This document shows positions 1-64,000 of a DNA stretch of 64,000 nt, one piece after another. Each line of letters begins with the position of its first letter. The first letter of the stretch is position 1. The DNA is taken from the NCBI RefSeq assembly GCF_003589925.1, contig NZ_CP032382.1, positions 1,302,001 through 1,366,000 on the forward strand, read 5' to 3'. This DNA is from Chryseolinea soli (lineage in GTDB: Bacteria; Bacteroidota; Bacteroidia; Cytophagales; Cyclobacteriaceae). The notes beneath the pieces were generated by a model, which saw nothing but the letters and a program-made list of their open reading frames with translations, had not been told where the DNA came from and ran no database searches. The translations under genes and the position numbers were made by a program.

Positions 1-976
1 ATGGGAAGAAAGCCGCATAGGCCGCCTTCACATCGGCATGCGAGGCCAGCAACGCCAACTCCGCTTGCTGAATATCGGGACGCCGTCGCAGCATTTGCGC
101 CGGGATGCCGACGGTGACCTCCGAGGGAAGCGCATGTGTCAGTATAGGTTGGCCTCTTTCCACGGGGTTGCCCATGCTTCCACGCAAAACATTGAGCGCG
201 TTTTCGGCGTCTACGATCTCCTGGCGCACGCGGTACTCCAGGCCTTGTGTATTGATCAATTGGGCGGTGAATTGTTGCACCGCCAGTTCGTTGGCGCGGC
301 CGGCCTGCTTCTGAACCAGGATCACTTCCACCGCTTTTTGCTGGAGCCGGATGTTTTCGTGGATGATCTGCAGTTCGTTGTCGAGTGCGAGCAGCTCGTA
401 GTATAACACGGCCACTTCGGCAACCAGCGTGGTCGTGACCCAGTGTTTTCCTTTTTCGCTGGCCAGCAGTCGCGTAAAGGCGGCTTTCTTGCGATGGCGG
501 AGCTTTTTCCAAAGGTCGATCTCCCACGAGCTTTGCAGGCCGGCGTAATATTCCGGGAGGTGTTCGGGCATGCGTTTGTCGTCGGTGATATTGTCGGAAA
601 AATTGGTATCAAAATTTCCCACGCCGTCCATCGTGTGGTCGCCAAACTTGCGTTGACCCCGCGCGACAAAAAGATTCACCGAAGGAAAGAGTGCTCCTTT
701 TCGCAGCAGCACGCCGGCGCGGGTCATCTCGATGCGTTGCAGGGCGATCTGCACGTCGGGATTACTTTCGATAGCTTCGCCGATGAGACGGATCAAATGC
801 GGGTCTCTGAAAAATACATTCCACGGTGTGCGTCCCGAACTGGTCGTATCGGCCACCGCACCAAAGGAATCCGGCACTTTTACCGCCTGAGGAAACATGG
901 GCTTCGTCATTTTGCAACTCGTGCACAGGACCACTACAAAAATAAAAACGCTATACGCCGATCGTTTAAAAGTCAT
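1..976 (-). CDS. RND efflux outer-membrane channel, TolC/OprM-type lipoprotein (3' end beyond window)
   Basis: Outer-membrane factor of a tripartite RND efflux system. The frame is open from an ATG at 976 to the left window edge (325 codons visible, about two thirds of a usual 460-490 residue protein). The N-terminus is a lipoprotein signal with lipobox LCTSC (Cys about residue 21). Then come the features of the OEP family: an early DPHLIRLIGEAI helix, the WEIDLWKK segment, long alpha-helical stretches, and RRRPDIQQAE, a motif typical of NodT/OprM-type channels at the start of the second repeat. It starts 15 bp after the pump gene stops, so it is the third gene of the adaptor-pump-channel operon. 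The C-terminal part cannot be assessed. Confidence 0.93.
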   Translation of the reverse strand, partial: MTFKRSAYSVFIFVVVLCTSCKMTKPMFPQAVKVPDSFGAVADTTSSGRTPWNVFFRDPHLIRLIGEAIESNPDVQIALQRIEMTRAGVLLRKGALFPSVNLFVARGQRKFGDHTMDGVGNFDTNFSDNITDDKRMPEHLPEYYAGLQSSWEIDLWKKLRHRKKAAFTRLLASEKGKHWVTTTLVAEVAVLYYELLALDNELQIIHENIRLQQKAVEVILVQKQAGRANELAVQQFTAQLINTQGLEYRVRQEIVDAENALNVLRGSMGNPVERGQPILTHALPSEVTVGIPAQMLRRRPDIQQAELALLASHADVKAAYAAFFP

Positions 977-991
977 AATCGAATCTCAATT

Positions 992-3900
992 TTAATTCAC
1001 GATATGTAAATGCTCCCCGAACTTCATCGCGGGCTTGCGGCGTTCGGCCAACTCTGCGAAGATCACATAGAGACCCGGAACGAGAATGACGCCGAATACC
1101 GTTCCGATGATCATGCCCCCGGCGGCCGCGGTTCCGATGGAGCGATTGCCCAATGCGCCGGCACCGGTAGCCATACACAACGGTATGAGTCCCGCCACAA
1201 AAGCAAACGAAGTCATCAGGATGGGGCGCAACCGGGATGCTGCACCTTCGACGGCGGCTCTCAGCACCGAGAGCCCTTCTTTCTGGCGTTGAATGGCGAA
1301 CTCTACCACAAGGATGGCATTCTTTCCCAGCAGTCCGATCAACATGACCAGCGCGACCTGTGCATAGATATTGTTCTGCAATCCCGCCACCGTCAGGAAA
1401 AAGAATGCGCCGAAAATTCCCGTGGGCAAAGACAAGATCACCGGCAAGGGCAACAAAAAACTTTCGTATTGGGCCGATAGCAATAAGTAGACGAACAACA
1501 GGCAGATCATAAAAATGAAGATCGCCTGGTTGCCGGACAGGATCTCCTCGCGCGTCATCCCCGACCACTCGTAGGTGAATCCCCGTGGCAGGGTTTGGCT
1601 GGCCACTTGTTTAATGGCTTCGATGGCATCGCCGCTGCTATAGCCGGGCTTTGCCTCGCCGTTGACCATGGCCGCCGTGAACATGTTGTAGCGCGTCAAT
1701 TGCTCGGGTCCATACACGCGCTCTAAATGGACAAACGCGGAGTAGGGAACCATCTCGCCTTTGTCGTTCTTCACGTGCAACGCCAGGAGATCTTCCGGGT
1801 TGGCGCGGTAGTGCGCGTCGGCCTGCACCATCACTTTATACATCTGGCCAAAGCGAATAAAGTTGGTGGCATACAAACTGCCGATGAGGGTTTGCAGGTT
1901 ACTCATGGCTTTATCGATGGTCACCCCTTTTTGCGCCGCCGTCTCCTGGTCGACGTGGATCATGTATTGCGGGAAGCTGGGATCGAAGCTGGTGAAGGCG
2001 TCGCCAATTTCCGGTCGCGCTTTCAGGGACCGGATGAAATCTTCGGTCACCGATGCTGTTCGCTGAAGGTCGCCCGTGCCTGTTCTATCCAGGACGCGAA
2101 GCTCGAATCCACTCGCATTGCCAAAGCCCGGCACGGTGGGCGGTGGGAAGAATTGAATGCTGGCATCCGAAATGTTTTTCGTGCGCTCCTCCAACTCCCG
2201 GATGATCTCCGGGAGCGACTCCTCGCGCTCATCCCAGGCCTTCAGGTTGATCATGCCCATGCCATACGAAGACCCCGCGCCATCGGTCATCAGGCTAAAT
2301 CCCGCCAGCGTCGATACCGATTCCACAGAAGACATGCCCTTGGTAGCCGCTTGCACTTCATCCATCACGCGTTCCGTCCGTTCAACGGTTGCGCCAGACG
2401 GCGTGGTGATGTTCACATAGATCATGCCCTGATCTTCGGTGGGAATAAAACCGGAAGGCAATATCGTACTGATACCCCAGGTGGCCACGATAAAAAAGAA
2501 CAACAATCCCATCGTCACGACGCGGCGGCCAGCCAGCGCAGTGATCAGCGACTGATATTTATTCGCCACCGTTCCATAGCCGTTGTTGAATTTTAAAAAG
2601 AAACGTTGCAGCAAATTTTTTCCATGGTTGTGCTCATCCGCCTGTTTCAGCATGATCGCACACAGCGCAGGCGTGAGGGTTAGCGCGTTGATCCCCGAGA
2701 TAACAATGGCGATGGCCAGCGTCAGCGAGAACTGGCGATAAAAAATTCCCACCGGCCCCGACATGAACGCCACCGGCACAAACACGGCCGACATCACCAA
2801 CGTGATGGCCACAATGGCGCCGCTGATATCTTTCATGGCCGCGACGGCGGCTTGTTTAGGCGGCAAGCCCTCTTCCATCTTCACGTGCACGGCCTCCACC
2901 ACTACGATGGCGTTGTCTACCACAATGCCGATGGCCAGCACCAGCGCAAACAGCGTCAGCAGGTTAATGGAGAAGCCCAGCATCTGCATAAAAAAGAATG
3001 TGCCCACGAGCGACACCGGCACGGCCAACGCGGGGATGAGGGTGGAACGAAAGTCCTGCAAAAAAATAAACACCACCAGCGACACCAACAGGAACGCTTC
3101 TATCAATGTGCGCACCACTTCATGGATCGATGCATCCAGGAAGCGCGACACGTCATAGCTGATGGTATATTTCATGCCCGGCGGAAACGAGGCAGCTTGA
3201 AGCTCTTCCATCCGCCGCTTCACGTTCGAGATCACTTCGCGCGCGTTCGAGCCGGGGCGTTGCTTCAGCAGGATCGCAGCCGAAGGTTTGCCGTCGAGCT
3301 TGGAGAGAATGCCGTAGTCCATGGAGCCAAATTCGATGTCGGCGATGTCTTTCAGTTTCAACATGGCGCCTTCTTCGGTGGCGCGGATCACGATGTTGCC
3401 ATACTGCACAGGCTCGTTGAACTTGCCGGTGTAGCGCAGCACGTACTGGAGCATTTGTTTGTAGCGGTCAGAGCTTTCACCCGATTTACCTGGAGCGGCC
3501 TCCACGTTTTGCGCGCGCAGGGCCTGGACTACTTCATCGGCAGAGACTTCGTAGATGGCCATGCGGTCGGGCTTGAGCCAAATGCGCATGGAATACTCGC
3601 GAGCGCCCATGATGTCGGCAAAGCCTACGCCGTCGATGCGTTTTAGTTCGGCGAGCACGTTGATGTCGGCGAAGTTGTAGATGAAGTTTTCATCCACGGT
3701 GTTGTCGTCGCTGGTGAGGTTGAGGTAGAGCAGCATGCTGTTCACCTCTTTTTCAACGACCACCCCCGCCTTGATCACTTCCTCCGGCATTTCATCCAAC
3801 ACGGTGGACACGCGGTTCTGTACGTTCACGGCCGCCAGATCGGGATCGGTTCCCACCCGGAAATACACTTGAATGATGCTGGTGCCATCGTTGCTGGACA

Positions 3901-4141
3901 CCGACGTCATGTAGGTCATGCCGGGCACACCGTTCACGGCCCGTTCGATGGGTGTGACCACGGCTTTGGCGCACACTTCGGCATTGGCGCCCACATAGCT
4001 GGTGGTGACCGTCACCGCCGGCGGCACGATGTCGGGGAATTGCGTGACGGGTAGCTCAACCCAGGCCAGCACGCCCAGCAGGGTGATGAGCAGGGATATG
4101 ACCAGTGAAAGCACAGGTCGTTCTATAAAGGTGCGAAACAT
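992..4141 (-). CDS. RND multidrug efflux pump, AcrB/MexF-like (HAE1 family)
   Basis: Inner-membrane proton-driven drug exporter of 1049 residues, the normal length for the HAE1 family. The N-terminus (MFRTFIERPVLSLVI) and the TM1 region ending in ELPVTQFPDI are typical, followed by two porter regions and two sets of six membrane helices. In TM4 the proton-relay pair that is Asp-Asp in AcrB reads Asp-Asn here (about residues 409-410, in GIVVDNAIVV). The TM10 lysine is kept in LLGKNAILVVEFA. The gene lies 49 bp downstream of the adaptor gene and 15 bp upstream of the channel gene, so pump assembly with both partners is expected. Substrates cannot be predicted from sequence. Confidence 0.96.
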   Translation of the reverse strand: MFRTFIERPVLSLVISLLITLLGVLAWVELPVTQFPDIVPPAVTVTTSYVGANAEVCAKAVVTPIERAVNGVPGMTYMTSVSSNDGTSIIQVYFRVGTDPDLAAVNVQNRVSTVLDEMPEEVIKAGVVVEKEVNSMLLYLNLTSDDNTVDENFIYNFADINVLAELKRIDGVGFADIMGAREYSMRIWLKPDRMAIYEVSADEVVQALRAQNVEAAPGKSGESSDRYKQMLQYVLRYTGKFNEPVQYGNIVIRATEEGAMLKLKDIADIEFGSMDYGILSKLDGKPSAAILLKQRPGSNAREVISNVKRRMEELQAASFPPGMKYTISYDVSRFLDASIHEVVRTLIEAFLLVSLVVFIFLQDFRSTLIPALAVPVSLVGTFFFMQMLGFSINLLTLFALVLAIGIVVDNAIVVVEAVHVKMEEGLPPKQAAVAAMKDISGAIVAITLVMSAVFVPVAFMSGPVGIFYRQFSLTLAIAIVISGINALTLTPALCAIMLKQADEHNHGKNLLQRFFLKFNNGYGTVANKYQSLITALAGRRVVTMGLLFFFIVATWGISTILPSGFIPTEDQGMIYVNITTPSGATVERTERVMDEVQAATKGMSSVESVSTLAGFSLMTDGAGSSYGMGMINLKAWDEREESLPEIIRELEERTKNISDASIQFFPPPTVPGFGNASGFELRVLDRTGTGDLQRTASVTEDFIRSLKARPEIGDAFTSFDPSFPQYMIHVDQETAAQKGVTIDKAMSNLQTLIGSLYATNFIRFGQMYKVMVQADAHYRANPEDLLALHVKNDKGEMVPYSAFVHLERVYGPEQLTRYNMFTAAMVNGEAKPGYSSGDAIEAIKQVASQTLPRGFTYEWSGMTREEILSGNQAIFIFMICLLFVYLLLSAQYESFLLPLPVILSLPTGIFGAFFFLTVAGLQNNIYAQVALVMLIGLLGKNAILVVEFAIQRQKEGLSVLRAAVEGAASRLRPILMTSFAFVAGLIPLCMATGAGALGNRSIGTAAAGGMIIGTVFGVILVPGLYVIFAELAERRKPAMKFGEHLHIVN

Positions 4142-4190
4142 CTTTAGCGTTTTGTTTTAAAAGGATTGACGAATACAAGAAGGCTCTGCC

Positions 4191-5330
4191 CTAAATCTTG
4201 GCGACGGCCGCGGGCTTTTGTTCCGTGATGAGGATGAGGCTGTCCAGCGGCAGGTAGGCCGGGGTGATGCTCATGCCATTGCGGATGTTCTGGATGCCTT
4301 CGTAGACCACCTTATCGCCAGGCTTCAGTCCGGCTTCCACGATGTAGAAATGGGAGAACCGCAGCTTGGGTGTGAAGCTTTGCATCTTCACCATATTCTT
4401 GCTGTCGACCACGAACACATAGGTCTTGTCCTGGATCTCCATCGTGGCTTTCTGCGGTACGAAGAGCGCGTTCTGTACGGTGTTGGTCAACCTAACCCTG
4501 CCGCTGGCGCCGTGTTTGATGAGTTTTTGCGGGTTGGGGAATTTAGCGCGGAAGGCGATGTTGCCCGTGCTGGCTTCAAACTCACCTTCCATGGTTTCGA
4601 TCCTTCCTTTGTGGGCATACAAGCTGCCGTCGGCGAGGATCAATTCCACTTCGTCGTTTTCCCTTTTGTGGTTCAGTTTCTTTTTGATGTATTCGAGGTA
4701 TTCCTTTTCCGACACATTGAAATAAGAATAGAATGCGTCGACATCCGAAACCGTAGTGAGCAGCGATCCTTCGTCGATGAGGCTTCCCATCTTGAACGGC
4801 AACCGGTCGATCACACCATCGAAGGGGGCTTTGATCTGTGTGTGCGACAAGCGGATCTCGGCGTTGCTCAGGGATGAGCGGGCCTCTTCAATCTTGGCTC
4901 GGACTGCGGCCAGCTTGGCCTGGGCCATTTCGAGCTCGGTCCGGGAGATGATCTCTTTCTCCACCAGCAATTTCACCTGGTGCAGCTCCAGTTCGATGGC
5001 CTTGGCATCGGCTTCGATGCTGCGCAGGTTTGCTTTGGCCTGGGTGTATTCGGCTTTATATTCCTGGTCGTTGATGCGGAAGAGCAACTGTCCTTTTTTC
5101 ACTTCCTGGCCCTCGTCAACATAAATGTAGTCCAGGTAGCCTTGCACGCGGGCGCGGATCTCTACGTTGCGGAAGGCATTGATGTCGGCCACATATTCGC
5201 GGTGCAGCACAGTGTCTTTCGCGATCAATCTGGTGACCGGCAATTTTTGGCGTGTGTCTGTTTTGCGTTCCGGACTGCAGGCAGCGATCCCTACACAAAA
5301 AAGTAAAATAAAAATCCTGGTGTTTTTCAT
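4191..5330 (-). CDS. RND efflux periplasmic adaptor (membrane fusion protein), AcrA/MexE-like
   Basis: Periplasmic adaptor that joins the pump to the outer-membrane channel; 379 residues, normal for the family. A lipoprotein signal is visible (lipobox GIAAC, Cys about residue 18). The lipoyl half-motif RARVQGYLDYIYVDEGQEVKKG is interrupted by a long coiled-coil hairpin (about residues 85-165, rich in A, E, K, L). The second lipoyl half (IKAPFDGVIDRLPFKMG), beta-barrel and membrane-proximal domains follow. It is the first gene of the operon, and its leader carries two inverted repeats that may bind a regulator. No regulator gene adjoins it. Confidence 0.95.
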   Translation of the reverse strand: MKNTRIFILLFCVGIAACSPERKTDTRQKLPVTRLIAKDTVLHREYVADINAFRNVEIRARVQGYLDYIYVDEGQEVKKGQLLFRINDQEYKAEYTQAKANLRSIEADAKAIELELHQVKLLVEKEIISRTELEMAQAKLAAVRAKIEEARSSLSNAEIRLSHTQIKAPFDGVIDRLPFKMGSLIDEGSLLTTVSDVDAFYSYFNVSEKEYLEYIKKKLNHKRENDEVELILADGSLYAHKGRIETMEGEFEASTGNIAFRAKFPNPQKLIKHGASGRVRLTNTVQNALFVPQKATMEIQDKTYVFVVDSKNMVKMQSFTPKLRFSHFYIVEAGLKPGDKVVYEGIQNIRNGMSITPAYLPLDSLILITEQKPAAVAKI

Positions 5331-5362
5331 AAAAGCCCAATCGTATTAATGAAGATAGCCGT

Positions 5363-5420
5363 GCTCAATTTTTGAGCGCGTTAAAGTGTAATAGGTGTTT
5401 CATTCATTCGCGGGAATGAA
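5363..5420 (-). promoter_or_regulatory. Two inverted repeats in the leader of the RND efflux operon
   Basis: Upstream of the adaptor start (5330) are two perfect inverted repeats. One is GCTCAA-TTT-TTGAGC at 5363-5377 and the other is TTCATTC-GCGG-GAATGAA at 5403-5420. The second has the size and symmetry of a TetR-type operator; the first could form a small leader hairpin. No Bacteroidota promoter (TAnnTTTG) was found beside them. The regulatory role is inferred from position and symmetry only. Confidence 0.35.
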
Positions 5421-5492
5421 ATGAAGATCATCGTTCCGTAATTGACGCAAGGCGTGGCGCGTCAAGGAAAGGCGAATGACCGGGAACCGCTA

Positions 5493-5879
5493 TTACGAAT
5501 ACTTGGGCGGTGGTGTAGTCTTTTCTAAAGTAGGATCGTTGAGAGCATAAGGAATGCGCGGTGCTTTCTTGCGTTCTGCAAAAGCCGCTACTCTAGAAAC
5601 CGGGGAAAGGGCGGGTAAGATATAGTGCTCCTTTTCAATGAGGTCGTCTTCATCATCATGCGGATCGGTGTCGGTGTCGTTCACATCAAAGAAGGCTTCC
5701 ATGATCACTTCCAGCAAGGAAGAATCCGAATGCACCTGCACCTCCGTGCGTCGCGACAATGATTCCTGTACCGTGGGGAAAAAGATCGTATTGAGCAAGC
5801 CCAGCAGACACAAATACAACACACCCGCCGATAACATACCGGGGCGTTGTGTGGTGTCTGTCGTTCTGAAAATGTTCAT
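5493..5879 (-). CDS. Small single-pass membrane protein of unknown function
   Basis: A 128-residue protein I do not recognise. It has one hydrophobic segment (about residues 14-34, LSAGVLYLCLLGLLNTIFF), then a polar region with an acidic run (DTDPHDDEDDL, about residues 70-82) and a proline-rich tail (TPPPKYS). The topology suggests a membrane anchor with an acidic domain on one side. It lies alone on the minus strand, 163 bp from the efflux operon, with a small inverted repeat (TTGACGC/GCGTCAA, 5442-5465) downstream. Coding is supported mainly by the coherent membrane segment and the lack of a better frame. Confidence 0.5.
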   Translation of the reverse strand: MNIFRTTDTTQRPGMLSAGVLYLCLLGLLNTIFFPTVQESLSRRTEVQVHSDSSLLEVIMEAFFDVNDTDTDPHDDEDDLIEKEHYILPALSPVSRVAAFAERKKAPRIPYALNDPTLEKTTPPPKYS

Positions 5880-6246
5880 CGATCGTTTAAGCTCTATGGT
5901 AAATATATCCTAAAGGAAGCGCTTAATGAAAAATATTACGGATAGTTTTTGGATTTACGGCACGTGAAAATGATGCTAACGTTTGCAATCCGATGTCCGG
6001 AGAAAATAAATCTTGCGCTTGGTCATAACGTGTGGATACAGCGGACCGATCATATCCTCTTTTGACGCGCTCATCCTAAATCTTAGTCACAAAAAGATAT
6101 GGGTGACATCCGTTCATGGCTGTCACGAAAAGAGGACTCCGTATTTATCCGGATCGATAAAAGATTAAAGCCAACCATCGCCCGCGCTATGGAGCATGGG
6201 GTTTGTTAAAAGCTTGTCGCGAAAAATTAATTGTACTTGTGTTAAA
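5880..6246. other. Intergenic stretch without a recognised gene
   Basis: This 367-bp AT-richer stretch lies between two minus-strand genes. Both strands have frequent stops. I see no tRNA-like fold, strong terminator or promoter consensus. It may hold the promoter of the 5493-5879 gene. Confidence 0.5.
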
Positions 6247-6450
6247 CTATTGATACGACTCCAGGATCCGCTTGCGCTGATTTTCGATCGTATCCTTCAT
6301 TTTCGCTACCCGGCTTTTCAATCCCGCGATGGTGATCCGAGCGCGGTGCAACTGATCGGTGCGACGGCGCAGGTTGGTTTGGAGATAGCTGATCATGTTC
6401 AGCAATTCTGTTTTGCCGAAATCCTCCAGATTTTCTTTTCTGTCTTTCAT
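6247..6450 (-). CDS. Short coiled-coil protein of unknown function
   Basis: Starting at the ATG at 6450 this encodes 67 residues (MKDRKENLEDFGK...). It is highly charged with heptad-like leucine/isoleucine spacing (ELLNMISYLQ, ITIAGLKSRVAKM), so it is probably a helical coiled-coil. An upstream start would add a hydrophobic 17-residue extension that looks unrelated. No enzyme motif is visible. It follows the aspartyl-protease-like gene by 53 bp on the same strand. An opposing frame on the plus strand is open too but has unnatural composition. Confidence 0.55.
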   Translation of the reverse strand: MKDRKENLEDFGKTELLNMISYLQTNLRRRTDQLHRARITIAGLKSRVAKMKDTIENQRKRILESYQ

Positions 6451-6503
6451 GGGGAGTCTGGTTTTAAATATTACTTCAACGCATGTATCGAAAAAAAACA
6501 TTT

Positions 6504-7046
6504 TTACTTCTTGAACGAAATAACATGGTTCTTAAAGTCAATCTGCAAATGGTAATAGGTCATCAGATCGGAACCCAAAATACCGCCGATGCGTATGCCT
6601 TCCTGTTCCATGAAGGGCCTCGAAAACTCGACCATATCACGACTCTTGAAATGATGCGACCTCACCGTTAGCGTGCCAAACTCCAGCACGCAAGGGCTCA
6701 CGCGATTCGCGGTAGTCGTACCGTTGAGATCGGTGACACACACTTCATCGTACAGTTCATCCTGCCGGGTTTGAAATCCGAAATACTCTGCCTCGCCTTC
6801 GTTCAAAAGGGAAACCGACGCGCCGGTATCCACAATGAAATGGGCGGTCTTCCCGTTGAGCTTCGCTTTAATGAGCGGTATACCTCCATGTGTACGAAAG
6901 GGCACGTGCGGGGGTTCTTCATTTTCGTACACTGAGCGTACAGGCGAACACGATGAACCCAGTATGAACAGTATAAACAACAACAAGCAAGACACCCTGC
7001 ATGATCGTTGTTTTCTGCGTTGCCGGTGAATTTTCGCGTACATCAT
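6504..7046 (-). CDS. Retropepsin-like aspartyl protease domain lipoprotein
   Basis: A 180-residue protein with a basic N-terminus, one hydrophobic signal segment and a lipobox-like GSSC (Cys about residue 33). The mature part carries the retropepsin signature FIVDTGASVSLL (about residues 71-82), whose Asp-Thr-Gly supplies one catalytic aspartate. A later ILGSDLMTYYHLQIDF segment matches the flap/C-terminal part of the gag-like aspartyl protease family (PF13650/PF13975). Such single-domain proteins act as dimers. It is likely anchored at the cell envelope, processing an unknown substrate. Confidence 0.8.
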   Translation of the reverse strand: MMYAKIHRQRRKQRSCRVSCLLLFILFILGSSCSPVRSVYENEEPPHVPFRTHGGIPLIKAKLNGKTAHFIVDTGASVSLLNEGEAEYFGFQTRQDELYDEVCVTDLNGTTTANRVSPCVLEFGTLTVRSHHFKSRDMVEFSRPFMEQEGIRIGGILGSDLMTYYHLQIDFKNHVISFKK

Positions 7047-7314
7047 GATTCAAACAAGAAGAGGTTATCCGTATCTACCGGTGCATTTAGACTGTCCGGT
7101 CTCATCCGCCTAACAAGGCCCGTAGTCTACTACAAATGCTGGTCCATTTTAGAGAGGTATGATGATAAGACTTCAATGCCCTGCGCGAGGTTGCAATTTC
7201 CAGTCATTAAAGTTATCGGCCACCTCAAAAAAATCGAAGTGCATCTTGTAAGGTAGTACCGTCGTTTGTCTAAAAAGTAACGCGGATGAGCCGGAAAATT
7301 ATGATCTTCGTTCC

Positions 7315-8475
7315 ATGTCGCCCGCCCAAAAACTGAAAGAGCAGGAGAACCTGTTCGACGTCGCCGTCAGCCATTCCCTCGTGCTGCGCAGCCGCCTGGC
7401 GTGGCACATCATTTTTTGGGTAAGCTTCCTGCTTTATGAGGGCTTCATTTGGGGTATGGTCGATGGGAAATACACCGAACGGCTGATGATCTCGCTCCTG
7501 GAATTGCCCGTGAAGATCATGGCCACCTATTTCACGTTGTATGTCCTCATCGACAAGCTTTTGATCAACCGGCGCTACGGTTCGTTTTTGATCGGACTGA
7601 TCGCTTCGATGGCCGCTTTCGGACTATTGTTCCGGATCCTGTCCTACTTCGTCGTCTATCCCCTCTATTATCCCGAAGGCAGGTCCATGCCGCTTTTCTT
7701 TCTCCCGAAGATCCTCATCTATATCGGCACCATGTACGCGCTGGTGGCCATCGTGGCCTCGTTTCATTTGTTGAAGCATTGGTATAATCACCAGCGCACA
7801 GCGCAGGTGCTCGAACAAATGGCGCAGCAGTTGGAAAAGGAAAAGTTGGAGGCCGAGTTGAAGTTGTTGAAGTCGCAGATCAATCCACACTTTTTGTTCA
7901 ACACGCTCAACAACCTCTACGCCCTCACCTTGAACGACTCGGCGAAAGCGCCAGAAATGGTGCACAAGCTTTCGGAGCTGATGAGCTACATGCTGTACGA
8001 CAGCAACCAGGCCGAAGTGCCGCTGCTCAAAGAAGTACAGCACCTTCAGAATTATATCGCCCTGGAGACCATGCGCTACACGGAGCGTCTCGACGTGTCG
8101 CTGAACCTCTACGACAACCTGGACGACATCGATATTGCTCCCCTCCTCATCCTTCCATTTGTGGAGAACAGTTTCAAACACGGGGTGCACAACCAGATTG
8201 CCCAGAGCTGGGTTAGGGTGGATATTCTATTGCAGGAAAATACGCTGGTGGTCAAAGTCGAGAACAGCACCGGCACCATACCCGAAACCCCGTCCACCCA
8301 TTCCGGCATCGGGTTGCAGAATGTGAAGAAGCGGCTGGCCCTGATCTACCCGGGGCGGCACACGTTGCAGATCCACGCGGAGGCGGAAACGTTTCTCGTG
8401 GTGATGAAGATCGAACTTTCGGAAGACCGCGTACGTAAACCAACAGGAGTTAACGCTTATCCCGCATACACATGA
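7315..8475 (+). CDS. LytS/YehU-family sensor histidine kinase
   Basis: A 386-residue membrane kinase. Four hydrophobic segments (about residues 30-150) are followed by a coiled-coil linker and the His_kinase domain (PF06580). The phospho-acceptor motif is KSQINPHFLFNTLNNLYAL (His about residue 198), and the ATP-binding domain has PLLILPFVENSFKHG and GIGLQNVKKRL. The stop overlaps the start of the following LytTR regulator by 4 bp, so the pair is translationally coupled. The start at 7315 is the only ATG in frame near the membrane segment. The signal sensed is unknown. Confidence 0.95.
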   Translation: MSPAQKLKEQENLFDVAVSHSLVLRSRLAWHIIFWVSFLLYEGFIWGMVDGKYTERLMISLLELPVKIMATYFTLYVLIDKLLINRRYGSFLIGLIASMAAFGLLFRILSYFVVYPLYYPEGRSMPLFFLPKILIYIGTMYALVAIVASFHLLKHWYNHQRTAQVLEQMAQQLEKEKLEAELKLLKSQINPHFLFNTLNNLYALTLNDSAKAPEMVHKLSELMSYMLYDSNQAEVPLLKEVQHLQNYIALETMRYTERLDVSLNLYDNLDDIDIAPLLILPFVENSFKHGVHNQIAQSWVRVDILLQENTLVVKVENSTGTIPETPSTHSGIGLQNVKKRLALIYPGRHTLQIHAEAETFLVVMKIELSEDRVRKPTGVNAYPAYT

Positions 8476-9209
8476 TCAAGTGCCTCGTTGTCGACGACGA
8501 ACCCCTGGCCCGCCAGCTGCTCGAATCTTATGTGGCAAGAGTGAACGGCCTCAGCCTCGTGAAAAGCTGCGAGAATGCTATCGAAGCGTTCACGCTGCTA
8601 CAACAAACCAAAGTGGACCTCATCCTGCTCGACATCCAATTGCCGCAGGTGACGGGCATCGACCTGTTGAAGTCCCTGAAAGACAAACCGCGCGTGATCC
8701 TCACCACAGCCTATCGTCAATATGCTTTCGATGCGTATGACCTGGACGTTGTCGATTACCTGTTGAAGCCCATTTCGTTCGACCGCTTCTTGCGCGGCAT
8801 CAGCAAGGTGTTTGAGCTCAAACAAGTCGCTCCCACCGAGGTGCAAAACGATTCCTCCTTGTTGCGTTCCTACGATGAAGCGTATCTCTATTTCAAGGAA
8901 GATCGCGAGATGGTGAAAGTGTATTTGAAAGACATCCTCTACATCGAGAGCCTGCGCGATTATGTGCGGGTGAAGACCGCCACCCGGCAGATCATCACGT
9001 ATCAAAAAATAAGCTACCTCGAACAAACTTTGCCGGAACGGAAATTCACGCGGATCCACCGTTCCTTCATTGTGCCCATCGACAAGATCTCCTCGTTCAC
9101 ACCAACGGGTGTAAAGATCGGTACAATTGACATTCCCATCGGACGCAATTATAAAAATGAAGCCTTGAGGGCTTTGAACCGCAATAACGTGTTGATGAAA
9201 CAGGAATAG
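8472..9209 (+). CDS. LytR/AlgR-family response regulator (receiver plus LytTR domain)
   Basis: A 245-residue response regulator. The receiver domain (residues 1-120) has the acidic pair DDEP, the phospho-acceptor Asp in LILLDIQLPQVTG, and the LTTAY and LLKPISFDRF motifs. The C-terminal LytTR DNA-binding domain (about residues 140-240) contains FKEDREMVKV, DILYIESLRDYVRV and FTRIHRSFIVPIDKI. It overlaps the LytS kinase gene by 4 bp. It is the cognate regulator of that kinase; its target genes cannot be identified here. Confidence 0.95.
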   Translation: MIKCLVVDDEPLARQLLESYVARVNGLSLVKSCENAIEAFTLLQQTKVDLILLDIQLPQVTGIDLLKSLKDKPRVILTTAYRQYAFDAYDLDVVDYLLKPISFDRFLRGISKVFELKQVAPTEVQNDSSLLRSYDEAYLYFKEDREMVKVYLKDILYIESLRDYVRVKTATRQIITYQKISYLEQTLPERKFTRIHRSFIVPIDKISSFTPTGVKIGTIDIPIGRNYKNEALRALNRNNVLMKQE

Positions 9210-9233
9210 CGCACTCCGGAAAGGAGCCGCTGA

Positions 9234-9602
9234 TCAGCGCGATGAAACCGAATCGGCTTTCAGGGTATTTTGTGAATCGGAATTGATCTTCTTCAGGTTC
9301 TTTTTGATGTTCTCTTTTACGGCCTTGGGCTTATAGCGTTTGGCACCGGGATGGGGACAATCCCAATCTTCCACAGAGACGTCCTGAATGTATTTTACGT
9401 TGGGATCGCGCATGCGCTGGCGCTGCAGATCGGCGTCTGCCTCGCGTTCGGCCTTGGCTGAGAGGTATTGGTAAGACGGCCGGTAGCGCTTTTGAAGTTT
9501 AGCGGTCTTCACCCGGGGGCAGGGGATTAAACCGCCCTGGCAAGACATCATCGTAACCATCAATGCAAGAACAATTGCGCGCAGGAACATGGCATGTTTC
9601 AT
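9234..9602 (-). CDS. Small lipoprotein of unknown function
   Basis: Using the ATG at 9602 the product has 122 residues, with a lipoprotein signal ending in MMSC (Cys about residue 21). The mature chain is strongly basic and has GLIPCPRVKTAKLQ near its start and DWDCPHPGAKRYKPK in the middle. Short Bacteroidota lipoproteins with a paired C-P motif of this kind exist, but I know no function. The two mature cysteines could form a disulfide. It converges with the LytTR regulator gene. Confidence 0.65.
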   Translation of the reverse strand: MKHAMFLRAIVLALMVTMMSCQGGLIPCPRVKTAKLQKRYRPSYQYLSAKAEREADADLQRQRMRDPNVKYIQDVSVEDWDCPHPGAKRYKPKAVKENIKKNLKKINSDSQNTLKADSVSSR

Positions 9603-9785
9603 TTTGGGTTCAATTCGGATTCCTTCAGATCGATACGCCAACTACCAGAGACGGGTCTTTCCCGTGCCCTTAGAAAACAACCTTCTACCTATAAAGGTTT
9701 GGGACGGGGATTTATTGTGAATAGAAATTTATTATTTTTTTCCGAATTTCCAGCATGTCGGGAAAGGCCCCTTTGTAAAGGGAAA

Positions 9786-11165
9786 TTACAGGGGATTTAC
9801 GGCATAATGCCGTAGCCGGATAAGGTCTGCAGGCAACGGTTTCTTGTTCCAACGGGTGTGCATGATCAGGGCGGCACCTAACGCAGTGGCTTGCGGCACA
9901 GAGGCGGCAAAGACCTCCACCCCCGGAAACAGGGTCGCCAGCAGGTGCATATAAATACTGTTTTTGCTAAAGCCACCATCGACAAAGATGCGCTTCACCT
10001 CTGTTCCCTGCATCACGATCCGGGTCGACATCTGCTGGCGCGCCACGATGTTCATGATCAAGGCATGATAGGCCGTGGCGCTGTCCTCAAAGTCTTTCAG
10101 ATCGACTTCCTCAAAGGACGAATGTTGCAATGTATCGCGTTGGCTCCGCGCCTCCCATCCCCTGTTTTTCAGCCGGTCGATGATCTCCGGGTCGTGCGCG
10201 ACGGCCGTGATCCGCTCGATCGGTTCACCATAGTGGTCCGACAAACGCTTGATCTGTTGCTCGTGTTCATACCCGGCAAACAGGCGCGAGGCTTTCACGG
10301 GCTGGCCTTGGTAGGTCAGATAGCACAAACCGTCGTGTTGCAATTCGTCGGTCGTGAGGGGAGTGTTGTTGAAGGGGTTCAGGCTGATGCACCATGTGCC
10401 GGTGGACAACAGAATGAACGGCTCGTGAAAGTTTTTAAGATAGGGAATCAGTGCCGCCGAGCTGTCGTGGAGACCAATGCCCACAGGAATGGTCTTTTCG
10501 TGGTTGCGAATCACGACCACGTCGGTGCTTTTCTTCAACGGTGGAAATTTCGAAGCGATGCCTTCGCGGGTCACCCATTCGTGATACCCGTTCTTCCCGA
10601 AGTCCCACAGGTTGGTGTGGCATCCGATGCTGGTGATCTCCGAACACGGTTCGTGCGTGAGAATAAAGCTGAGGTATTGCGGGAGATGCAACGCATATTT
10701 CAGGGCTTTGAACTGCGCGGGTCGTTCTTCCTTTAGACGATAAAGTTGCATGCCGGAGTTCAGGCTGCCCAATACGGGAGACGCCGTTTGCGCGGAAAAA
10801 ACCGTTTCGCCTCCATACGTTTTGTAAAAGCGTTGTTGCAGGGGCTGGGGATATTCTTTCAGATAATTGTACAACGGCAAAAAGGGCTCGAGGCTTTCAT
10901 CGAGATAAACAAAGCTTGCTCCATAGCCCGAAATGTTGATGGCACGAACGTCGTAACGCTCGTCGCGCATTACTTTTTGATACGCATCCCGCATCCATTT
11001 TGTGAGGCCGTGCACGTCTTCGCAGATCATCCCGTCTTCGTCGGTGGTCTCGGGCAGGTGTGTGGTCTCTTCATCCACCAACGCATAGGACTCATCGAAT
11101 AACAATATCTTTTTATTGGTCTTGCCAATATCGAATACCAAAATGACGGGCAGGGCGTGCATCAA
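9786..11165 (-). CDS. rhaB: L-rhamnulokinase (FGGY carbohydrate kinase)
   Basis: Kinase that phosphorylates L-rhamnulose to L-rhamnulose-1-phosphate, the second step of L-rhamnose use. The 459-residue length fits the FGGY family. The N-terminal phosphate motif is FDIGKTNKKILLFD, and the C-terminal FGGY domain has STGTWCISLNP, IFVDGGFSKNS and PQATALGAALI. Its start overlaps the stop of the isomerase gene by 4 bp, and it is the last gene of the aldolase-isomerase-kinase operon. Rhamnulose specificity is inferred from that context; a fuculose or xylulose kinase would look similar alone. Confidence 0.87.
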   Translation of the reverse strand: MMHALPVILVFDIGKTNKKILLFDESYALVDEETTHLPETTDEDGMICEDVHGLTKWMRDAYQKVMRDERYDVRAINISGYGASFVYLDESLEPFLPLYNYLKEYPQPLQQRFYKTYGGETVFSAQTASPVLGSLNSGMQLYRLKEERPAQFKALKYALHLPQYLSFILTHEPCSEITSIGCHTNLWDFGKNGYHEWVTREGIASKFPPLKKSTDVVVIRNHEKTIPVGIGLHDSSAALIPYLKNFHEPFILLSTGTWCISLNPFNNTPLTTDELQHDGLCYLTYQGQPVKASRLFAGYEHEQQIKRLSDHYGEPIERITAVAHDPEIIDRLKNRGWEARSQRDTLQHSSFEEVDLKDFEDSATAYHALIMNIVARQQMSTRIVMQGTEVKRIFVDGGFSKNSIYMHLLATLFPGVEVFAASVPQATALGAALIMHTRWNKKPLPADLIRLRHYAVNPL

Positions 11166-12436
11166 AGTCCGGTGGCAATGGTTTTGAGGCCGCGTTGTTT
11201 CACCAGTTGTTCGCGCACTTGCTGGTCGCGGAAAAGTTGGATCGGGTCGAGCGCGCCGCCGGTTCGCAGACGGGCTTCCGCTACTAAAGGTCTGACGTCG
11301 GTGCGGAATGCATTTTGCAAGATCTCCTGGGCACGGACAACGTCATTGTTTTGCTGGGCCGATTGCAAGGCGGCGCGATCCACCAACAGCGCCTGGGCGT
11401 AGGTGATGAGGATCGCTTCCACCGACTGCAACAAGTCTTCCAACGGGTCCTTCACATTGTGGGAAGCATCGATCATCCAACCCAGGTCGGTCGTGTGGTC
11501 CATGCCGCGGGCGTCCATGCCTTCCACCAGCTCGTTGAAGATGAGGAACAGTTGATACGGTTTGATGCTGCCCACAGTGAGATCGTCGTCGCCATATTTG
11601 GAGTCGTTGAAGTGGAATCCCCCGAGCTTGCCTTCCATGAGCAACAAGGCCACGATCTGTTCGATGTTGGCGTTGGGCAGGTGATGACCCAGGTCTACCA
11701 GTGTATAAGCTTTTGGGCCGAGCTTGGTAGCATATAATAGCGATTGGCCCCAATCGCCGACGGTGGTCGAGTAGAAGTTGGGTTCAAATGCTTTATACTC
11801 GACAAACATTTTCCAGGAGGCCGGCAATGCGGCGTATACTTCTTGTAAACTTTCCAACGTGTTCTGGAAGGCCTTCCGGAAATTGAGCTGACCGGGAAAA
11901 CACGATCCGTCCGACAGCCATACCGTTAGCGACTGCGACCCCAGGGCGATGCCGTGTTCGATCACCTCCAGGTTGTGTTCCACCGCCTGACGGCGCACGG
12001 CTTTGTCGACGTGTTGCATGGAGCCGAATTTATAGCTCAGCTTTTGTCCGGGTTGATCCTGGAAGGTATTGGAGTTCATGGCATCGAAACGGATGCCGTG
12101 TTGTGCGGCCAATGCCTTTATGACGGCGCCGTTCTTGGGGATGTCCCAGGGAATGTGCAACGAGATCGCGCCGCTGGAACGATTCAACTGATGGAGCAAG
12201 CCGATGTCTTCGATCTTTTCTTCGAGGCTTCGTGGTTCGCCACCGCCGGCAAATCGCGCAAAACGAGTACCGCCCGTGCCCAGTGCCCAGCTCGGGATGG
12301 CCACCTGGAAATCGGCCAGCTTCTTCACGATGGTTTCGGCATGGGGCAAGTCGGCTGTGAGGGCCGTGAACTTTCTTTTGTGGGCTGCGCTGAAGACCTC
12401 GTTGTGTTGATCGATCTTATATTTTTCGAGTTGCAT
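11162..12436 (-). CDS. rhaI: L-rhamnose isomerase, TIM-barrel type (RhaI-like)
   Basis: Metal-dependent isomerase converting L-rhamnose to L-rhamnulose; 424 residues, like the Pseudomonas stutzeri-type enzyme and unlike the Escherichia coli RhaA fold member in sequence. Candidate metal ligands are the Glu in MFVEYKAFEPN, the Asp and His in LVDLGHHLPN, and the His/Asp in GGFHFNDSKYGDDD. It lies 41 bp after the aldolase/dehydrogenase gene and overlaps the kinase by 4 bp. These enzymes often accept other sugars such as L-lyxose. The partner genes make L-rhamnose the likely substrate. Confidence 0.88.
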   Translation of the reverse strand: MQLEKYKIDQHNEVFSAAHKRKFTALTADLPHAETIVKKLADFQVAIPSWALGTGGTRFARFAGGGEPRSLEEKIEDIGLLHQLNRSSGAISLHIPWDIPKNGAVIKALAAQHGIRFDAMNSNTFQDQPGQKLSYKFGSMQHVDKAVRRQAVEHNLEVIEHGIALGSQSLTVWLSDGSCFPGQLNFRKAFQNTLESLQEVYAALPASWKMFVEYKAFEPNFYSTTVGDWGQSLLYATKLGPKAYTLVDLGHHLPNANIEQIVALLLMEGKLGGFHFNDSKYGDDDLTVGSIKPYQLFLIFNELVEGMDARGMDHTTDLGWMIDASHNVKDPLEDLLQSVEAILITYAQALLVDRAALQSAQQNNDVVRAQEILQNAFRTDVRPLVAEARLRTGGALDPIQLFRDQQVREQLVKQRGLKTIATGL

Positions 12437-12477
12437 TTCCTTTCATCGTTAAGAAATAAAAAAATATTTTTCCCTTG

Positions 12478-14622
12478 CTATCGCATGAATCCCGCTGCCA
12501 CGCCGCCATCGACGTTGAGGGCGTTGCCGGTGGATTTATTGAGCAGGCCGCCCACAAAAGCAAAGCAGGCGTTGGCAATGTCTTCAGGCAATATGATCTC
12601 GTTCAAGAGGGTGCGCTTGGCGTAGAATGCAGGAAGTTCCTCCACTTTCACACCGTAGGCTTTCGCACGACCTTCCGCCCAGGCACCGGCCCAGATCTTG
12701 CTGTCGGCAATGACGGCATCGGGGTTGATCACGTTGACGCGAATTTTGTCGGCACCCAACTCTGCGGCATTCAACCGGCTCAAGTGTAGTTGTGCGGCCT
12801 TCGCCGAACCATAGCCCGCGTTGTTCGGGCCCGACACCAGCGCGTTCTTGCTGACAATGTTCAACACGTCGCCGCCCAACCCTTGTTTGCGCATCACGTT
12901 CACGCCGGCTTGGGTGACGAGGAATTGTCCTTTCACTAAGACGTCGTATAACAGATCCCAATCTTTTTCAGTGTGTTCTTCCAGTGGCTTGGAAATGGAA
13001 AGACCGGCATTGTTCACAATGATGTCCACTCCACCAAAGGCAAGCGCGGCCGTGTGCATCGACTTCTCCAATTGCGCCGTGTTGGTGACGTCCAGGAGCG
13101 TGGGTGCAAAAGCGTCTTTGCCGTATTGCTTGGTGAATTCTTCTTCGGCGGATTTGAGTCTGTCGGGGTCATTGTCGCTGATGATGACACAGGCACCCTC
13201 ATCGACAAATTTTTTGGCGATGGCTTTGCCAATGCCTCCAGCGCTACCCGTGACCAGCGCTACGCGGCCCGACAAAGCCTTGGGTTTGGGCATGCGTTGC
13301 AGCTTGGCTTCTTCCAGCAACCAGTACTCGATGTTGAAAGCTTCCTGCCGCGGCAGCGAGGTGTATTCAGAGACGGCCTCGGCGCCCTTCATCACGTTGA
13401 TGGCGTTGATATAGAACTCGGCCGCCACGCGGGCAGTTTGCTTGTCTTTGGCAAACGTGAACATGCCCACGCCGGGATAGAGAATGACCACCGGGTTGGG
13501 GTCGCGCATGGCGGGGCTATTGGGGTGTTTGCAGGTTTCGTAGTATACTTTATAGAGCTCGCGGTATTTCTCAAAGGCGGGGGTCAGTTTTTCTTTCAGC
13601 GCCTTCACATCCGTCAGCGTCTCCTCGGGTTTCAGTTCCAGGACCAGGGGGCTGATCTTGGTGCGGAGAAAGTGATCGGGGCAGCTGGTGCCCATGGGAG
13701 CCAGTTTAGGAAGGTCGTTGCTGTTGATGTATTCCAGCACCCGGTCATCGTCGGTAAAATGGCCGATCATGCGGGTGTGGCTGGAGCAGAAACCGCGCAG
13801 CAGCGGAGCTAGGGTGGATGCTTGTTGCCGGCGTGCGTCCGGGGCCAGGCTTTTGAGCTTCGGGCCGCCAAAGACGGGGCGCTTCTTCCCGTAGTTTTCT
13901 TCCAGGTATTCGGCACAGCGTTCCACCACTTCCAGGGTGTTGACATAGCTTTCGTAGGCCGTGTCTCCCCATGTGAAAAGACCATGCGAACCCAGCATAA
14001 TGCCGCGGATGCCCGGGTTCTCATCCAGGCACTGGCGCAGTTTCAGCCCCAAATCAAAGCCCGGCCGCTGCCATTCCACCCAGCCGATAGTACCGCTGAA
14101 CAATTCCTGGGTGATGCGCTTGCCGTCTTTTGCCGCAGCAATGGCGATGGCCGCATCGGGGTGCAGGTGGTCGATGTGTTTGAAGGGCAGGAAACCGTGC
14201 AGGGGTGTGTCGATGGAGGGTGCTTTGGAGGCAAGGTCGTAGATGCAATGGTTGAACAACTCTACCATCTCGTCTTCATAGCGGATGCCGCGATAGACGT
14301 TGGTGAGGCTGCGAAGACGGTCAACATAGAGGGCGGCCAGGCCGCTGCGTTTCAGGGTGCCGATGTCGCCCCCCGAGCCTTTTACCCACATCACTTCCGT
14401 TTCCTTTCCCGTGAGCGGATCTTTGGCCGTGGCCTTACAAGACGTGTTGCCCCCGCCATAGTTGGTGAGCCGAAGATCGGCACCCAACAAATTTGAACGG
14501 TAGATGAGCAAACCCACTTCATCGCCGGCCAGCGACTTTGCTTTTTCTTCGTCCCACAAATAACTGACATGCTTGAAGCTCCCGGATGTCAACGCCGCGT
14601 TTTTACTTTTTTCTAAAGCCAT
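12478..14622 (-). CDS. rhaEW: Bifunctional L-rhamnulose-1-phosphate aldolase / L-lactaldehyde dehydrogenase
   Basis: A 714-residue two-domain enzyme. The N-terminal class II aldolase domain (about residues 25-430) has zinc-ligand regions LHGFLPFKHIDHLHPD and LGSHGLFTWGD and cleaves rhamnulose-1-phosphate to dihydroxyacetone phosphate and L-lactaldehyde. The C-terminal short-chain dehydrogenase domain (about residues 452-714) has the cofactor motif VTGSAGGIGKAIA, NNAGLS, and a catalytic Ser...Tyr-x3-Lys set (VSKNALVSG, YGSAKAAQ), and oxidises lactaldehyde to lactate. The fusion is known from Bacillus-type rhamnose operons. It is the first gene of the operon; the divergent GntR regulator starts 251 bp away. 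Confidence 0.93.
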   Translation of the reverse strand: MALEKSKNAALTSGSFKHVSYLWDEEKAKSLAGDEVGLLIYRSNLLGADLRLTNYGGGNTSCKATAKDPLTGKETEVMWVKGSGGDIGTLKRSGLAALYVDRLRSLTNVYRGIRYEDEMVELFNHCIYDLASKAPSIDTPLHGFLPFKHIDHLHPDAAIAIAAAKDGKRITQELFSGTIGWVEWQRPGFDLGLKLRQCLDENPGIRGIMLGSHGLFTWGDTAYESYVNTLEVVERCAEYLEENYGKKRPVFGGPKLKSLAPDARRQQASTLAPLLRGFCSSHTRMIGHFTDDDRVLEYINSNDLPKLAPMGTSCPDHFLRTKISPLVLELKPEETLTDVKALKEKLTPAFEKYRELYKVYYETCKHPNSPAMRDPNPVVILYPGVGMFTFAKDKQTARVAAEFYINAINVMKGAEAVSEYTSLPRQEAFNIEYWLLEEAKLQRMPKPKALSGRVALVTGSAGGIGKAIAKKFVDEGACVIISDNDPDRLKSAEEEFTKQYGKDAFAPTLLDVTNTAQLEKSMHTAALAFGGVDIIVNNAGLSISKPLEEHTEKDWDLLYDVLVKGQFLVTQAGVNVMRKQGLGGDVLNIVSKNALVSGPNNAGYGSAKAAQLHLSRLNAAELGADKIRVNVINPDAVIADSKIWAGAWAEGRAKAYGVKVEELPAFYAKRTLLNEIILPEDIANACFAFVGGLLNKSTGNALNVDGGVAAGFMR

Positions 14623-14873
14623 GCTCTGTAAGGTTTGAAATATTTTTTAAGATCACTCTTTAACAACGATTTATCATTCGTTCCCTCCCGCTCGGATGGC
14701 CCACATTGCCCCGGCGCTGATGGAACGTAAAATTCACGCCAAAATACCTGCACGCGCCCGCTTTACTGTCCTGCACCATCATGACGAAATTATGTTGTTC
14801 TATTGTTACCTTGTATTTTTAATTTAAAGATTTATTCTCGACTTTTTAGCAACCTTGTCTCCGAAATAAAAAC
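14623..14873. promoter_or_regulatory. Divergent control region of the rhamnose operon and its regulator
   Basis: This 251-bp stretch separates the divergent rhamnose operon and GntR gene and must hold both promoters. I see only a weak inverted repeat (AACGA/TCGTT, 14665-14682) and an AT-rich segment with two TTGTT words near 14793-14807 upstream of the regulator. Neither is a proven operator. Confidence 0.4.
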
Positions 14874-15905
14874 ATGAAAGCGCCTTCTTTTTATAGCCAT
14901 GTGATCATCGACGAATATTCTTCCACGCCGAAATACATTCAATTGGCCAACTCGATCCTGAAGGCCATCCAGGATGACTTCATCAAAAAAAATGATATCC
15001 TCCCCTCCATCAACGACCTGAGCTTCGAACTGGAGATCTCGCGCGACACGGCCGAGAAAAGCTATCGCTACCTGAAGAGCATCGGTGTCCTGGGCTCTGT
15101 TCCCGGCAAAGGCTATTTCATCAAAAGCACAGACGTGGGGAATACAAAAAAAATATTTTTGCTTTTCAACAAGCTGAGCGAACACAAGAAGATCATCTAC
15201 GACGCCTTTGCCTCCACGCTCGGCGACCTGGCAACGATCGACTTCTACATCTACAACAATGATTTTGCGTTGTTTAAAAAATTGCTGGCCAACAAAAAAG
15301 ACGATTATGCCTACTATGTCATCATCGCGCATTTTCTAGAGGGCAACGAACATGCCTACGAGATCATCAATTCCATCCCGAAAGAAAAACTGATCTTGTT
15401 AGATAAACTGGTGCCCGGCGTGAAAGATGAATTTGGCGCCGTCTATGAGAATTTTGAAAAAGATATTTACCGGGCACTGGAAGATGCGCTGGAACGGCTC
15501 AGCAAATACCACACGATCAAGATCATTTTCCCGGAGTATACCTATCACCCTGAAGAAATCCTGAAAGGCTTTCGTCGCTTTTGCCACCAATATGCTTTTG
15601 CCAGCAAGGTGGTCCACAACATTGAAGAAGAGCCCATCGGCAAGGGAGAGGTATACATCAACCTGATGGAGAAGGACCTGGTGATCCTGATCGAAAAAAT
15701 ACTCGCCATGAAGCTCACGGTCGGAGAAGATGTGGGCGTGATCTCCTACAATGAAATCCCGTTGAAGAAATTCATTCTCAACGGCATCACCACCATCTCC
15801 ACCGACTTTCAACAAATGGGTGAACGCGCGGCGCAACTGATCCTGGAAAACTCCAAAGCGCATATTGAGATCCCCTTCAGCATCACCCTGCGCGCATCCC
15901 TTTGA
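14874..15905 (+). CDS. GntR-family regulator with LacI-like sugar-binding domain, probable rhamnose regulator
   Basis: A 343-residue transcription factor. The N-terminal winged helix (about residues 10-80) has YIQLANSILKAIQDD, ILPSINDLSFELEISRDTAEKSYRYL and GKGYFI. The C-terminal part (about residues 95-340) resembles the periplasmic-binding-protein fold of LacI regulators, with VGVISYNEIPL and the ending MGERAAQLILENS. This GntR-LacI-type architecture is common in Bacteroidota sugar loci. The divergent position next to the rhamnose operon suggests it senses rhamnose or a pathway intermediate. The effector and operator are not shown. Confidence 0.88.
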   Translation: MKAPSFYSHVIIDEYSSTPKYIQLANSILKAIQDDFIKKNDILPSINDLSFELEISRDTAEKSYRYLKSIGVLGSVPGKGYFIKSTDVGNTKKIFLLFNKLSEHKKIIYDAFASTLGDLATIDFYIYNNDFALFKKLLANKKDDYAYYVIIAHFLEGNEHAYEIINSIPKEKLILLDKLVPGVKDEFGAVYENFEKDIYRALEDALERLSKYHTIKIIFPEYTYHPEEILKGFRRFCHQYAFASKVVHNIEEEPIGKGEVYINLMEKDLVILIEKILAMKLTVGEDVGVISYNEIPLKKFILNGITTISTDFQQMGERAAQLILENSKAHIEIPFSITLRASL

Positions 15906-15915
15906 TTAAAAAATA

Positions 15916-16140
15916 TTAAACCTTCTTAGGAGGCAGCTCGAACGCTTTTGCGTCATGTTCGAAGTGTCCTTTGTGCGAGCCGTCGCAAAAAGGTTTGTTG
16001 GCCGAACGGCCGCAACGGCACAGCGACACGACCGTGCGGCCCTGCAGGCCATACACATTGCCCTGGACGTCAACAATTTCAAAGTCGCCGTCTACTTTTA
16101 CGGAGCCGTTGCTGTTTATGGTAATTTTGGTGGTTGCCAT
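15916..16140 (-). CDS. CDGSH iron-sulfur domain protein
   Basis: A 74-residue protein with the complete CDGSH motif CRCGRSANKPFCDGSH (about residues 41-56). It gives three Cys and one His that bind a redox-active [2Fe-2S] cluster, as in mitoNEET-type proteins. The N-terminal half forms a short beta-rich stretch (GSVKVDGDFEIVD). It has no signal peptide, so it is cytoplasmic. It converges on the GntR gene 10 bp away. Its partner and precise role are unknown; these proteins may carry electrons or clusters. Confidence 0.93.
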   Translation of the reverse strand: MATTKITINSNGSVKVDGDFEIVDVQGNVYGLQGRTVVSLCRCGRSANKPFCDGSHKGHFEHDAKAFELPPKKV

Positions 16141-16198
16141 GATGGGTTTATGGATAAGGGTGCAAAGATAGAATTCCCGCGAACACGCCGAAATGTGT

Positions 16199-16924
16199 TC
16201 ACGCTTTCCGTGTTCTTTTTGTCAAGACCTGGATGCGTTCTTCAAATTGGGGTCGCAGCGTGTCGATGAAGGTAGTAGGTTCAGGATGGGCGTTTATGAT
16301 GCCATACCACTCGCTGGCTTTCAGCGCCTCCAGGGCTTGCACCATTTCGTCGCGTTTTTTCCGGAGATAGGTCACCATGGCATTCGGGTCGACGAGCGTT
16401 TGGGGTTTGTACGGCACGTGACTCATGGCATTACCGCTGAGGATGTGTTGGTGCAGGGCGCTAAGTTCCTGCAGATCGCCGGCATCGTACAGGAAATTGA
16501 GTTGCGCGGTCATGGTCGTGGCGCGTTCAGAGAGCTCCGGATCGCCATTTACAAATTTATCGGGATGGATGCGTACGACCGCTTCCTTGTATAACCGCTT
16601 TAATTCTTCTTCCTCCCTTTCGTCTGCCGGCGACAATTTTTTGGCAGGACCGGTCTTCTTCAATCCCTGGGGTTCTTTATAGTTCTTTCCCTTCTTTTTC
16701 TGTTCGCGCCGTTTCTCCTTTTTTTCGTTTTTCAGGCGTTTATACAAGGCGGTCAACTCCTTCAACCGGGCGATCTGAGGCTGCAACGCTACGCGAACGC
16801 GCGTCTCAAAGGCATTGATGCGCGCCTCCAGGCCGCCAAGCTCCGCCTCCAAAGCCGCGATCTCGCCTTCGATGGCGCGGATGGTTTCGGCCGATGGATT
16901 GGGATGATGCGCGGGATGGGTCAT
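16199..16924 (-). CDS. Coiled-coil protein with a J-domain (HPD motif)
   Basis: A 241-residue protein. The N-terminal half is a long coiled-coil (IEGEIAALEAELGGLEARI) followed by a lysine/glutamate-rich linker. A J-domain-like segment follows: LKRLYKEAVVRIHPDKF, with His-Pro-Asp at residues 120-122, and a helix with TAQLNFLYDAGDLQEL. This layout suggests a DnaK co-chaperone of an atypical kind with the J-domain in the middle. The canonical glycine-rich and zinc domains of DnaJ are absent. The client is unknown. It is the gene upstream of the CDGSH gene on the same strand, 58 bp apart. Confidence 0.75.
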   Translation of the reverse strand: MTHPAHHPNPSAETIRAIEGEIAALEAELGGLEARINAFETRVRVALQPQIARLKELTALYKRLKNEKKEKRREQKKKGKNYKEPQGLKKTGPAKKLSPADEREEEELKRLYKEAVVRIHPDKFVNGDPELSERATTMTAQLNFLYDAGDLQELSALHQHILSGNAMSHVPYKPQTLVDPNAMVTYLRKKRDEMVQALEALKASEWYGIINAHPEPTTFIDTLRPQFEERIQVLTKRTRKA

Positions 16925-16961
16925 GCGGGAAGCAAAGATACAACCTTTCGAATGGCCTGCA

Positions 16962-17000
16962 CAAAAAACGAAAGGCCGGCGAATGCTACATCCACCGGCC
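16962..17000 (-). terminator. Probable rho-independent terminator of the 17044-19440 permease gene
   Basis: Read on the minus strand, a GGCCGG/CCGGCC stem (16995-17000 with 16974-16979) is followed by TTTCGTTTTTT. It lies 44 bp after the permease stop. The loop is 15 bases long, so stability is moderate. Confidence 0.5.
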
Positions 17001-17043
17001 CCGCTACATTGCTAACCCTAGCGCTGTAATATCTTCGGGAAAT

Positions 17044-19440
17044 CTATTCGTATCGCAACGACTTCACGGGATTGGCCCGCGCCGACCGCAAGGTGTGATA
17101 GCTGATGGTGATCAACGCAATGACCAACGCGATCGTCCCGCCCAACAGGAACATGAGCGGGTTAATGCTGATGCGATAGGCAAAATTTTGCAGCCATCCA
17201 TACAACAACCAATACGTCAGCGGACTGGCCACGATGAACGACACCACCACCAGCAGTGTGAAATTCTTTGACAACAGCATCGTGATCTGTGTCTCCGTTG
17301 CGCCCAGCACCTTCCGGATACCGATCTCCTTTGTTTTCTTTTCCGTGGTGATCGCCGCCAATCCGAACAATCCCATGCACGAGATCAATATCGCCAGCGA
17401 CGCCATGATGGCCACGACGGAACTCATTTGCTGGTCGGAGCGGTAGAGATTGGCGAAGTGTTCGTCCAGGAAGGTATATTCAAATGGAAAGCTCGTGATC
17501 TGTTTGTCCCACAGATCTTTCACCAGCGCGACCGTTTGCTCCACATGCGCACCACTGATCTTGATCGACATTTCGCTGTAGCCCCAGTCGGGATGCACCA
17601 CCATGGAGAGCGTGTTGATCTTATGGTGCAGGGAGTTGAAATTAAAATCTTCCACCACACCAATGATGGTGCCCAAAGAATCGTTGTGGTACCAGCCATG
17701 GCCCGCCGGCGTGCCTACGGCTTCTTTCAGATTCAGTTCCTTCGCCAACGACTCGTTGATGACAAATGCCTTGCCGGCATCGCCCGCGATTTCCTTGGAA
17801 AAACCCCGGCCGTCTTTCAGTTTAATACCATACACTTTCAAGTACTCATAGTCGACATTAACGTTGGAGGGCGTGATGTCCACGATACCGGTATCGGCTT
17901 TTACTTTAAATCCCCATTGATGAAAATTATTACCCAGACGCTGCCCGGACGCGGTGACGCCGAGGATGGCAGAATTTTTTTGCAACTCCGTCCTAAGCGT
18001 TTCGAATTTCTTGTTCACTTCATTGTTCATGCTCACCAGCATCATCTGATCCTTATCGAATCCGATGTCTTTGTTCTTCATGAAATACAATTGCTGAAGC
18101 ACCACCAACGTACTCACGATCATGGACAAGGCCAATCCAAACTGCACCACCACAAGACCACTTCTAAAAACGGACTTGCCCTCCACTTTGCTGCCGCCCT
18201 TCAACACACGGGAGAGGCTGAACGATGTCATGTAGAATGCCGGGTAGATGCCGGTGATCAGTCCCAAACCCAACGTGATCGCGATCAACACAACCATTTC
18301 CATTTCTTCCCCGAACAGCGACCACAAGCTCAGCTGACGGCCGATCAAATCGTTGAGCAGCGGAACAAACAACACGTTGAGCAGCAACGCGAGCACCAGC
18401 GCCACCATGGCCAGCAACACCGATTCGAAGATGAATTGCGAGAAGAGCTGAAATTTTTTCGCCCCCACCGTTTTGCGAACCCCGATCTCCTTCCAGCGAT
18501 GCGAAGCCCGCGCGGTTGTGAGATTCATAAAATTTACACCCGCGATGAGCAGGATAAATACGCCGATGACAAAGAATACGTCGAGGTACTTGCCGTTGAA
18601 TTTCCGATAGTTGTTATAGTCGTGCTCGATGTCGGTAGAGGCCAGGTGAACATCTTCGAGACGTTGGAGGAAGAGCGTGTAATTTTTTATAGCGTCTTTG
18701 TCCATGTGCCGGATGAGGAAGTCGGGGAACTTGGCTTCCAGGGCTTTGATGTTGGTCTGAGGATCGAGAACAAGATAGGTGTTGAGAAAATTGGATCCCC
18801 ACCGGTTGTTGAACTCGCGATCCTTGCTGAGGTGGAAGGTGATCGACATAAGGGCGTCGAACCGGAGGTGAGAGTTTTCGGGAACATTTTTTAGTACACC
18901 GGTGATCTTGAATTCCTGCTCAGCCAGGGTAAGCGTATTACCCATGGCGCTTTCCACCGAAGGAAAGAACTTCAGCGCAGTTTCCTCCGTCACCAGGAGC
19001 CCGTTGGGTTCATCCAGGCAGGTGGCCCGGTCGCCGGCCAGCAGGGCATAATCGAAAATATCGAGGAACGTACTGTCAACAGCACGCACATCTTTTACAA
19101 GCAATTGGGTCTCCCCTTTTTTGAACACCGTGCTACCCTGGTCGTAGAAGCGCGTATAGCTTTTGATCTCCGGAAAATCGGCCACCATGCTGGGGCCCAT
19201 GCCGGGCATGGAAAGCGCCACCTTCTGCAGGTTGGTGCCGCTGAAATTCTGTACTTCATCCAACCGGTAGATTATGTTTTTCTTGGCGTGAAAGCCATCA
19301 AAGCTTCTTTCATCCTTGATAAAAAGATAGATGACCATGCACGCGGCCAGGCCAATGGCCAGGCTGAAGATATTGATGAAGGCATACAGCGGACTATGCC
19401 GGATGTTGCGCAGGGCAACGGAGAGATAATTCTTGATCAT
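17044..19440 (-). CDS. FtsX/MacB-type ABC transporter permease (copy 1)
   Basis: A 798-residue inner-membrane protein with duplicated MacB architecture: TM helix (about residues 20-42), MacB periplasmic core domain, FtsX domain (about 285-405, with NFMNLTTARASHRWKEIGVRKTVGA), a second TM and core domain, and a terminal FtsX domain (AAITTEKKTKEIGIRKVLGA). The motif IRHSPLYAFINIFSLAIGLA at the start is typical of Bacteroidota members. No ATPase gene adjoins it, so it must pair with an ATPase encoded elsewhere. It probably works in mechanotransmission or export of peptides or lipids rather than classical import. It is paralogous to copies at 22952-25321 and 30684-33122. Confidence 0.92.
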   Translation of the reverse strand: MIKNYLSVALRNIRHSPLYAFINIFSLAIGLAACMVIYLFIKDERSFDGFHAKKNIIYRLDEVQNFSGTNLQKVALSMPGMGPSMVADFPEIKSYTRFYDQGSTVFKKGETQLLVKDVRAVDSTFLDIFDYALLAGDRATCLDEPNGLLVTEETALKFFPSVESAMGNTLTLAEQEFKITGVLKNVPENSHLRFDALMSITFHLSKDREFNNRWGSNFLNTYLVLDPQTNIKALEAKFPDFLIRHMDKDAIKNYTLFLQRLEDVHLASTDIEHDYNNYRKFNGKYLDVFFVIGVFILLIAGVNFMNLTTARASHRWKEIGVRKTVGAKKFQLFSQFIFESVLLAMVALVLALLLNVLFVPLLNDLIGRQLSLWSLFGEEMEMVVLIAITLGLGLITGIYPAFYMTSFSLSRVLKGGSKVEGKSVFRSGLVVVQFGLALSMIVSTLVVLQQLYFMKNKDIGFDKDQMMLVSMNNEVNKKFETLRTELQKNSAILGVTASGQRLGNNFHQWGFKVKADTGIVDITPSNVNVDYEYLKVYGIKLKDGRGFSKEIAGDAGKAFVINESLAKELNLKEAVGTPAGHGWYHNDSLGTIIGVVEDFNFNSLHHKINTLSMVVHPDWGYSEMSIKISGAHVEQTVALVKDLWDKQITSFPFEYTFLDEHFANLYRSDQQMSSVVAIMASLAILISCMGLFGLAAITTEKKTKEIGIRKVLGATETQITMLLSKNFTLLVVVSFIVASPLTYWLLYGWLQNFAYRISINPLMFLLGGTIALVIALITISYHTLRSARANPVKSLRYE

Positions 19441-19594
19441 GCGGCGAGGGTTATGTTGGGAATACTTTGTAGGAAAGGAATGGTTACAGGAAGTTAAGAC
19501 TATTTCAGAAGCGTTTTCCTGACGCGGTGCTCGTTTTACAAAAAATTAACATCTCAGCACTGCGTCCTTTTCCACGGTTGGTGTATATTGAATT

Positions 19595-19945
19595 ATGGTA
19601 ACCCTGCAAGAAGTAGAAGCCTGGGCGCTGGCCCTGCCCGAAGCCGAACAACAGCCTCACTTTGAAAAAGCTTCGTTCCGGGTAAAGAAAAAGATCTTTG
19701 CCACGCTGGATACCGCAAAGAAAAAAGCGGTCGTCAAACTGTCGGCCGTCGACCAATCCGTTTTCTCGAAGTATGACCCCGCCGTCATCTATCCCGTGCC
19801 TGGGGCATGGGGCAAGCAGGGTTGGACGGCCATCGAACTCACCAAAGTCCGCAAGACGATGTTTAAGGATGCGTTGTATACGTCCTATGCCAACGTTGCG
19901 CCTAAAGCGTTGGCCGAACAAGTGAACAAAGGGCGTTCGTTATAG
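19595..19945 (+). CDS. MmcQ/YjbR family protein
   Basis: A 116-residue protein of the MmcQ/YjbR family (PF04237). Characteristic parts are the opening ALALPEAEQQPHFEKASFRV, then KKKIFATLD, the central VKLSAVDQSVFSKYD, and the closing WTAIELTKVRK with a late A-L-A-E-Q helix. Members have a double-wing DNA-binding-like fold, but their cellular role is not established. It is divergent from the permease gene and 57 bp upstream of a lipoprotein gene on the same strand. Confidence 0.9.
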   Translation: MVTLQEVEAWALALPEAEQQPHFEKASFRVKKKIFATLDTAKKKAVVKLSAVDQSVFSKYDPAVIYPVPGAWGKQGWTAIELTKVRKTMFKDALYTSYANVAPKALAEQVNKGRSL

Positions 19946-20002
19946 CTATTTTCTAAACGAGGTTCCAACGAATCGGCGTTTAACCGGGTCTATGGTTTTA
20001 GT

Positions 20003-20767
20003 ATGAAAAAAATAATCCCCCTCTTGATCCTGCTCACCGGCCTCTTCACGCAATGCGAAGATCACGATGCCACACCGTTGCCAGAAAAAAAGTCGCGCGC
20101 CGAGAAGATGTCGTATGGAGAACACTCCTACCGCGTCCTGGGCTACAATGACAAAGGCCAGGTCGAAGCCATCCGGCAGGGATTGATCGACCAGGGTGAC
20201 TCCACCGAAACGGCTTACGCGGTTGTTTATGACCATCAACAAATAACGAAGATCGTCCGCGACGATCGCTCGGAAATGTTTGAGTTCATCTACAAGGAAT
20301 CGCTGCTTACAGAGACGCTGGAATACACGGGCGACCGGGTAACCCAAATGCATTTCTTCGACTATGATGACCAGGGCCGCGTGAAGACCTGGATCGTATT
20401 GCAGGGTTCGGCAGAAGCGGGATTCACACCGGCGATCAAACGGGGATATGAATACGATGCGCGAGGGAATGCCGTAAAGATGGAGTATTACGAGTATCAG
20501 CGCGATGTGCTGGATTTTGTACGCCGCTCGACGACGACGTATGAGAATTTTGACGATAAGAAAAATTCAGCGGTGTTGTTTTTGAATTTTTATCATCCTT
20601 ATCATGGGCTCTTTCAAAATAATCCGGCTACGTGGCGGGTGAGGAATGAGAATGGGTCGGAAGGAGTAACGCATTATGAATATGTGTACAACGAACAAGG
20701 CTATGTGACACACCAGCAGGAGATGTCGGGGGCGTTGGAGGTGAGGTTTTACTTTTCGGAAGATTGA
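20003..20767 (+). CDS. Lipoprotein with YD/RHS-like repeats, function unknown
   Basis: A 254-residue lipoprotein (signal MKKIIPLLILLTGLFTQC, Cys 18). The mature part has several beta-strand motifs of the form Y-x-Y/D-x-x-G-x-x, such as YRVLGYNDKGQVEAI, FFDYDDQGRVKTW, YEYDARGNAVKMEYY and YEYVYNEQGYVTHQ. These resemble the YD repeats of RHS proteins. It is far too short for a polymorphic toxin and has no toxin tail. It is probably an outer-membrane or periplasmic beta-rich protein. Two hairpin repeats lie about 50 bp downstream. Confidence 0.7.
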   Translation: MKKIIPLLILLTGLFTQCEDHDATPLPEKKSRAEKMSYGEHSYRVLGYNDKGQVEAIRQGLIDQGDSTETAYAVVYDHQQITKIVRDDRSEMFEFIYKESLLTETLEYTGDRVTQMHFFDYDDQGRVKTWIVLQGSAEAGFTPAIKRGYEYDARGNAVKMEYYEYQRDVLDFVRRSTTTYENFDDKKNSAVLFLNFYHPYHGLFQNNPATWRVRNENGSEGVTHYEYVYNEQGYVTHQQEMSGALEVRFYFSED

Positions 20768-20817
20768 TGTTTCACAATTGATGATGGAGGTATCATCGAG
20801 GCGATCCCGTCTTGGTC

Positions 20818-20873
20818 AGGGCTAAAGCCCTTTTTTAAGAGCGTGAACCAACCCCGGCCTAAAGGCCGGGGTT
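20818..20873. repeat. Pair of REP-like palindromes sharing a GGC-TAAA-GCC core
   Basis: Two perfect hairpins lie in the space between convergent genes: AGGGCT-AA-AGCCCT (20818-20831, followed by T6) and AACCCCGGCCT-AA-AGGCCGGGGTT (20850-20873). Both are built around the same C-T-A-A-A-G core, which suggests a repetitive extragenic palindrome unit rather than chance. The first also looks like a terminator for the 20003-20767 lipoprotein gene. Whether the unit recurs in the genome cannot be told from this window; I saw no other copy here. Confidence 0.65.
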
Positions 20874-20949
20874 ATTAAATTCTTATACCCTACTGAACTT
20901 GCGCTGACGCAACGCTCACCTGCCTCGCGACTTGATTCGCCTATCTGTT

Positions 20950-21744
20950 CTACTTGTAGTATTTATAGAGCTCTTGGTCTTCCCCTCTCCACTGTGCAAT
21001 TTTTGCCAGCGCGCTAATGAGTGGCTCTTGGAACCATCCTGGCAATCCTTGAAGATACGTTTCACTATAGCCTAATAGTAATGCCATGTGCCAGGGGTTT
21101 TTGGTCATGTCGTCTTTGAGCAGGCCATCGTTGATCAGGCCATAGGCTACCCGGAGCGTTTTCTCGAGACCTGAAGCAGGCGTGGTCTTTACCAACAGCA
21201 CCGATTTTTCATCGCGCGCGTTCAGAAAAAAATGCATATCCTCACGCTGTGCAAGCGCCGATTGCCCTTTGTTGATGATGATTTCGCTTCCGTTGCGACC
21301 AATCCTAACCTGGCCCTCCACGACGGTAAATTCTTCCGTAAAGGTTTTGTGATAATGCCATTCATTGCCGCCTCGCGGTTCGAGCTCAACCTGGACTAAC
21401 TCATAAGCGCCATTCGTTTCGTTCCCTGTTTTCAGGAAAGTGGCGGAATAGTTGCCTGCGGTATTGTAGATCGTCCGCTGCAGGTTCGTTCCAACGCTGT
21501 TATCCAAAGGCGGAAGAAATGCTGCAAAAAGCACGATCGACAAGTAGCCGGCCGTGACCAAAAACAAGACACATCCAAAGATGGCATAGAGCCATTTTGC
21601 CACTAGCCAGCCCTTCACACGCCAAATTCTAACGATACCCACCGGGTAAAATAGCAGGGACAACAAAAATCTCCATTTTTCCGTTTTTAAGAGCATTTCG
21701 GCCTTTTGGGCAGGGTTGCCTGCGGGAACTAACAAGTCTTTCAT
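20950..21744 (-). CDS. Membrane protein with cupin domain
   Basis: A 264-residue protein with two hydrophobic segments (about residues 28-43 and 50-76), then a cupin barrel (about 95-195). The cupin metal-type motif is EWHYHKTFTEEFTVVEGQVRIG, followed by GQSALAQREDMHFFLNARDE. The C-terminal region (about 200-264) is helical. The domain order suggests a membrane-bound small-molecule sensor or enzyme. It is divergent from an AraC regulator only 77 bp away, so that regulator probably controls it. Confidence 0.8.
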   Translation of the reverse strand: MKDLLVPAGNPAQKAEMLLKTEKWRFLLSLLFYPVGIVRIWRVKGWLVAKWLYAIFGCVLFLVTAGYLSIVLFAAFLPPLDNSVGTNLQRTIYNTAGNYSATFLKTGNETNGAYELVQVELEPRGGNEWHYHKTFTEEFTVVEGQVRIGRNGSEIIINKGQSALAQREDMHFFLNARDEKSVLLVKTTPASGLEKTLRVAYGLINDGLLKDDMTKNPWHMALLLGYSETYLQGLPGWFQEPLISALAKIAQWRGEDQELYKYYK

Positions 21745-21821
21745 ATGATTTTAAAATTTTATCAAAGGTCTTGGATGCCCGCATGCTCGCGTTAGGATAA
21801 ACGGATTTTGATTTAGGAAAA

Positions 21822-22829
21822 ATGGATAAAATCGACACCGCCAACTGGAACAATTACTTTAGCAACGCAGAAGTTTCCCTGCTTCACGCCAGCGAAAGAT
21901 ATTCCGAGACGTTATTCTCCTTCAAAGAACCTGGGCTAGCTTCCGGAAAAGTGCACGCCGTGACAACACCCGGTATGGTGCTCACCGAGTTTTGCCTGCA
22001 AGCCAATAATCCCTTTCAACTTCTGGACACAGAACCTAAAGAATCTGCCGAGTCTGTGTTTGTTTTAGATGGAGATGTCGAGTCGCACTTTTCATATCTG
22101 AACAACCCGGTCTGTTTCAATAGCCAGCATCACAACTTGCAGTACAGCCCCCAGTTTGCGGGCGATCACATTATTCACTCCGGAAATTTTCATGCGCTGA
22201 CCATCACCTATGATCTTCCTTATCTGAACGATCTTTTGCAGTGCAATGACAACGGATCGCTACAGGCCTTAAGCAAAAACCTCAATAAAAAGGAGAATTT
22301 TTTGGCGGCTAACCATTCGGTGGGCTGGGATAGACGAATCACCGAAGTGGTTCAATCGGTCCGGCACTGTCAATTTCAAGGGCCTACACGATACATTTTC
22401 CTCGAGAGCAAAATGCTGGAGCTGTTTGTTTTACAAATGGAACATTTGCATTCGCTGCAAACATCGCCGGGGAAGGATGAGTGGAGGAAGGAAGACAGGG
22501 AAAAAATGCATGCCGTAAGGGAATATATTGAGCAGGCCTATTTAGAGCCGTTAACCCTGAAAGCGCTGACCCATGCATTCGGTCTCAATGAATTTAAGCT
22601 GAAGAAAGGTTATAAGCATTTCTTTAAGACGACGGTCTTCGAACACATCCTCCAGCTTAGAATGCAAAAGGCGCAAGACCTCTTGAACGAACAGCAGATG
22701 ACGATTTCGGAAGTAGCGCAATTTATAGGGTATGACAATACCGGTAGTTTTTCCTATGAATATAAAAAGCGATTTGGGTATAGCCCGAGTCACGTCAAAA
22801 GATCATCGTCTCTCGTTTCGCTCCGCTGA
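21822..22829 (+). CDS. AraC-family transcriptional regulator
   Basis: A 335-residue regulator. The N-terminal 230 residues are an uncharacterised sensor part. The C-terminal AraC domain (about residues 235-330) has two helix-turn-helix motifs: LTLKALTHAFGLNEFKLKKG and MTISEVAQFIGYDNTGSFSYEYKK, ending FGYSPSHVKR. It is divergent from the cupin membrane protein, which is its most likely target. No inverted operator is obvious in the 77-bp spacer, only an AT-rich palindrome near 21747. Confidence 0.92.
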   Translation: MDKIDTANWNNYFSNAEVSLLHASERYSETLFSFKEPGLASGKVHAVTTPGMVLTEFCLQANNPFQLLDTEPKESAESVFVLDGDVESHFSYLNNPVCFNSQHHNLQYSPQFAGDHIIHSGNFHALTITYDLPYLNDLLQCNDNGSLQALSKNLNKKENFLAANHSVGWDRRITEVVQSVRHCQFQGPTRYIFLESKMLELFVLQMEHLHSLQTSPGKDEWRKEDREKMHAVREYIEQAYLEPLTLKALTHAFGLNEFKLKKGYKHFFKTTVFEHILQLRMQKAQDLLNEQQMTISEVAQFIGYDNTGSFSYEYKKRFGYSPSHVKRSSSLVSLR

Positions 22830-22841
22830 TCACTGCCTCGC

Positions 22842-22868
22842 CTTTGTTGGTGTTCTTCACCAACAAAG
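22842..22868. terminator. Strong hairpin between convergent genes
   Basis: CTTTGTTGGTG (22842-22852) and CACCAACAAAG (22858-22868) form a perfect 11-bp stem with a TTCTT loop, 13 bp after the AraC stop. The downstream T-tract is weak, so it may act as a terminator for the AraC gene or simply protect the transcript end. Confidence 0.6.
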
Positions 22869-22951
22869 TTCGCATAGTGTCATTCTGCCACTTTCCCTCC
22901 GTCTCACCCAAATGTGTCGTGTGACACCTCCTCGATAATCCCTCGTCCCTG

Positions 22952-25321
22952 TCAATTTTCATTAAGCGTCTTCGCCGGGTTTGCCTGCGCGGAGAACAAC
23001 GCCTGGGTACCTACGATGGCAAGGGCAAATAGAAGGGCTACCACTCCTGTGAGCGGAAATATCCAAATCGGAATTTCGATACGGTAGGAGTAGCGTTGTA
23101 AAAATTCATTCAGCATCCACCAAGCCAAAGGACATGACAGCACAAACGCCAACAACACCAACTTTGAAAAATCTTTCGACAATAAAGCCACAATGCTGGA
23201 TACCGAGGCGCCCAACACTTTGCGAATTCCAATTTCCTTGGTGCGCTGCTCCGCAATGAACGACGCCAGTCCGAAAAGTCCCAGGCCGGTCACGGTGATG
23301 GCCAGCAGGGCAAATAAGTTTGCCAGCTTGCCCGTGAGGGTGATGTCGGTAAATTTCTTTTGGAATTCGGCATCCACAAATTTGAACTCGAACGGATAGG
23401 CCGGGCTATAATTTTTGAAAACTGCTTCTACACTTTTTAAAGATGCCTCCATGTCTTTCGTTTTGTCGAGCCGCACGGTGACGACGTTGAACCAATTCGG
23501 TTGAAATTCGACGAACATCGGGCCAACGCCTTCGTAGGCCGAGCCCATCACCGTGTTCTCCACCACTCCAATCAATTTGCGTTTGCGACCCTGACCCAGG
23601 TCGAGTTCCTGTCCGATGGGATCTTTTAGTCCCATCGCGTCCAGCGCGGCGCGATTAATAATGATCGATGCCGTGTCCCCGGGAAAGTCTTCCGAGAAAT
23701 CGCGGCCCATGAGTACTTTGATGCCCATGGTTTTTGAGAAATCGTATTCGGTGGCGAGGTCGCAGAAAATAAGTTTTTGATCGGGCGATTGTCCGGGCCA
23801 GCCCAGGAAGCTCCAGCTATTGGGATTGGTGATCGGAAAATTGGATCTGGTCACGCTCGCCACCACGCCCGATTGCAGGAGCGACTGTTTGAACGGATGA
23901 TAGCTTTTGGCCAGATCGGCATTCACCTGGAAGGTGATGAGGCTCTCGCGATCATATCCGATGTCGCGTCCCTTCACGTGCTGGATCTGCCGGTACACCA
24001 CAAGCGTTCCCAGGATCAATAAAATAGAAAATCCAAACTGCAATGTCACCAACACCTTGCGTGGGGTGCCGCTGCTTTTGCCGATCTGCGCTTTGCCTTT
24101 CAACACCATGGCCGGTTGAAACGATGAGAGATAAAAAGCCGGGTAGCTTCCGGCGACGATGCCTGTAAAAAAAATGATGGTGCCCGAAAAAATCCAGAAC
24201 TGCGGCTGATCATAGGCAATGGACAATTCTTTTTGCACTAACCCGTTGTAGGCCGGCAACAACAGTTCGGCCAGCAACACCGAGATCACAAAAGCGATCG
24301 AGGCAATGGCAAACGACTCGGCCAAAAATTGAAACACCAGGTCATGACGTCGCGAGCCCACACTTTTGCGAATGCCTACTTCGCGCGCGCGTCGTTCCGA
24401 ACGGGCCGTCGCCAAATTCATAAAGTTAATACAAGCAATCACGAGGATGAAGATCGCGATCAGCGAAAACATTTGAACATACTCGATGCGCCCGCCTGCC
24501 GTTTTGCCATTTTCAAAATGGTCGTACAACCTCCACTCCAACAGCGGAAATAAAAAGAACGTGTGCTTCACGTCGCTCTTCAGGTTCCGATCGCCCAGGT
24601 CGCCGACAACTTGCTCCACGTCTGCACGCGATTCAGAATCGCGCAACTCCACATAGACTGGAAAAGAATAATTTCCCCAATTGCTGCGTACGTTGTTCCG
24701 GTCGGGCGTGCTGTTCTCATACAATCTCCAGGGCAACAGGCAGTCGAATTGAAGGGAGGAATTTACCGGGATATTACGCATCACGCCGGTCACTTTTTGT
24801 TGATACTTATTGTCCACCAACACCAGTTGATTGATGGGATCGGCATCGCCAAAGAGCGCTTTGGCCACGGCCTCCGAGATCACGAGCGAGCCTTCATCCA
24901 GCAACACCTTGTCACGGTTACCCTTCAACAGGGGAAATTCAAACATCTTCAAGAATTCGGGCGTCACATGCCGGCCTTGCTTGCGAATGGACTTTTCGCC
25001 TACGTTCAGCAAATGATCCGAACCCCAATCGGCCAGCGCGGTGTTGGTCACGCGTGGGTCGGAAGTCTTCATGCCTTCGTAGGCAGCAGCTGGCGCGGCG
25101 CCCCAGGTGTGGATGGTGCCATCATAGTTCACATTGGCCATGACCTGGTAGATGCGGTCCGCTTTGGGATGAAAGCGGTCGTAAGAGGTCTCGTCGAATA
25201 CCCACAGCAGGATGAGGATGACGCTGGTCAGGCCAATGGAGAGGCCGGCAATGTTGATGGCGGCATAGACCTTGTTTTTGCGCAGGCTGCGCAGCGTGAC
25301 GAGGATGTAGTTTCGGATCAT
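22952..25321 (-). CDS. FtsX/MacB-type ABC transporter permease (copy 2)
   Basis: A 789-residue permease with the same layout as the copy at 17044-19440: N-terminal TM (YAAINIAGLSIGLTSVILILLW), MacB core, FtsX (NFMNLATARSERRAREVGIRKSVGS), second core, terminal FtsX (FIAEQRTKEIGIRKVLGA). The two differ strongly in the periplasmic domains, so they are old paralogues rather than a recent duplication. There is no adjacent ATPase. It converges on the AraC gene, with 122 bp between the stops. Its substrate is unknown. Confidence 0.92.
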   Translation of the reverse strand: MIRNYILVTLRSLRKNKVYAAINIAGLSIGLTSVILILLWVFDETSYDRFHPKADRIYQVMANVNYDGTIHTWGAAPAAAYEGMKTSDPRVTNTALADWGSDHLLNVGEKSIRKQGRHVTPEFLKMFEFPLLKGNRDKVLLDEGSLVISEAVAKALFGDADPINQLVLVDNKYQQKVTGVMRNIPVNSSLQFDCLLPWRLYENSTPDRNNVRSNWGNYSFPVYVELRDSESRADVEQVVGDLGDRNLKSDVKHTFFLFPLLEWRLYDHFENGKTAGGRIEYVQMFSLIAIFILVIACINFMNLATARSERRAREVGIRKSVGSRRHDLVFQFLAESFAIASIAFVISVLLAELLLPAYNGLVQKELSIAYDQPQFWIFSGTIIFFTGIVAGSYPAFYLSSFQPAMVLKGKAQIGKSSGTPRKVLVTLQFGFSILLILGTLVVYRQIQHVKGRDIGYDRESLITFQVNADLAKSYHPFKQSLLQSGVVASVTRSNFPITNPNSWSFLGWPGQSPDQKLIFCDLATEYDFSKTMGIKVLMGRDFSEDFPGDTASIIINRAALDAMGLKDPIGQELDLGQGRKRKLIGVVENTVMGSAYEGVGPMFVEFQPNWFNVVTVRLDKTKDMEASLKSVEAVFKNYSPAYPFEFKFVDAEFQKKFTDITLTGKLANLFALLAITVTGLGLFGLASFIAEQRTKEIGIRKVLGASVSSIVALLSKDFSKLVLLAFVLSCPLAWWMLNEFLQRYSYRIEIPIWIFPLTGVVALLFALAIVGTQALFSAQANPAKTLNEN

Positions 25322-25387
25322 GGCAAGGTAGTTTATATAGCTACTGGCCGGTTTCCAAAAGGTTGCAAGGTTTGCTAAAAAATAGTT

Positions 25388-26671
25388 TTACTGGTCAAAT
25401 TCGTCCGCATAGACGACCGTGCCCGTTTCATTTTTCAAGCGCACGAAATCCACGGCCCCCGGCGTGTTGAAGGTAAAAATAAGTACCTCGATCTTCCCAA
25501 AGTCGTGCTCATACTTGATGTGTTCTACCGCCACATCATTCAAAAAAATGGTTGCGTTCCGGTTGTGATTTTCGATCCGCAGCGTCTGCCACGCCTTCAG
25601 CAAATCCGTTCCCAACGCGGAAAGATCATGGTCGTTGCCTCCTTTGTAAACCTCTCCCATTCCCACACCGAGGTTACTCACGCATCCTTTGATGGTGATG
25701 GGCACAAAGCAAATTCCTTCTTCACACACAATCATGATTTCCGCATTCGGGCAAGCCTGGCTCAACAGGCTGTCGCTCCGCATTCGAGTTTCCAGCACAA
25801 AGTTGTTGCTGGTCACATTTTCAAAATCGCGGCTATTGTAATAACGGTACATGAAATTTTTCTGGACGTCGACACCGGCCGCCTTCAAATCTTCCTGCGT
25901 GGTTTGCAGAAGGCCGTCGCGCTTCAGACGGCTGCGGTCGAGATACAAGGGGTGCGTATCCATGGGATCATAGCGTAAGGAGGCGAACCATCCATCGCTT
26001 TTGATGTGCACGCGAGCAGTGGCTACCACCGAATCGTTTACCATGAGACGCGCATGATGGAAGCCTGGGTTGTAGTAGATGGCCGAAAAATGATTTTTCG
26101 TTGGATCGATCCGCGTTCTATCGCGCGGGTTCCACGATTGCTGGATAAAAAAGCTGTCGGCCTCGATGTTGCTCACGTCATAATTGAAGATGACGGTGTT
26201 GGGCACGCCTTCCGTGACGGTCTTGTCGGCTCGAAATGGAATGGTGGCCGGCAGTTTTAATTTCTTTTTCCCCAGTCCAAATCCCAAGATGGCGATCACG
26301 CCGGCGACAACGATGGCCGAGCCGAGCGCCAGGTAGAACCGCACGCTCATTTCCTGTTTCGCCGCCAGCGGTTCGGAAGGGAAAGCGACGATGTTTCCGG
26401 CATTTGCTTTTTTGAACGACTGCCAATCGGAAAAATCCAGGGCGCTGGCCAGGGCATCCAGCGTCGTAGGGTGGGGTTCCTGGACGAAGTCGTCTTTCCA
26501 CACGCGTTTCAGGGTGGAGATGCTGAGCCGCACTTTCGATTTTTGTTCGATGTGATCGGCCAGGTATTCCAGGTCGCGCTGCTTCACCTTGCCGTCGCCG
26601 TTGCCCAGCATCAGTTTTTTTTCAACGAGTGTCCGGTAGAGAACAATATAGTCTTTTTCGGAAGCAGACAT
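25388..26671 (-). CDS. Membrane-spanning protein with cytoplasmic HTH-like N-terminus
   Basis: I chose the ATG at 26671 (MSASEKDYIVLY); an upstream extension adds 31 residues without family character. The product has 427 residues. The N-terminal 90 residues look like a winged or helix-turn-helix domain (LEYLADHIEQKSKVRLSISTLKRVW, TTLDALASALDFSDWQSFKK). A single TM follows (about residues 106-125) and then a 300-residue beta-rich extracytoplasmic domain. Proteins with this layout occur in Cytophagales and may act as one-component membrane regulators, like ToxR in topology. It lies 66 bp from the permease gene and is divergent from the secreted hydrolase gene. Confidence 0.75.
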   Translation of the reverse strand: MSASEKDYIVLYRTLVEKKLMLGNGDGKVKQRDLEYLADHIEQKSKVRLSISTLKRVWKDDFVQEPHPTTLDALASALDFSDWQSFKKANAGNIVAFPSEPLAAKQEMSVRFYLALGSAIVVAGVIAILGFGLGKKKLKLPATIPFRADKTVTEGVPNTVIFNYDVSNIEADSFFIQQSWNPRDRTRIDPTKNHFSAIYYNPGFHHARLMVNDSVVATARVHIKSDGWFASLRYDPMDTHPLYLDRSRLKRDGLLQTTQEDLKAAGVDVQKNFMYRYYNSRDFENVTSNNFVLETRMRSDSLLSQACPNAEIMIVCEEGICFVPITIKGCVSNLGVGMGEVYKGGNDHDLSALGTDLLKAWQTLRIENHNRNATIFLNDVAVEHIKYEHDFGKIEVLIFTFNTPGAVDFVRLKNETGTVVYADEFDQ

Positions 26672-26788
26672 CTGGTGGTTTTTTTGAATGAACGCGGATT
26701 GACTGCCAAAAGATCGCAAATTGATCCCGAATCCTCCACACCAAACCTGGAATATTGCGTTCATACATCAACCTAAAAAAACCATTGC

Positions 26789-27628
26789 ATGAAACTCACT
26801 GTTTGCCTGTTCGTCCTGTTGGGATGCCTAACGTCCATCCAAGCCCAGAACATCCCCTACGGCGATAATCCCAAGGCCGGAAAATATGTACAGTCGGGCG
26901 ACGCCCGGATTTATTATGAGGTCTATGGCGAAGGTCCACCACTTTTGCTGCTGCACGGCGGCTACTATGGCTACATCAGCGAATACGAACAGTATTATCC
27001 TGACCTTACTAAAAATTTCAAAGTCATCGCCGTCGCCACCCGCGGCCACGGACGGTCAGAGATCGGTCACACACCCATGACCTACAAATTGTTTGCGCAA
27101 GACGCGCTAGCCGTATTGAAAAATGAGAAGATCGACAAAGCCCTCGTTATGGGTTTTAGCGACGGCGCGATCACGGGCAACATCCTGGCAGCCGAATATC
27201 CCGAACATGTTGTCAAACTAGTGAGCATGGCCGGCGCGCTGAATACCACCAACTATCGCCCCAATGCTTTAGAATACGTCTGGGCCATGACGGGTAAAAA
27301 TGAAGAGCAAAACCTTCCCCAATTTTTGAAAGACCGCAAAAAGATCATGCCCGAACCCCAACGGTTCGCCGAATGGGTAGACATGCTGAAGAACGCCTGG
27401 CTGGAACCAGTCTGGTTATCGGAAGAAAAAGCCGCGACCATAAAATGCCCGGTCCTCATTGTAGCCGGCGATCGCGACGACTATACGCGCACCGAGGCGT
27501 TCGTGGCCATGTACAAGCTTCTTCCCAACGCGCAGTTGCTCATGCTGCCCAACAGCGGCCACGTATCCCTCATCCTAAACCCGGCGATGCTCCGGGATTT
27601 CATCATCCCTTTTCTGAAAGCACCCTAA
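26789..27628 (+). CDS. Secreted alpha/beta hydrolase
   Basis: A 279-residue hydrolase with a Sec signal peptide (MKLTVCLFVLLGCLTSIQAQ). It shows the oxyanion motif LLLLHGGYYG, nucleophile elbow VMGFSDGAI (Ser about residue 125), an acid in VAGDRDDYT and a His in NSGHVSL, which form a complete catalytic triad. It fits the large esterase/lipase-like family; the substrate is unknown. It is followed 61 bp later by a second secreted protein, so the two may be co-transcribed. Confidence 0.9.
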   Translation: MKLTVCLFVLLGCLTSIQAQNIPYGDNPKAGKYVQSGDARIYYEVYGEGPPLLLLHGGYYGYISEYEQYYPDLTKNFKVIAVATRGHGRSEIGHTPMTYKLFAQDALAVLKNEKIDKALVMGFSDGAITGNILAAEYPEHVVKLVSMAGALNTTNYRPNALEYVWAMTGKNEEQNLPQFLKDRKKIMPEPQRFAEWVDMLKNAWLEPVWLSEEKAATIKCPVLIVAGDRDDYTRTEAFVAMYKLLPNAQLLMLPNSGHVSLILNPAMLRDFIIPFLKAP

Positions 27629-27689
27629 CAACGTTCTGCGAACATCCCTGAAAACAGGTATTACCATTTCATTCTAAAAAACATTCCGC

Positions 27690-28334
27690 ATGAAAATTCA
27701 GATTCTTTCCACTGGCCTCTTTGTAGCACTGACCATCGCTTCAGCCTTGGGTCAACCTAAAAACATCAAACTCAGCACGTCCGAAAAGGACTACGATATG
27801 AAAAACGCCACCCTGGCACCATACGCCGGGGAGGGCCTAAGCGGCGTGCAATTGACCACCCCAAATCAGCGGAGTGGCGCCGCCTGGTTGAAAGGCAAAA
27901 CGTTCACGGAAGGCGTCATCGAGTTCGACGTCATGGGTGCTAACAACCCCGGCGCCAGTTTTGTGGGCATCGCCTTCCACGCCCAGAACGACAGCACCTA
28001 CGATTGCATCTATTTCCGTCCTTTTAATTTCGTGGCTCCCAAGCAAGAAAACCGCGACCACATGGTCCAGTACATCAGCATGCCCGAGAACGACTGGTAC
28101 ACATTACGCGAAAAACGCACCGGCGAATTTGAAAAGGAAATAAAAAACGCGCCCAACCCCGACAAATGGTTCCACGCCCGCATCGAGGTGAAGAGCAACA
28201 CGATCAAAGTGTTTGTCAACGGCGATCCAACGCCAGCCCTGGTGGTAAATAAGCTGAATACGCATCACGGCGGGAAAATAGGGCTGTGGGTAGGATCCAA
28301 CTCGTTTGGCCGGTTCGCCAATCTGAAATTTTAG
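27690..28334 (+). CDS. Secreted concanavalin A-like / DUF1080-type protein
   Basis: A 214-residue secreted protein (signal MKIQILSTGLFVALTIASALG). The mature chain resembles the DUF1080 (3-keto-disaccharide hydrolase) jelly-roll fold, with GVIEFDVMG, ASFVGIAFHAQNDSTYDCIYFRPFN, WFHARIEVKSNTIKVFVNG and GGKIGLWVGSNSFGRFANLKF. It probably binds or cleaves a glycoside outside the cytoplasm. It follows the secreted hydrolase gene and is followed by a strong terminator at 28358. Confidence 0.82.
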   Translation: MKIQILSTGLFVALTIASALGQPKNIKLSTSEKDYDMKNATLAPYAGEGLSGVQLTTPNQRSGAAWLKGKTFTEGVIEFDVMGANNPGASFVGIAFHAQNDSTYDCIYFRPFNFVAPKQENRDHMVQYISMPENDWYTLREKRTGEFEKEIKNAPNPDKWFHARIEVKSNTIKVFVNGDPTPALVVNKLNTHHGGKIGLWVGSNSFGRFANLKF

Positions 28335-28357
28335 GGCGCACATCGCACGCATATTCG

Positions 28358-28395
28358 AAACGTGATGAGTCAAAAAACTTATCACGTTTTTTATT
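28358..28395 (+). terminator. Rho-independent terminator after the DUF1080-type gene
   Basis: AAACGTGATGAGT (28358-28370) pairs with ACTTATCACGTTT (28377-28389), giving a 13-bp stem with one G-T wobble and a CAAAAA loop. The run TTTATTTT follows. This is a classic intrinsic terminator 24 bp after the stop. Confidence 0.9.
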
Positions 28396-28500
28396 TTAAC
28401 CCGGGTAAATACTTATAACGTTCTTTCATCGTTTAAATTTTGACGGTTTTGCTTTGACGCCACCCGCAAAAAAACGAAACTTAAGTACCCAAACACTCCC

Positions 28501-29040
28501 GTGGAACTGTCACTAGCCATCAGGTTGATTGAAAAAGGAATACCCCCGTCTTCCGACAGCCAGACTTGGATGGACCTCGGTGCGGGGAAAGGCCTTTTCA
28601 CCAACGCCCTCGCGTCCCTGCTCCCACCCAATAGCACCGTCTATGCCATCGACAAAGATCCCGTGGCCCTGCGAGGCCTGACGCTCAGCAACGCGGTGAT
28701 CACGCTGAAGAAATTGCAAAAGGATTTTGTCAGCTACGACCTCGACGCCATCGTGGCGAACGGCGTGCTCATGGCCAATGCGCTGCATTATGTGTCAAAT
28801 AAAATGGTGTTTCTGCGACAATTGAAGAAGCATTTTAGTCCCGGCAGCCGGCTCATCGTGGTGGAATACGACACCGACCGTGCCAATGCCTGGGTACCCT
28901 ACCCTATCCGTTACACGTCGCTGCAGTCCCTGCTGGAGCAAAGCGGTTTCCGCGCGGTGGCGAAAATGGACGAAACGCCTTCCATCTTCAACAACAACCT
29001 GATGTACTCCGCGGTGGCCGTGTACGGCGACGATCGCTAA
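28501..29040 (+). CDS. Class I SAM-dependent methyltransferase
   Basis: A 179-residue Rossmann-fold methyltransferase. Motif I is MDLGAGKGLFT and the acidic motif II residue lies in VYAIDKDPVAL. The middle motif is DAIVANGVLMANALHYV, and LIVVEYDTDRANAWVPYP follows. No ATG precedes these motifs within the frame, so a GTG at 28501 is the likely start; the frame is closed by a stop at 28441. The substrate is unknown. It converges with the oxidoreductase gene 2 bp away. Confidence 0.83.
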   Translation: MELSLAIRLIEKGIPPSSDSQTWMDLGAGKGLFTNALASLLPPNSTVYAIDKDPVALRGLTLSNAVITLKKLQKDFVSYDLDAIVANGVLMANALHYVSNKMVFLRQLKKHFSPGSRLIVVEYDTDRANAWVPYPIRYTSLQSLLEQSGFRAVAKMDETPSIFNNNLMYSAVAVYGDDR

Positions 29041-29042
29041 AA

Positions 29043-30050
29043 TCAAATCTTCACGACGATCTTTCCCACAAACGATCCGCTCTCCATGTGACGGAAGGCT
29101 TCTTGCGTTTTTTCGATCGGATAAATCGTATCGATCACAGGCTTCAGTTTGACGCCATCGACGGCACGCACCATATTCTCCAGGCTTTCGCGACTTCCTA
29201 CCGACAAGCCTTGCACACGAAGACAGGCGTTGACCATTCTGAAAAAATCGATGGGCAACGTTGCGCCCGTGATAAAACCGACCAGCCCCACAAAGCCATG
29301 CATGCGCAGCGACCGTAAAGACTTCCCGATAGTTTCTGCGCCACCCACATCCAACGTAGCATCGGCACCTTCGCCACCCGTCAGGCGTAGCACCTCCTCG
29401 TCCCACGCGGGATTGGTTTTATAGTTGATCACATCATCGGCACCCAGGGCCTTCAATTTCTCCAGTTTGGCATCGGAGCCCGACGTGGCAATGACGCGCG
29501 CGCCCAGCGCCTTGGCAAACTGCAGGGCGAAAATGGAAACGCCACCCGTTCCCTGTGTGAGCACCGTGTGGCCGGCTGTGACCTGGCCTTGCTCGATCAA
29601 CCCGGTCCATGCCGTGAGCGCCGCGATGGGAAGGGTGGAAGCTTCGACCGTCGTGAGCGAATCGGGGATGCGCACCAACCCATACTCGGGAAAGACGGCG
29701 TATTCCGCGAGCGCACCCTGCGTTGCCTGGCCAGCCTGACTTTGCGCCATGGCCACCGTTCGCTTGCCGGCCAGCCATTTCTGGTAATAGTGCACCATCA
29801 CGCGGTCGCCTTTTTTGAACCGCGTGACCGCACTGCCCACGGTTTCAACGACCCCGGCACCATCCGAAACCGGGATGCGGGGAAGTGCCAACGCGGAATT
29901 GTATATCCCTTTGGTGACAGCAAGGTCGATATAGTTCAGGGAGACGGCATCTACTCTGATGAGCACCTCGTCCGGTCCCGGATCCGGTGTCTTGGCTTCT
30001 ACCAATTGCAGATTTTCGAGACCGAATTTCTTCAGATGAATTGCTTTCAT
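29043..30050 (-). CDS. Quinone-oxidoreductase-like MDR family dehydrogenase
   Basis: With the ATG at 30050 (MKAIHLKKFG) the product has 335 residues. It belongs to the medium-chain dehydrogenase/reductase superfamily. The NADP-binding motif is TQGTGGVSIFALQFAKALGA, and the GroES-like N-domain has DEVLIRVDAVSLNYIDL. The Cys and His ligands for zinc are absent at the usual place, so it is a zinc-independent enzyme of the quinone oxidoreductase (QOR) type. It is divergent from an HxlR regulator with a clear operator between them, so redox or electrophile stress control is plausible. Confidence 0.9.
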   Translation of the reverse strand: MKAIHLKKFGLENLQLVEAKTPDPGPDEVLIRVDAVSLNYIDLAVTKGIYNSALALPRIPVSDGAGVVETVGSAVTRFKKGDRVMVHYYQKWLAGKRTVAMAQSQAGQATQGALAEYAVFPEYGLVRIPDSLTTVEASTLPIAALTAWTGLIEQGQVTAGHTVLTQGTGGVSIFALQFAKALGARVIATSGSDAKLEKLKALGADDVINYKTNPAWDEEVLRLTGGEGADATLDVGGAETIGKSLRSLRMHGFVGLVGFITGATLPIDFFRMVNACLRVQGLSVGSRESLENMVRAVDGVKLKPVIDTIYPIEKTQEAFRHMESGSFVGKIVVKI

Positions 30051-30111
30051 AAAATGTGTTGTTTTATGCAGCAAAACTGAGCCGGCGCCCGTTCATCGGC
30101 AAGTATGCACT

Positions 30112-30134
30112 TTTTGGTAACCTGCGCACCAAAA
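30112..30134. promoter_or_regulatory. Probable HxlR operator
   Basis: A perfect inverted repeat TTTTGGT (30112-30118) / ACCAAAA (30128-30134) with a 9-base spacer lies between the divergent oxidoreductase and HxlR genes. Its half-site spacing suits a dimeric winged-helix regulator such as HxlR. The assignment rests on position and symmetry. Confidence 0.6.
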
Positions 30135-30252
30135 GGATAGTATTACTGAGTACCAGCGGGAAAAAATTCCAACAATTTTGAAATTTTCCAGGAACAGCCG
30201 GGGTTTCGAAAGCATGAAGCCCAACACACTAACCCACAAACATCTCCCAAGC

Positions 30253-30633
30253 ATGAAAACTGAGGTAAAAGAAATGATGATGGAACAGTGTTCCGTAGAC
30301 TATGCTTTTCAGCGGATCGGCGGCAAATACAAAGGCCGCATCCTTTGGCACCTGAGTCAAAAGACCCGCCGCTACGGAGAGCTTCGAAAAGGCCTCATCG
30401 GCATCACACCGAAAATGCTAACGCAGGCTTTGCGCGAGCTCGAAGATGACGGCCTCATCACGCGACACGAATACATCGAGCTCCCGCCACGCGTGGAATA
30501 TACCCTCACGCCCGACGGACGCGAACTGGTTCCCTTTATTGCGTTGCTCAGTGTGTGGGCAAAAGGTCAGATGCGAAAGCGCGGCGTACCCATCCTCACA
30601 AAACACTCGGAGGACATGGACTACTGCGTGTGA
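30253..30633 (+). CDS. HxlR-family transcriptional regulator
   Basis: A winged-helix regulator. I prefer the ATG at 30253 (MKTEVKEMMMEQCSVDYAF, 126 residues), because the longer frame begins at a TTG and its extra 25 residues show no family features. Family signatures are the early Cys before the first helix (EQCSVDYAF), GGKYKGRILWHLSQ, RYGELRKGLIGITPKMLTQALRELEDDGLI and RVEYTLTPDG. In HxlR regulators such as HypR a cysteine at this position senses disulfide stress. The likely target is the divergent quinone-oxidoreductase-like gene, through the inverted repeat at 30112. Confidence 0.93.
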   Translation: MKTEVKEMMMEQCSVDYAFQRIGGKYKGRILWHLSQKTRRYGELRKGLIGITPKMLTQALRELEDDGLITRHEYIELPPRVEYTLTPDGRELVPFIALLSVWAKGQMRKRGVPILTKHSEDMDYCV

Positions 30634-30644
30634 TCTTGTTTTGA

Positions 30645-30680
30645 TTTCGCCGGGAGGTGCGCAAACACCTCCCGGCGAAA
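30645..30680. terminator. Bidirectional terminator hairpin between convergent genes
   Basis: TTTCGCCGGGAGGTG (30645-30659) and CACCTCCCGGCGAAA (30666-30680) form a perfect 15-bp stem with a 6-base loop. It fills the gap between the HxlR stop (30633) and the permease stop (30684). The A/T ends of the stem give short U-tracts in both directions. Confidence 0.85.
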
Positions 30681-30683
30681 GGA

Positions 30684-33122
30684 TCATTCATATTTCAACG
30701 CGTTCACAGGATTCATCCGAGCCGTCTTCAGGCTGTGAAAGGCCACCGTAAAGAAGGAAAAGACCAACGCCATAAGGGCGACGATCACAAACGTGAACAC
30801 GTTCAGCGACGTTTGATAGGCAAAATTGCCCATCCATTCCTGTATCACGTAGTAAGCCAACGGCACAATGATCACCGCTGCGATGAGGATCAGGTACATC
30901 ACATCTTTGTATAACAGGAAAATAATGTGCGGCACCGAGGCGCCGTGTACTTTGCGCACACCGATCTCCTTGGTGCGTTGCGTGGCCGTGAAGGCCGACA
31001 ATCCCAACAATCCCAACAGCGAAATGAACATGCAGATGTACGCCAGGTTGGACAACAACGTGTGCTGGACTTCGTCCTCCTTGTATTGTGCGTTGAAGCG
31101 TTCGTCGAGGAAGAAATATTCGTAGGGGTGATTCGGGTCGAATTGTGCCCATTTCTTTTTGATGTAGGCCATGGTCTCGGGCAGGTTCTCGTTCTTCACG
31201 CGCAAGTGGAGCCAACCGCCTTCGGTGTCGACCTTTACGATGATCAGCGGCTCTATGGCATTGTGCAGCGAATTGAAATTAAAATCTTTCACCACGCCAA
31301 TCACGTGGCCATCGGTCTCGCCGTGGAACCATTTCAGCTTTTTGCCGATGGGTCCCTGTTGATTGGTGGAGTCCTTGCCCCAGCCCATCAATTTGACCGC
31401 CGCCTCATTGGCAATAAATACATCGCGCACATCCGCCTGGGGCCCGGTCTGAAAATCCCTGCCTTCCACGATGGAGATGCCCATCGTCTTCAGATAGTCT
31501 TCGCCTACGAACATGCCCGTGAAGCGTTGTTGTGTCATGCCTTCTTTCGATTCGGCCATCATCACGGAACCGCCGTCTACGTTCATGCCGGGAATGCTAT
31601 ACGATGTGGTCGCGGCGATGATATTCGGGTTTTGAAGAAACTCGTTCTTGATGCCGGTTAGTTGATGCTGCACCAACGTATCGAGAATGGGCAACACCAC
31701 CACGTTCTCTTTGTTGAATCCCAGTTCGCGCGACCGCATGTAGTCGATCTGATCCTGCATGAAGAGTGTGCACACCACCACAAAGATGGAGATGGCAAAC
31801 TGCGCGGTGATCAGCACGCGCCGCAGCACATGGCTCGACTTCCGGTTTTTAAAGGCACCTTTCAACGCCATGATCGTGGGAATGCCCGGCAGGTAGAAAG
31901 CGGGATACAACCCCGAGATGATCCCGATGCCCAACGCGATGCCTATTGATCCGAACAACAGCAACGGGTTGTTCAGAAAATTTGGCGATAGGCTCTTACC
32001 CACCAACGTATTGAACGACGTTCCCTTCAATACAAGAAAAACTAACCCGATGGCCAGTATCAGGGAAAGCATCGACAAGAAAACAGATTCCATCAAAAAG
32101 GAAAATACCAGCGCGCGTTTGGACGAGCCCAGTGTCTTTTTCATGGCGATCTCCCCGGCCCGGTTCACCGATTTGGCCGTCGATAAGTTCATGTAGTTGA
32201 TGCAGGCCAGCACAATGATGAAGATGCCGATGCCGGTGAAAGCATAAAGATAGGCCATGTTGCCATGGGGCTCGTCGCCCTGGAGGGTGGAGTGAAAGTG
32301 AATGTCGGCCAACGGTTCGAGAATGGGGGTGTATTTGCCCCCGACCTGGTCGCCGAACGACTTGAAATATTTGGTGTAGATGGCCGGGAACTTGGCCATG
32401 AAATCTTTCGGGTTGTAATGGTCGGGCACCAGCAGGTAGGTGTACACATCGGGATTCCAAAATGCTTCCGACTTCACGGAACCATTTTCGATCACCCACT
32501 CGCGGTCGATCAATCGCGAGAGCAGGATGTCGAATTTCAAGTGCGTGTTTTCCGGAACGTCTTCGATCACACCGGTCACTTTCCAGGGTGTGTCGCCGAT
32601 CAGAAGGGTTTTGTCGAGCGGGTTCTCGTCGCCAAAATAGCGCTTGGCCGTCGATTCAGTGACGACCAGCGTCTGCAAATCGCGCAGACACGTCTTCGGA
32701 TCGCCGGCGATGAATTTGTGCGTGAAGACCTGGAAGTAGGTGGAGTCTGTGCGCACGATATTCTCTTCGTAAAACGCTTTCTCTTCACCGTCTTTGGGTT
32801 CGTATTTCACCAGCGTGCGGTCCCAACTGTTGGCGCGCACCACTTCCTGCACTTCGGGAAACTCCGCTTTCAGGATGGCACCCAACTCGCGCGCCGAACG
32901 CGAGCTCCGCCCATCCACGCCGGTCGCTTGCAGGTGACCGCCCAGGCGGTAGATGCGCTTGTGGTTGACGTGATACTTATCGTATGAAAGATCGTTTTGC
33001 AGGATCAACAATAAAATAATGCTGACGGCAATGCCCAGCGCGAGGCCGAGAATGTTGAGGATGGAGAAGAATTTGTCCTTCAGAAAAACTCTTGCAGAAA
33101 ACCGGAGTTGATTGCGGATCAT
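30684..33122 (-). CDS. FtsX/MacB-type ABC transporter permease (copy 3)
   Basis: An 812-residue permease of the same family as those at 17044 and 22952: N-terminal TM (FFSILNILGLALGIAVSIILLL), MacB core, FtsX (NYMNLSTAKSVNRAGEIAMKKTLGS), second core, terminal FtsX (FTATQRTKEIGVRKVHGA). It again has no ATPase neighbour. The first FtsX loop reads GEIAMKKTLGS rather than the G-x-R-K pattern of copies 1 and 2, so this copy is diverged. Its substrate is unknown. Confidence 0.92.
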   Translation of the reverse strand: MIRNQLRFSARVFLKDKFFSILNILGLALGIAVSIILLLILQNDLSYDKYHVNHKRIYRLGGHLQATGVDGRSSRSARELGAILKAEFPEVQEVVRANSWDRTLVKYEPKDGEEKAFYEENIVRTDSTYFQVFTHKFIAGDPKTCLRDLQTLVVTESTAKRYFGDENPLDKTLLIGDTPWKVTGVIEDVPENTHLKFDILLSRLIDREWVIENGSVKSEAFWNPDVYTYLLVPDHYNPKDFMAKFPAIYTKYFKSFGDQVGGKYTPILEPLADIHFHSTLQGDEPHGNMAYLYAFTGIGIFIIVLACINYMNLSTAKSVNRAGEIAMKKTLGSSKRALVFSFLMESVFLSMLSLILAIGLVFLVLKGTSFNTLVGKSLSPNFLNNPLLLFGSIGIALGIGIISGLYPAFYLPGIPTIMALKGAFKNRKSSHVLRRVLITAQFAISIFVVVCTLFMQDQIDYMRSRELGFNKENVVVLPILDTLVQHQLTGIKNEFLQNPNIIAATTSYSIPGMNVDGGSVMMAESKEGMTQQRFTGMFVGEDYLKTMGISIVEGRDFQTGPQADVRDVFIANEAAVKLMGWGKDSTNQQGPIGKKLKWFHGETDGHVIGVVKDFNFNSLHNAIEPLIIVKVDTEGGWLHLRVKNENLPETMAYIKKKWAQFDPNHPYEYFFLDERFNAQYKEDEVQHTLLSNLAYICMFISLLGLLGLSAFTATQRTKEIGVRKVHGASVPHIIFLLYKDVMYLILIAAVIIVPLAYYVIQEWMGNFAYQTSLNVFTFVIVALMALVFSFFTVAFHSLKTARMNPVNALKYE

Positions 33123-33184
33123 ATTTTTTTATCAGGTGAGGTTAAAAGGATCATAACATAACATACCTCGCAGGGTTGGGATGG

Positions 33185-33856
33185 TTACAACGCCGGGATC
33201 CGGGAATACCGGCTGGCCACGCGGCCGCCGCCACTGATCTGTGAAGACACCTGCGGGTCGCCTTCATATAAAATGTTGCCGCCACCGATAATTTTTCCCT
33301 CCAACGCCTCGCGCACCTGGAGCATCACTTCCCCTCCACCCACAATCAATATGCTGGCCTTTTCCGCCATCAGGTTCAACGCTTCCACCGTGCCTCCGCC
33401 ACTCACGCGGCCAAAGAGATTTTGCACGCGCGACTTTTCCTCGAATTTTATGCGACCGCCACCGGTAATGCTGGTCTCCAGGTCCTCACCCAGGTTGCCG
33501 TCGATGATTTGCACGTTCCCTCCGCCATTTAGGGAAATTTTCCGGAGGACCGGCAATTGGATGCTGATCTCTATACAACCGTCGTCAAAGTTTTTTTCAT
33601 CCACGTGCACGATGAGGGTCGAGCCGTTGACCGACGTTTTTATTTTGTCGATCCATGCCGCATCGGCTTTGATCGTGATGCCAACAGCCTTCGATTCCCG
33701 GATCTGCACCAGGGTCCGGTCGGATGTTTCCAACACGATATTTTCAAACGGTTTGACAGCGCGGGCCTGCTTCACGGGTTGTCCTACAGCTTTTTGAATG
33801 CCCTCCGTCAGGTAGAGAAGGGCGATCAGAGCGAGGATTCTGAACAGGGTGGTCAT
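33185..33856 (-). CDS. Secreted DUF2807 (head GIN domain) protein
   Basis: With the ATG at 33856 (MTTLFRILALIALLYL) the product has 223 residues and a signal peptide. The mature chain is the GIN/DUF2807 beta-solenoid, seen as repeated Gly triplets on successive turns: SLNGGGNVQI, ITGGGRIKFE, VSGGGTVEAL, IVGGGEVML, IIGGGNILYEG and ISGGGRVAS. Such proteins occur widely in Bacteroidota envelopes and are thought to bind or scaffold, without known catalysis. It lies 62 bp upstream of the permease gene on the same strand. Confidence 0.9.
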   Translation of the reverse strand: MTTLFRILALIALLYLTEGIQKAVGQPVKQARAVKPFENIVLETSDRTLVQIRESKAVGITIKADAAWIDKIKTSVNGSTLIVHVDEKNFDDGCIEISIQLPVLRKISLNGGGNVQIIDGNLGEDLETSITGGGRIKFEEKSRVQNLFGRVSGGGTVEALNLMAEKASILIVGGGEVMLQVREALEGKIIGGGNILYEGDPQVSSQISGGGRVASRYSRIPAL

Positions 33857-33994
33857 GGGGGTGGTGTTTGTCGCGCGAAGCCGTTCAAGAACAATGCCGG
33901 GCCACAAAACCGCGTTTTTCCTTTCCTCATGAGGGTTTCGGGAGTACGCCGCTGGTCAGATTTGAACAGTGGAGTGTACGTTCCCGCCCCTGAT

Positions 33995-36900
33995 CTAACG
34001 CACGTCGATGCTGGATTGGGGTGTGATGGGCAGGATCAGATAGAAGGTAGCACCCTTGTTCATCTCGCCGCGGGCATAGATGTAGCCCCCGTGGTTCTCC
34101 ACGATCTTCCGGGCAATAGCCAACCCGATGCCCGTGCCTTCAAAGTTCCGGCCGTGCAGACGTTGGAAGATGCCAAAGATCTTTTCGCGGTATTCGTTCT
34201 CGAACCCGATGCCGTTGTCGCTCACTTCCACGCATGCAAATTGATCCGGGGAAACGCCAAACGTATCTGCCTGCTCACGGGTCACCGGCTTTCGTTCCAT
34301 GGTGATGACCGGGGGATGAGGGCCCGAGAATTTCAGCGCGTTGCTGATGAGGTTTTGAAATACCTGCCGCATCTGTCCGGGCACGGCATCGATGTAAGGA
34401 AGATCGCCGATCCGGACCACCGCCTTCTTGTCGCGAATGGAAACTTCGAGGTCGTCGCAGATCTCCTTCACCAGCGCCTTCAAGTCGGTCGACTCTTTCA
34501 CGATGCCATTGTTCGACAGTTTGGAGAGCGTCAGCACGTCGTCGATGAGGTACTGCATGCGATTGGAGGCATTGATCATTTTGTCGAAATAGCCGGCTTC
34601 GCTCTGTGAGAGTTTGTCGTTGATTTTGGATTGCAACAAATTTCCAAACGCCTGGATCTTGCGCAGTGGTTCCTTCAAGTCATGGGAAGCCACCGAAGCA
34701 AATTGCAACAGGTCGAAGTTAGAACGCTCCAGTTGGATGTTGCTTTCCGAGAGCTTTTGAGAGGTGATCTCGAGGTCTTCATAGTTGCGTGCGATGATGT
34801 CGGCATCTTTTTTCCGCTTGGTGATATCGGTGTACGTGGTCACCACACCGTCGAGCATTTTCACAACGGTCGTGTCGTACCATTTGTCGGTTGCCTCCTG
34901 GTAAAATTCCAATCGCGCAGGTACGCCGGTTTCGACGACGTCCACATACATATCGAAATAGGTCTTGTTCCCGTTGAACATGCGCAACAACTTTTGACCT
35001 GCCAAGGCGCCGGGTTTTACATTGAACATTCTCTCTGCCGCTTCGTTCAGCGCCAGGTATTCAAAGTCCACGATCTTTCTTTGCTTGTTGCGAACCGCGC
35101 GCTTGGCGGCAATACCGCTGGTGGAACTTTTGAAGATCCCCTGGACGATACTGTCAAGCCGCTTGATCTGCGAAATGTCGATAAAATTGATCACCACGCC
35201 ATCGATGGTCTTGTCACGCCGCACGTAGGGACTCAGCCGCATGAGATAGAAATGATGATCGGTCGTCTCGATCTCCCGCGTCACCAGCTCGCCGGTGTCG
35301 ATGACCTTCCGGATGTGAGCGACCATGTCAACGCTTGGGATATTGGTCGTGATGTCTACCAGGGAACGGCCGATGTCGGCATCGATAAAATTGACCATCC
35401 GGCGCGAAGACGGGGTGAATTTCCGGATGATCATTTTGCGATCGACCAATATCTGTCCGATGTCGGAGTTGTTGAAATAATTGTTCAGGTCGTCGTTCAA
35501 TTCATACAGTTCCTGGATCTTCGACTGGTGTTCAGCGCTCACCGTGTGCAGCTCTTCATTCAGCGACTGGAGTTCTTCGTTGGTGCTTTGCAACTCTTCG
35601 TTGGTGGAGATCATCTCCTCGTTGTTGGCCTGCATTTCTTCGTTGGCCGTCTCCAATTCTTCGATCACGGCTTGCAGGTTTTCGCGGGTGTCGGTGAGCT
35701 CGCGTTCCAGTTCGGTGATGCGTTCCAGGTCGCCAACCATTCCCGGATCGATGGCTTTCATCACCCGGGGTTCTGTATTGTCTTCCTCCAGGATCACCGA
35801 CAGGAAGGGCTCCTGGAATTCCTTTTGCGTGAGATAGGGCTTCACGATGATATTCACAAAGCGCGGCGACCCTTCGTGATGAACGGCCACGCGCTTCAGC
35901 ACGCTTTTTTCATTCGACGTCATGGCACGGCGCACGATCACACCCAGGGCCACGGCCAGGTCCGGCGCTACCAGTTTTAGTAAATTGAAATTGAAGGTGT
36001 CGTCAGGAAAGTGAAGAAAGGTCTTATAGTTTCCCACGGCTTGCTTCACCTTGAATTCGCGATCGATGACGAGGACCACGATCTTCCGGTCTTCCAGCAG
36101 GGTGTCTTTAAAGATCTCGGCCATGTTGGCCACGGGGTTGCGTGCTGCCGGGGTGGAAATAGGAGGAAACACCGTCTTGTCCAGCGGCACCAACATGGTC
36201 TCGCCATCGGCCAGGGTCGCCTTGGTAGTACACCGGTAGAGTTTCCATTTCCGGCTCACTTCCAGCAGGACTTCCTTCAACGGCCCGATGTTCTCGCTAG
36301 GGCCCAGCATTAAATACCCATCCAGCTTCAGGGCAAAATGAAATTTCTTCAACGCCTTGCGCTGCAACACCGGGTTGATGTAGATGAACATGTTCCGGCA
36401 AAGAACGAGGTCGATGTGGCTGAAGGGGTGATCCTTCAAGATGTCGTGGTTGGCAAACACCACATGCTTGCGCAGCTCGGGCGAGACGCGATAGGATTTT
36501 CCCTCCTCGATAAAATATTTCTTCAACAACGAAGGCGGCACGTCGCGCGTAATGCTCTCGCCATATACGCCACGCGACGCGGTTTCCAGCGCATCGGCGT
36601 CGATGTCGGTAGCGAATATTTTCAGGTTGGAAAACAGCATCCCGGTTTTCTCCATACACTCGCGAAACAGCAACGCCACCGAGTAGGCTTCCTCACCACT
36701 GCTACAGGCGGCTACCCAAACTTTTATGGGATCCTCCGGCGACTTCTTCGAAAGAATGTTGGGGATGGCTTGCGTGCGCAAACATTCGAATGCCTCGCCA
36801 TCGCGAAAAAATTTCGTGACGTTGATCAGGAACTCACGCCCGAGGATTTTTAACTCGTCGTCATTCTCCCGGATATACTGGCGATAGGAGCCCAGGTCAG

Positions 36901-37681
36901 CCACACCCACTTCCGACATGCGTTTGGCCAGGCGACGGAGCAGCGTGGGGCGCTTGTATTGATTGAAGTCGTGTTTGGTGCTCTTGTGGAGCAGGTCCAG
37001 CAATTCGCGTAAACTCTTTTCGTCTTGCCGGTTCATGCTGTGGAAAGATTGCATGAGTGGCTCATCTTTGATGAACTCCAGCATTTCTTCCCCGATCATT
37101 TCAGGAGGGAGGATCAAGTCCACATAACCGGTGGCGATGGCACTGTTAGGCATGCCGTCGAAAGCGGCGGTGAGCGGGTCTTGCACGATCACTATTCCCC
37201 CATGACGTTTGATGGCCTCGATGCCTTTTGATCCGTCTGTGCCGGTGCCCGAAAGCACGATGCCCACAGCCCGCTCGCCCAGGTCTTCGGCCAGGGAAGT
37301 AAAAAAGATATCCACGGCGTTGTTCGGACCGCCTTTCTTTAGTTTCTCTGCCAGGCGAAGCTTTTGGTCGTGGACGGTCATTATTTTCTTGGCAGGGATG
37401 ACATAGATGCAATCCGGTTCGATCTCGCCACCGTCCTCAGCCTCGCGCACACGCATGGCGGTATGCTTCGACAATAGTTCGGCCATCAGGCTTTTATAGT
37501 CGGGCGATAGATGTTGTACCACCACATAAGAAAAGCCTGTATTGGCAGGCAAGTAATCGAACAGGTCATGCAGCGCCTCCATGCCGCCGGCGGAGGCGCC
37601 AATGCCGACAATTTTAGGGTCCGGATGTTTTGTTTCCGGGCCCTCCATCATTTTAGCCATATCGGGAGAAGAATTACTCAA
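33995..37681 (-). CDS. CheB-CheR-PAS-histidine kinase fusion
   Basis: A 1228-residue cytoplasmic signalling protein. The CheB methylesterase domain (about residues 20-200) has its triad in IGASAGG, VVQHLSP and GTGTDGSKG. CheR methyltransferase (about 225-480) has [21 protein letters not shown] and [10 protein letters not shown] glutamate/asparagine-rich coiled-coil (about 640-720) leads to PAS domains. HisKA has its acceptor His in [15 protein letters not shown], and the HATPase has [14 protein letters not shown] and [12 protein letters not shown]. No receptor or receiver is attached. The divergent single-domain response regulator starts about 60 bp away and is its probable phosphate acceptor. 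No chemoreceptor is in the window. Confidence 0.95.
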
Positions 37682-37742
37682 AATAAAATTTACATTTGGC
37701 TAGGTAAATTTTGTGCCCGTTTTTTATCCCAACCTGCTTTTT

Positions 37743-38141
37743 GTGAATCCGCTGAAAATACTTTTGGTAGAAGACGATCAGGACGACGTTGAATTAATGG
37801 AGGACGTGCTCCGCGAAAAGGGTGTGCCCTTTACCCTGGACGTTGTGAAGCAGGGTGACAAGGTGATTTCTTTTCTCAAAATGGGTAAAAATTTCCCCAA
37901 CGTTATCCTCCTCGACCTGAACATTCCCAAGCTCCACGGCCGCGACGTGCTGGCCCGACTGAAGGCCGACGACGACCTCCGACACATCCCCGTGGTGATC
38001 CTCACCACCTCGTCCACCCCCGCCGAAAAAGAATACTGCCTCAACGCCGGCGCCCATCAATTCCTCACCAAGCCCACCACCGTCGATGGCTTCGATACCA
38101 GCATCCGCACGATCCTGTCGGTGGCCACAAAGCCGCTCTGA
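37743..38141 (+). CDS. Single-domain response regulator (Rcp1/CheY-like)
   Basis: A receiver-only protein. I use the GTG at 37743 (reads MNPLKILLVEDDQDDVELM, 132 residues); a GTG at 37713 would add 10 residues. The acidic pair is EDD, the acceptor Asp lies in VILLDLNIPKLHGRDV, and VVILTTSSTPAEK and FLTKPTTVDGF give the switch Thr and Lys. The NIPKLHG form is typical of the Rcp1-like group that partners phytochrome- or PAS-linked kinases. It is divergent from the CheB-CheR-kinase gene. Confidence 0.92.
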   Translation: MNPLKILLVEDDQDDVELMEDVLREKGVPFTLDVVKQGDKVISFLKMGKNFPNVILLDLNIPKLHGRDVLARLKADDDLRHIPVVILTTSSTPAEKEYCLNAGAHQFLTKPTTVDGFDTSIRTILSVATKPL

Positions 38142-38166
38142 AGCGCGCCTACTGAATTTAAATAAT

Positions 38167-38198
38167 GCGTATACTTGTAGTACACGCTAATTTCTTTT
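38167..38198 (+). terminator. Possible terminator between response regulator and ABC ATPase genes
   Basis: GCGTATAC (38167-38174) and GTACACGC (38180-38187) pair with one mismatch and are followed by TAATTTCTTTTTT. It could end the response-regulator transcript. It could instead be an operator, as it lies 17 bp before the ATPase start. Confidence 0.4.
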
Positions 38199-38204
38199 TT
38201 CCCT

Positions 38205-38976
38205 ATGGAAAACTCCGTGATCGTCGCTCGCAACCTGTCGAAAACCTACACTGAGACCGTCCTGAAAAACATCGATCTCACCATCCGGCAAGGGGAGATC
38301 ATTGGCTACATCGGGCCCAACGGCGCCGGCAAAAGCACGACCATCAAGATCCTGACCGGCATCATTCCCGATTTCGACGGCGAGGTGACGGTGTTGGGGC
38401 TGGACATCCGCAAGCAACCCGTGGAGGTGAAGAAACAGATCGGCTACATTCCCGAGAACGCCGCGCTCTACGACACGCTCACGCCGCTGGAGTATTTATA
38501 TTTCGTTGGGCAGCTTTACAAGATGGACCTGGCCATTGTCGACAAAAAAGCCAAAGAACTGCTGGAGCTTTTCGAACTCAGCGAGCACCTCGACTCGCGC
38601 ATGACCACGTTCTCCAAAGGCATGCGTCAAAAAGTATTGCTCATCGCCGGCATGATCCACAACCCCGCGCTGCTCTTCCTGGACGAACCGCTGTCGGGGC
38701 TGGATGCCAACGCCGTCATCCTGGTGAAGGAAATTCTTTCACAGCTTAAACAGGCGGGCAAAACGATCTTCTACAGTTCGCACCTCATGGATGTGGTCGA
38801 AAAAGATTTCCGACCGCATCATCATCATCAACAAAGGCGAGGTGATCGCCAACGGCACGTTTGCCGAGTTGAACGCCCAGGCGACCGGCTCGCTTGAAAA
38901 AATATTTACCGACCTGACCGGCAACCGCGAGCACGCCTCTGCCGCCGGCCACTTTATCGATGTATTGAGAAGCTGA
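38205..38976 (+). CDS. ABC transporter ATP-binding protein, frameshifted at an A5 run
   Basis: ABC exporter ATPase with Walker A GPNGAGKSTT, signature TFSKGMRQK, Walker B LLFLDEPLSGLD and the H-loop SSHLMDV. The frame breaks after VVEK at the A5 run 38800-38804: the original frame runs on to 38897 with nonsense (a His/Arg-rich tail). The true C-terminus (ISDRIIIINKG...FIDVLRS) continues in the +1 frame to 38976. Removing one A restores an uninterrupted 256-residue protein ending 2 bp before the permease start. This is either a sequencing error or a real mutation; programmed frameshifting is less likely at such a short run. Confidence 0.9.
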
Positions 38977-38978
38977 TC

Positions 38979-40634
38979 ATGGAAAAAGTTCTCCTGACCG
39001 TGCTGGACGCCTTCGCCTGGATCTTCCGGTTGCTCGGTGCCGACTATGAGCAAGTGCGGGCCATCGTGGCCATCAAGCTCGTGATGGACAACCGCCGGCA
39101 ATTGGTCACCTTTCAGAGAAAAGCAAAAGAATCGGGCAACACGTTTTGGCAAACGGTGTTCGTCTACATCATTTTCGGCGTATTTATCGGGTTCCTCCTC
39201 AGTGCCATCCCGTCATTCCGCTTTGCCATGACGGTGTTCTTCAGCTACCTCATGGTCATGATCGTGATGACGCTCATCACCGACTTCTCCTCCATCCTGC
39301 TCGACACCAGCGACAACACCATCATCCTGCCCCGGCCCGTCGACGGTCGCACGCTCTTTGTGGCGCGCGCCACGCACATCATGCTTTACCTCGGCCAGTT
39401 GGCGCTTGGATTATCCATCGTGCCTTGCGTAGTCGTGTTCGTGATGCATGGGTGGGTCGTGCTGCTGGTGTTCTGCGCAGCCATTGTGTTGGCCATTCTC
39501 ACGGCCGTGTTTGTCACCAACGCCTTCTACCTGCTGGTCATGCAATTTTCCAGCGAAGAAAAGCTGAAGAACATCATCAACTATTTTCAGATCCTTATGG
39601 CCGTGGCGGTGATGGGCAGCTACCAGATCCTGCCGCGCATGATGGGAAGACTTACAGGCGATTTTTTCGATTTCACGCTGAGCGCCTGGAGCTTTCTCAT
39701 TCCACCGCTTTGGATGGCCGGCGCCTTGGAAATGGTGAAGCTCCATCTTTTCGACGGCCTTCACGTGGGGTTGACGGCCTGCGCATTGGTCGTGCCCTTT
39801 GCGGGCATGTATGCCGTCAACACTTTTCTCACGCCCATTTTCAACCGGAAGCTCAGCGCACTTAGCGGCGGTGTGGGTGAATCAAAAACAAAAAAAGTGG
39901 TCGTTCAAAGCGCAACGCTTCCATCGCGTCGCTGGTTCACGGCCTCGCCTGTGGAGCAGGGCGCTTTCGACGTGATCTCCAAATTGCTCTCGCGCGACAG
40001 GAAGATCAAGCTGAAGATCTATCCGGCCTATGGGTATGTGCTCATCCTGGGTTTCATCTTTATTTTCCGCAGCAAAGATTCGCTCGGGTCAACGCTGGCC
40101 CATCTCTCGGAATCCAACTATCATTTGGTGCTGATCTACCTCATGTTCATGGTGCAACAGGTGGCGTGTCATGAAATACCCTATTCCGATGACTTCAAGG
40201 CAAGCTGGATTTATTTTTCGGCGCCGTTGCAGGCACCGGGCGAGATTTTGAGCGGAACGCTCAAGGCGATTTTTGTGCGGCTGTTTGTTCCGGGCTATGC
40301 CGTGATCAGCGTCATCATTCTCTATGTGTGGGGATGGCGCGCGTGGTCCGATTTACTTTTCGGTTTGTTCAACAACATGATCATGGTCCTTTTGCTGGTC
40401 ACGATCTCCAAACGTTACCTGCCGTTTTCGATGGCCCCCAGCCTGCGCACACAGAGCGGCAACCTGGCGCGCGGCCTTTTGACCGGCCTCATGATCGGGC
40501 TGCTGGGCTTGATCCATTACGGGGTTACGTACATGCCGGTGTTGTTGTGGGCGGCCATCCCAGCCCAACTGGTGGTGTTATACTTTGCATACCGCGATTA
40601 TAAACAAACGTCGTGGGAGCAGCTTACTCTTTGA
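38979..40634 (+). CDS. ABC exporter membrane protein
   Basis: A 551-residue polytopic membrane protein with about a dozen hydrophobic segments, for example VFIGFLLSAIPSFRFAMTVFF and HYGVTYMPVLLWAAI. It has no soluble domain motif that I recognise. It starts 2 bp after the restored end of the ATPase gene, so it is the permease of a two-gene ABC exporter. The substrate is unknown. Its 3' end overlaps the convergent SemiSWEET gene by 11 bp. Confidence 0.85.
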   Translation: MEKVLLTVLDAFAWIFRLLGADYEQVRAIVAIKLVMDNRRQLVTFQRKAKESGNTFWQTVFVYIIFGVFIGFLLSAIPSFRFAMTVFFSYLMVMIVMTLITDFSSILLDTSDNTIILPRPVDGRTLFVARATHIMLYLGQLALGLSIVPCVVVFVMHGWVVLLVFCAAIVLAILTAVFVTNAFYLLVMQFSSEEKLKNIINYFQILMAVAVMGSYQILPRMMGRLTGDFFDFTLSAWSFLIPPLWMAGALEMVKLHLFDGLHVGLTACALVVPFAGMYAVNTFLTPIFNRKLSALSGGVGESKTKKVVVQSATLPSRRWFTASPVEQGAFDVISKLLSRDRKIKLKIYPAYGYVLILGFIFIFRSKDSLGSTLAHLSESNYHLVLIYLMFMVQQVACHEIPYSDDFKASWIYFSAPLQAPGEILSGTLKAIFVRLFVPGYAVISVIILYVWGWRAWSDLLFGLFNNMIMVLLLVTISKRYLPFSMAPSLRTQSGNLARGLLTGLMIGLLGLIHYGVTYMPVLLWAAIPAQLVVLYFAYRDYKQTSWEQLTL

Positions 40635-40881
40635 AGCGGAGCTTGAAGAAAAGAAGGGTGGAAGCCAGCATGAGCGTGCACATGTTGGCAGCGATCACAG
40701 GGATGTCGCGTACCAGGATGCCATAGGCCAGCCACAACGCTACGCCCAGGCAAAAAAGTGAAAACATGCCCAAAGACAGGTCTTTTGCCGAACGGCTTTT
40801 CCAGGTTTTGATCACCTGGGGAAGAAAGGCTATCGTCGTTAACATTCCTGCAGCAAGTCCAAGAAGTTGTATCGTGTTCAT
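40624..40881 (-). CDS. SemiSWEET-type sugar transporter
   Basis: Starting at the ATG at 40881 (MNTIQLLGLAAGMLTTIAF) the product has 85 residues with three hydrophobic helices, the size of a SemiSWEET half-transporter, which works as a homodimer. The PQ-loop motif is IAFLPQVIKTWKSRSAKDLS. Members facilitate diffusion of sugars or other small solutes. The last 11 bases overlap the convergent exporter gene. Confidence 0.9.
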   Translation of the reverse strand: MNTIQLLGLAAGMLTTIAFLPQVIKTWKSRSAKDLSLGMFSLFCLGVALWLAYGILVRDIPVIAANMCTLMLASTLLFFKLRFKE

Positions 40882-41179
40882 ATCGTTTATTTTAGGGCAG
40901 ACCCATGGTTTCGTTGGCGGGTCGTCCAAGTTATTTAACTCCCAAAGCTACCGAAACGTTGCGGTGATTCGCCTTCCATGTAATTTTATCGACGCTTTAG
41001 CCAGGTACAACGATTGCGGAAATTTGAACAGATCGAACGTTGCAGGAGCTGGGTTGGGATGGGCGCCGGCATAGGCCGGGGGTTGATAGCCGGGTTTCGC
41101 GCTCCGATCGCTACACGTTGAACGCATTTTGTGTTCCTGTTTACTTCAATAGGTGCAGCAATTATTTTACATTCATCTC
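40882..41179. other. Intergenic region between SemiSWEET and the acetyltransferase
   Basis: A 298-bp stretch between divergent genes. I see no tRNA-like fold, repeat or clear promoter consensus, and no coherent small reading frame. It presumably holds both promoters. A GTG at 41153 is the alternative start of the acetyltransferase. Confidence 0.5.
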
Positions 41180-41623
41180 GTGATTGTTCGTCAGGCCATC
41201 CGGAAAGACGCCGCCGCGCTGGCGGTTTTACTAACGCAACTGGGATACCCATCGCCACAGGAGAACTTGGATTTTGTCCTGGGGAAAATTGAAACGTATA
41301 GCGCCGAAACCTACCGGTTGCTCGTCGGCGAAGTAGACGGCGATGTGGTGGGATTTATTTCCCTGCATTGGTTTCAAATCTTTCACTCGCCCGGCAGGAT
41401 GGGTCGCATCACCGCCTTTTGTGTGCATGAGCGGGTGCGCAGCAAAGGCATCGGTCAATACATACTAACGGAGGCTGAAAAATTTCTGGTTGCCCAGGGA
41501 TGCACCTCCGTAGAAGTGACCAGCAACCTGCGGCGGCTTCAGACGCATGATTTCTATCTCAAGCACGGCTATGCGGAAACATCGAAGCGGTTTATAAAAT
41601 CCCTTGTCCCAAAGCAAGGTTAA
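41180..41623 (+). CDS. GNAT-family N-acetyltransferase
   Basis: Starting at the GTG at 41180 (reads MIVRQAIRKDAAALAVLL, as is usual for GNAT proteins) the product has 147 residues; a GTG at 41153 would add 9. Acetyl-CoA-binding motif A is GRITAFCVHERVRSKGIGQYIL, with the R-x-x-G-x-G loop. The substrate-side motif is VEVTSNLRRLQTHDFYLKHGY, common in aminoglycoside-like and small-amine acetyltransferases. The substrate is unknown. It converges on the MocR gene 5 bp away. Confidence 0.88.
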   Translation: MIVRQAIRKDAAALAVLLTQLGYPSPQENLDFVLGKIETYSAETYRLLVGEVDGDVVGFISLHWFQIFHSPGRMGRITAFCVHERVRSKGIGQYILTEAEKFLVAQGCTSVEVTSNLRRLQTHDFYLKHGYAETSKRFIKSLVPKQG

Positions 41624-41628
41624 CGGTC

Positions 41629-43065
41629 TCACCGCCACTCACGCATCAACTTGCCCAGTGTTTTCAATCCCTCCTCGATTTTCGGATTCCACGGCTCGCC
41701 ATAGCTGATGCGGAAGCAATTTTCGAATCTTCCCTGTGAAGAAAAGATCTGGCCCGGGGCAATGCCGATGTTGTGTTTCAGTGCGCGTTTGTGAAGCTTG
41801 TAGGCATTTATTTTTTTATTCATCTCGATCCACAGCGTGAAGCCCCCCTGAGGGCGCGAGATACACGTGTCCTCGGGAAAATATTCGCAGACGGCCTGCA
41901 CATAACGGAGGGCCTGGGTGTGAAGCGCTTTGCGCAAGTGGCGAAGATGCAACTCGAAACGGCCCTTGCTGAGGAAGTCGGCCACGGCTGCCTGGGCCAG
42001 CGTGTTGGTGGAGACGGTGTGCATGCGCTTGAGGCGGATCACTTTGTCTTTGAATTTGCCGGGGATCGTCCAGCCGATGCGGTAGCCCGGGGCCAGCGAT
42101 TTGGAGAAGGACGCGCAATGCAGCACCAGTCCTTTTTTGTCAAAGCTCTTGCAGGTCTTGGGGCGGGTTTTGCCAAAGTAGAGCTCTCCATAAATATCGT
42201 CTTCGATGAGCGGGATCTCTTTTTTGGCCAGCATGTCCACCAACCGTTTCTTGCGGTCGTCGGGCATGCAGCTTCCCAAGGGATTGTTGAAGTTGCTCAC
42301 CACCAAACAGGCCTTGATGTTGAAGCGCGGGATGGCTTGCTCGAGGTAGTCGATGTCCAAGCCCAACACCGGATCCGTAGGGATCTCCACCACCTTCAAT
42401 CCATGACTTTGCATCACCTGGAAAATAGCAAAGTAGGTTGGGCTCTCTATCGCGATGGCATCGCCTGGGTTGGTGATGGCCTTGATGCAAAGCGACAAGG
42501 CTTCCACGCAACCGGCCGTTACCACGATGTCGTTCTCGCTGGGTGTGCCTCCCCAATTAAATGCTTGTCGCGCAATTTGTTTTCGCAGGGCCACGTTGCC
42601 CTGGATGTGTTCGTAGTGCAGGCAACTTGTTTTCGATTCGCGCAGCACGTGGGTCACCGCCTTGTTGAGCTTCGCCGTGGGCAGCAACTCGATGGCCGGT
42701 GCCGCCATGGAAAAATTCAGGAGGGTGCGAGAATTGAGGTCGACGTAGACGCTATTGATCATGTCGTCGATGGTGACGGGTAGCGCGTCGTCAGGCGGTT
42801 CGCTGGTGCGGGGCAGGTCGAGCACATGCTCGGGTGAATATTTTACATAATAGCCGGATTGGGGCCGCGCTTCCACCAGCCCTTTGCTTTCCAATAAATA
42901 GTAGGCCTGGAACGCCGTGCTCAGGCTAATGCCCTGTTCTTTGCTGAGGGCGCGCACCGACAACAGTTTGTCGCCGACCTTCAGCACATTTTTTTCAATA
43001 AGCGCTTCAATGCGCTCGGCCACGGCATTGTATTTATGATCCGGCTTTGGCAACACGTCGTTCAT
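41629..43065 (-). CDS. MocR/PdxR-type regulator (GntR winged helix plus aminotransferase domain)
   Basis: With the ATG at 43065 (MNDVLPKPDHKYN) the product has 478 residues. The N-terminal GntR winged helix has YNAVAERIEALIEKNVLKVGDKLLSVRALSKEQGISLSTAFQAYYLLE. The fold-type I aminotransferase domain has VVTAGCVEALSLCIKAI, VSNFNNPLGSC, LIEDDIYGELYF and the PLP-lysine motif CASFSKSLAPGYRIGW. Such proteins regulate vitamin B6, GABA or taurine genes with PLP as ligand. No such metabolic genes are adjacent, so its target is open. Confidence 0.93.
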   Translation of the reverse strand: MNDVLPKPDHKYNAVAERIEALIEKNVLKVGDKLLSVRALSKEQGISLSTAFQAYYLLESKGLVEARPQSGYYVKYSPEHVLDLPRTSEPPDDALPVTIDDMINSVYVDLNSRTLLNFSMAAPAIELLPTAKLNKAVTHVLRESKTSCLHYEHIQGNVALRKQIARQAFNWGGTPSENDIVVTAGCVEALSLCIKAITNPGDAIAIESPTYFAIFQVMQSHGLKVVEIPTDPVLGLDIDYLEQAIPRFNIKACLVVSNFNNPLGSCMPDDRKKRLVDMLAKKEIPLIEDDIYGELYFGKTRPKTCKSFDKKGLVLHCASFSKSLAPGYRIGWTIPGKFKDKVIRLKRMHTVSTNTLAQAAVADFLSKGRFELHLRHLRKALHTQALRYVQAVCEYFPEDTCISRPQGGFTLWIEMNKKINAYKLHKRALKHNIGIAPGQIFSSQGRFENCFRISYGEPWNPKIEEGLKTLGKLMREWR

Positions 43066-43173
43066 GAGCAGTTTCTTTAGTAAGCGAAGGCCATACGAAC
43101 TGATATGGTCAAAAGTACTAAAACTCCAACTGTTATGAACGAAGGGAGACGGACAAAAGATTTGCGATCCCAC

Positions 43174-43217
43174 AAAAAAAATGGGAATCGCCTACCGTTT
43201 TCACGATAAGGATTCCC
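43174..43217 (-). terminator. Rho-independent terminator of the W-x-I-S-K repeat gene
   Basis: On the minus strand GGGAATC (43217-43211) pairs with GATTCCC (43189-43183) and is followed by A then T8. It lies 35 bp after the stop at 43252. The 21-base loop is long but the U-tract is strong. Confidence 0.7.
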
Positions 43218-43251
43218 TCTCCCTGTGTACCTAAAACTAGAGATTCTTAGA

Positions 43252-43578
43252 TTATCGGCCGATGCGTTTAACACCCTTCGAGATCACCCACGAAGGCGTT
43301 CCTGTCGAAGCCACGTTGCCTTTGGCCATCATGCTTTCGCGCGATGCTTTGGTGGCTCGCTTGGAAACAACCCAGTGTGCATCCAATGATTTCGCACGGA
43401 TATGCGATTGGCGCAGGCTGGGGTCGCTCAGGCTTTGCTGATTGGCTACTTTTTGCACGTCCTTCGAGATGGGCCACGCCGGGTCGGTGCCCGTTTGTGC
43501 GTTGGCGAAGGAAATACTTGTCACCATGAGGGCCACCAGGGCCATGGTCTTCGTCCACACGTTCAGTCGCTTTTTCAT
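43252..43578 (-). CDS. Small secreted protein with three W-x-[IV]-S-K repeats
   Basis: With the ATG at 43578 (MKKRLNVWTKTMALVALMVTSISFANA) the product has 108 residues and a clear Sec signal peptide. The mature 80 residues contain three similar motifs: WPISKDVQK (W35), WVVSKRATK (W69) and WVISKGVKR (W97), joined by polar linkers. The pattern W-[PV]-[IV]-S-K-x-[VA]-x-[KR] is basic and amphipathic. I know no described family. It is followed by a strong terminator, so it forms its own short transcript. Confidence 0.75.
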   Translation of the reverse strand: MKKRLNVWTKTMALVALMVTSISFANAQTGTDPAWPISKDVQKVANQQSLSDPSLRQSHIRAKSLDAHWVVSKRATKASRESMMAKGNVASTGTPSWVISKGVKRIGR

Positions 43579-43696
43579 AACGCAGTTTGTTTGCTGTTTT
43601 ACAAATAAACGGCGCGAGGGCAAAGGCCTGCCTCAGGAAAAGTACCATTTGGGCCCTATGATTTTTACGGAAACGCGTCTCGGGGTTTACCCTGAG

Positions 43697-44332
43697 TCAG
43701 GAAAGGATCTTCATTTCTATGGCCTTGCGGATCAGCTCGGCGGTGTTGTTCACTTTCATTTTCTTCAACATGTTGATGCGGTGCGACTCCACCGTGCGGA
43801 TGCTGATGCCCAACAGGTCGGCGATCTGTTTGGTACTCTTGCCCTGGGCTACCAACTCCAACACCTCTTTTTCACGGGGTGTGATGTCGCCCACTTCGGG
43901 GAGTTCGGGGCGGGCCACGGAATCGGCCAGGATGGACGTGATGAGGGGGCTGAAATATTTGCCGCCGTGAAATACCACCAGGATGGCCTTTTCCAGCTCG
44001 GGTCCCTCGATGCTTTTCAGCAGGTAGCCTTCGGCGCCGGTTTTCAGAGCGTTCATGATGTACTCGCGTTCCTCGTGCATGGTCAGCACGATGCATTTGA
44101 TGGCGGGGTATTGCTTTTTCACTTTCTGCAAAGCCTCCAGGCCATTCATGCCGGGCATGCTGATATCGGTCAGGATCATGTCGGGCGACAGCTCGTCGGT
44201 GAGGGTGAGCAGGTCGGTGCCATTTTCGGCTTCACCCACGATTTCGAAGTGCTCGTTTTTAACAAGCATGGATTTGAATCCCGCGCGGATCAGCGGGTGG
44301 TCGTCGGCTAGCAGCAATCGGATCTTATTCAT
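43697..44332 (-). CDS. NarL/FixJ-family response regulator
   Basis: A 211-residue response regulator. The receiver has ADDHPLIRAGF and the acceptor Asp in MILTDISMPGMNG. The LuxR-type helix-turn-helix (about residues 145-205) has LTPREKEVLELVAQGKSTKQIADLLGISIRTVESHRINMLKKM in essence (ITPREKEVLE start). It lies 35 bp downstream of the cache-domain kinase gene on the same strand and is its probable partner. Confidence 0.95.
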   Translation of the reverse strand: MNKIRLLLADDHPLIRAGFKSMLVKNEHFEIVGEAENGTDLLTLTDELSPDMILTDISMPGMNGLEALQKVKKQYPAIKCIVLTMHEEREYIMNALKTGAEGYLLKSIEGPELEKAILVVFHGGKYFSPLITSILADSVARPELPEVGDITPREKEVLELVAQGKSTKQIADLLGISIRTVESHRINMLKKMKVNNTAELIRKAIEMKILS

Positions 44333-44367
44333 ACAAGTGAAATCAAGTCTACGAAGGTAGCTAAAGA

Positions 44368-46215
44368 TTAGACAACCGGAATGTGCACTTCCACGACCGT
44401 GCCCTCGCCAGGGGAGGAATGGATCTCGGCGCTGCCGTCGAGCAGCTTTGCCCGTTCTTTGATGTTGCGCAGGCCCTGGCCGCCCTGTTGGCCCGCGGCG
44501 CGCATGTCAAAGCCTTTGCCGTCGTCTTCCAGCAGCATGTAGACCTCGTCTTCGTTGTCGAGCAGGTGCAGGTTCACGTGGGTGGCCTCGGCGTGTTTCA
44601 CCACATTGTTGAGGCCTTCCTGGGCGATGCGGAACAGGGCGATGTTCACTTCAAAATTGAGGGAGTGCTCGAACTCTTTGACATAGCGGAAGTCGATGGT
44701 GAACGTTGCATATTTTCTCACCGTGTCGCACAGTCCTTTCAAGGCCGCCTCCAGGCCAAAGTCCACGAGCGCCTGCGGCATCACGTTGTAGGAAATGCGC
44801 TTCACTTCGGCAATGGTGTCGTTGATGTGGCCTTTGATCTCTTCCTTCCAGACCGTGTTGCCCTCCAGGGCGTCCACACGCATGCGGATGGCGGTGAGCA
44901 ACTGGCCTACGCCATCGTGCAATTCTTTGATGATGCGTCGGCGCTCGTTCTCCTGGCCTTCCAGCAAGGTGGCGGCGCGTTCGCGGGCGCTTTTCAATTC
45001 GCGCTCGTTCATACCGCGCAAGGCGTCGCGCATGTGGATGAGGGCCAGGCCCAAGGTGTCTTTGTCGCTGAGTGTGGTGAACGATGTATTGAAATTTCCA
45101 GAGCCGATCTCTTTCGCAAACGTGGTGGTGCGCTCCAGCCCTTCCGTGAGCTGGTAGATCGCGTTCGCCATTTGTCCCATCTCGTCCGACGATGTGATGC
45201 GCCGGTTCCCCGAAGGGATCATGCCTTTGGAGAGCGTGACAATGATCTCCCGCAATTGCAGGATGGGTTGCGCGATGGCGTTGGAGACAAAATAAGTGAC
45301 GACCAGGATAAAGAGCAGGACGATAAGCGTGATCGCGATAAGATAATTGCGCAGCCGTATGATCGGCTCCATGGCCTCGCTCAGGTCGATCTCCGAAATG
45401 ATGGCCCAGGTGAGTCCCGGCACGTCGGCCACGCGATACACGCTCAGGGCGCGCTCGCCGCGATAGTCCGTCACGATGCCCCGGCCCGACAAATCTTTGA
45501 ACGAGTTCCGCGCAGCATCGGTCTCCACGCGCACCGATCCGGGCGGCGCATTCAGCAGGAAGCGCGACGTAGAACGCATCACGTAGTCGTCGCCCACGAT
45601 ATAGGACTCGCCGGTGCTGCCCATGCCGGTGGTCTCCAGCAAAATGCGCTGGATCTTTTCGAAGTTCTCCTGCACCAGCACGATGCCCGCCCGTTTCTGG
45701 TCTTCCATGATGGGCACATAGTAAAAAAGAAAAGTTTGTTTGTCGCCAATGGCCGGGGAGGCGTCGATGATCCAGAGGCGGTTGGGTTCTTTGGCCACCA
45801 CGGTTTCGACGCGTTGCATGAGGCCGTCGGGATACATGGCGCTGTCGGTGCTGAAGAGTTGTGTGTGGTCGGCGTCGAAGAGGTGGAGGTTGCGAAAGTT
45901 GTAGAGACGGCAGATGTTGTAGAGGTCGGACAGGTCGTGATCGCCTTCGGTTTTTTTCTCCTGGATCAAACGCTGGCGTACGTGCAGGAATTTGTCTTCC
46001 AGTGAAAGCGCTTCCAGGTTTTGTTGCGACCGGAAGAAATGGTTCTCGATGAGCTCCTTCTTTAAAATGTTGATGGACGACAACTGGTCGAGCGTGCGTT
46101 GAATAAGGATCTCGCCCACCAACACATACACAATGGCCGACAACATGACGATGGCCAGCAAGCCGATGATGGTATGCGAAAAGAACAGTTTCTTGAAAAT
46201 GTTCAGATTCCTCAT
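44368..46215 (-). CDS. Cache-domain sensor histidine kinase, NarX/DegS-like (HisKA_3)
   Basis: With the ATG at 46215 (MRNLNIFKKLFFSH) the product has 615 residues. It has a TM at about residues 8-30, a periplasmic double-cache sensor (about 35-290, with WIIDASPAIGDKQTFLFYYVPI), a second TM (about 300-325) and HAMP. The HisKA_3 domain follows with acceptor His in RRIIKELHDGVGQLL, then HATPase (DDGKGFDM, GLRNIKERA). The cache domain suggests sensing of a small molecule outside the membrane. The partner is the NarL regulator 35 bp downstream. No ligand can be inferred. Confidence 0.95.
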   Translation of the reverse strand: MRNLNIFKKLFFSHTIIGLLAIVMLSAIVYVLVGEILIQRTLDQLSSINILKKELIENHFFRSQQNLEALSLEDKFLHVRQRLIQEKKTEGDHDLSDLYNICRLYNFRNLHLFDADHTQLFSTDSAMYPDGLMQRVETVVAKEPNRLWIIDASPAIGDKQTFLFYYVPIMEDQKRAGIVLVQENFEKIQRILLETTGMGSTGESYIVGDDYVMRSTSRFLLNAPPGSVRVETDAARNSFKDLSGRGIVTDYRGERALSVYRVADVPGLTWAIISEIDLSEAMEPIIRLRNYLIAITLIVLLFILVVTYFVSNAIAQPILQLREIIVTLSKGMIPSGNRRITSSDEMGQMANAIYQLTEGLERTTTFAKEIGSGNFNTSFTTLSDKDTLGLALIHMRDALRGMNERELKSARERAATLLEGQENERRRIIKELHDGVGQLLTAIRMRVDALEGNTVWKEEIKGHINDTIAEVKRISYNVMPQALVDFGLEAALKGLCDTVRKYATFTIDFRYVKEFEHSLNFEVNIALFRIAQEGLNNVVKHAEATHVNLHLLDNEDEVYMLLEDDGKGFDMRAAGQQGGQGLRNIKERAKLLDGSAEIHSSPGEGTVVEVHIPVV

Positions 46216-46261
46216 TCGCGCGGGGTGAATCGCTTTGCAAAAGAACGGTATCCTTTCCGAC

Positions 46262-46297
46262 AAAAAAAATGTAGCGGCGAAACCTCACCGCTACATT
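46262..46297 (-). terminator. Rho-independent terminator of the WG-repeat gene
   Basis: On the minus strand AATGTAGCGG (46297-46288) pairs perfectly with CCGCTACATT (46277-46268) and T6 follows. It lies 28 bp after the WG-repeat stop, separating it from the kinase gene. This is a classic intrinsic terminator. Confidence 0.9.
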
Positions 46298-46324
46298 CTT
46301 ATTCTAAACGTGTTTCACCGTGAA

Positions 46325-47377
46325 TTACTTCACGAGCTCCATGTCTTTGATGCCGTCGAATTTCGGTTGGATCACCCAGTTGCCCGATGCATCGATCATG
46401 CCCCAGAGCTCGTCTTTTTTGGCAGCGGCATAGCCGTTCACAAAATCGCGGGAGCCGTCAAACTGGGGTTCGATGACCCACTCGCCCTTGGTGTTGAAGA
46501 AGCCGAACTTGCCGTTCTTGCGGCCTTGGGCCAAGCCGTTGGAGAAGTCTCCCCATAAGTCGGTGTCGGGCACCTTGAGCACATTGCCGGAGGTGCTCAC
46601 GTAGGCCCAGCCGCCGGCATCCTTTACGCGCGCCATGCCGCTTTTGGGATCGAAATCTTTGCCGGTGTCAAACGTCGGCTTTATGACCCAGTCGCCTTTG
46701 GTGTTGATGTAGCCCACTTTTTTGTCGGCTGTCTTTGCCCACGCCAGGCCACCCCGGAAGTAGCCCACGCTTTCGAATTGGGGCGCGATGGCGATCTTTC
46801 CGTCGGTGCCGAGGAAACCTGCTTTCTTGTCGGCGGTTCTGCAGGGGGCCAATTTTTCGGAGAAGGTCTTCACGTCGGTGATGCTGGCGTCTACCGGTGT
46901 TTCTTCACCTTTGGTGTTGAGGATAAAATATTTGTCGCCCACTTTCACGGGCACAAAACCCCCGTTGAAGTCGGTCACGTTATCGTATTTGGCGGGGATG
47001 GCCACCTTGCCTTGGGTGTTCAGGAAGCCCCATTTTTCACCGTCCTTGACGGGCACCAGTCCGTCGGCAAAACCTTTGAGGTCGAAGCCAAAGCCGTCTA
47101 TGAGTTTAAACTTCTTGAGCTCGGTCGGCAGCTTTTCGCCTTTGGTGTTGATGAAAAAATATTGCCGGTTGTCAGTGTCGTAAATGGGTGCCCAGCCATC
47201 GGCTGAAAACTGGTAGCATTTTTCATATTGCGCGGGGATGATGAGGTCGCCTTTCAGATCGGCGTATCCCCATTTCTTGCCACCGGCCGGCTTTACTTGT
47301 GTGACCAGTGTTTGCGCGAAGGCTGTGACCGACAGGGCGACCGCAACCAAGACACTAAAGAAAGACTTCATTTTCAT
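46325..47377 (-). CDS. Secreted WG-repeat (KWG/Leptospira_REP-type) protein
   Basis: With the ATG at 47377 the product has 350 residues and a Sec signal peptide (SVLVAVALSVTAFAQ). The mature chain is built of about nine repeats of roughly 35 residues. Each has a core like KWGYADLKGDLIIPAQYE, KWGFLNTQGKVAIPAKYD or KFGFFNTKGEWVIEPQFD, the WG/KWG-repeat pattern. The repeats are thought to form a beta-rich binding surface; the ligand is unknown. It is bounded by a terminator at 46262. Confidence 0.9.
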   Translation of the reverse strand: MKMKSFFSVLVAVALSVTAFAQTLVTQVKPAGGKKWGYADLKGDLIIPAQYEKCYQFSADGWAPIYDTDNRQYFFINTKGEKLPTELKKFKLIDGFGFDLKGFADGLVPVKDGEKWGFLNTQGKVAIPAKYDNVTDFNGGFVPVKVGDKYFILNTKGEETPVDASITDVKTFSEKLAPCRTADKKAGFLGTDGKIAIAPQFESVGYFRGGLAWAKTADKKVGYINTKGDWVIKPTFDTGKDFDPKSGMARVKDAGGWAYVSTSGNVLKVPDTDLWGDFSNGLAQGRKNGKFGFFNTKGEWVIEPQFDGSRDFVNGYAAAKKDELWGMIDASGNWVIQPKFDGIKDMELVK

Positions 47378-47615
47378 AAGGGGTAGTTTTTTAAACAATG
47401 TACAAATTTTAGGGTAAGCTTTATCGCGAGAGTGTACGGAAATTCATGTTCCGGGGATGAAGATTTTATGAAAATAACGGGGTATCTCCATAAAATTTGC
47501 CGGACGCTCAAATGTTGGAGATGAATGTTATCTTGTCGGAACAATGGCTTGTACCGAAATCTTAATTCTTCATGACGCATCGTTTTAGAGTGACCGCCAC
47601 CTGCCCTCCGTTTTA

Positions 47616-48389
47616 TTGTCCCTGCTCGCCCTCGCGCTTCTGTTGACGCCAGGTTGTTCCACCCGCAAAAGGGAAGCAAAAGAAGAACAGATCCGCATTG
47701 AAAGTCCGGCCGAAATCAAGGCTGACTCCAATCTTGTGAACGCCATACAAGGCAATATGGCCCCCGGCCAGATTGCCACAACACCCCAGGAGGTCTTGCT
47801 GACCGGGCTCGACCAACACCGATTGGTGACGATCTATAAAGAACGGCGTGCCGTCGCGGCAAAGGGCTACAATAGCGATGATTATCTCTACGGAAAACGC
47901 TCGTATGACTATGAAAGCGATCGCGAAGAACATTATATGCCGGGGCTGGATCTGCTCTATGGCTACAACCTGCTGAACATCGCCCACTACGATTTGAAAA
48001 CAGAGACGTTGAACCCGCTGTTCGAACAACCCGTGCTGATCAAGTCGTTATATTATCCTTCGTTCATCCAGGATTCATTGTACGAGAAACCCATCACGCG
48101 GGACTACTATCTCCTTTCTGTGTACGATGCCGACACCAACCAGGACACGCTCATCAATCGCAGGGACCTGCGCCGGTTTTATTACTTCGATGCTACGGGC
48201 AAGGAAAAAATTCAACTGCTTCCTTCCGACCATTCGGCGGTGCGTTCGCAATACGATCCGAAAAATGATGTGATGTATATTTTTGCGCGGCAGGATGCCG
48301 ACCACGATGGTAGTGCCAAATCAAAAGAGCCGTTGCACATTTTTTGGGTTAGCTTGAAGACGCCGCGGGTTGCAAAACGATTATACTGA
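47616..48389 (+). CDS. Lipoprotein of unknown function, N-terminus possibly frameshifted
   Basis: The visible frame begins at a TTG (47616), reads SLLALALLLTPGCS with a lipobox, and gives 257 residues. It lacks the basic start of a signal peptide. An ATG at 47572 in another frame encodes MTHRFRVTATCPPF, and one extra T in the T4 run at 47611-47614 would join it to this frame as an ideal signal. The mature part has alternating Tyr/Asp-rich strands (YDYESDREEHYMPGLDLLYGYN) and YDADTNQDTLINRRDLRRFYYFD, which resembles a beta-propeller or EF-hand-like segment. No known family was recognised. Confidence 0.65.
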   Translation: MSLLALALLLTPGCSTRKREAKEEQIRIESPAEIKADSNLVNAIQGNMAPGQIATTPQEVLLTGLDQHRLVTIYKERRAVAAKGYNSDDYLYGKRSYDYESDREEHYMPGLDLLYGYNLLNIAHYDLKTETLNPLFEQPVLIKSLYYPSFIQDSLYEKPITRDYYLLSVYDADTNQDTLINRRDLRRFYYFDATGKEKIQLLPSDHSAVRSQYDPKNDVMYIFARQDADHDGSAKSKEPLHIFWVSLKTPRVAKRLY

Positions 48390-48398
48390 TCTCTCGTT

Positions 48399-48857
48399 AT
48401 GAAACACCTTGAACGATTGTCAATCGTCGGACTTATCGCGGGAGTCTATCAAGCTAATGCTACCTCCAATATGAGGCTTGGCGTTCATATCGTCATGATC
48501 ATCTTACCGGTTTGGTTCCTGCTTATTACTTTCTATTTGCTCATGGGCCCATTTTATCTCAATGCCCTTTCTCCAAATGCCATTTTTAAAAAGTCAACTT
48601 ATGATCAAATTTCCGCTTGGCGCATGACAGGTGCCTACCTCGCATGTATGACGATTGCTTTCATGCTCCTATCGATGCTTCGCATCTTCTGGCATGAAGG
48701 CGGACGTCAGTGGTTACTTGCTAGTGCGCTGGTGGCGCTCTTGATCCTGGTGACGACGACGATTCAGTATTTGCGAAAAAAGGACACATTTTACCTCGGC
48801 ATCGCCGTCCGGATGGCCTTACTGGTCGTGACTACGTACGTTATCTTGCGAAGATAA
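48399..48857 (+). CDS. Small polytopic membrane protein of unknown function
   Basis: A 152-residue protein with about four hydrophobic helices (LGVHIVMIILPVWFLLITFY, TGAYLACMTIAFMLLSML, WLLASALVALLILVT, AVRMALLVVTTYVIL). It has no catalytic motif and the ends are basic. It starts 9 bp after the lipoprotein gene, so the two are probably one operon. I do not recognise the family. Confidence 0.6.
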   Translation: MKHLERLSIVGLIAGVYQANATSNMRLGVHIVMIILPVWFLLITFYLLMGPFYLNALSPNAIFKKSTYDQISAWRMTGAYLACMTIAFMLLSMLRIFWHEGGRQWLLASALVALLILVTTTIQYLRKKDTFYLGIAVRMALLVVTTYVILRR

Positions 48858-48995
48858 ATGCGCCAATGCGTCCTTTTGATTTTCCAAAGTTTTTAAATTA
48901 TTTTCTAACTTAACCCGCTCTTCACAGTTTATTCATCCTGGATCCACAGCAAGGATTTGTGATGGAATGTTCCGATTCATTTACTATTTTTTCGC

Positions 48996-51900
48996 ATGCG
49001 TTACGTTTCCGGCATTTTATATTTAGCGGCTACCGATCTCTCCAACTACCTCGGCTGCAAACACCTGTCGCAACTCGATCGCGCCGTCGCCAACAAGGAT
49101 TTGGCAAAGCCCGATTGGTTCGACCCTGCTTTGGCCGTGTTGGCCAAACGTGGCGAGCAACATGAAGCGGCCTACGTGGAACACCTGCGCCAAAAGGGAC
49201 TCACCCTCGTTGACCTGAAAAACAAACCGACGGAAGAAACCGTGAAGGCGATGGCCGCGGGTGTGGATGTGATCACGCAAGCGACACTATCGGAAGGCGT
49301 CTGGACCGGTAATGCCGATATTCTTTTAAAAATTCCCGGCACCAGCCGGTTTGGCGACTGGTCGTATGAGGTGCAGGACACCAAGCTCTCTCAAAACACC
49401 CGCGCCGCCACCATCCTGCAACTGTGTCTCTATACGGACTTGCTAGAGCGGTTGCAGGGTCACACACCGTGGAAAATGTATGTGGTGAAACCCGGAGATG
49501 ATTTCCCTACCGACGAATTTTTGTTTACCGACTTCCGGGCCTACTATGCGTTGATCCGTAAAAATTTTGAAACGGTCATGCTCGGCCCCGCATTAAACAT
49601 CTATCCCGATCCCGTAGCGCACTGCGCCATTTGTCGCTGGTGGAAACACTGCGACACCCGCCGCCACGACGACGATCACCTGTCGCTTATCGCCGGCATC
49701 CGCACCGCCCACCGCCAGGAGTTGCAGCATCAACAGATCGACACCCTGGAACAATTTGCACAATTGACTCTACCCCTTCCCGAAAAACCAAAGCGCGGAA
49801 ACGCCGAGGCGTATGTTTCGTTGCACGATCAAGCGCGCATTCAATGGGAAGGACGCGTACAAGACAAACTCCTTTACAAAACACTGGCACCCGAGCCGGG
49901 CCGGGGCTTCTTTCGTCTGCCCGAACCCGACAAAGGCGATGTATATTTTGACATTGAAGGCGATCCCTTCTTCGGCAGCGGCGGCCTGGAATATTTGTTG
50001 GGCTATGCCTTCCAGGACGACACCGGAACGTTGACCTACCGCGCACATTGGGCGATGGACGTTGTGACCGAGAAGAAGATCTTTGAACAATTCATCGACG
50101 TGATCATGGATCGCTGGCGGCGCTATCCCAACTTCTATGTCTATCACTATGGCATTTACGAACCCGGCGCCATGAAACGCCTGGCCAACCGCCACAGCAC
50201 ACGTGCCGACGAAGTAGACCAATTGCTGCGGGCAGAACGGTTTATCGATCTCCACATGGTGATCCGCGAGAGCCTCAAAGCCAGCGTGGAGCACTATTCT
50301 CTGAAAGACCTGGAAAAATTCACAATCTATCAACGCCAGATCGAACTACCCACCGCCGGTGCTTGCCGCCGCGCATTGGAACGCGCTCTGGAACTCAACG
50401 AAGTGCCCTCGCTTTCAAACGACATCCGGGAAGTGGTGGAGCGCTACAACGAAGACGACTGCCGTGCCACGCAAGCCCTGCACCTGTGGCTCGAAGCACG
50501 ACGAAGCGAATTGATTGCTTCCGGCATTTCCATCGTCCGTCCCGAATCAAAGACGGGCGAGGCCAGCGATAATGTGCGCGACATCCAGACACGGGCGCTG
50601 GCACTTTTCAAAGGCCTAACGGCCAAGCTACCGGAAGACCGCGAAACCTGGACGGACATACACAAAGGGAAATGGCTGCTGGCCCACCTGATCGACTACT
50701 TCCGGCGCGAAGACAAAAGCGCGTGGTGGGATTATTTCCGCGTGCACGAAATGGACCGCGAGGCCTTGCTGGAAGAGCGAAAAGGCCTTGCAGGGTTGGA
50801 GTATATCGGCCCCGTGATCACACCCGCTAAAACCAAGGTGCCCGTGCACCGCTACAGCTATCCCCCGCAAGAGGTGAGCATGGATGAGGACGACGAGTTG
50901 CATGAAGTGAAGGGCGCCAAGATCGGCAGCGTGTATGCCATCCATTTGAGCCGTTACACCATCGACATCAAGAAGACCGCGAAGACTGCCGACCGGCACC
51001 CGCAAGCCGTGCACGTGATGGAACGCATCGACCCCGGCGCGCTCGTCACCTCCATTATGGACCTGGCCAACGACATCATCGAAGACGGTCTCGACAACGA
51101 CTGGCCGCATCGCGCCGCCAAACACCTGCTGTTAAAGAAAAAGCCACGACTGTTAACGCCCATCGACGGACCGCTGCTCTCGCCACAAGAAGATCCGGGG
51201 CAAGGGGCCATACGACTGGCGTTGCAATTAGATAAAAGTGTGCTTGCCATCCAGGGACCCCCGGGCACCGGCAAAACCCACACCGGCGCCGACATGATCC
51301 TGGCCCTCGTGCGCGCCGGAAAAAAAGTCGGGGTCACGGCCGTGGGACACAAGGTGATCCGCAACTTGCTGGAGAAAGTATTGGAACATGCTGCAAAGCA
51401 AAATCTCTCCGTGAGCTGCGTTCACAAAGTGACGGACAAAAGCGAAACCCCTACGGCGGGCATCACCGAGGTAACAAAAACGGAAGAAGCTATTCAAGCC
51501 TTAGGCCAGGGAAAAATTGTCGGTGGAACGGCATGGCTATGGGCCGACAAGAAAGCTGCCGGCACATTGGATTATTTATTTGTGGACGAAGCCGGGCAGA
51601 TGTCACTCAGCCAGGTGTTGGCCGCAACGCCCTCGGCACATAATCTTATTCTGCTTGGCGATCCGCAGCAATTGGAACAACCCCAACGCGGCGCCCACCC
51701 TGAAGGCAGCGACGTGGCCGCGCTCACCTACCTGCTGGATGGCCACCAAACCATTCCCGACGACCGCGGTATTTTTCTGGGCATCACACGACGCCTGCAT
51801 CCCAACCTGTGCACCTTCACCTCCGAACTCTTTTACGAGAGTCGCTTGAAATCGCTCCCCGGGTTGGAGAACCAACAGATCCATGGTCCCGTACCGTTCA

Positions 51901-52394
51901 CGGGTGGCGGACTGTATTATGTCCCCGTCGAGCATGAAGGCTGTCAAAGCCGGTCGGACGAAGAGATCGCAGTCATCACGAACATCGTGGAAACATTAAC
52001 GAGTCGTGGCGCGACCTGGACCGATGCAGAAGGTGTGGTGTCGCCGCTTACGAAAAATGATATTCTTATCGTCGCGCCTTACAACGCGCAGGTTAGCGGG
52101 CTGCGTGAAAAATTACCCGATGTGAGAACGGGTACGGTCGACAAGTTCCAGGGGCAGCAGGCGCCCGTGGTGATCTATTCCATGACCGCGTCGTCGACGG
52201 AAGATGCGCCGCGGGGGATGAGCTTTCTTTACAATCCCAATCGCCTCAATGTGGCGACCAGTCGCGCGAAGTGCATTTGCATTTTGGTGGCCTCCCCCCG
52301 GTTGCTGGAACCTGAATGTCATACCATCGACCAGATGAAATGGGCCAATGCGTTGTGCCGGTTTGGGGAGATGGCCACGCGGGTGGAGTTGTAG
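48996..52394 (+). CDS. Nuclease-helicase: Cas4/AddB-like nuclease, DEDD exonuclease and SF1 helicase in one chain (TM0106-type)
   Basis: A 1132-residue DNA-processing protein. The N-terminal PD-(D/E)xK-like nuclease (about residues 1-220) has GNADILLKI, YEVQDTKLS and LQLCLYTDLL. It carries an iron-sulfur staple: Cys21 plus C-x2-C-x5-C (Cys210, Cys213, Cys219), the spacing seen in AddB and Cas4. An RNase H-like DEDD domain (about 310-500) has YFDIEGDP and RYNEDDCRATQ. The SF1 helicase (about 720-1120) has Walker A GPPGTGKTH (Lys760), Walker B LFVDEAGQMS, GDPQQLEQPQRG and FQGQQAPVVIYSM. It fits the TM0106-type RecB-like family linked to repair or defence. No partner gene overlaps it. Confidence 0.9.
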   Translation: MRYVSGILYLAATDLSNYLGCKHLSQLDRAVANKDLAKPDWFDPALAVLAKRGEQHEAAYVEHLRQKGLTLVDLKNKPTEETVKAMAAGVDVITQATLSEGVWTGNADILLKIPGTSRFGDWSYEVQDTKLSQNTRAATILQLCLYTDLLERLQGHTPWKMYVVKPGDDFPTDEFLFTDFRAYYALIRKNFETVMLGPALNIYPDPVAHCAICRWWKHCDTRRHDDDHLSLIAGIRTAHRQELQHQQIDTLEQFAQLTLPLPEKPKRGNAEAYVSLHDQARIQWEGRVQDKLLYKTLAPEPGRGFFRLPEPDKGDVYFDIEGDPFFGSGGLEYLLGYAFQDDTGTLTYRAHWAMDVVTEKKIFEQFIDVIMDRWRRYPNFYVYHYGIYEPGAMKRLANRHSTRADEVDQLLRAERFIDLHMVIRESLKASVEHYSLKDLEKFTIYQRQIELPTAGACRRALERALELNEVPSLSNDIREVVERYNEDDCRATQALHLWLEARRSELIASGISIVRPESKTGEASDNVRDIQTRALALFKGLTAKLPEDRETWTDIHKGKWLLAHLIDYFRREDKSAWWDYFRVHEMDREALLEERKGLAGLEYIGPVITPAKTKVPVHRYSYPPQEVSMDEDDELHEVKGAKIGSVYAIHLSRYTIDIKKTAKTADRHPQAVHVMERIDPGALVTSIMDLANDIIEDGLDNDWPHRAAKHLLLKKKPRLLTPIDGPLLSPQEDPGQGAIRLALQLDKSVLAIQGPPGTGKTHTGADMILALVRAGKKVGVTAVGHKVIRNLLEKVLEHAAKQNLSVSCVHKVTDKSETPTAGITEVTKTEEAIQALGQGKIVGGTAWLWADKKAAGTLDYLFVDEAGQMSLSQVLAATPSAHNLILLGDPQQLEQPQRGAHPEGSDVAALTYLLDGHQTIPDDRGIFLGITRRLHPNLCTFTSELFYESRLKSLPGLENQQIHGPVPFTGGGLYYVPVEHEGCQSRSDEEIAVITNIVETLTSRGATWTDAEGVVSPLTKNDILIVAPYNAQVSGLREKLPDVRTGTVDKFQGQQAPVVIYSMTASSTEDAPRGMSFLYNPNRLNVATSRAKCICILVASPRLLEPECHTIDQMKWANALCRFGEMATRVEL

Positions 52395-52454
52395 GTCTTT
52401 AATCTCTTTTTATTTAATTTTCATTATAAATCATCACCAAAAAAGATCAACACC

Positions 52455-53555
52455 ATGGGCCTCTGGGATAAACTTAAAAATGAACTCATCGACATCATTG
52501 AGTGGAAAGACGACACCAACAACACGATGGTGTGGCGTTTTCCGCGCTACCAGGATGAAATCAAGAATGGAGCACAGCTCACCGTGCGCGAGAGCCAGGT
52601 GGCGGTGTTTGTAAACGAAGGCCAGATCGCCGATGTGTTCAAGCCCGGCCGATACGAGCTCACCACCCAAAACATGCCCATCCTGACCACGCTGCGCGGA
52701 TGGAAATATGGCTTCAACAGCCCGTTCAAGGTGGACATCTTCTTTGTGAACACGAAGAACTTTACCGACAACAAGTGGGGCACCAAAAACCCCATCATGT
52801 TGCGCGACGCCGAGTTCGGCCCCATCCGCCTGCGGGCTTTTGGCTCGTTTGCCATCAAGGTGACCGACGCCGGAAAATTCATCAAAGAGATCGCCGGCAC
52901 GCAGGCCCACTTCACCACCGACGAGGTGACGGAGCAACTGCGCAACCTGGTGGTGACACGCTTTTCGGATGCCATCGGCGAAAGCAAAATACCCGTGCTG
53001 GATCTGGCCGCGAACTATGATGAACTTTCGAAATTCATCAGCGGCAAGATCAATCCCGAGTTTGGCGAATACGGTTTGGAAGTGACCAAGTTCCTGGTGG
53101 AAAACATTTCGCTTCCCACGGAAGTGGAACAAGCCCTGGACAAACGGAGCAGCATGGGCATCTTGGGCAACCTCAACCAATACGCTCAGTTTCAAGCCGC
53201 CAATGCCATGGAAGCCGCTGCCAAAAATCCCGGTGGCGATGCCGGCGCAGGCATCGGCATGGGCATGGGCTTTGCCATGGCCCAACAAATGGGACAAGCT
53301 TTCAACGCGCAAAATCAACAATCGCCGCAAGGTCCCCCACCCCTTCCGGGTAGCGTTCAATATTTTGTGGCCGTCAATGGCCAGCAGCAAGGCCCGTTCA
53401 ACCTCGCCGCCCTGCAACAAATGACCCAGCAAGGCTCACTAACCCGCGAGACCCTGGTGTGGAAGCAAGGCATGGCCGGCTGGACAAAAGCAAGCGACGC
53501 TCCCGACTTAGGAAGTCTGTTTGGCGCAATTCCCCCGCCGCTACCCCCTCAATAA
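52455..53555 (+). CDS. SPFH-domain protein with C-terminal GYF_2 (DUF4339) domain, YdjI-like
   Basis: A 366-residue protein. The N-terminal SPFH/virion-core-like domain (about residues 40-245) has RESQVAVFVNEGQIADVFKPGRYEL and FGSFAIKVTDAGKFI, as in Bacillus YdjI. A Gly/Ala/Gln-rich linker (about 250-305) leads to a GYF_2 domain (YFVAVNGQQQGPFNLAALQQM, WKQGMAGWTKASD). The YdjGHI set works with PspA on membrane damage in Bacillus; the role here is inferred. It is followed 92 bp later by a zinc-ribbon membrane protein, which is its probable partner. Confidence 0.9.
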   Translation: MGLWDKLKNELIDIIEWKDDTNNTMVWRFPRYQDEIKNGAQLTVRESQVAVFVNEGQIADVFKPGRYELTTQNMPILTTLRGWKYGFNSPFKVDIFFVNTKNFTDNKWGTKNPIMLRDAEFGPIRLRAFGSFAIKVTDAGKFIKEIAGTQAHFTTDEVTEQLRNLVVTRFSDAIGESKIPVLDLAANYDELSKFISGKINPEFGEYGLEVTKFLVENISLPTEVEQALDKRSSMGILGNLNQYAQFQAANAMEAAAKNPGGDAGAGIGMGMGFAMAQQMGQAFNAQNQQSPQGPPPLPGSVQYFVAVNGQQQGPFNLAALQQMTQQGSLTRETLVWKQGMAGWTKASDAPDLGSLFGAIPPPLPPQ

Positions 53556-53647
53556 ATAAAAAATATAGTCTCATCCGTTTCCCTGGCGTCCTGTTGGATG
53601 ACGCCTTGGAGGGCTGAAAATGCGATCACAAAAAATGAGTCTTTTCC

Positions 53648-54769
53648 ATGAGTGATTTTACGGAAGCCACCAAGGCAGTAAGCAACGAGTTGGCCTGTTC
53701 AGGGTGCGGTGCCATTTTGAAATTCAAGCCGGGGACACTCAACCTGGTCTGCGAATATTGCGGGGCACAAAACCCCATCACACAACCGGATGTAAAAAAT
53801 GAAATCGAGGAGATCGGTCTCGACGATTTCCTTGCCCGCAATTTCAACAACGAAGAAAAGATCGAAGTGGCCACCGTGAAATGCGAAAGCTGTGGGGCCA
53901 CGTCCACCCTGGACCCGAGGATCAGTTCGGATAAATGTCCGTTTTGCGCGGCCACGCTGGTCGTGAAAAGCGGTACCACTTCCACGCTACACAAGCCACA
54001 GTATGTGCTGCCGTTCGGGATCGACATCCAGAAGGCGTCTGCCAATTTCAAAAGCTGGATGAACCGGTTGTGGTTTGCACCCAATGATTTGAAAAAGTAT
54101 GCCGACAGTGCCGATAAACTCAACGGCATGTATCTTCCCTTCTGGACCTTCGACTGCAATACGTCCTCCAGCTATACCGGCCAGCGCGGCGAAGATTATT
54201 ATGTGAACGAATCCTATACCACCACCGAAAACGGGAAGACCGTGACCCGAACACGGCAGGTAATCAAGACGCGATGGTATCCTGCGTCGGGTAACGTGAG
54301 CAACAGCTTCGACGACCTGCTGATCGAAGCCACCCGATCGCTCAACAAAGGCAAGCTTCGGGCGCTCGAGCCTTGGGATCTGAAAAACCTGCTCGCCTAC
54401 AACGACAAATTTCTTAGTGGTTTTCGCACCGAAACCTATGCGGTCGATGTGAAGCAGGGTTACACGGAAGCCAAGCAACGGATGGAGCCCGAAATACGCT
54501 CCACCATTTGCCGCGACATTGGTGGCGACCGGCAGATGATCCATTACGTGAACACCACCTATCGCAATCCAACCTTTAAACACATTTTGTTGCCGGTGTG
54601 GATCAGTGCCTATCGTTACAATAACAAAGTATACCAATTCCTGGTGAATGCCCGGACCGGCGAGGTGCAAGGGGAGCGTCCGTATAGCGCCGTGAAAATT
54701 GCGTTGGCTGTGATCGGTGGGTTGTTGCTGGCCATCGTTCTTTATAGTCTATTTGGCAAATCACAATAA
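53648..54769 (+). CDS. Zinc-ribbon membrane protein, YdjG-like
   Basis: A 373-residue protein with two N-terminal zinc ribbons: CSGCGAILKF with LVCEYCGAQN (about residues 17-40), and VKCESCGATS with DKCPFCAAT. The middle is an uncharacterised domain (FDCNTSSSYTGQRGEDYYV, NTTYRNPTFKHILLPVWISAYRYNNK). A C-terminal TM (about residues 347-367, LAVIGGLLLAIVLYSLF) anchors it. In Bacillus, YdjG also joins zinc ribbons and membrane helices beside YdjI. With the SPFH gene upstream, it probably forms an envelope-stress module. Confidence 0.85.
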   Translation: MSDFTEATKAVSNELACSGCGAILKFKPGTLNLVCEYCGAQNPITQPDVKNEIEEIGLDDFLARNFNNEEKIEVATVKCESCGATSTLDPRISSDKCPFCAATLVVKSGTTSTLHKPQYVLPFGIDIQKASANFKSWMNRLWFAPNDLKKYADSADKLNGMYLPFWTFDCNTSSSYTGQRGEDYYVNESYTTTENGKTVTRTRQVIKTRWYPASGNVSNSFDDLLIEATRSLNKGKLRALEPWDLKNLLAYNDKFLSGFRTETYAVDVKQGYTEAKQRMEPEIRSTICRDIGGDRQMIHYVNTTYRNPTFKHILLPVWISAYRYNNKVYQFLVNARTGEVQGERPYSAVKIALAVIGGLLLAIVLYSLFGKSQ

Positions 54770-54816
54770 CCTGGCTATTCCAGCGCTTAAAGAAAGAAGA
54801 CAAACATTATTTCAAT

Positions 54817-55221
54817 ATGGGAACCTGGGGACATGGAAATTTCGAGAACGACAGCGCGTTGGACTGGGTCGGCGATTTTGAAGAAAAGCCACACAAAGAC
54901 TTCCTGGAAAAAAGCATCCGGGCCGTCCTGATCCCCAACTACATCGATGCTCACGATGCCAGCGTTGCCCTGGCCGCGCTGGAAGTTGTGGCCTGGGCAA
55001 ACGGAAAGCCCGCAAAAGATTTCCCCAACCTGAACATCGGGCTTAAACCCGACGACCTGCGTCCGAAATTTGACAAAGATTTTTATGCTGCCTGCAACAA
55101 GGCCGTTGACACGGTGATGCGGCCAACAAACAATGAAATTATGGAACTCTGGGAAGAGTCGGGCGAGCTGGACGAGTGGCGGAAAGTGCTGGAAGATCTA
55201 AGAAAAAGAATACAGGAATAG
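54817..55221 (+). CDS. DUF4259 protein
   Basis: A 134-residue protein starting MGTWGHGNFENDSALDWV, the diagnostic opening of DUF4259. A helical part follows (DASVALAALEVVAWANGK, LRPKFDKDFYAACNKAVD, LWEESGELDEWRKVLEDLRKRI). The function of the family is unknown. Members are small, acidic and often found among immunity or accessory genes. Here the next gene on the same strand resembles a colicin immunity protein, so an immunity role is conceivable but unproven. Confidence 0.88.
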   Translation: MGTWGHGNFENDSALDWVGDFEEKPHKDFLEKSIRAVLIPNYIDAHDASVALAALEVVAWANGKPAKDFPNLNIGLKPDDLRPKFDKDFYAACNKAVDTVMRPTNNEIMELWEESGELDEWRKVLEDLRKRIQE

Positions 55222-55249
55222 GGTGAGACCGGTCGCGGGTTAGCCTTGG

Positions 55250-55287
55250 TTTACAAAAAACGACATACCGCGATTCTTTTTTGTAAA
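55250..55287. terminator. AT-rich hairpin between DUF4259 and the immunity-like gene
   Basis: TTTACAAAAAA (55250-55260) and TTTTTTGTAAA (55277-55287) form a perfect 11-bp stem with a 16-base loop, 29 bp after the DUF4259 stop. It may be a weak terminator, which would give the next gene its own transcript. Confidence 0.4.
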
Positions 55288-55433
55288 GAATAGTGCTACA
55301 TTTTTTGAGTTTTCCAAAACTATTTTCAATATCGCGTGGCGTCCGGTATAGCGTGTTCCATGAAAAAATAGGATATTACGGTAGTATCGCAAACATTTGT
55401 GTTAGAACGCGTGTTCATTTAAGAAATAGCATT

Positions 55434-55649
55434 ATGGAAGGAAAAAAACTAAGCCGGGAAGACCTCATCGAATTAGCCCGAAAAATTATCAACGCCGATA
55501 CCGAGACGGAAGAAGAGGATGATGAGTTGATCGAGCTTTTTTTGAAGAGCGTTCCTGATCCCAATGCCAGCGACTATTTTTTTGCCGAAGAATACGACGG
55601 CCTCACCCCCGAACAAATTGTCGACAAAGCCCTGGCCTACAAGCCTTGA
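55434..55649 (+). CDS. Colicin E9/pyocin-type immunity protein homologue, orphan
   Basis: With the ATG at 55434 (MEGKKLSREDLIELARKI) the product has 71 residues; the frame upstream lacks family features. It matches the colicin-DNase immunity family (PF01320). The helix I segment LIELARKIINADTETEEED compares with the N-A-D-T-S-S-E-E-E of ImmE9, followed by an acidic helix II. Helix III has DPNASDYFFAEEYD, compared with H-P-S-G-S-D-L-I-Y-Y in ImmE9. The two conserved Tyr appear here as Phe-Phe. Such proteins inhibit HNH nuclease toxins. No such toxin gene is near, so this may be an orphan immunity gene. Confidence 0.85.
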   Translation: MEGKKLSREDLIELARKIINADTETEEEDDELIELFLKSVPDPNASDYFFAEEYDGLTPEQIVDKALAYKP

Positions 55650-55724
55650 CTTTGCTTTCCCGTTAGGGTTAGCCTTTGTCCGCCCGCTTAGCATCGCATA
55701 CCGCGGACCGATTCCATCCAAAAA

Positions 55725-56882
55725 TCATCGCTTTGTAATCATCTCCTCCTTCGCAGCCCACAGGCCAATGTCCTGCTTGCTGAGCGCAGCCGCCATGAGG
55801 TCGGGAAACTTATCGGGCGTGCAGGCAAATACCGGGATGCCGAGAGTGGCCATGTAGGTGGCATTTTGGTGATCATAGCCCGGCGCACCATCGTCGTTCA
55901 ACGCCAGCAAGACAATGACTTGCACACCGGCCTCGGTTAACGCCTTGGCGCGCTTGCGCATCTCTTCGGGATTTCCCCCTTCATATAAATCGGTGATCAG
56001 CACCAGTACCGTATCCGTTGGTCGCTGAATGATCTGCTGACAATACGTGAGCGCGCGATTGATATCCGTGCCTCCACCCAGCTGAACGCCAAAAAGAAGT
56101 TCCACCGGGTCGGTAAGTTCTTCGGTGAGGTCGGCCACGTTCGTATCGAACACGACCATTTTGGTTTGGATGGCCGGGATAGACGCCATCACCGCGCCGA
56201 AGATGCCGGAGTAGATCACCGACGTACCCATACTGCCGCTCTGATCCAAACAAAGCACCACATCCTTCAACGAACGCCGGCGTTTGCCATAGCCGATGCG
56301 CACCTCGGGAACAATAGTTTTATAATCGGGTTGATAATGTTTTAAGTTCTTGAGAATGGTAGCGTGCCAGTTGATCTCGTTGTGACGCGGCCGCCGGTTG
56401 CGTGTGGACCGGTTCAGACTGCCCGCTACCGCTTGCTGCATGGGTTGTGCCAGCTTCTTCATGAGCTCCTCCACCACTTTGCGCACGACCTGTCGCGCCG
56501 TGTCTTTGGTCTTGGATGGAATGACACGACTCAGGGTCATCAGTGTGGCGACGAGGTGAACATCGGCTTCTACGTTCTCCAGCATTTCTTTTTCGAGCAG
56601 CATCGATGTGAGGTCGAGTCGCTTCAGGGCATCTTGTTGCATCACCTTCACCACCGTGTTGGGAAAGTAGGTGCGAATGTCACCCAGCCAGCGGCTCACG
56701 TTTGGCGAAGAAGCGCCCAGGCCACCTTTCTTTTCGGCGTCGTATAAAGCTTCCAATGTTTTGTCGATCTGGAGGTCGATGTTCTGTAAAGAATAATCGG
56801 TGCCGTCATTCTGACCGCCGCCCAAGATCATGCGCCATTTGCGCAAGTGTTGTTGTTCTTCGTTCGAGTTGAGTTCGCTCAT
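55725..56882 (-). CDS. VWA-domain protein (YehP-like)
   Basis: A 385-residue protein. The N-terminal half is helical. The von Willebrand A domain (about residues 205-365) has a complete MIDAS: CLDQSGSMG (Asp213, Ser215, Ser217), the Thr of GGGTDINRAL and the Asp of LVLITDLYEGG. It overlaps the DUF5682 gene by 4 bp (ATGA), so it is coupled to it. VWA proteins beside MoxR ATPases serve as adaptors or metal-dependent assembly partners. It resembles YehP of Escherichia coli, which sits beside yehL, yehM and yehQ. Last gene of the operon. Confidence 0.92.
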   Translation of the reverse strand: MSELNSNEEQQHLRKWRMILGGGQNDGTDYSLQNIDLQIDKTLEALYDAEKKGGLGASSPNVSRWLGDIRTYFPNTVVKVMQQDALKRLDLTSMLLEKEMLENVEADVHLVATLMTLSRVIPSKTKDTARQVVRKVVEELMKKLAQPMQQAVAGSLNRSTRNRRPRHNEINWHATILKNLKHYQPDYKTIVPEVRIGYGKRRRSLKDVVLCLDQSGSMGTSVIYSGIFGAVMASIPAIQTKMVVFDTNVADLTEELTDPVELLFGVQLGGGTDINRALTYCQQIIQRPTDTVLVLITDLYEGGNPEEMRKRAKALTEAGVQVIVLLALNDDGAPGYDHQNATYMATLGIPVFACTPDKFPDLMAAALSKQDIGLWAAKEEMITKR

Positions 56883-59191
56883 ACGATGTTCGCTTCAGGC
56901 GTGATGGGTGTTGGCGCACCCGGTTTATTTTTCAATCCCAAAAGTTGCATCACCACCGGCAACGATGCGATGCCGCGTTCGTGATCGACCGCGTCCTCAC
57001 CTGATGCATTTGCCGTCACATGCCCGCTGCCGGGTCGTTTGGCCTTCTCTCCGATCTTTCGTCGTTCGGCGTGTGTGAATTGGGAAAAGGTTCGTCGCAG
57101 GAGGGGAAGGAGCGCAATAAAATCCTCTTCGCGAATGCCCCGCACCCAGTCGTTCACTAGGGTCCAGAGCCGTTCGTCCAGCAACAGGATCGTGCCACTG
57201 CCTTTCAAAAATCCTTCCATCCAAGATGCTGCAACGGATGGGGTACCGGCCAATGTCAAGGCAAAATGAAAGCGGTCGGCCAGCACATTTCCCTCCATCA
57301 CTTTTGCATCGGCCAGCAGCCGGGTGCTGTAGCCGGCGACGAGCGGTGCGGTGTTGACGTTGTCGCAAATGACTCTTAGGGTTTCATGCCACTCCTCGCG
57401 TTGCTCGGCTTGGTTCAGGAGGGCGATCGATTCACTGAGTTGATAGAGATGTTCCGTTATCTTTTGCGCGGCGTCGTCATCCACGGCGACACACGCGGGC
57501 GGGAGACTTACACAGATGCGGGCGATCATGGAGTTCACGATGCCGAGGAGCATGGTCTCGTCCGTCTGGCGAACGTTGCCATAGCGCGACACCGACACCA
57601 GCGAGGGCAGCACTTCTAATAATTGCATCACATCGCCCGTGGCGGCCGCCAGGTTGTTGATGCTATTGATCAGAGTCTCTGCTGCTTCGGGTAAATCGGA
57701 AGGGATCACTTTTGCCAACAGGTCACACACCTGCCCCAGGCTGGTGGCCTCTTGTGCTTCGTGGGCAACGTAGTGGATCACGGCCTCTTCCAGGGTGTTG
57801 CCCCAGCTGCCTTTTTCTATTATTAATATAGAATACTCCGGTTCCCAACGCAGTTGCCACTGCTCCTTGAAAGTTCCTTTGCCCCGTACGTGGGCTAGAT
57901 GACCCCACGTCACGCCCAACAATTGGAGGCGGTGTAAAAATATGCTTCGTTCCAGGTGAAGTTCTTCGCGCAGGTCGAGCAGCAGATCTTTGTTGCCGGC
58001 TTCGGCGGGCAGGCGCAGTTTTTTCTGCGTCCGTTCCACATCCTGCAACAAGGGCGGCTTGGGGATCTCGGCCGGCACGGCGCCGATGGTGTCACTCACG
58101 ATCAGCGCGTCGCGGATCAGCTCCAACAAAATGTCGTCGCCGTTGCAAAGTACCGCCAGCGTGGCTTCGTTCAACTCCGCCAACCCCGACTTGCTGATGC
58201 CCCGCAGCGACGACAACGCTTCGGCCAAGCGGACGGCCTCGATGATGTGCGCTACCGAAGTATCCATCTCGTGATTTCGAAACACTTGCGCCACTTTTGC
58301 CATCCACTGCACGCCGTTGTCGAGCGGATAGTGCCAAAGGTGGCTATACCATCCTGGCGAGTTGATGCCGGCGCCATAGCCGCTGGCGTAGGTGAGGCGA
58401 TTATAGGTCCACGGGATCCACGTCGTTTCCACTTTCACTTTGGCAAGACCCTTGAGCAGATCGGCATCTTCTTTTGCTTTGGGCATGTCGGTCAACGCCG
58501 GGGCATGCCAGGCACCACAAATCACGACGATGTTTGCAAAACCATCTTTCTCCGCCTGGCGGATCATCTTGCGCATGTGCGCCTCGCGAAGTTTCTCGAC
58601 GACCTCTTTCTTTTCCGGAAGTTCGGAACGCAGGGCGCGCATGGCTTCGTGGACCGCTTCGAAAGTGCCTTGGTGATCCATGCGTTGCTCGAACATATAC
58701 TCCCACCAACGCTCACCGTCATCGAACCCCGCGGCCACCGCCAGGTATTTTAATGGATCACGATATTCCTCTATGCTCGCTTCGGCATTCGAAAGGGCGG
58801 CACTGGTGATGCCGTCATCCTCTTTTTCATCGGTTTCTTTTTTCTCCGTTTCTTTTTTATCCTCGTCTTTATCCAGGGCAAAGCGATGCGACAACGGCAA
58901 GTCCATAAATCGAACGGGCACATTTTGTCTGGCGCCATATTGAATGGCCTGCCACTCGGGACTGAATTCTGCAAAAGGATAGAAGACGGCGCGCTGGGGT
59001 TTGTCGGGACGATAAGCCAGGATGGCCACCGGCGGTTTCAGTTCGCTGTGGGCTGCCCATCGCAGAAGTTCGTCGCCCTCGGGCGGACCCTCCACGAGAA
59101 CGATGTCCGGTCGCGACTGTTCCAGGAATGCTTTCACATTCCGCGCCGATCCCGGGCCATGATGCCGTATGCCGAGTACGTGGATGCTCAT
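56879..59191 (-). CDS. DUF5682 family protein (YehM-like)
   Basis: A 770-residue protein starting at the ATG at 59191, which overlaps the MoxR stop by 4 bp. The N-terminal domain has IRHHGPGSARNV (His10, His11), VLVEGPPEGDELL (Glu34, Glu38) and VVICGAWHAPAL (His229). These resemble the His/Glu pockets of the ChaN/TraB/erythromycin-esterase-like group; the similarity is my inference. An acidic-lysine linker (about residues 107-130) and a long alpha-helical C-terminal half follow. It has no signal peptide. In Escherichia coli YehM occupies the same place. Function unknown. Confidence 0.88.
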   Translation of the reverse strand: MSIHVLGIRHHGPGSARNVKAFLEQSRPDIVLVEGPPEGDELLRWAAHSELKPPVAILAYRPDKPQRAVFYPFAEFSPEWQAIQYGARQNVPVRFMDLPLSHRFALDKDEDKKETEKKETDEKEDDGITSAALSNAEASIEEYRDPLKYLAVAAGFDDGERWWEYMFEQRMDHQGTFEAVHEAMRALRSELPEKKEVVEKLREAHMRKMIRQAEKDGFANIVVICGAWHAPALTDMPKAKEDADLLKGLAKVKVETTWIPWTYNRLTYASGYGAGINSPGWYSHLWHYPLDNGVQWMAKVAQVFRNHEMDTSVAHIIEAVRLAEALSSLRGISKSGLAELNEATLAVLCNGDDILLELIRDALIVSDTIGAVPAEIPKPPLLQDVERTQKKLRLPAEAGNKDLLLDLREELHLERSIFLHRLQLLGVTWGHLAHVRGKGTFKEQWQLRWEPEYSILIIEKGSWGNTLEEAVIHYVAHEAQEATSLGQVCDLLAKVIPSDLPEAAETLINSINNLAAATGDVMQLLEVLPSLVSVSRYGNVRQTDETMLLGIVNSMIARICVSLPPACVAVDDDAAQKITEHLYQLSESIALLNQAEQREEWHETLRVICDNVNTAPLVAGYSTRLLADAKVMEGNVLADRFHFALTLAGTPSVAASWMEGFLKGSGTILLLDERLWTLVNDWVRGIREEDFIALLPLLRRTFSQFTHAERRKIGEKAKRPGSGHVTANASGEDAVDHERGIASLPVVMQLLGLKNKPGAPTPITPEANIV

Positions 59192-60270
59192 ATGCCCTGG
59201 TCGCGGCAGGCTCTGTAAATATCTTTCCACTCGTCGCGGGGCTTCACCACCGTTTCGAGATATTCCTGCCAGATGATCCGGTCTTGCACCGGGTCTTTCA
59301 CCACCGCGCCGATGATGCCCGCGGCAAGGTCGGCCGCTTTCAGCGAGCCGTCGCCGAAGTAGGTGGCCATGGCCACGCCGCTGTTCACCACCGAAATGGC
59401 TTCGGCCGTGCTCAAGGTACCGGAGGGTGTTTTGATTTTTGTCTTACCATCCAACGATACGCCTGAGCGCAATTCCCGGAAAATGGTAACGATGCGTTTT
59501 ATCTCTGCTACGGCGGGTGGCTCTGCCGGCAGATCCATCGCCTTCTCAAAACTTTGCACGCGCCGGCGCACGATGTCGATCTCTTCTTCGATGCTGTCGG
59601 GCAGCGGGAGGATGACGGTGTTGAACCTGCGCTTCAGGGCACCCGACAATTCGTTCACACCTTTGTCGCGGTTGTTGGCAGTAGCGATCACATTGAATCC
59701 CTTCACCGCCTGCACTTCCGTGTTCAACTCTGGGACGGGCAATGTTTTTTCCGACAAAATGGTGATGAGCGTGTCCTGCACATCCGACCCGATGCGCGTG
59801 AGCTCTTCGATGCGGGCGATCTTGCCGTCTTGCATGGCCTTCATCACGGGCGTTTCCACCAGTGCTTTTTTAGAGGGGCCATCCGCCAACAACAGCGCAT
59901 AGTTCCATCCATAGCGCACCGCCTCTTCGCTGGTGCCGGCCGTTCCCTGGATCACCATCGTAGAGTCGCCAGAGATTGCCGCCGACAGATGCTCCGACAC
60001 CCACGACTTGGCCGTGCCCGGCAAACCGTACAGCAACAAGGCCCGGTCCGTGGTGAGCGTCGCCACGGCGATCTCCATCAATCTTTTGTTGCCGATATAT
60101 TTTGGCGACACCTCGAATCCGTTCTTCAACTTGCCACCAAGCAAGTAGGTCACCACCGATTGGGGTGAGAGCTTCCAGTTGGGCGGTTTGCGATCGGAAT
60201 CGTTCTTGGCGAGGGCTTCGAGTTCTTCGGCAAATTGGTGCTCGGCGTGTTGGCGTAAGATGCTGCTCAT
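59188..60270 (-). CDS. MoxR-family AAA+ ATPase (YehL-like)
   Basis: A 360-residue AAA+ ATPase. The Walker A motif is YGLPGTAKSW (Lys88) and a Walker B-like acidic pair lies in KIARIEELTRI. The sensor-1 region is FNVIATANNRDKG, with arginine-finger candidates in GALKRRFNTVIL. MoxR ATPases act as chaperones that, with VWA proteins, assemble or modify target complexes. The sequence context fits the YehL subfamily. The stop overlaps the DUF5682 start by 4 bp, and the gene lies 28 bp after the DUF5691 gene. Confidence 0.93.
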   Translation of the reverse strand: MSSILRQHAEHQFAEELEALAKNDSDRKPPNWKLSPQSVVTYLLGGKLKNGFEVSPKYIGNKRLMEIAVATLTTDRALLLYGLPGTAKSWVSEHLSAAISGDSTMVIQGTAGTSEEAVRYGWNYALLLADGPSKKALVETPVMKAMQDGKIARIEELTRIGSDVQDTLITILSEKTLPVPELNTEVQAVKGFNVIATANNRDKGVNELSGALKRRFNTVILPLPDSIEEEIDIVRRRVQSFEKAMDLPAEPPAVAEIKRIVTIFRELRSGVSLDGKTKIKTPSGTLSTAEAISVVNSGVAMATYFGDGSLKAADLAAGIIGAVVKDPVQDRIIWQEYLETVVKPRDEWKDIYRACRDQGI

Positions 60271-60298
60271 ATTTTTTTTGGGTAAATGGCTTTTTGTT

Positions 60299-61792
60299 TT
60301 AACTGGAGAACGATTGGAGAATTTGTTGCTTCAACGTCAACACCCCCGATAGTTCATTCGACTGGTTTCGCCAGTAGGCTTTCTTCTGTTCTTCCGAAGG
60401 CATAAAGGATTCAAGATCCTTTAGCATCGCAACGGGAATATTTTTGACGGCGGCGCGATAAAATGTCTTGTTGTAGGCATACACTTCCTGGGAGGTGTAG
60501 CTGAGCACGGCTTTGGCCAGGTCATTGCTCCACTCATCGTCGAAGCCGGAGAGCATATTGATCAATTCCTGGGGTCTTTGTTTTATGAACCGCAAGGCAT
60601 AGCGATCGCGGTCCTTTGCCGGCAGCGATTCGATAAGCGACACCAAAGCACTTTCCAATATTTCGGCGTCGCCATGGTCCATCAACGCCTGGGTCCAGGT
60701 GGTATCGCGAAATTTTACGGCCGCTATGGCTATTGCCGGAACATAGAGGGCGGTCTTTTTTTCTTTTTGAAACAGTTTTATGATCGCTTCCGGTGTTTCC
60801 TTCAAATGATCGTTCCAAAACGACGGAGGCACGGATGCGATCAACTGGATGAGAATGTACTGCGCATCGCTCACGTTCTTGTCGCTGCTCAGCTTTTCGA
60901 TACCGCTTTTAAAGATCTCCTCGGGGAAGGCAATCTTTTCATTTACTTCGATCGTCGTTTTGGCCAACATGCCCAATAACGCTTTCGAATTTTTCACGTT
61001 CACGGCTTCTTTTAGGATCGTCTTGTAGCCTTGTACCGGTTGTGACGTGGGGATACGTTTTATGAGGTCCAGTATGGCGTTGTTCACCTTCGTTCCTTTC
61101 TCCTTCAACCCTTCCAACCAGGCGAGGTCGTGTTCCGACGGGCCCGTGTTCAAAATTTCCAGGAAGGAAACTTTTTCATTGGCACCTTCGGCGTTCCACG
61201 AGCTTTGCAGCAGTTCAAGGGCGGCGGCAGGTTGTTGCATACGAAGCGACTTGAGCAGTTCCTTCCGCTCTTCTGCCCGGCCGGTCTGCCACACCGTTTG
61301 AATGTCTGCTTCCGGCGCCGAGAAATTCCATTGCGGGTTTAAACGACCCAGCCATTCACCCCTTTTTCCACACACCGACTGGATGAGGGACCGCAGTTCT
61401 TTTTTTTGAATGCTGATGTCGAGTAAAGCCGGCGCCCATTCCGGTTCAGCGCATTTATGGGCGCGGTCACATTGCGTAAGCCAAAGTTTTAGCAGGGCGT
61501 AGTGTTCTTCAGAAAGGATCGTTCGCAACACCGTGGTGGAATCCGTGTGACAATACGGTTTTATCTCCGCTTCCGCTGCCGACAAGACCGCCGACCGGAG
61601 ATCGAGGGGAACACAACCGGACTGCCGGTATTGATACACCAAACTCCCAAAACGAAGAAAATCCTCTTCGGCATCCGGCGTATCGCTCACGTCGACTTGT
61701 TCTGTAATGGCCGCCGGCAGATCGTTTGCGCGAAGGGGCAGCTTGGTGGTGCCCAGCATGGCGTTGTTCACTATGGTTTCCCAGGCCTTCAT
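60299..61792 (-). CDS. DUF5691 family protein
   Basis: A 497-residue helical protein with the ATG at 61792, which overlaps the SWIM gene's stop by 4 bp. The N-terminus (MKAWETIVNNAMLGTTK) and HEAT-like helices (EILNTGPSEHDLAWLEGLKEKG, SVCGKRGEWLGRLNPQW) suggest a scaffold or adaptor. It has no catalytic motif. Members occur beside SWIM, MoxR and VWA genes; a physical complex is plausible but not shown. Confidence 0.88.
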   Translation of the reverse strand: MKAWETIVNNAMLGTTKLPLRANDLPAAITEQVDVSDTPDAEEDFLRFGSLVYQYRQSGCVPLDLRSAVLSAAEAEIKPYCHTDSTTVLRTILSEEHYALLKLWLTQCDRAHKCAEPEWAPALLDISIQKKELRSLIQSVCGKRGEWLGRLNPQWNFSAPEADIQTVWQTGRAEERKELLKSLRMQQPAAALELLQSSWNAEGANEKVSFLEILNTGPSEHDLAWLEGLKEKGTKVNNAILDLIKRIPTSQPVQGYKTILKEAVNVKNSKALLGMLAKTTIEVNEKIAFPEEIFKSGIEKLSSDKNVSDAQYILIQLIASVPPSFWNDHLKETPEAIIKLFQKEKKTALYVPAIAIAAVKFRDTTWTQALMDHGDAEILESALVSLIESLPAKDRDRYALRFIKQRPQELINMLSGFDDEWSNDLAKAVLSYTSQEVYAYNKTFYRAAVKNIPVAMLKDLESFMPSEEQKKAYWRNQSNELSGVLTLKQQILQSFSS

Positions 61793-63099
61793 GCAAAAAA
61801 TGTGTAACGGTTGTTTACCCAAACCCCGAGCGGTTCAAAATCCTGGTGCTTGCCCATGGCAAACATTTTCAACGGCGCGCCGCCACTCAAGGCCATCAGT
61901 TGCCAACCTTGCTGGAACGTAGCCGGGATAAAAACACCGTTGCCTTCTTCGTCTTTCAACATCCATCGATCGCCATCCTTGAAAGGGATCACGTTTTCAA
62001 CTACCACCGGCACGCTATCCAGCAGTGGATTCACACGAAGTATTTCGGAGGCCACTTGCTCCACGGCATTCCAGTTCTTGAGGCCATCGATGGAGTTATT
62101 CGGTTGGCCGCTATAATATTGTTTGATCAGGGCGCGCAAAGGATAGGCGCCTTTAAAAAAACTCACTTCGGCATCGATCCACGATCCGGCCATGAGGTTC
62201 ATTTCGGGAAATTGTCCTTTGGCGTAAAACTGGAGGATCAGCGCATAGCGTCGCGATGAACGTCCGAACAGCCAGTTGCGCTCCACGGTGATCGCGTCTT
62301 CGCGCGTCGTGCGCTTGGCCAGCACAAACCATTCATCGCGCAGGCCGGCTTCGGCGCGCACGTCGTCCAGACTTTGGGTGAACCCTACCTGGGTTCGCAG
62401 TTCCACTTGCAACGCGGGCGACAAGGTTTCGAGGCGGGGAAATCCCTCAAGCACGAGATAGATGCGCAGGAGTTGGTCGAGGAATGCGGTTTGCCATCCG
62501 TCCTGAAAAAAATTGATGTCGCGCAGCGTGCGCACCATCGCCGCCAGTCCGGGGGCTTGTGCGTCGACCATGCGTCGCGTCATGGTTTCGAAGTAGGCCG
62601 GATCTTTGCCAGGGATGGAAACCAGTCCGTTGCGCACAATGTCTTTGATCCATAGCCGTAGTTCGCCCATGCCTTCTTCCACGCGCTTTGTGCGCGTCTC
62701 CTGGCGTTTGGCCTGCGCGGCGGGATCGGCTTTCTTTTCTTTTTCTTTTTTTTCGGATTTCTGCTCTTCCCGCTCGTTGCGCTTATCAAGCCAGGCGGTG
62801 ACCCAATCGGGTTCTGTCGCGGCCTTGAATAATTTCTTGTCGCGTGCATAGAGCAATAGCAACCCCAGTCCATGTTTGCAGGGAAACTTTCGGCTGGGAC
62901 AAGAACATTTAAATGCAATGTTCACCAGGTCGATCTGGGTTTGATAGGGAAGCTTGCCGCTCCCCTGGCACTCGCCCCACAACGCGCGGTCACTCTCTTC
63001 GCGCTTGCCCCACTTCGACGGATTGGCTAATTCCTTTCCCGACTTCTTGGAGGCGTCGTCGGGAGCCATGGACAGGATTTGATCTTCGGAAAAATGCAT
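61789..63099 (-). CDS. SWIM zinc-finger protein (YehQ-like)
   Basis: A 436-residue protein with a SWIM zinc finger near the N-terminus: FKCSCPSRKFPCKHGLGL, in which Cys65, Cys67, Cys74 and His76 make the C-x-C-x(n)-C-x-H ligand set. A lysine/glutamate-rich segment (about residues 118-135) follows, then a long helical domain (GELRLWIKDIVRNGLVSIPG, VRTLRDINFFQDGWQTAFLD). SWIM domains bind DNA or proteins. It is the first gene of the five-gene operon and resembles YehQ. It overlaps the DUF5691 gene by 4 bp. Confidence 0.92.
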   Translation of the reverse strand: MHFSEDQILSMAPDDASKKSGKELANPSKWGKREESDRALWGECQGSGKLPYQTQIDLVNIAFKCSCPSRKFPCKHGLGLLLLYARDKKLFKAATEPDWVTAWLDKRNEREEQKSEKKEKEKKADPAAQAKRQETRTKRVEEGMGELRLWIKDIVRNGLVSIPGKDPAYFETMTRRMVDAQAPGLAAMVRTLRDINFFQDGWQTAFLDQLLRIYLVLEGFPRLETLSPALQVELRTQVGFTQSLDDVRAEAGLRDEWFVLAKRTTREDAITVERNWLFGRSSRRYALILQFYAKGQFPEMNLMAGSWIDAEVSFFKGAYPLRALIKQYYSGQPNNSIDGLKNWNAVEQVASEILRVNPLLDSVPVVVENVIPFKDGDRWMLKDEEGNGVFIPATFQQGWQLMALSGGAPLKMFAMGKHQDFEPLGVWVNNRYTFFA

Positions 63100-63180
63100 A
63101 GACTATAACGCACCAATCGTTAGGCGGGTCCAATATAGCAACCTTCTTTAAAAAACCTCAGCCTTAGAAGGGGATGGATC

Positions 63181-63750
63181 TTAATTATTAGGAGATGCGG
63201 GACTATTAACTTTGCGCAGGTTGCGCGTCTTGAATTCCTGCCAATACTGCGTGCCCAGGACGATATCCATTTTCATCATTTGGTGGTAGATGAAGATCGC
63301 ATTCACAAAACATTCCTCCTTTTCGTAGGCATCGGCGAGCTGCAGATAGTGTTGCAAGGAGGGGTCGAAGGCGAGTACCATTTTCACTTCCTCAATGGCC
63401 GGTCGCTTGGTCAAGATCCGCAGACCGTACGTATCGTTGCTGGCGCGCTTGCGCGATGGGGTCGACGAGGAAATGATGAGGTTTCGCTCATTGAAGTTGT
63501 CGAAACGAAAATCCACAATGGTGTCGGTGACTTGACGCGAAATAAAAACTTCGTCGCCATAGACGTTCATGAAATGGACGCGGATGGGAAGTTTAGTGGC
63601 CGAGGGCACCCCGGCGCAGGTCCAATAGATGGCAAAGCTGTCGGGATAGATGTTGGAAACGGCTGGCTGCCAGAAACGGACGGGTTGAGGTCTTTTCTGA
63701 AAAGAGAAGAAAGGCACTGCAAAGCACAGGAAAAGAAGATACCGCGTCAT
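63181..63750 (-). CDS. Secreted DUF928/Fn3-like hypothetical protein
   Basis: With the ATG at 63750 (MTRYLLFLCFAVPFFSF) the product has 189 residues and a signal peptide. The mature chain starts with FWQPAVSNIYPDSFAIYWTCAGVP and VDFRFDNFNERNLIISSSTP, like a fibronectin-type beta-sandwich. A C-terminal helical tail contains LQHYLQLADAYEKEECFVNAIFIYHQMMK, like a TPR unit. The family label is my guess; I do not recognise it firmly. It lies 81 bp upstream of the SWIM gene on the same strand. Confidence 0.6.
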   Translation of the reverse strand: MTRYLLFLCFAVPFFSFQKRPQPVRFWQPAVSNIYPDSFAIYWTCAGVPSATKLPIRVHFMNVYGDEVFISRQVTDTIVDFRFDNFNERNLIISSSTPSRKRASNDTYGLRILTKRPAIEEVKMVLAFDPSLQHYLQLADAYEKEECFVNAIFIYHQMMKMDIVLGTQYWQEFKTRNLRKVNSPASPNN

Positions 63751-63903
63751 ACCAGTCAATATAGCTTCATTCTTTGAAAAAAAGAAAAACCATGAAGCCG
63801 CCAAGCGTCATGATTAGGATGGATGAAATGCATTTTTGCCGTGACAGCCCAAAGATTTGTGCCGATCACTCTCAAACGCCGGAGGTGACATGAAAAAAAA
63901 TGG

Positions 63904-64000
63904 ATGAATGAAGAGGGGGCGACGGAAAAAAGGGAGGCGATACCCGGTTTCGAATGGCCTGATGTTTGTCAAGACACCTGCCTTGACTCGGAAGGTTGGG
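63904..64000 (+). CDS. Possible 5' end of a plus-strand gene (low confidence)
   Basis: A frame open to the right edge starts at an ATG at 63904 (MNEEGATEKREAIPGF). A good ribosome site (GGAGGTGA, 63881-63888) precedes another ATG at 63890, which runs into a stop after an A8 run. One extra A would join both. This cannot be judged without the sequence to the right. Confidence 0.25.
   Translation, partial: MNEEGATEKREAIPGFEWPDVCQDTCLDSEGW

Follow-up and report, generated by a model that had tools for sequence, protein, structure and literature searches.

A conserved five-gene MoxR-VWA unit with a TIKI-like DUF5682 protein in Chryseolinea soli, a candidate ATP-driven processing machine

Results

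Five adjacent minus-strand genes in a 64,000-nucleotide stretch of the Chryseolinea soli genome (hereafter the window, meaning the whole stretch that was analysed) form a real unit that recurs across bacterial phyla, encoding a SWIM zinc-finger protein, a DUF5691 protein, a MoxR-type AAA+ ATPase, a DUF5682 protein and a CoxE-like VWA protein. We observed the gene set, its order, the coinheritance of three of the five genes, the predicted folds and the conservation of residues; a physical complex, its location in the cell, catalysis and a client are what we infer in addition. The motor is of a known type; the five-gene unit and the assignment of a TIKI-like domain are undescribed within the literature searched, a full-text search for DUF5682, DUF5691 and the accessions of both in Pfam having returned no paper (most subscription papers fell outside its scope), and to that extent the first-pass annotation was right to call the system undescribed.

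Gene set and surroundings

The five minus-strand genes that the first-pass annotation had placed at 55725-63099 were all present (Table 1), and the sequence bore out the ATGA overlaps that it had read at three of the four junctions and the gap at the fourth. Likewise intact in the window were the core motifs it had named, specifically the Walker A of the MoxR ATPase (GLPGTAKS), the MIDAS of the VWA protein (DQSGS), the SWIM ligands, and the His and Glu residues of DUF5682. Judged from this tight packing, the genes are likely made together. Scans for sigma-70 promoters and terminators found 3 and 12, respectively, against 5.1 and 12.4 in shuffled sequence. DUF5691 and DUF5682 begin with ATG at 61792 and 59191, in both cases within a longer TTG/GTG ORF. 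The genome itself, one 8.24-Mb contig, holds a single DUF5682 copy, and a profile search of it gave no match to DUF4132.

Past the operon's 3′ end, the plus strand encodes at 52455-54769 an SPFH/Band_7_1 protein with a GYF domain and, after it, a protein with weak zinc-ribbon matches. Elsewhere in the window, a 1132-residue protein (48996-52394) pairs an RNase_H_2 domain with a downstream AAA_11/AAA_12 helicase, and a 1228-residue fusion joins CheB, CheR, PAS and histidine kinase (33995-37681).

Table 1. Features of the five-gene set (window positions, except where a locus is named)
Feature	Position	Strand	Pfam match
SWIM zinc-finger protein, 436 aa, first gene of the operon	61789..63099	-	PF04434, 22.9 bits (cut-off 19.6)
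SWIM finger, residues 64-84; C65, C67, C74, H76	62848..62910	-	
SWIM protein region suggestive of tandem OB folds (residues 246-431; a hint from fold comparison)	61807..62364	-	
ATGA overlap SWIM/DUF5691	61789..61792	-	
DUF5691 protein, 497 aa, probable helical repeats	60299..61792	-	PF18944, 315.5 bits (over cut-off)
28-bp gap DUF5691/MoxR	60271..60298	-	
MoxR-type AAA+ ATPase, 360 aa, YehL-like	59188..60270	-	AAA_5, 126.3 bits (over cut-off)
ATGA overlap MoxR/DUF5682	59188..59191	-	
DUF5682 protein, 770 aa	56879..59191	-	PF18934, 934.2 bits (over cut-off)
DUF5682 N-terminal TIKI/TraB-like domain (predicted), residues about 1-262 (H10, E34, H229)	58406..59191	-	
DUF5682 C-terminal helical solenoid (predicted), residues about 376-720	57032..58066	-	
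ATGA overlap DUF5682/VWA	56879..56882	-	
VWA (CoxE-like) protein, 385 aa, intact MIDAS	55725..56882	-	PF05762 VWA_CoxE, 169.9 bits (cut-off 26.4)
SWIM C-terminal-300-residue versions	L126 6248-7207; L127 7041-8000; L128 10005-10961		

Conservation of order and coinheritance

Genome contigs were scanned with a 12-row DUF5682 alignment and the best 80 of 580 confirmed loci were retrieved, a choice that leans toward close relatives (43 of the 78 tree rows are Bacteroidota). Enough flank, taken as more than 4.5 kb before and more than 1.5 kb after DUF5682, was available at 64 of these 80 loci, and at 56 of the 64 all five genes were present in one order and on one strand, counting three (L059, L070 and L080) that were exempt from the coordinate test, as at each of them the matches to SWIM and DUF5691 fall in or overlap a single ORF. 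The remaining eight comprised two without SWIM, one without SWIM and DUF5691, one with DUF5682 and VWA only, and four with DUF5682 alone. Going by their record titles, the best 80 loci belong to Bacteroidota, Cyanobacteria, Chloroflexi, Thermomicrobia, Planctomycetota, Verrucomicrobia, Acidobacteriota, Melainabacteria and Proteobacteria, and because the order recurs across phyla, the arrangement is more than chance. DUF5691, which had been thought to join the set here, is instead the rule in the loci seen, E. coli being the exception. In two Planctomycetota the SWIM and DUF5691 profiles hit one and the same ORF (977 or 994 residues). Further ORFs interrupt the set at L085 (7832-9849) and L082 (8780-13213), where they separate MoxR from DUF5682 or DUF5682 from VWA.

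In a sample of 296 Bacteroidota genomes, DUF5682 was present in seven, C. soli included, and DUF5691 at E <= 0.001 in eight (six over the cut-off), among which were all seven DUF5682 carriers. The DUF5691 match of one carrier (G237) was below the cut-off, at 23.6 bits, yet lay beside the MoxR and DUF5682 genes, while the eighth genome (G091), a non-carrier of DUF5682, had a weak match; in G114 and G253 the two genes were on different contigs. A sample of 146 genomes from the phylum of a cyanobacterial carrier was built around G375, which is one of the carriers. Here DUF5682, DUF5691 and the SWIM protein all had strong matches (over the cut-off for the DUF families, E below 1e-70 for SWIM) in exactly the same eight genomes; weak extra matches (E 6e-5 to 1e-3) in one, seven and two genomes, respectively, were not counted. 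The corresponding hypergeometric values, about 2e-13, ignore kinship.

Unlinked carriers keep all three genes even though these are at least 0.7 Mb apart, DUF5682, DUF5691 and SWIM lying at 4.30, 2.57 and 0.39 Mb of a 5.0-Mb contig in G380 and at 0.73, 3.88 and 3.16 Mb of 4.9 Mb in G444. These two genomes share one change in the SWIM protein and are probably kin, so that independent events are fewer than genomes. Where DUF5682 was not seen beside DUF5691 (eight genomes), six hold DUF5691 elsewhere and two are without it, although L040 and L061, from this set, lie near a locus or contig end and their genes may be nearer than seen. Since the joint keeping and losing of scattered genes is hard to explain otherwise, joint function is the likely reason. 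The view that the five genes belong together, which the first-pass annotation would have given up had conserved co-occurrence across lineages been lacking, therefore stands: that co-occurrence was found.

Domains, predicted structures and residues

The SWIM protein (predicted model, pLDDT 92.3) has both the CxC...CxH ligands and the SWIM fold of its zinc-finger class, and the four ligands were retained in 63 of 63 readable rows, a recount in which L062, cut by a contig end, has no readable finger. Among the folds listed for residues 241-431, most were OB folds (RPA70, HIN-200, telomere proteins). In three genomes with scattered genes (G380, G444 and G496) the search recovered the C-terminal 300 residues alone, so this part may outweigh the finger. 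For DUF5691, the profile retrieved bGFP-A (E 0.004), which we take to be an alphaREP, and alphaREP iE5 (E 0.087) among structures, and the protein is probably built of helical repeats.

The MoxR ATPase falls in the YehL subfamily by its AAA_5 match over the cut-off, its 40% identity to E. coli YehL and the presence of a VWA gene two places further along. The CoxE-like character of the VWA protein shows in PF05762 over the cut-off and a MIDAS, and D213, S215, S217, T272 and D298, which we take to be the MIDAS pattern, were conserved in at least 95% of 74 rows. Its ORF was 373-424 residues long in 71 of 73 hits, which argues against an added effector part.

In its predicted model (pLDDT 89.7, pTM 0.81), the N-terminal part of DUF5682 (residues 1-240) looks like a hydrolase domain of the TIKI superfamily (TraB/GumN branch). 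The best structural match by Z was to TraB-family chains (Z 9.7), with weak Foldseek support, and the protein carries the motif of that branch, GxxH, a downstream Glu and a second GxxH, the Glu being 24 residues on from the His as in TraB. Among readable rows, H10 was conserved in 87 of 88, H11 in 87 of 88, E34 in 88 of 88 and H229 in 89 of 89, in a recount of 89 rows that took in all 81 hits, the window and seven more, with none dropped. This replaces a motif count of 69/69, which was biased as the alignments behind it, A2 (69 rows) and A5 (68 rows), left out near-duplicates and three ORFs without a GxRHH-like motif (L037, L052 and L090). GIRRH and GIRHL occur in place of GIRHH (L090 5289-7592, L052 9932-12358), and the L090 protein, with GIRRH, would have to use the second His. 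The PF01963 TraB_PrgY_gumN model did not match DUF5682 at E <= 0.01 in the Pfam search, which makes the latter a fold relative of TraB at most, not a family member, and a PDB sequence search with the DUF5682 and SWIM profiles returned nothing meaningful. The Ere-type Glu two residues before the first His is not in DUF5682, where 81 of 88 rows have Ile and seven Val; the TraB alignment has an invariant Thr at that place.

Discussion

A candidate processing machine and its alternatives

MoxR rings with VWA partners remodel proteins. Tentatively, and with a little less than even confidence, we propose that the five proteins would make up one ATP-driven processing machine, probably cytosolic, in which the MoxR ring would be the motor and the CoxE-like VWA partner its co-chaperone, the pair remodelling a specific client or DUF5682 itself, while DUF5682 would cleave or mature the client through a TIKI/TraB-type hydrolase domain (His10, Glu34, His229) borne on a solenoid. 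DUF5691, with its probable helical repeats, and the SWIM protein would be the scaffold and client-recognition parts, such that recognition by the SWIM protein and the solenoids would be followed by MoxR/VWA remodelling and then DUF5682 hydrolysis; a DUF4132-HEAT protein may be added in some members. The narrower version, a new bacterial ATP-dependent proteolytic machine in which MoxR/VWA feeds or activates DUF5682 as a TIKI-fold protease in trans, with a SWIM/OB-like receptor and helical-repeat scaffolds, seems to us somewhat unlikely. As a predicted role, complex assembly or quality control, proposed in the first-pass annotation, is in keeping with a MoxR-VWA pair, and the hydrolase-like fold of DUF5682 strengthens the case. 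If true, the machine would be a way for bacteria to process proteins with energy that is new in type, and YehL-type MoxR is now tied to a fixed partner set and a hydrolase-like domain for which three candidate residues are named.

The same parts could instead form a metallocofactor insertion machine like NorQD/CoxDE, in which metal would be inserted through the action of the motor on the VWA protein, while the TIKI-like domain would bind metal or cofactor, with no protein cutting; the VWA protein is CoxE-like (Table 1), and ChaN-like TIKI members bind haem. Going by the excerpts available from the papers cited (as throughout), NorQD powers the insertion of metal (PMC13036017), yehM figures among E. 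coli genes listed as mutated under copper (PMC12409786), and DUF4132, the sixth gene of some members, may act in molybdopterin biosynthesis (PMC8533742). MoaA is over the cut-off in 23 of 26 DUF5682 genomes (a raw count), but G237 has no match and G100 a weak one (43 bits), both being listed as 100% complete, and no metalloenzyme family recurs in the flanks, where 25 of 140 Pfam families were listed (SufE appears twice). We consider this reading unlikely. Molybdenum-cofactor maturation was rejected as a general role, given two carriers listed as complete without MoaA over the cut-off; in G373 the match is just below it. A nucleic-acid-linked stress machine, in which the SWIM protein would bind DNA or RNA via its OB-like folds and the motor and hydrolase would process the bound proteins, draws on the dominance of OB-fold rows noted above and on drA0166, a DUF4132-bearing gene upregulated when DdrO is depleted in Deinococcus (PMC8533742, excerpt), and we hold it to be quite improbable.

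That the set is a MoxR-vWA system for biological conflict or phage defence, a conflict role having been entertained in the first-pass annotation, is very improbable in our judgement. Ternary systems of this kind exist (PMC7159879, excerpt), the set is patchy (5 of 78, 7 of 296 and 8 of 146 genomes), Pseudomonadota need five changes on the DUF5682 tree, and restriction-type PADLOC hits (IIG, IV, II, SspE, Orf5, HEC-06) occur singly, as raw counts, among 120 flank ORFs. However, the five proteins have no match to the PADLOC models of known anti-phage systems beyond three weak hits (best 15.6 bits), none holds a VMAP or effector domain by Pfam, and the lengths of the VWA ORFs argue against an added effector part. 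A defence island was rejected as well, based on the nearest ORF on each side of loci L013 to L084 (the 120 ORFs), in which 34 PADLOC families were found and the 25 listed match one member each, none recurring; the top Pfam family there was DUF4132 (9 of 120 ORFs, among the 25 of 140 families listed). Mobile records with a match are rare, namely 36 of 72,556 plasmids and 1 of 50,697 phages. The phage record (MT835988.1 10644-12758) encodes a DUF5682 relative with 27% identity in a 14-kb unannotated 'Bacteriophage sp.' from human faeces, and may be bacterial DNA. The DUF5682 tree (78 rows) largely follows phyla, with 12 phylum-label changes against a least possible 8 and a shuffle average of 33.4, and Bacteroidota form one clade (support 100); despite the patchiness, this clade and the few changes fit a set inherited from long ago, lost many times and transferred to some extent.

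Comparison with known systems

The nearest known counterpart of the proposed remodelling and processing machine is E. coli yehL-yehM-yehP-yehQ (with yehI, DUF4132), which is a divergent cousin and is present in the laboratory strain K-12. YehL gives its name to a MoxR subfamily (PMC3893208, excerpt), and the E. coli genes are, like those of the window, a one-strand run, with identities to the window proteins of 34% for VWA/YehP and about 24% for DUF5682, besides that of YehL given above. In contrast to the window, the E. coli order is MoxR-DUF5682-VWA-SWIM with a DUF4132 gene upstream, the E. coli control genome has no DUF5691 match, and YehQ resembles the window SWIM protein over the SWIM finger only. 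YehQ was also considered as a SWIM-DUF5691 fusion, and gave no match. Two papers that name yehM and yehQ mention these genes in passing. A resistance transposon sits in the metG/DUF4132/yeh region of one E. coli ST131 sublineage, according to the excerpt of PMC9334617, so this region seems dispensable there.

With NorQ-NorD and CoxD-CoxE, the set shares a MoxR AAA+ protein with a VWA partner, the latter in the CoxE Pfam family, and differs in its three further conserved proteins, its TIKI-like domain and the flank families listed, in which no metalloenzyme recurs. The MoxR-vWA-VMAP ternary conflict systems likewise combine MoxR, vWA and a further conserved protein (PMC7159879, excerpt), whereas the window set is without their VMAP/effector domain by Pfam and reaches 23 bits for bpMoxR (cut-off 27). 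Finally, TraB/PrgY/GumN of the TIKI superfamily have in common with DUF5682 the GxxH, the Glu at +24, a conserved Arg, the second GxxH and, tentatively, the fold; unlike them, the TIKI-like domain of DUF5682 begins at residue 2, leaving no room for a signal peptide, and it shares its chain with a solenoid and its locus with an AAA+ motor.
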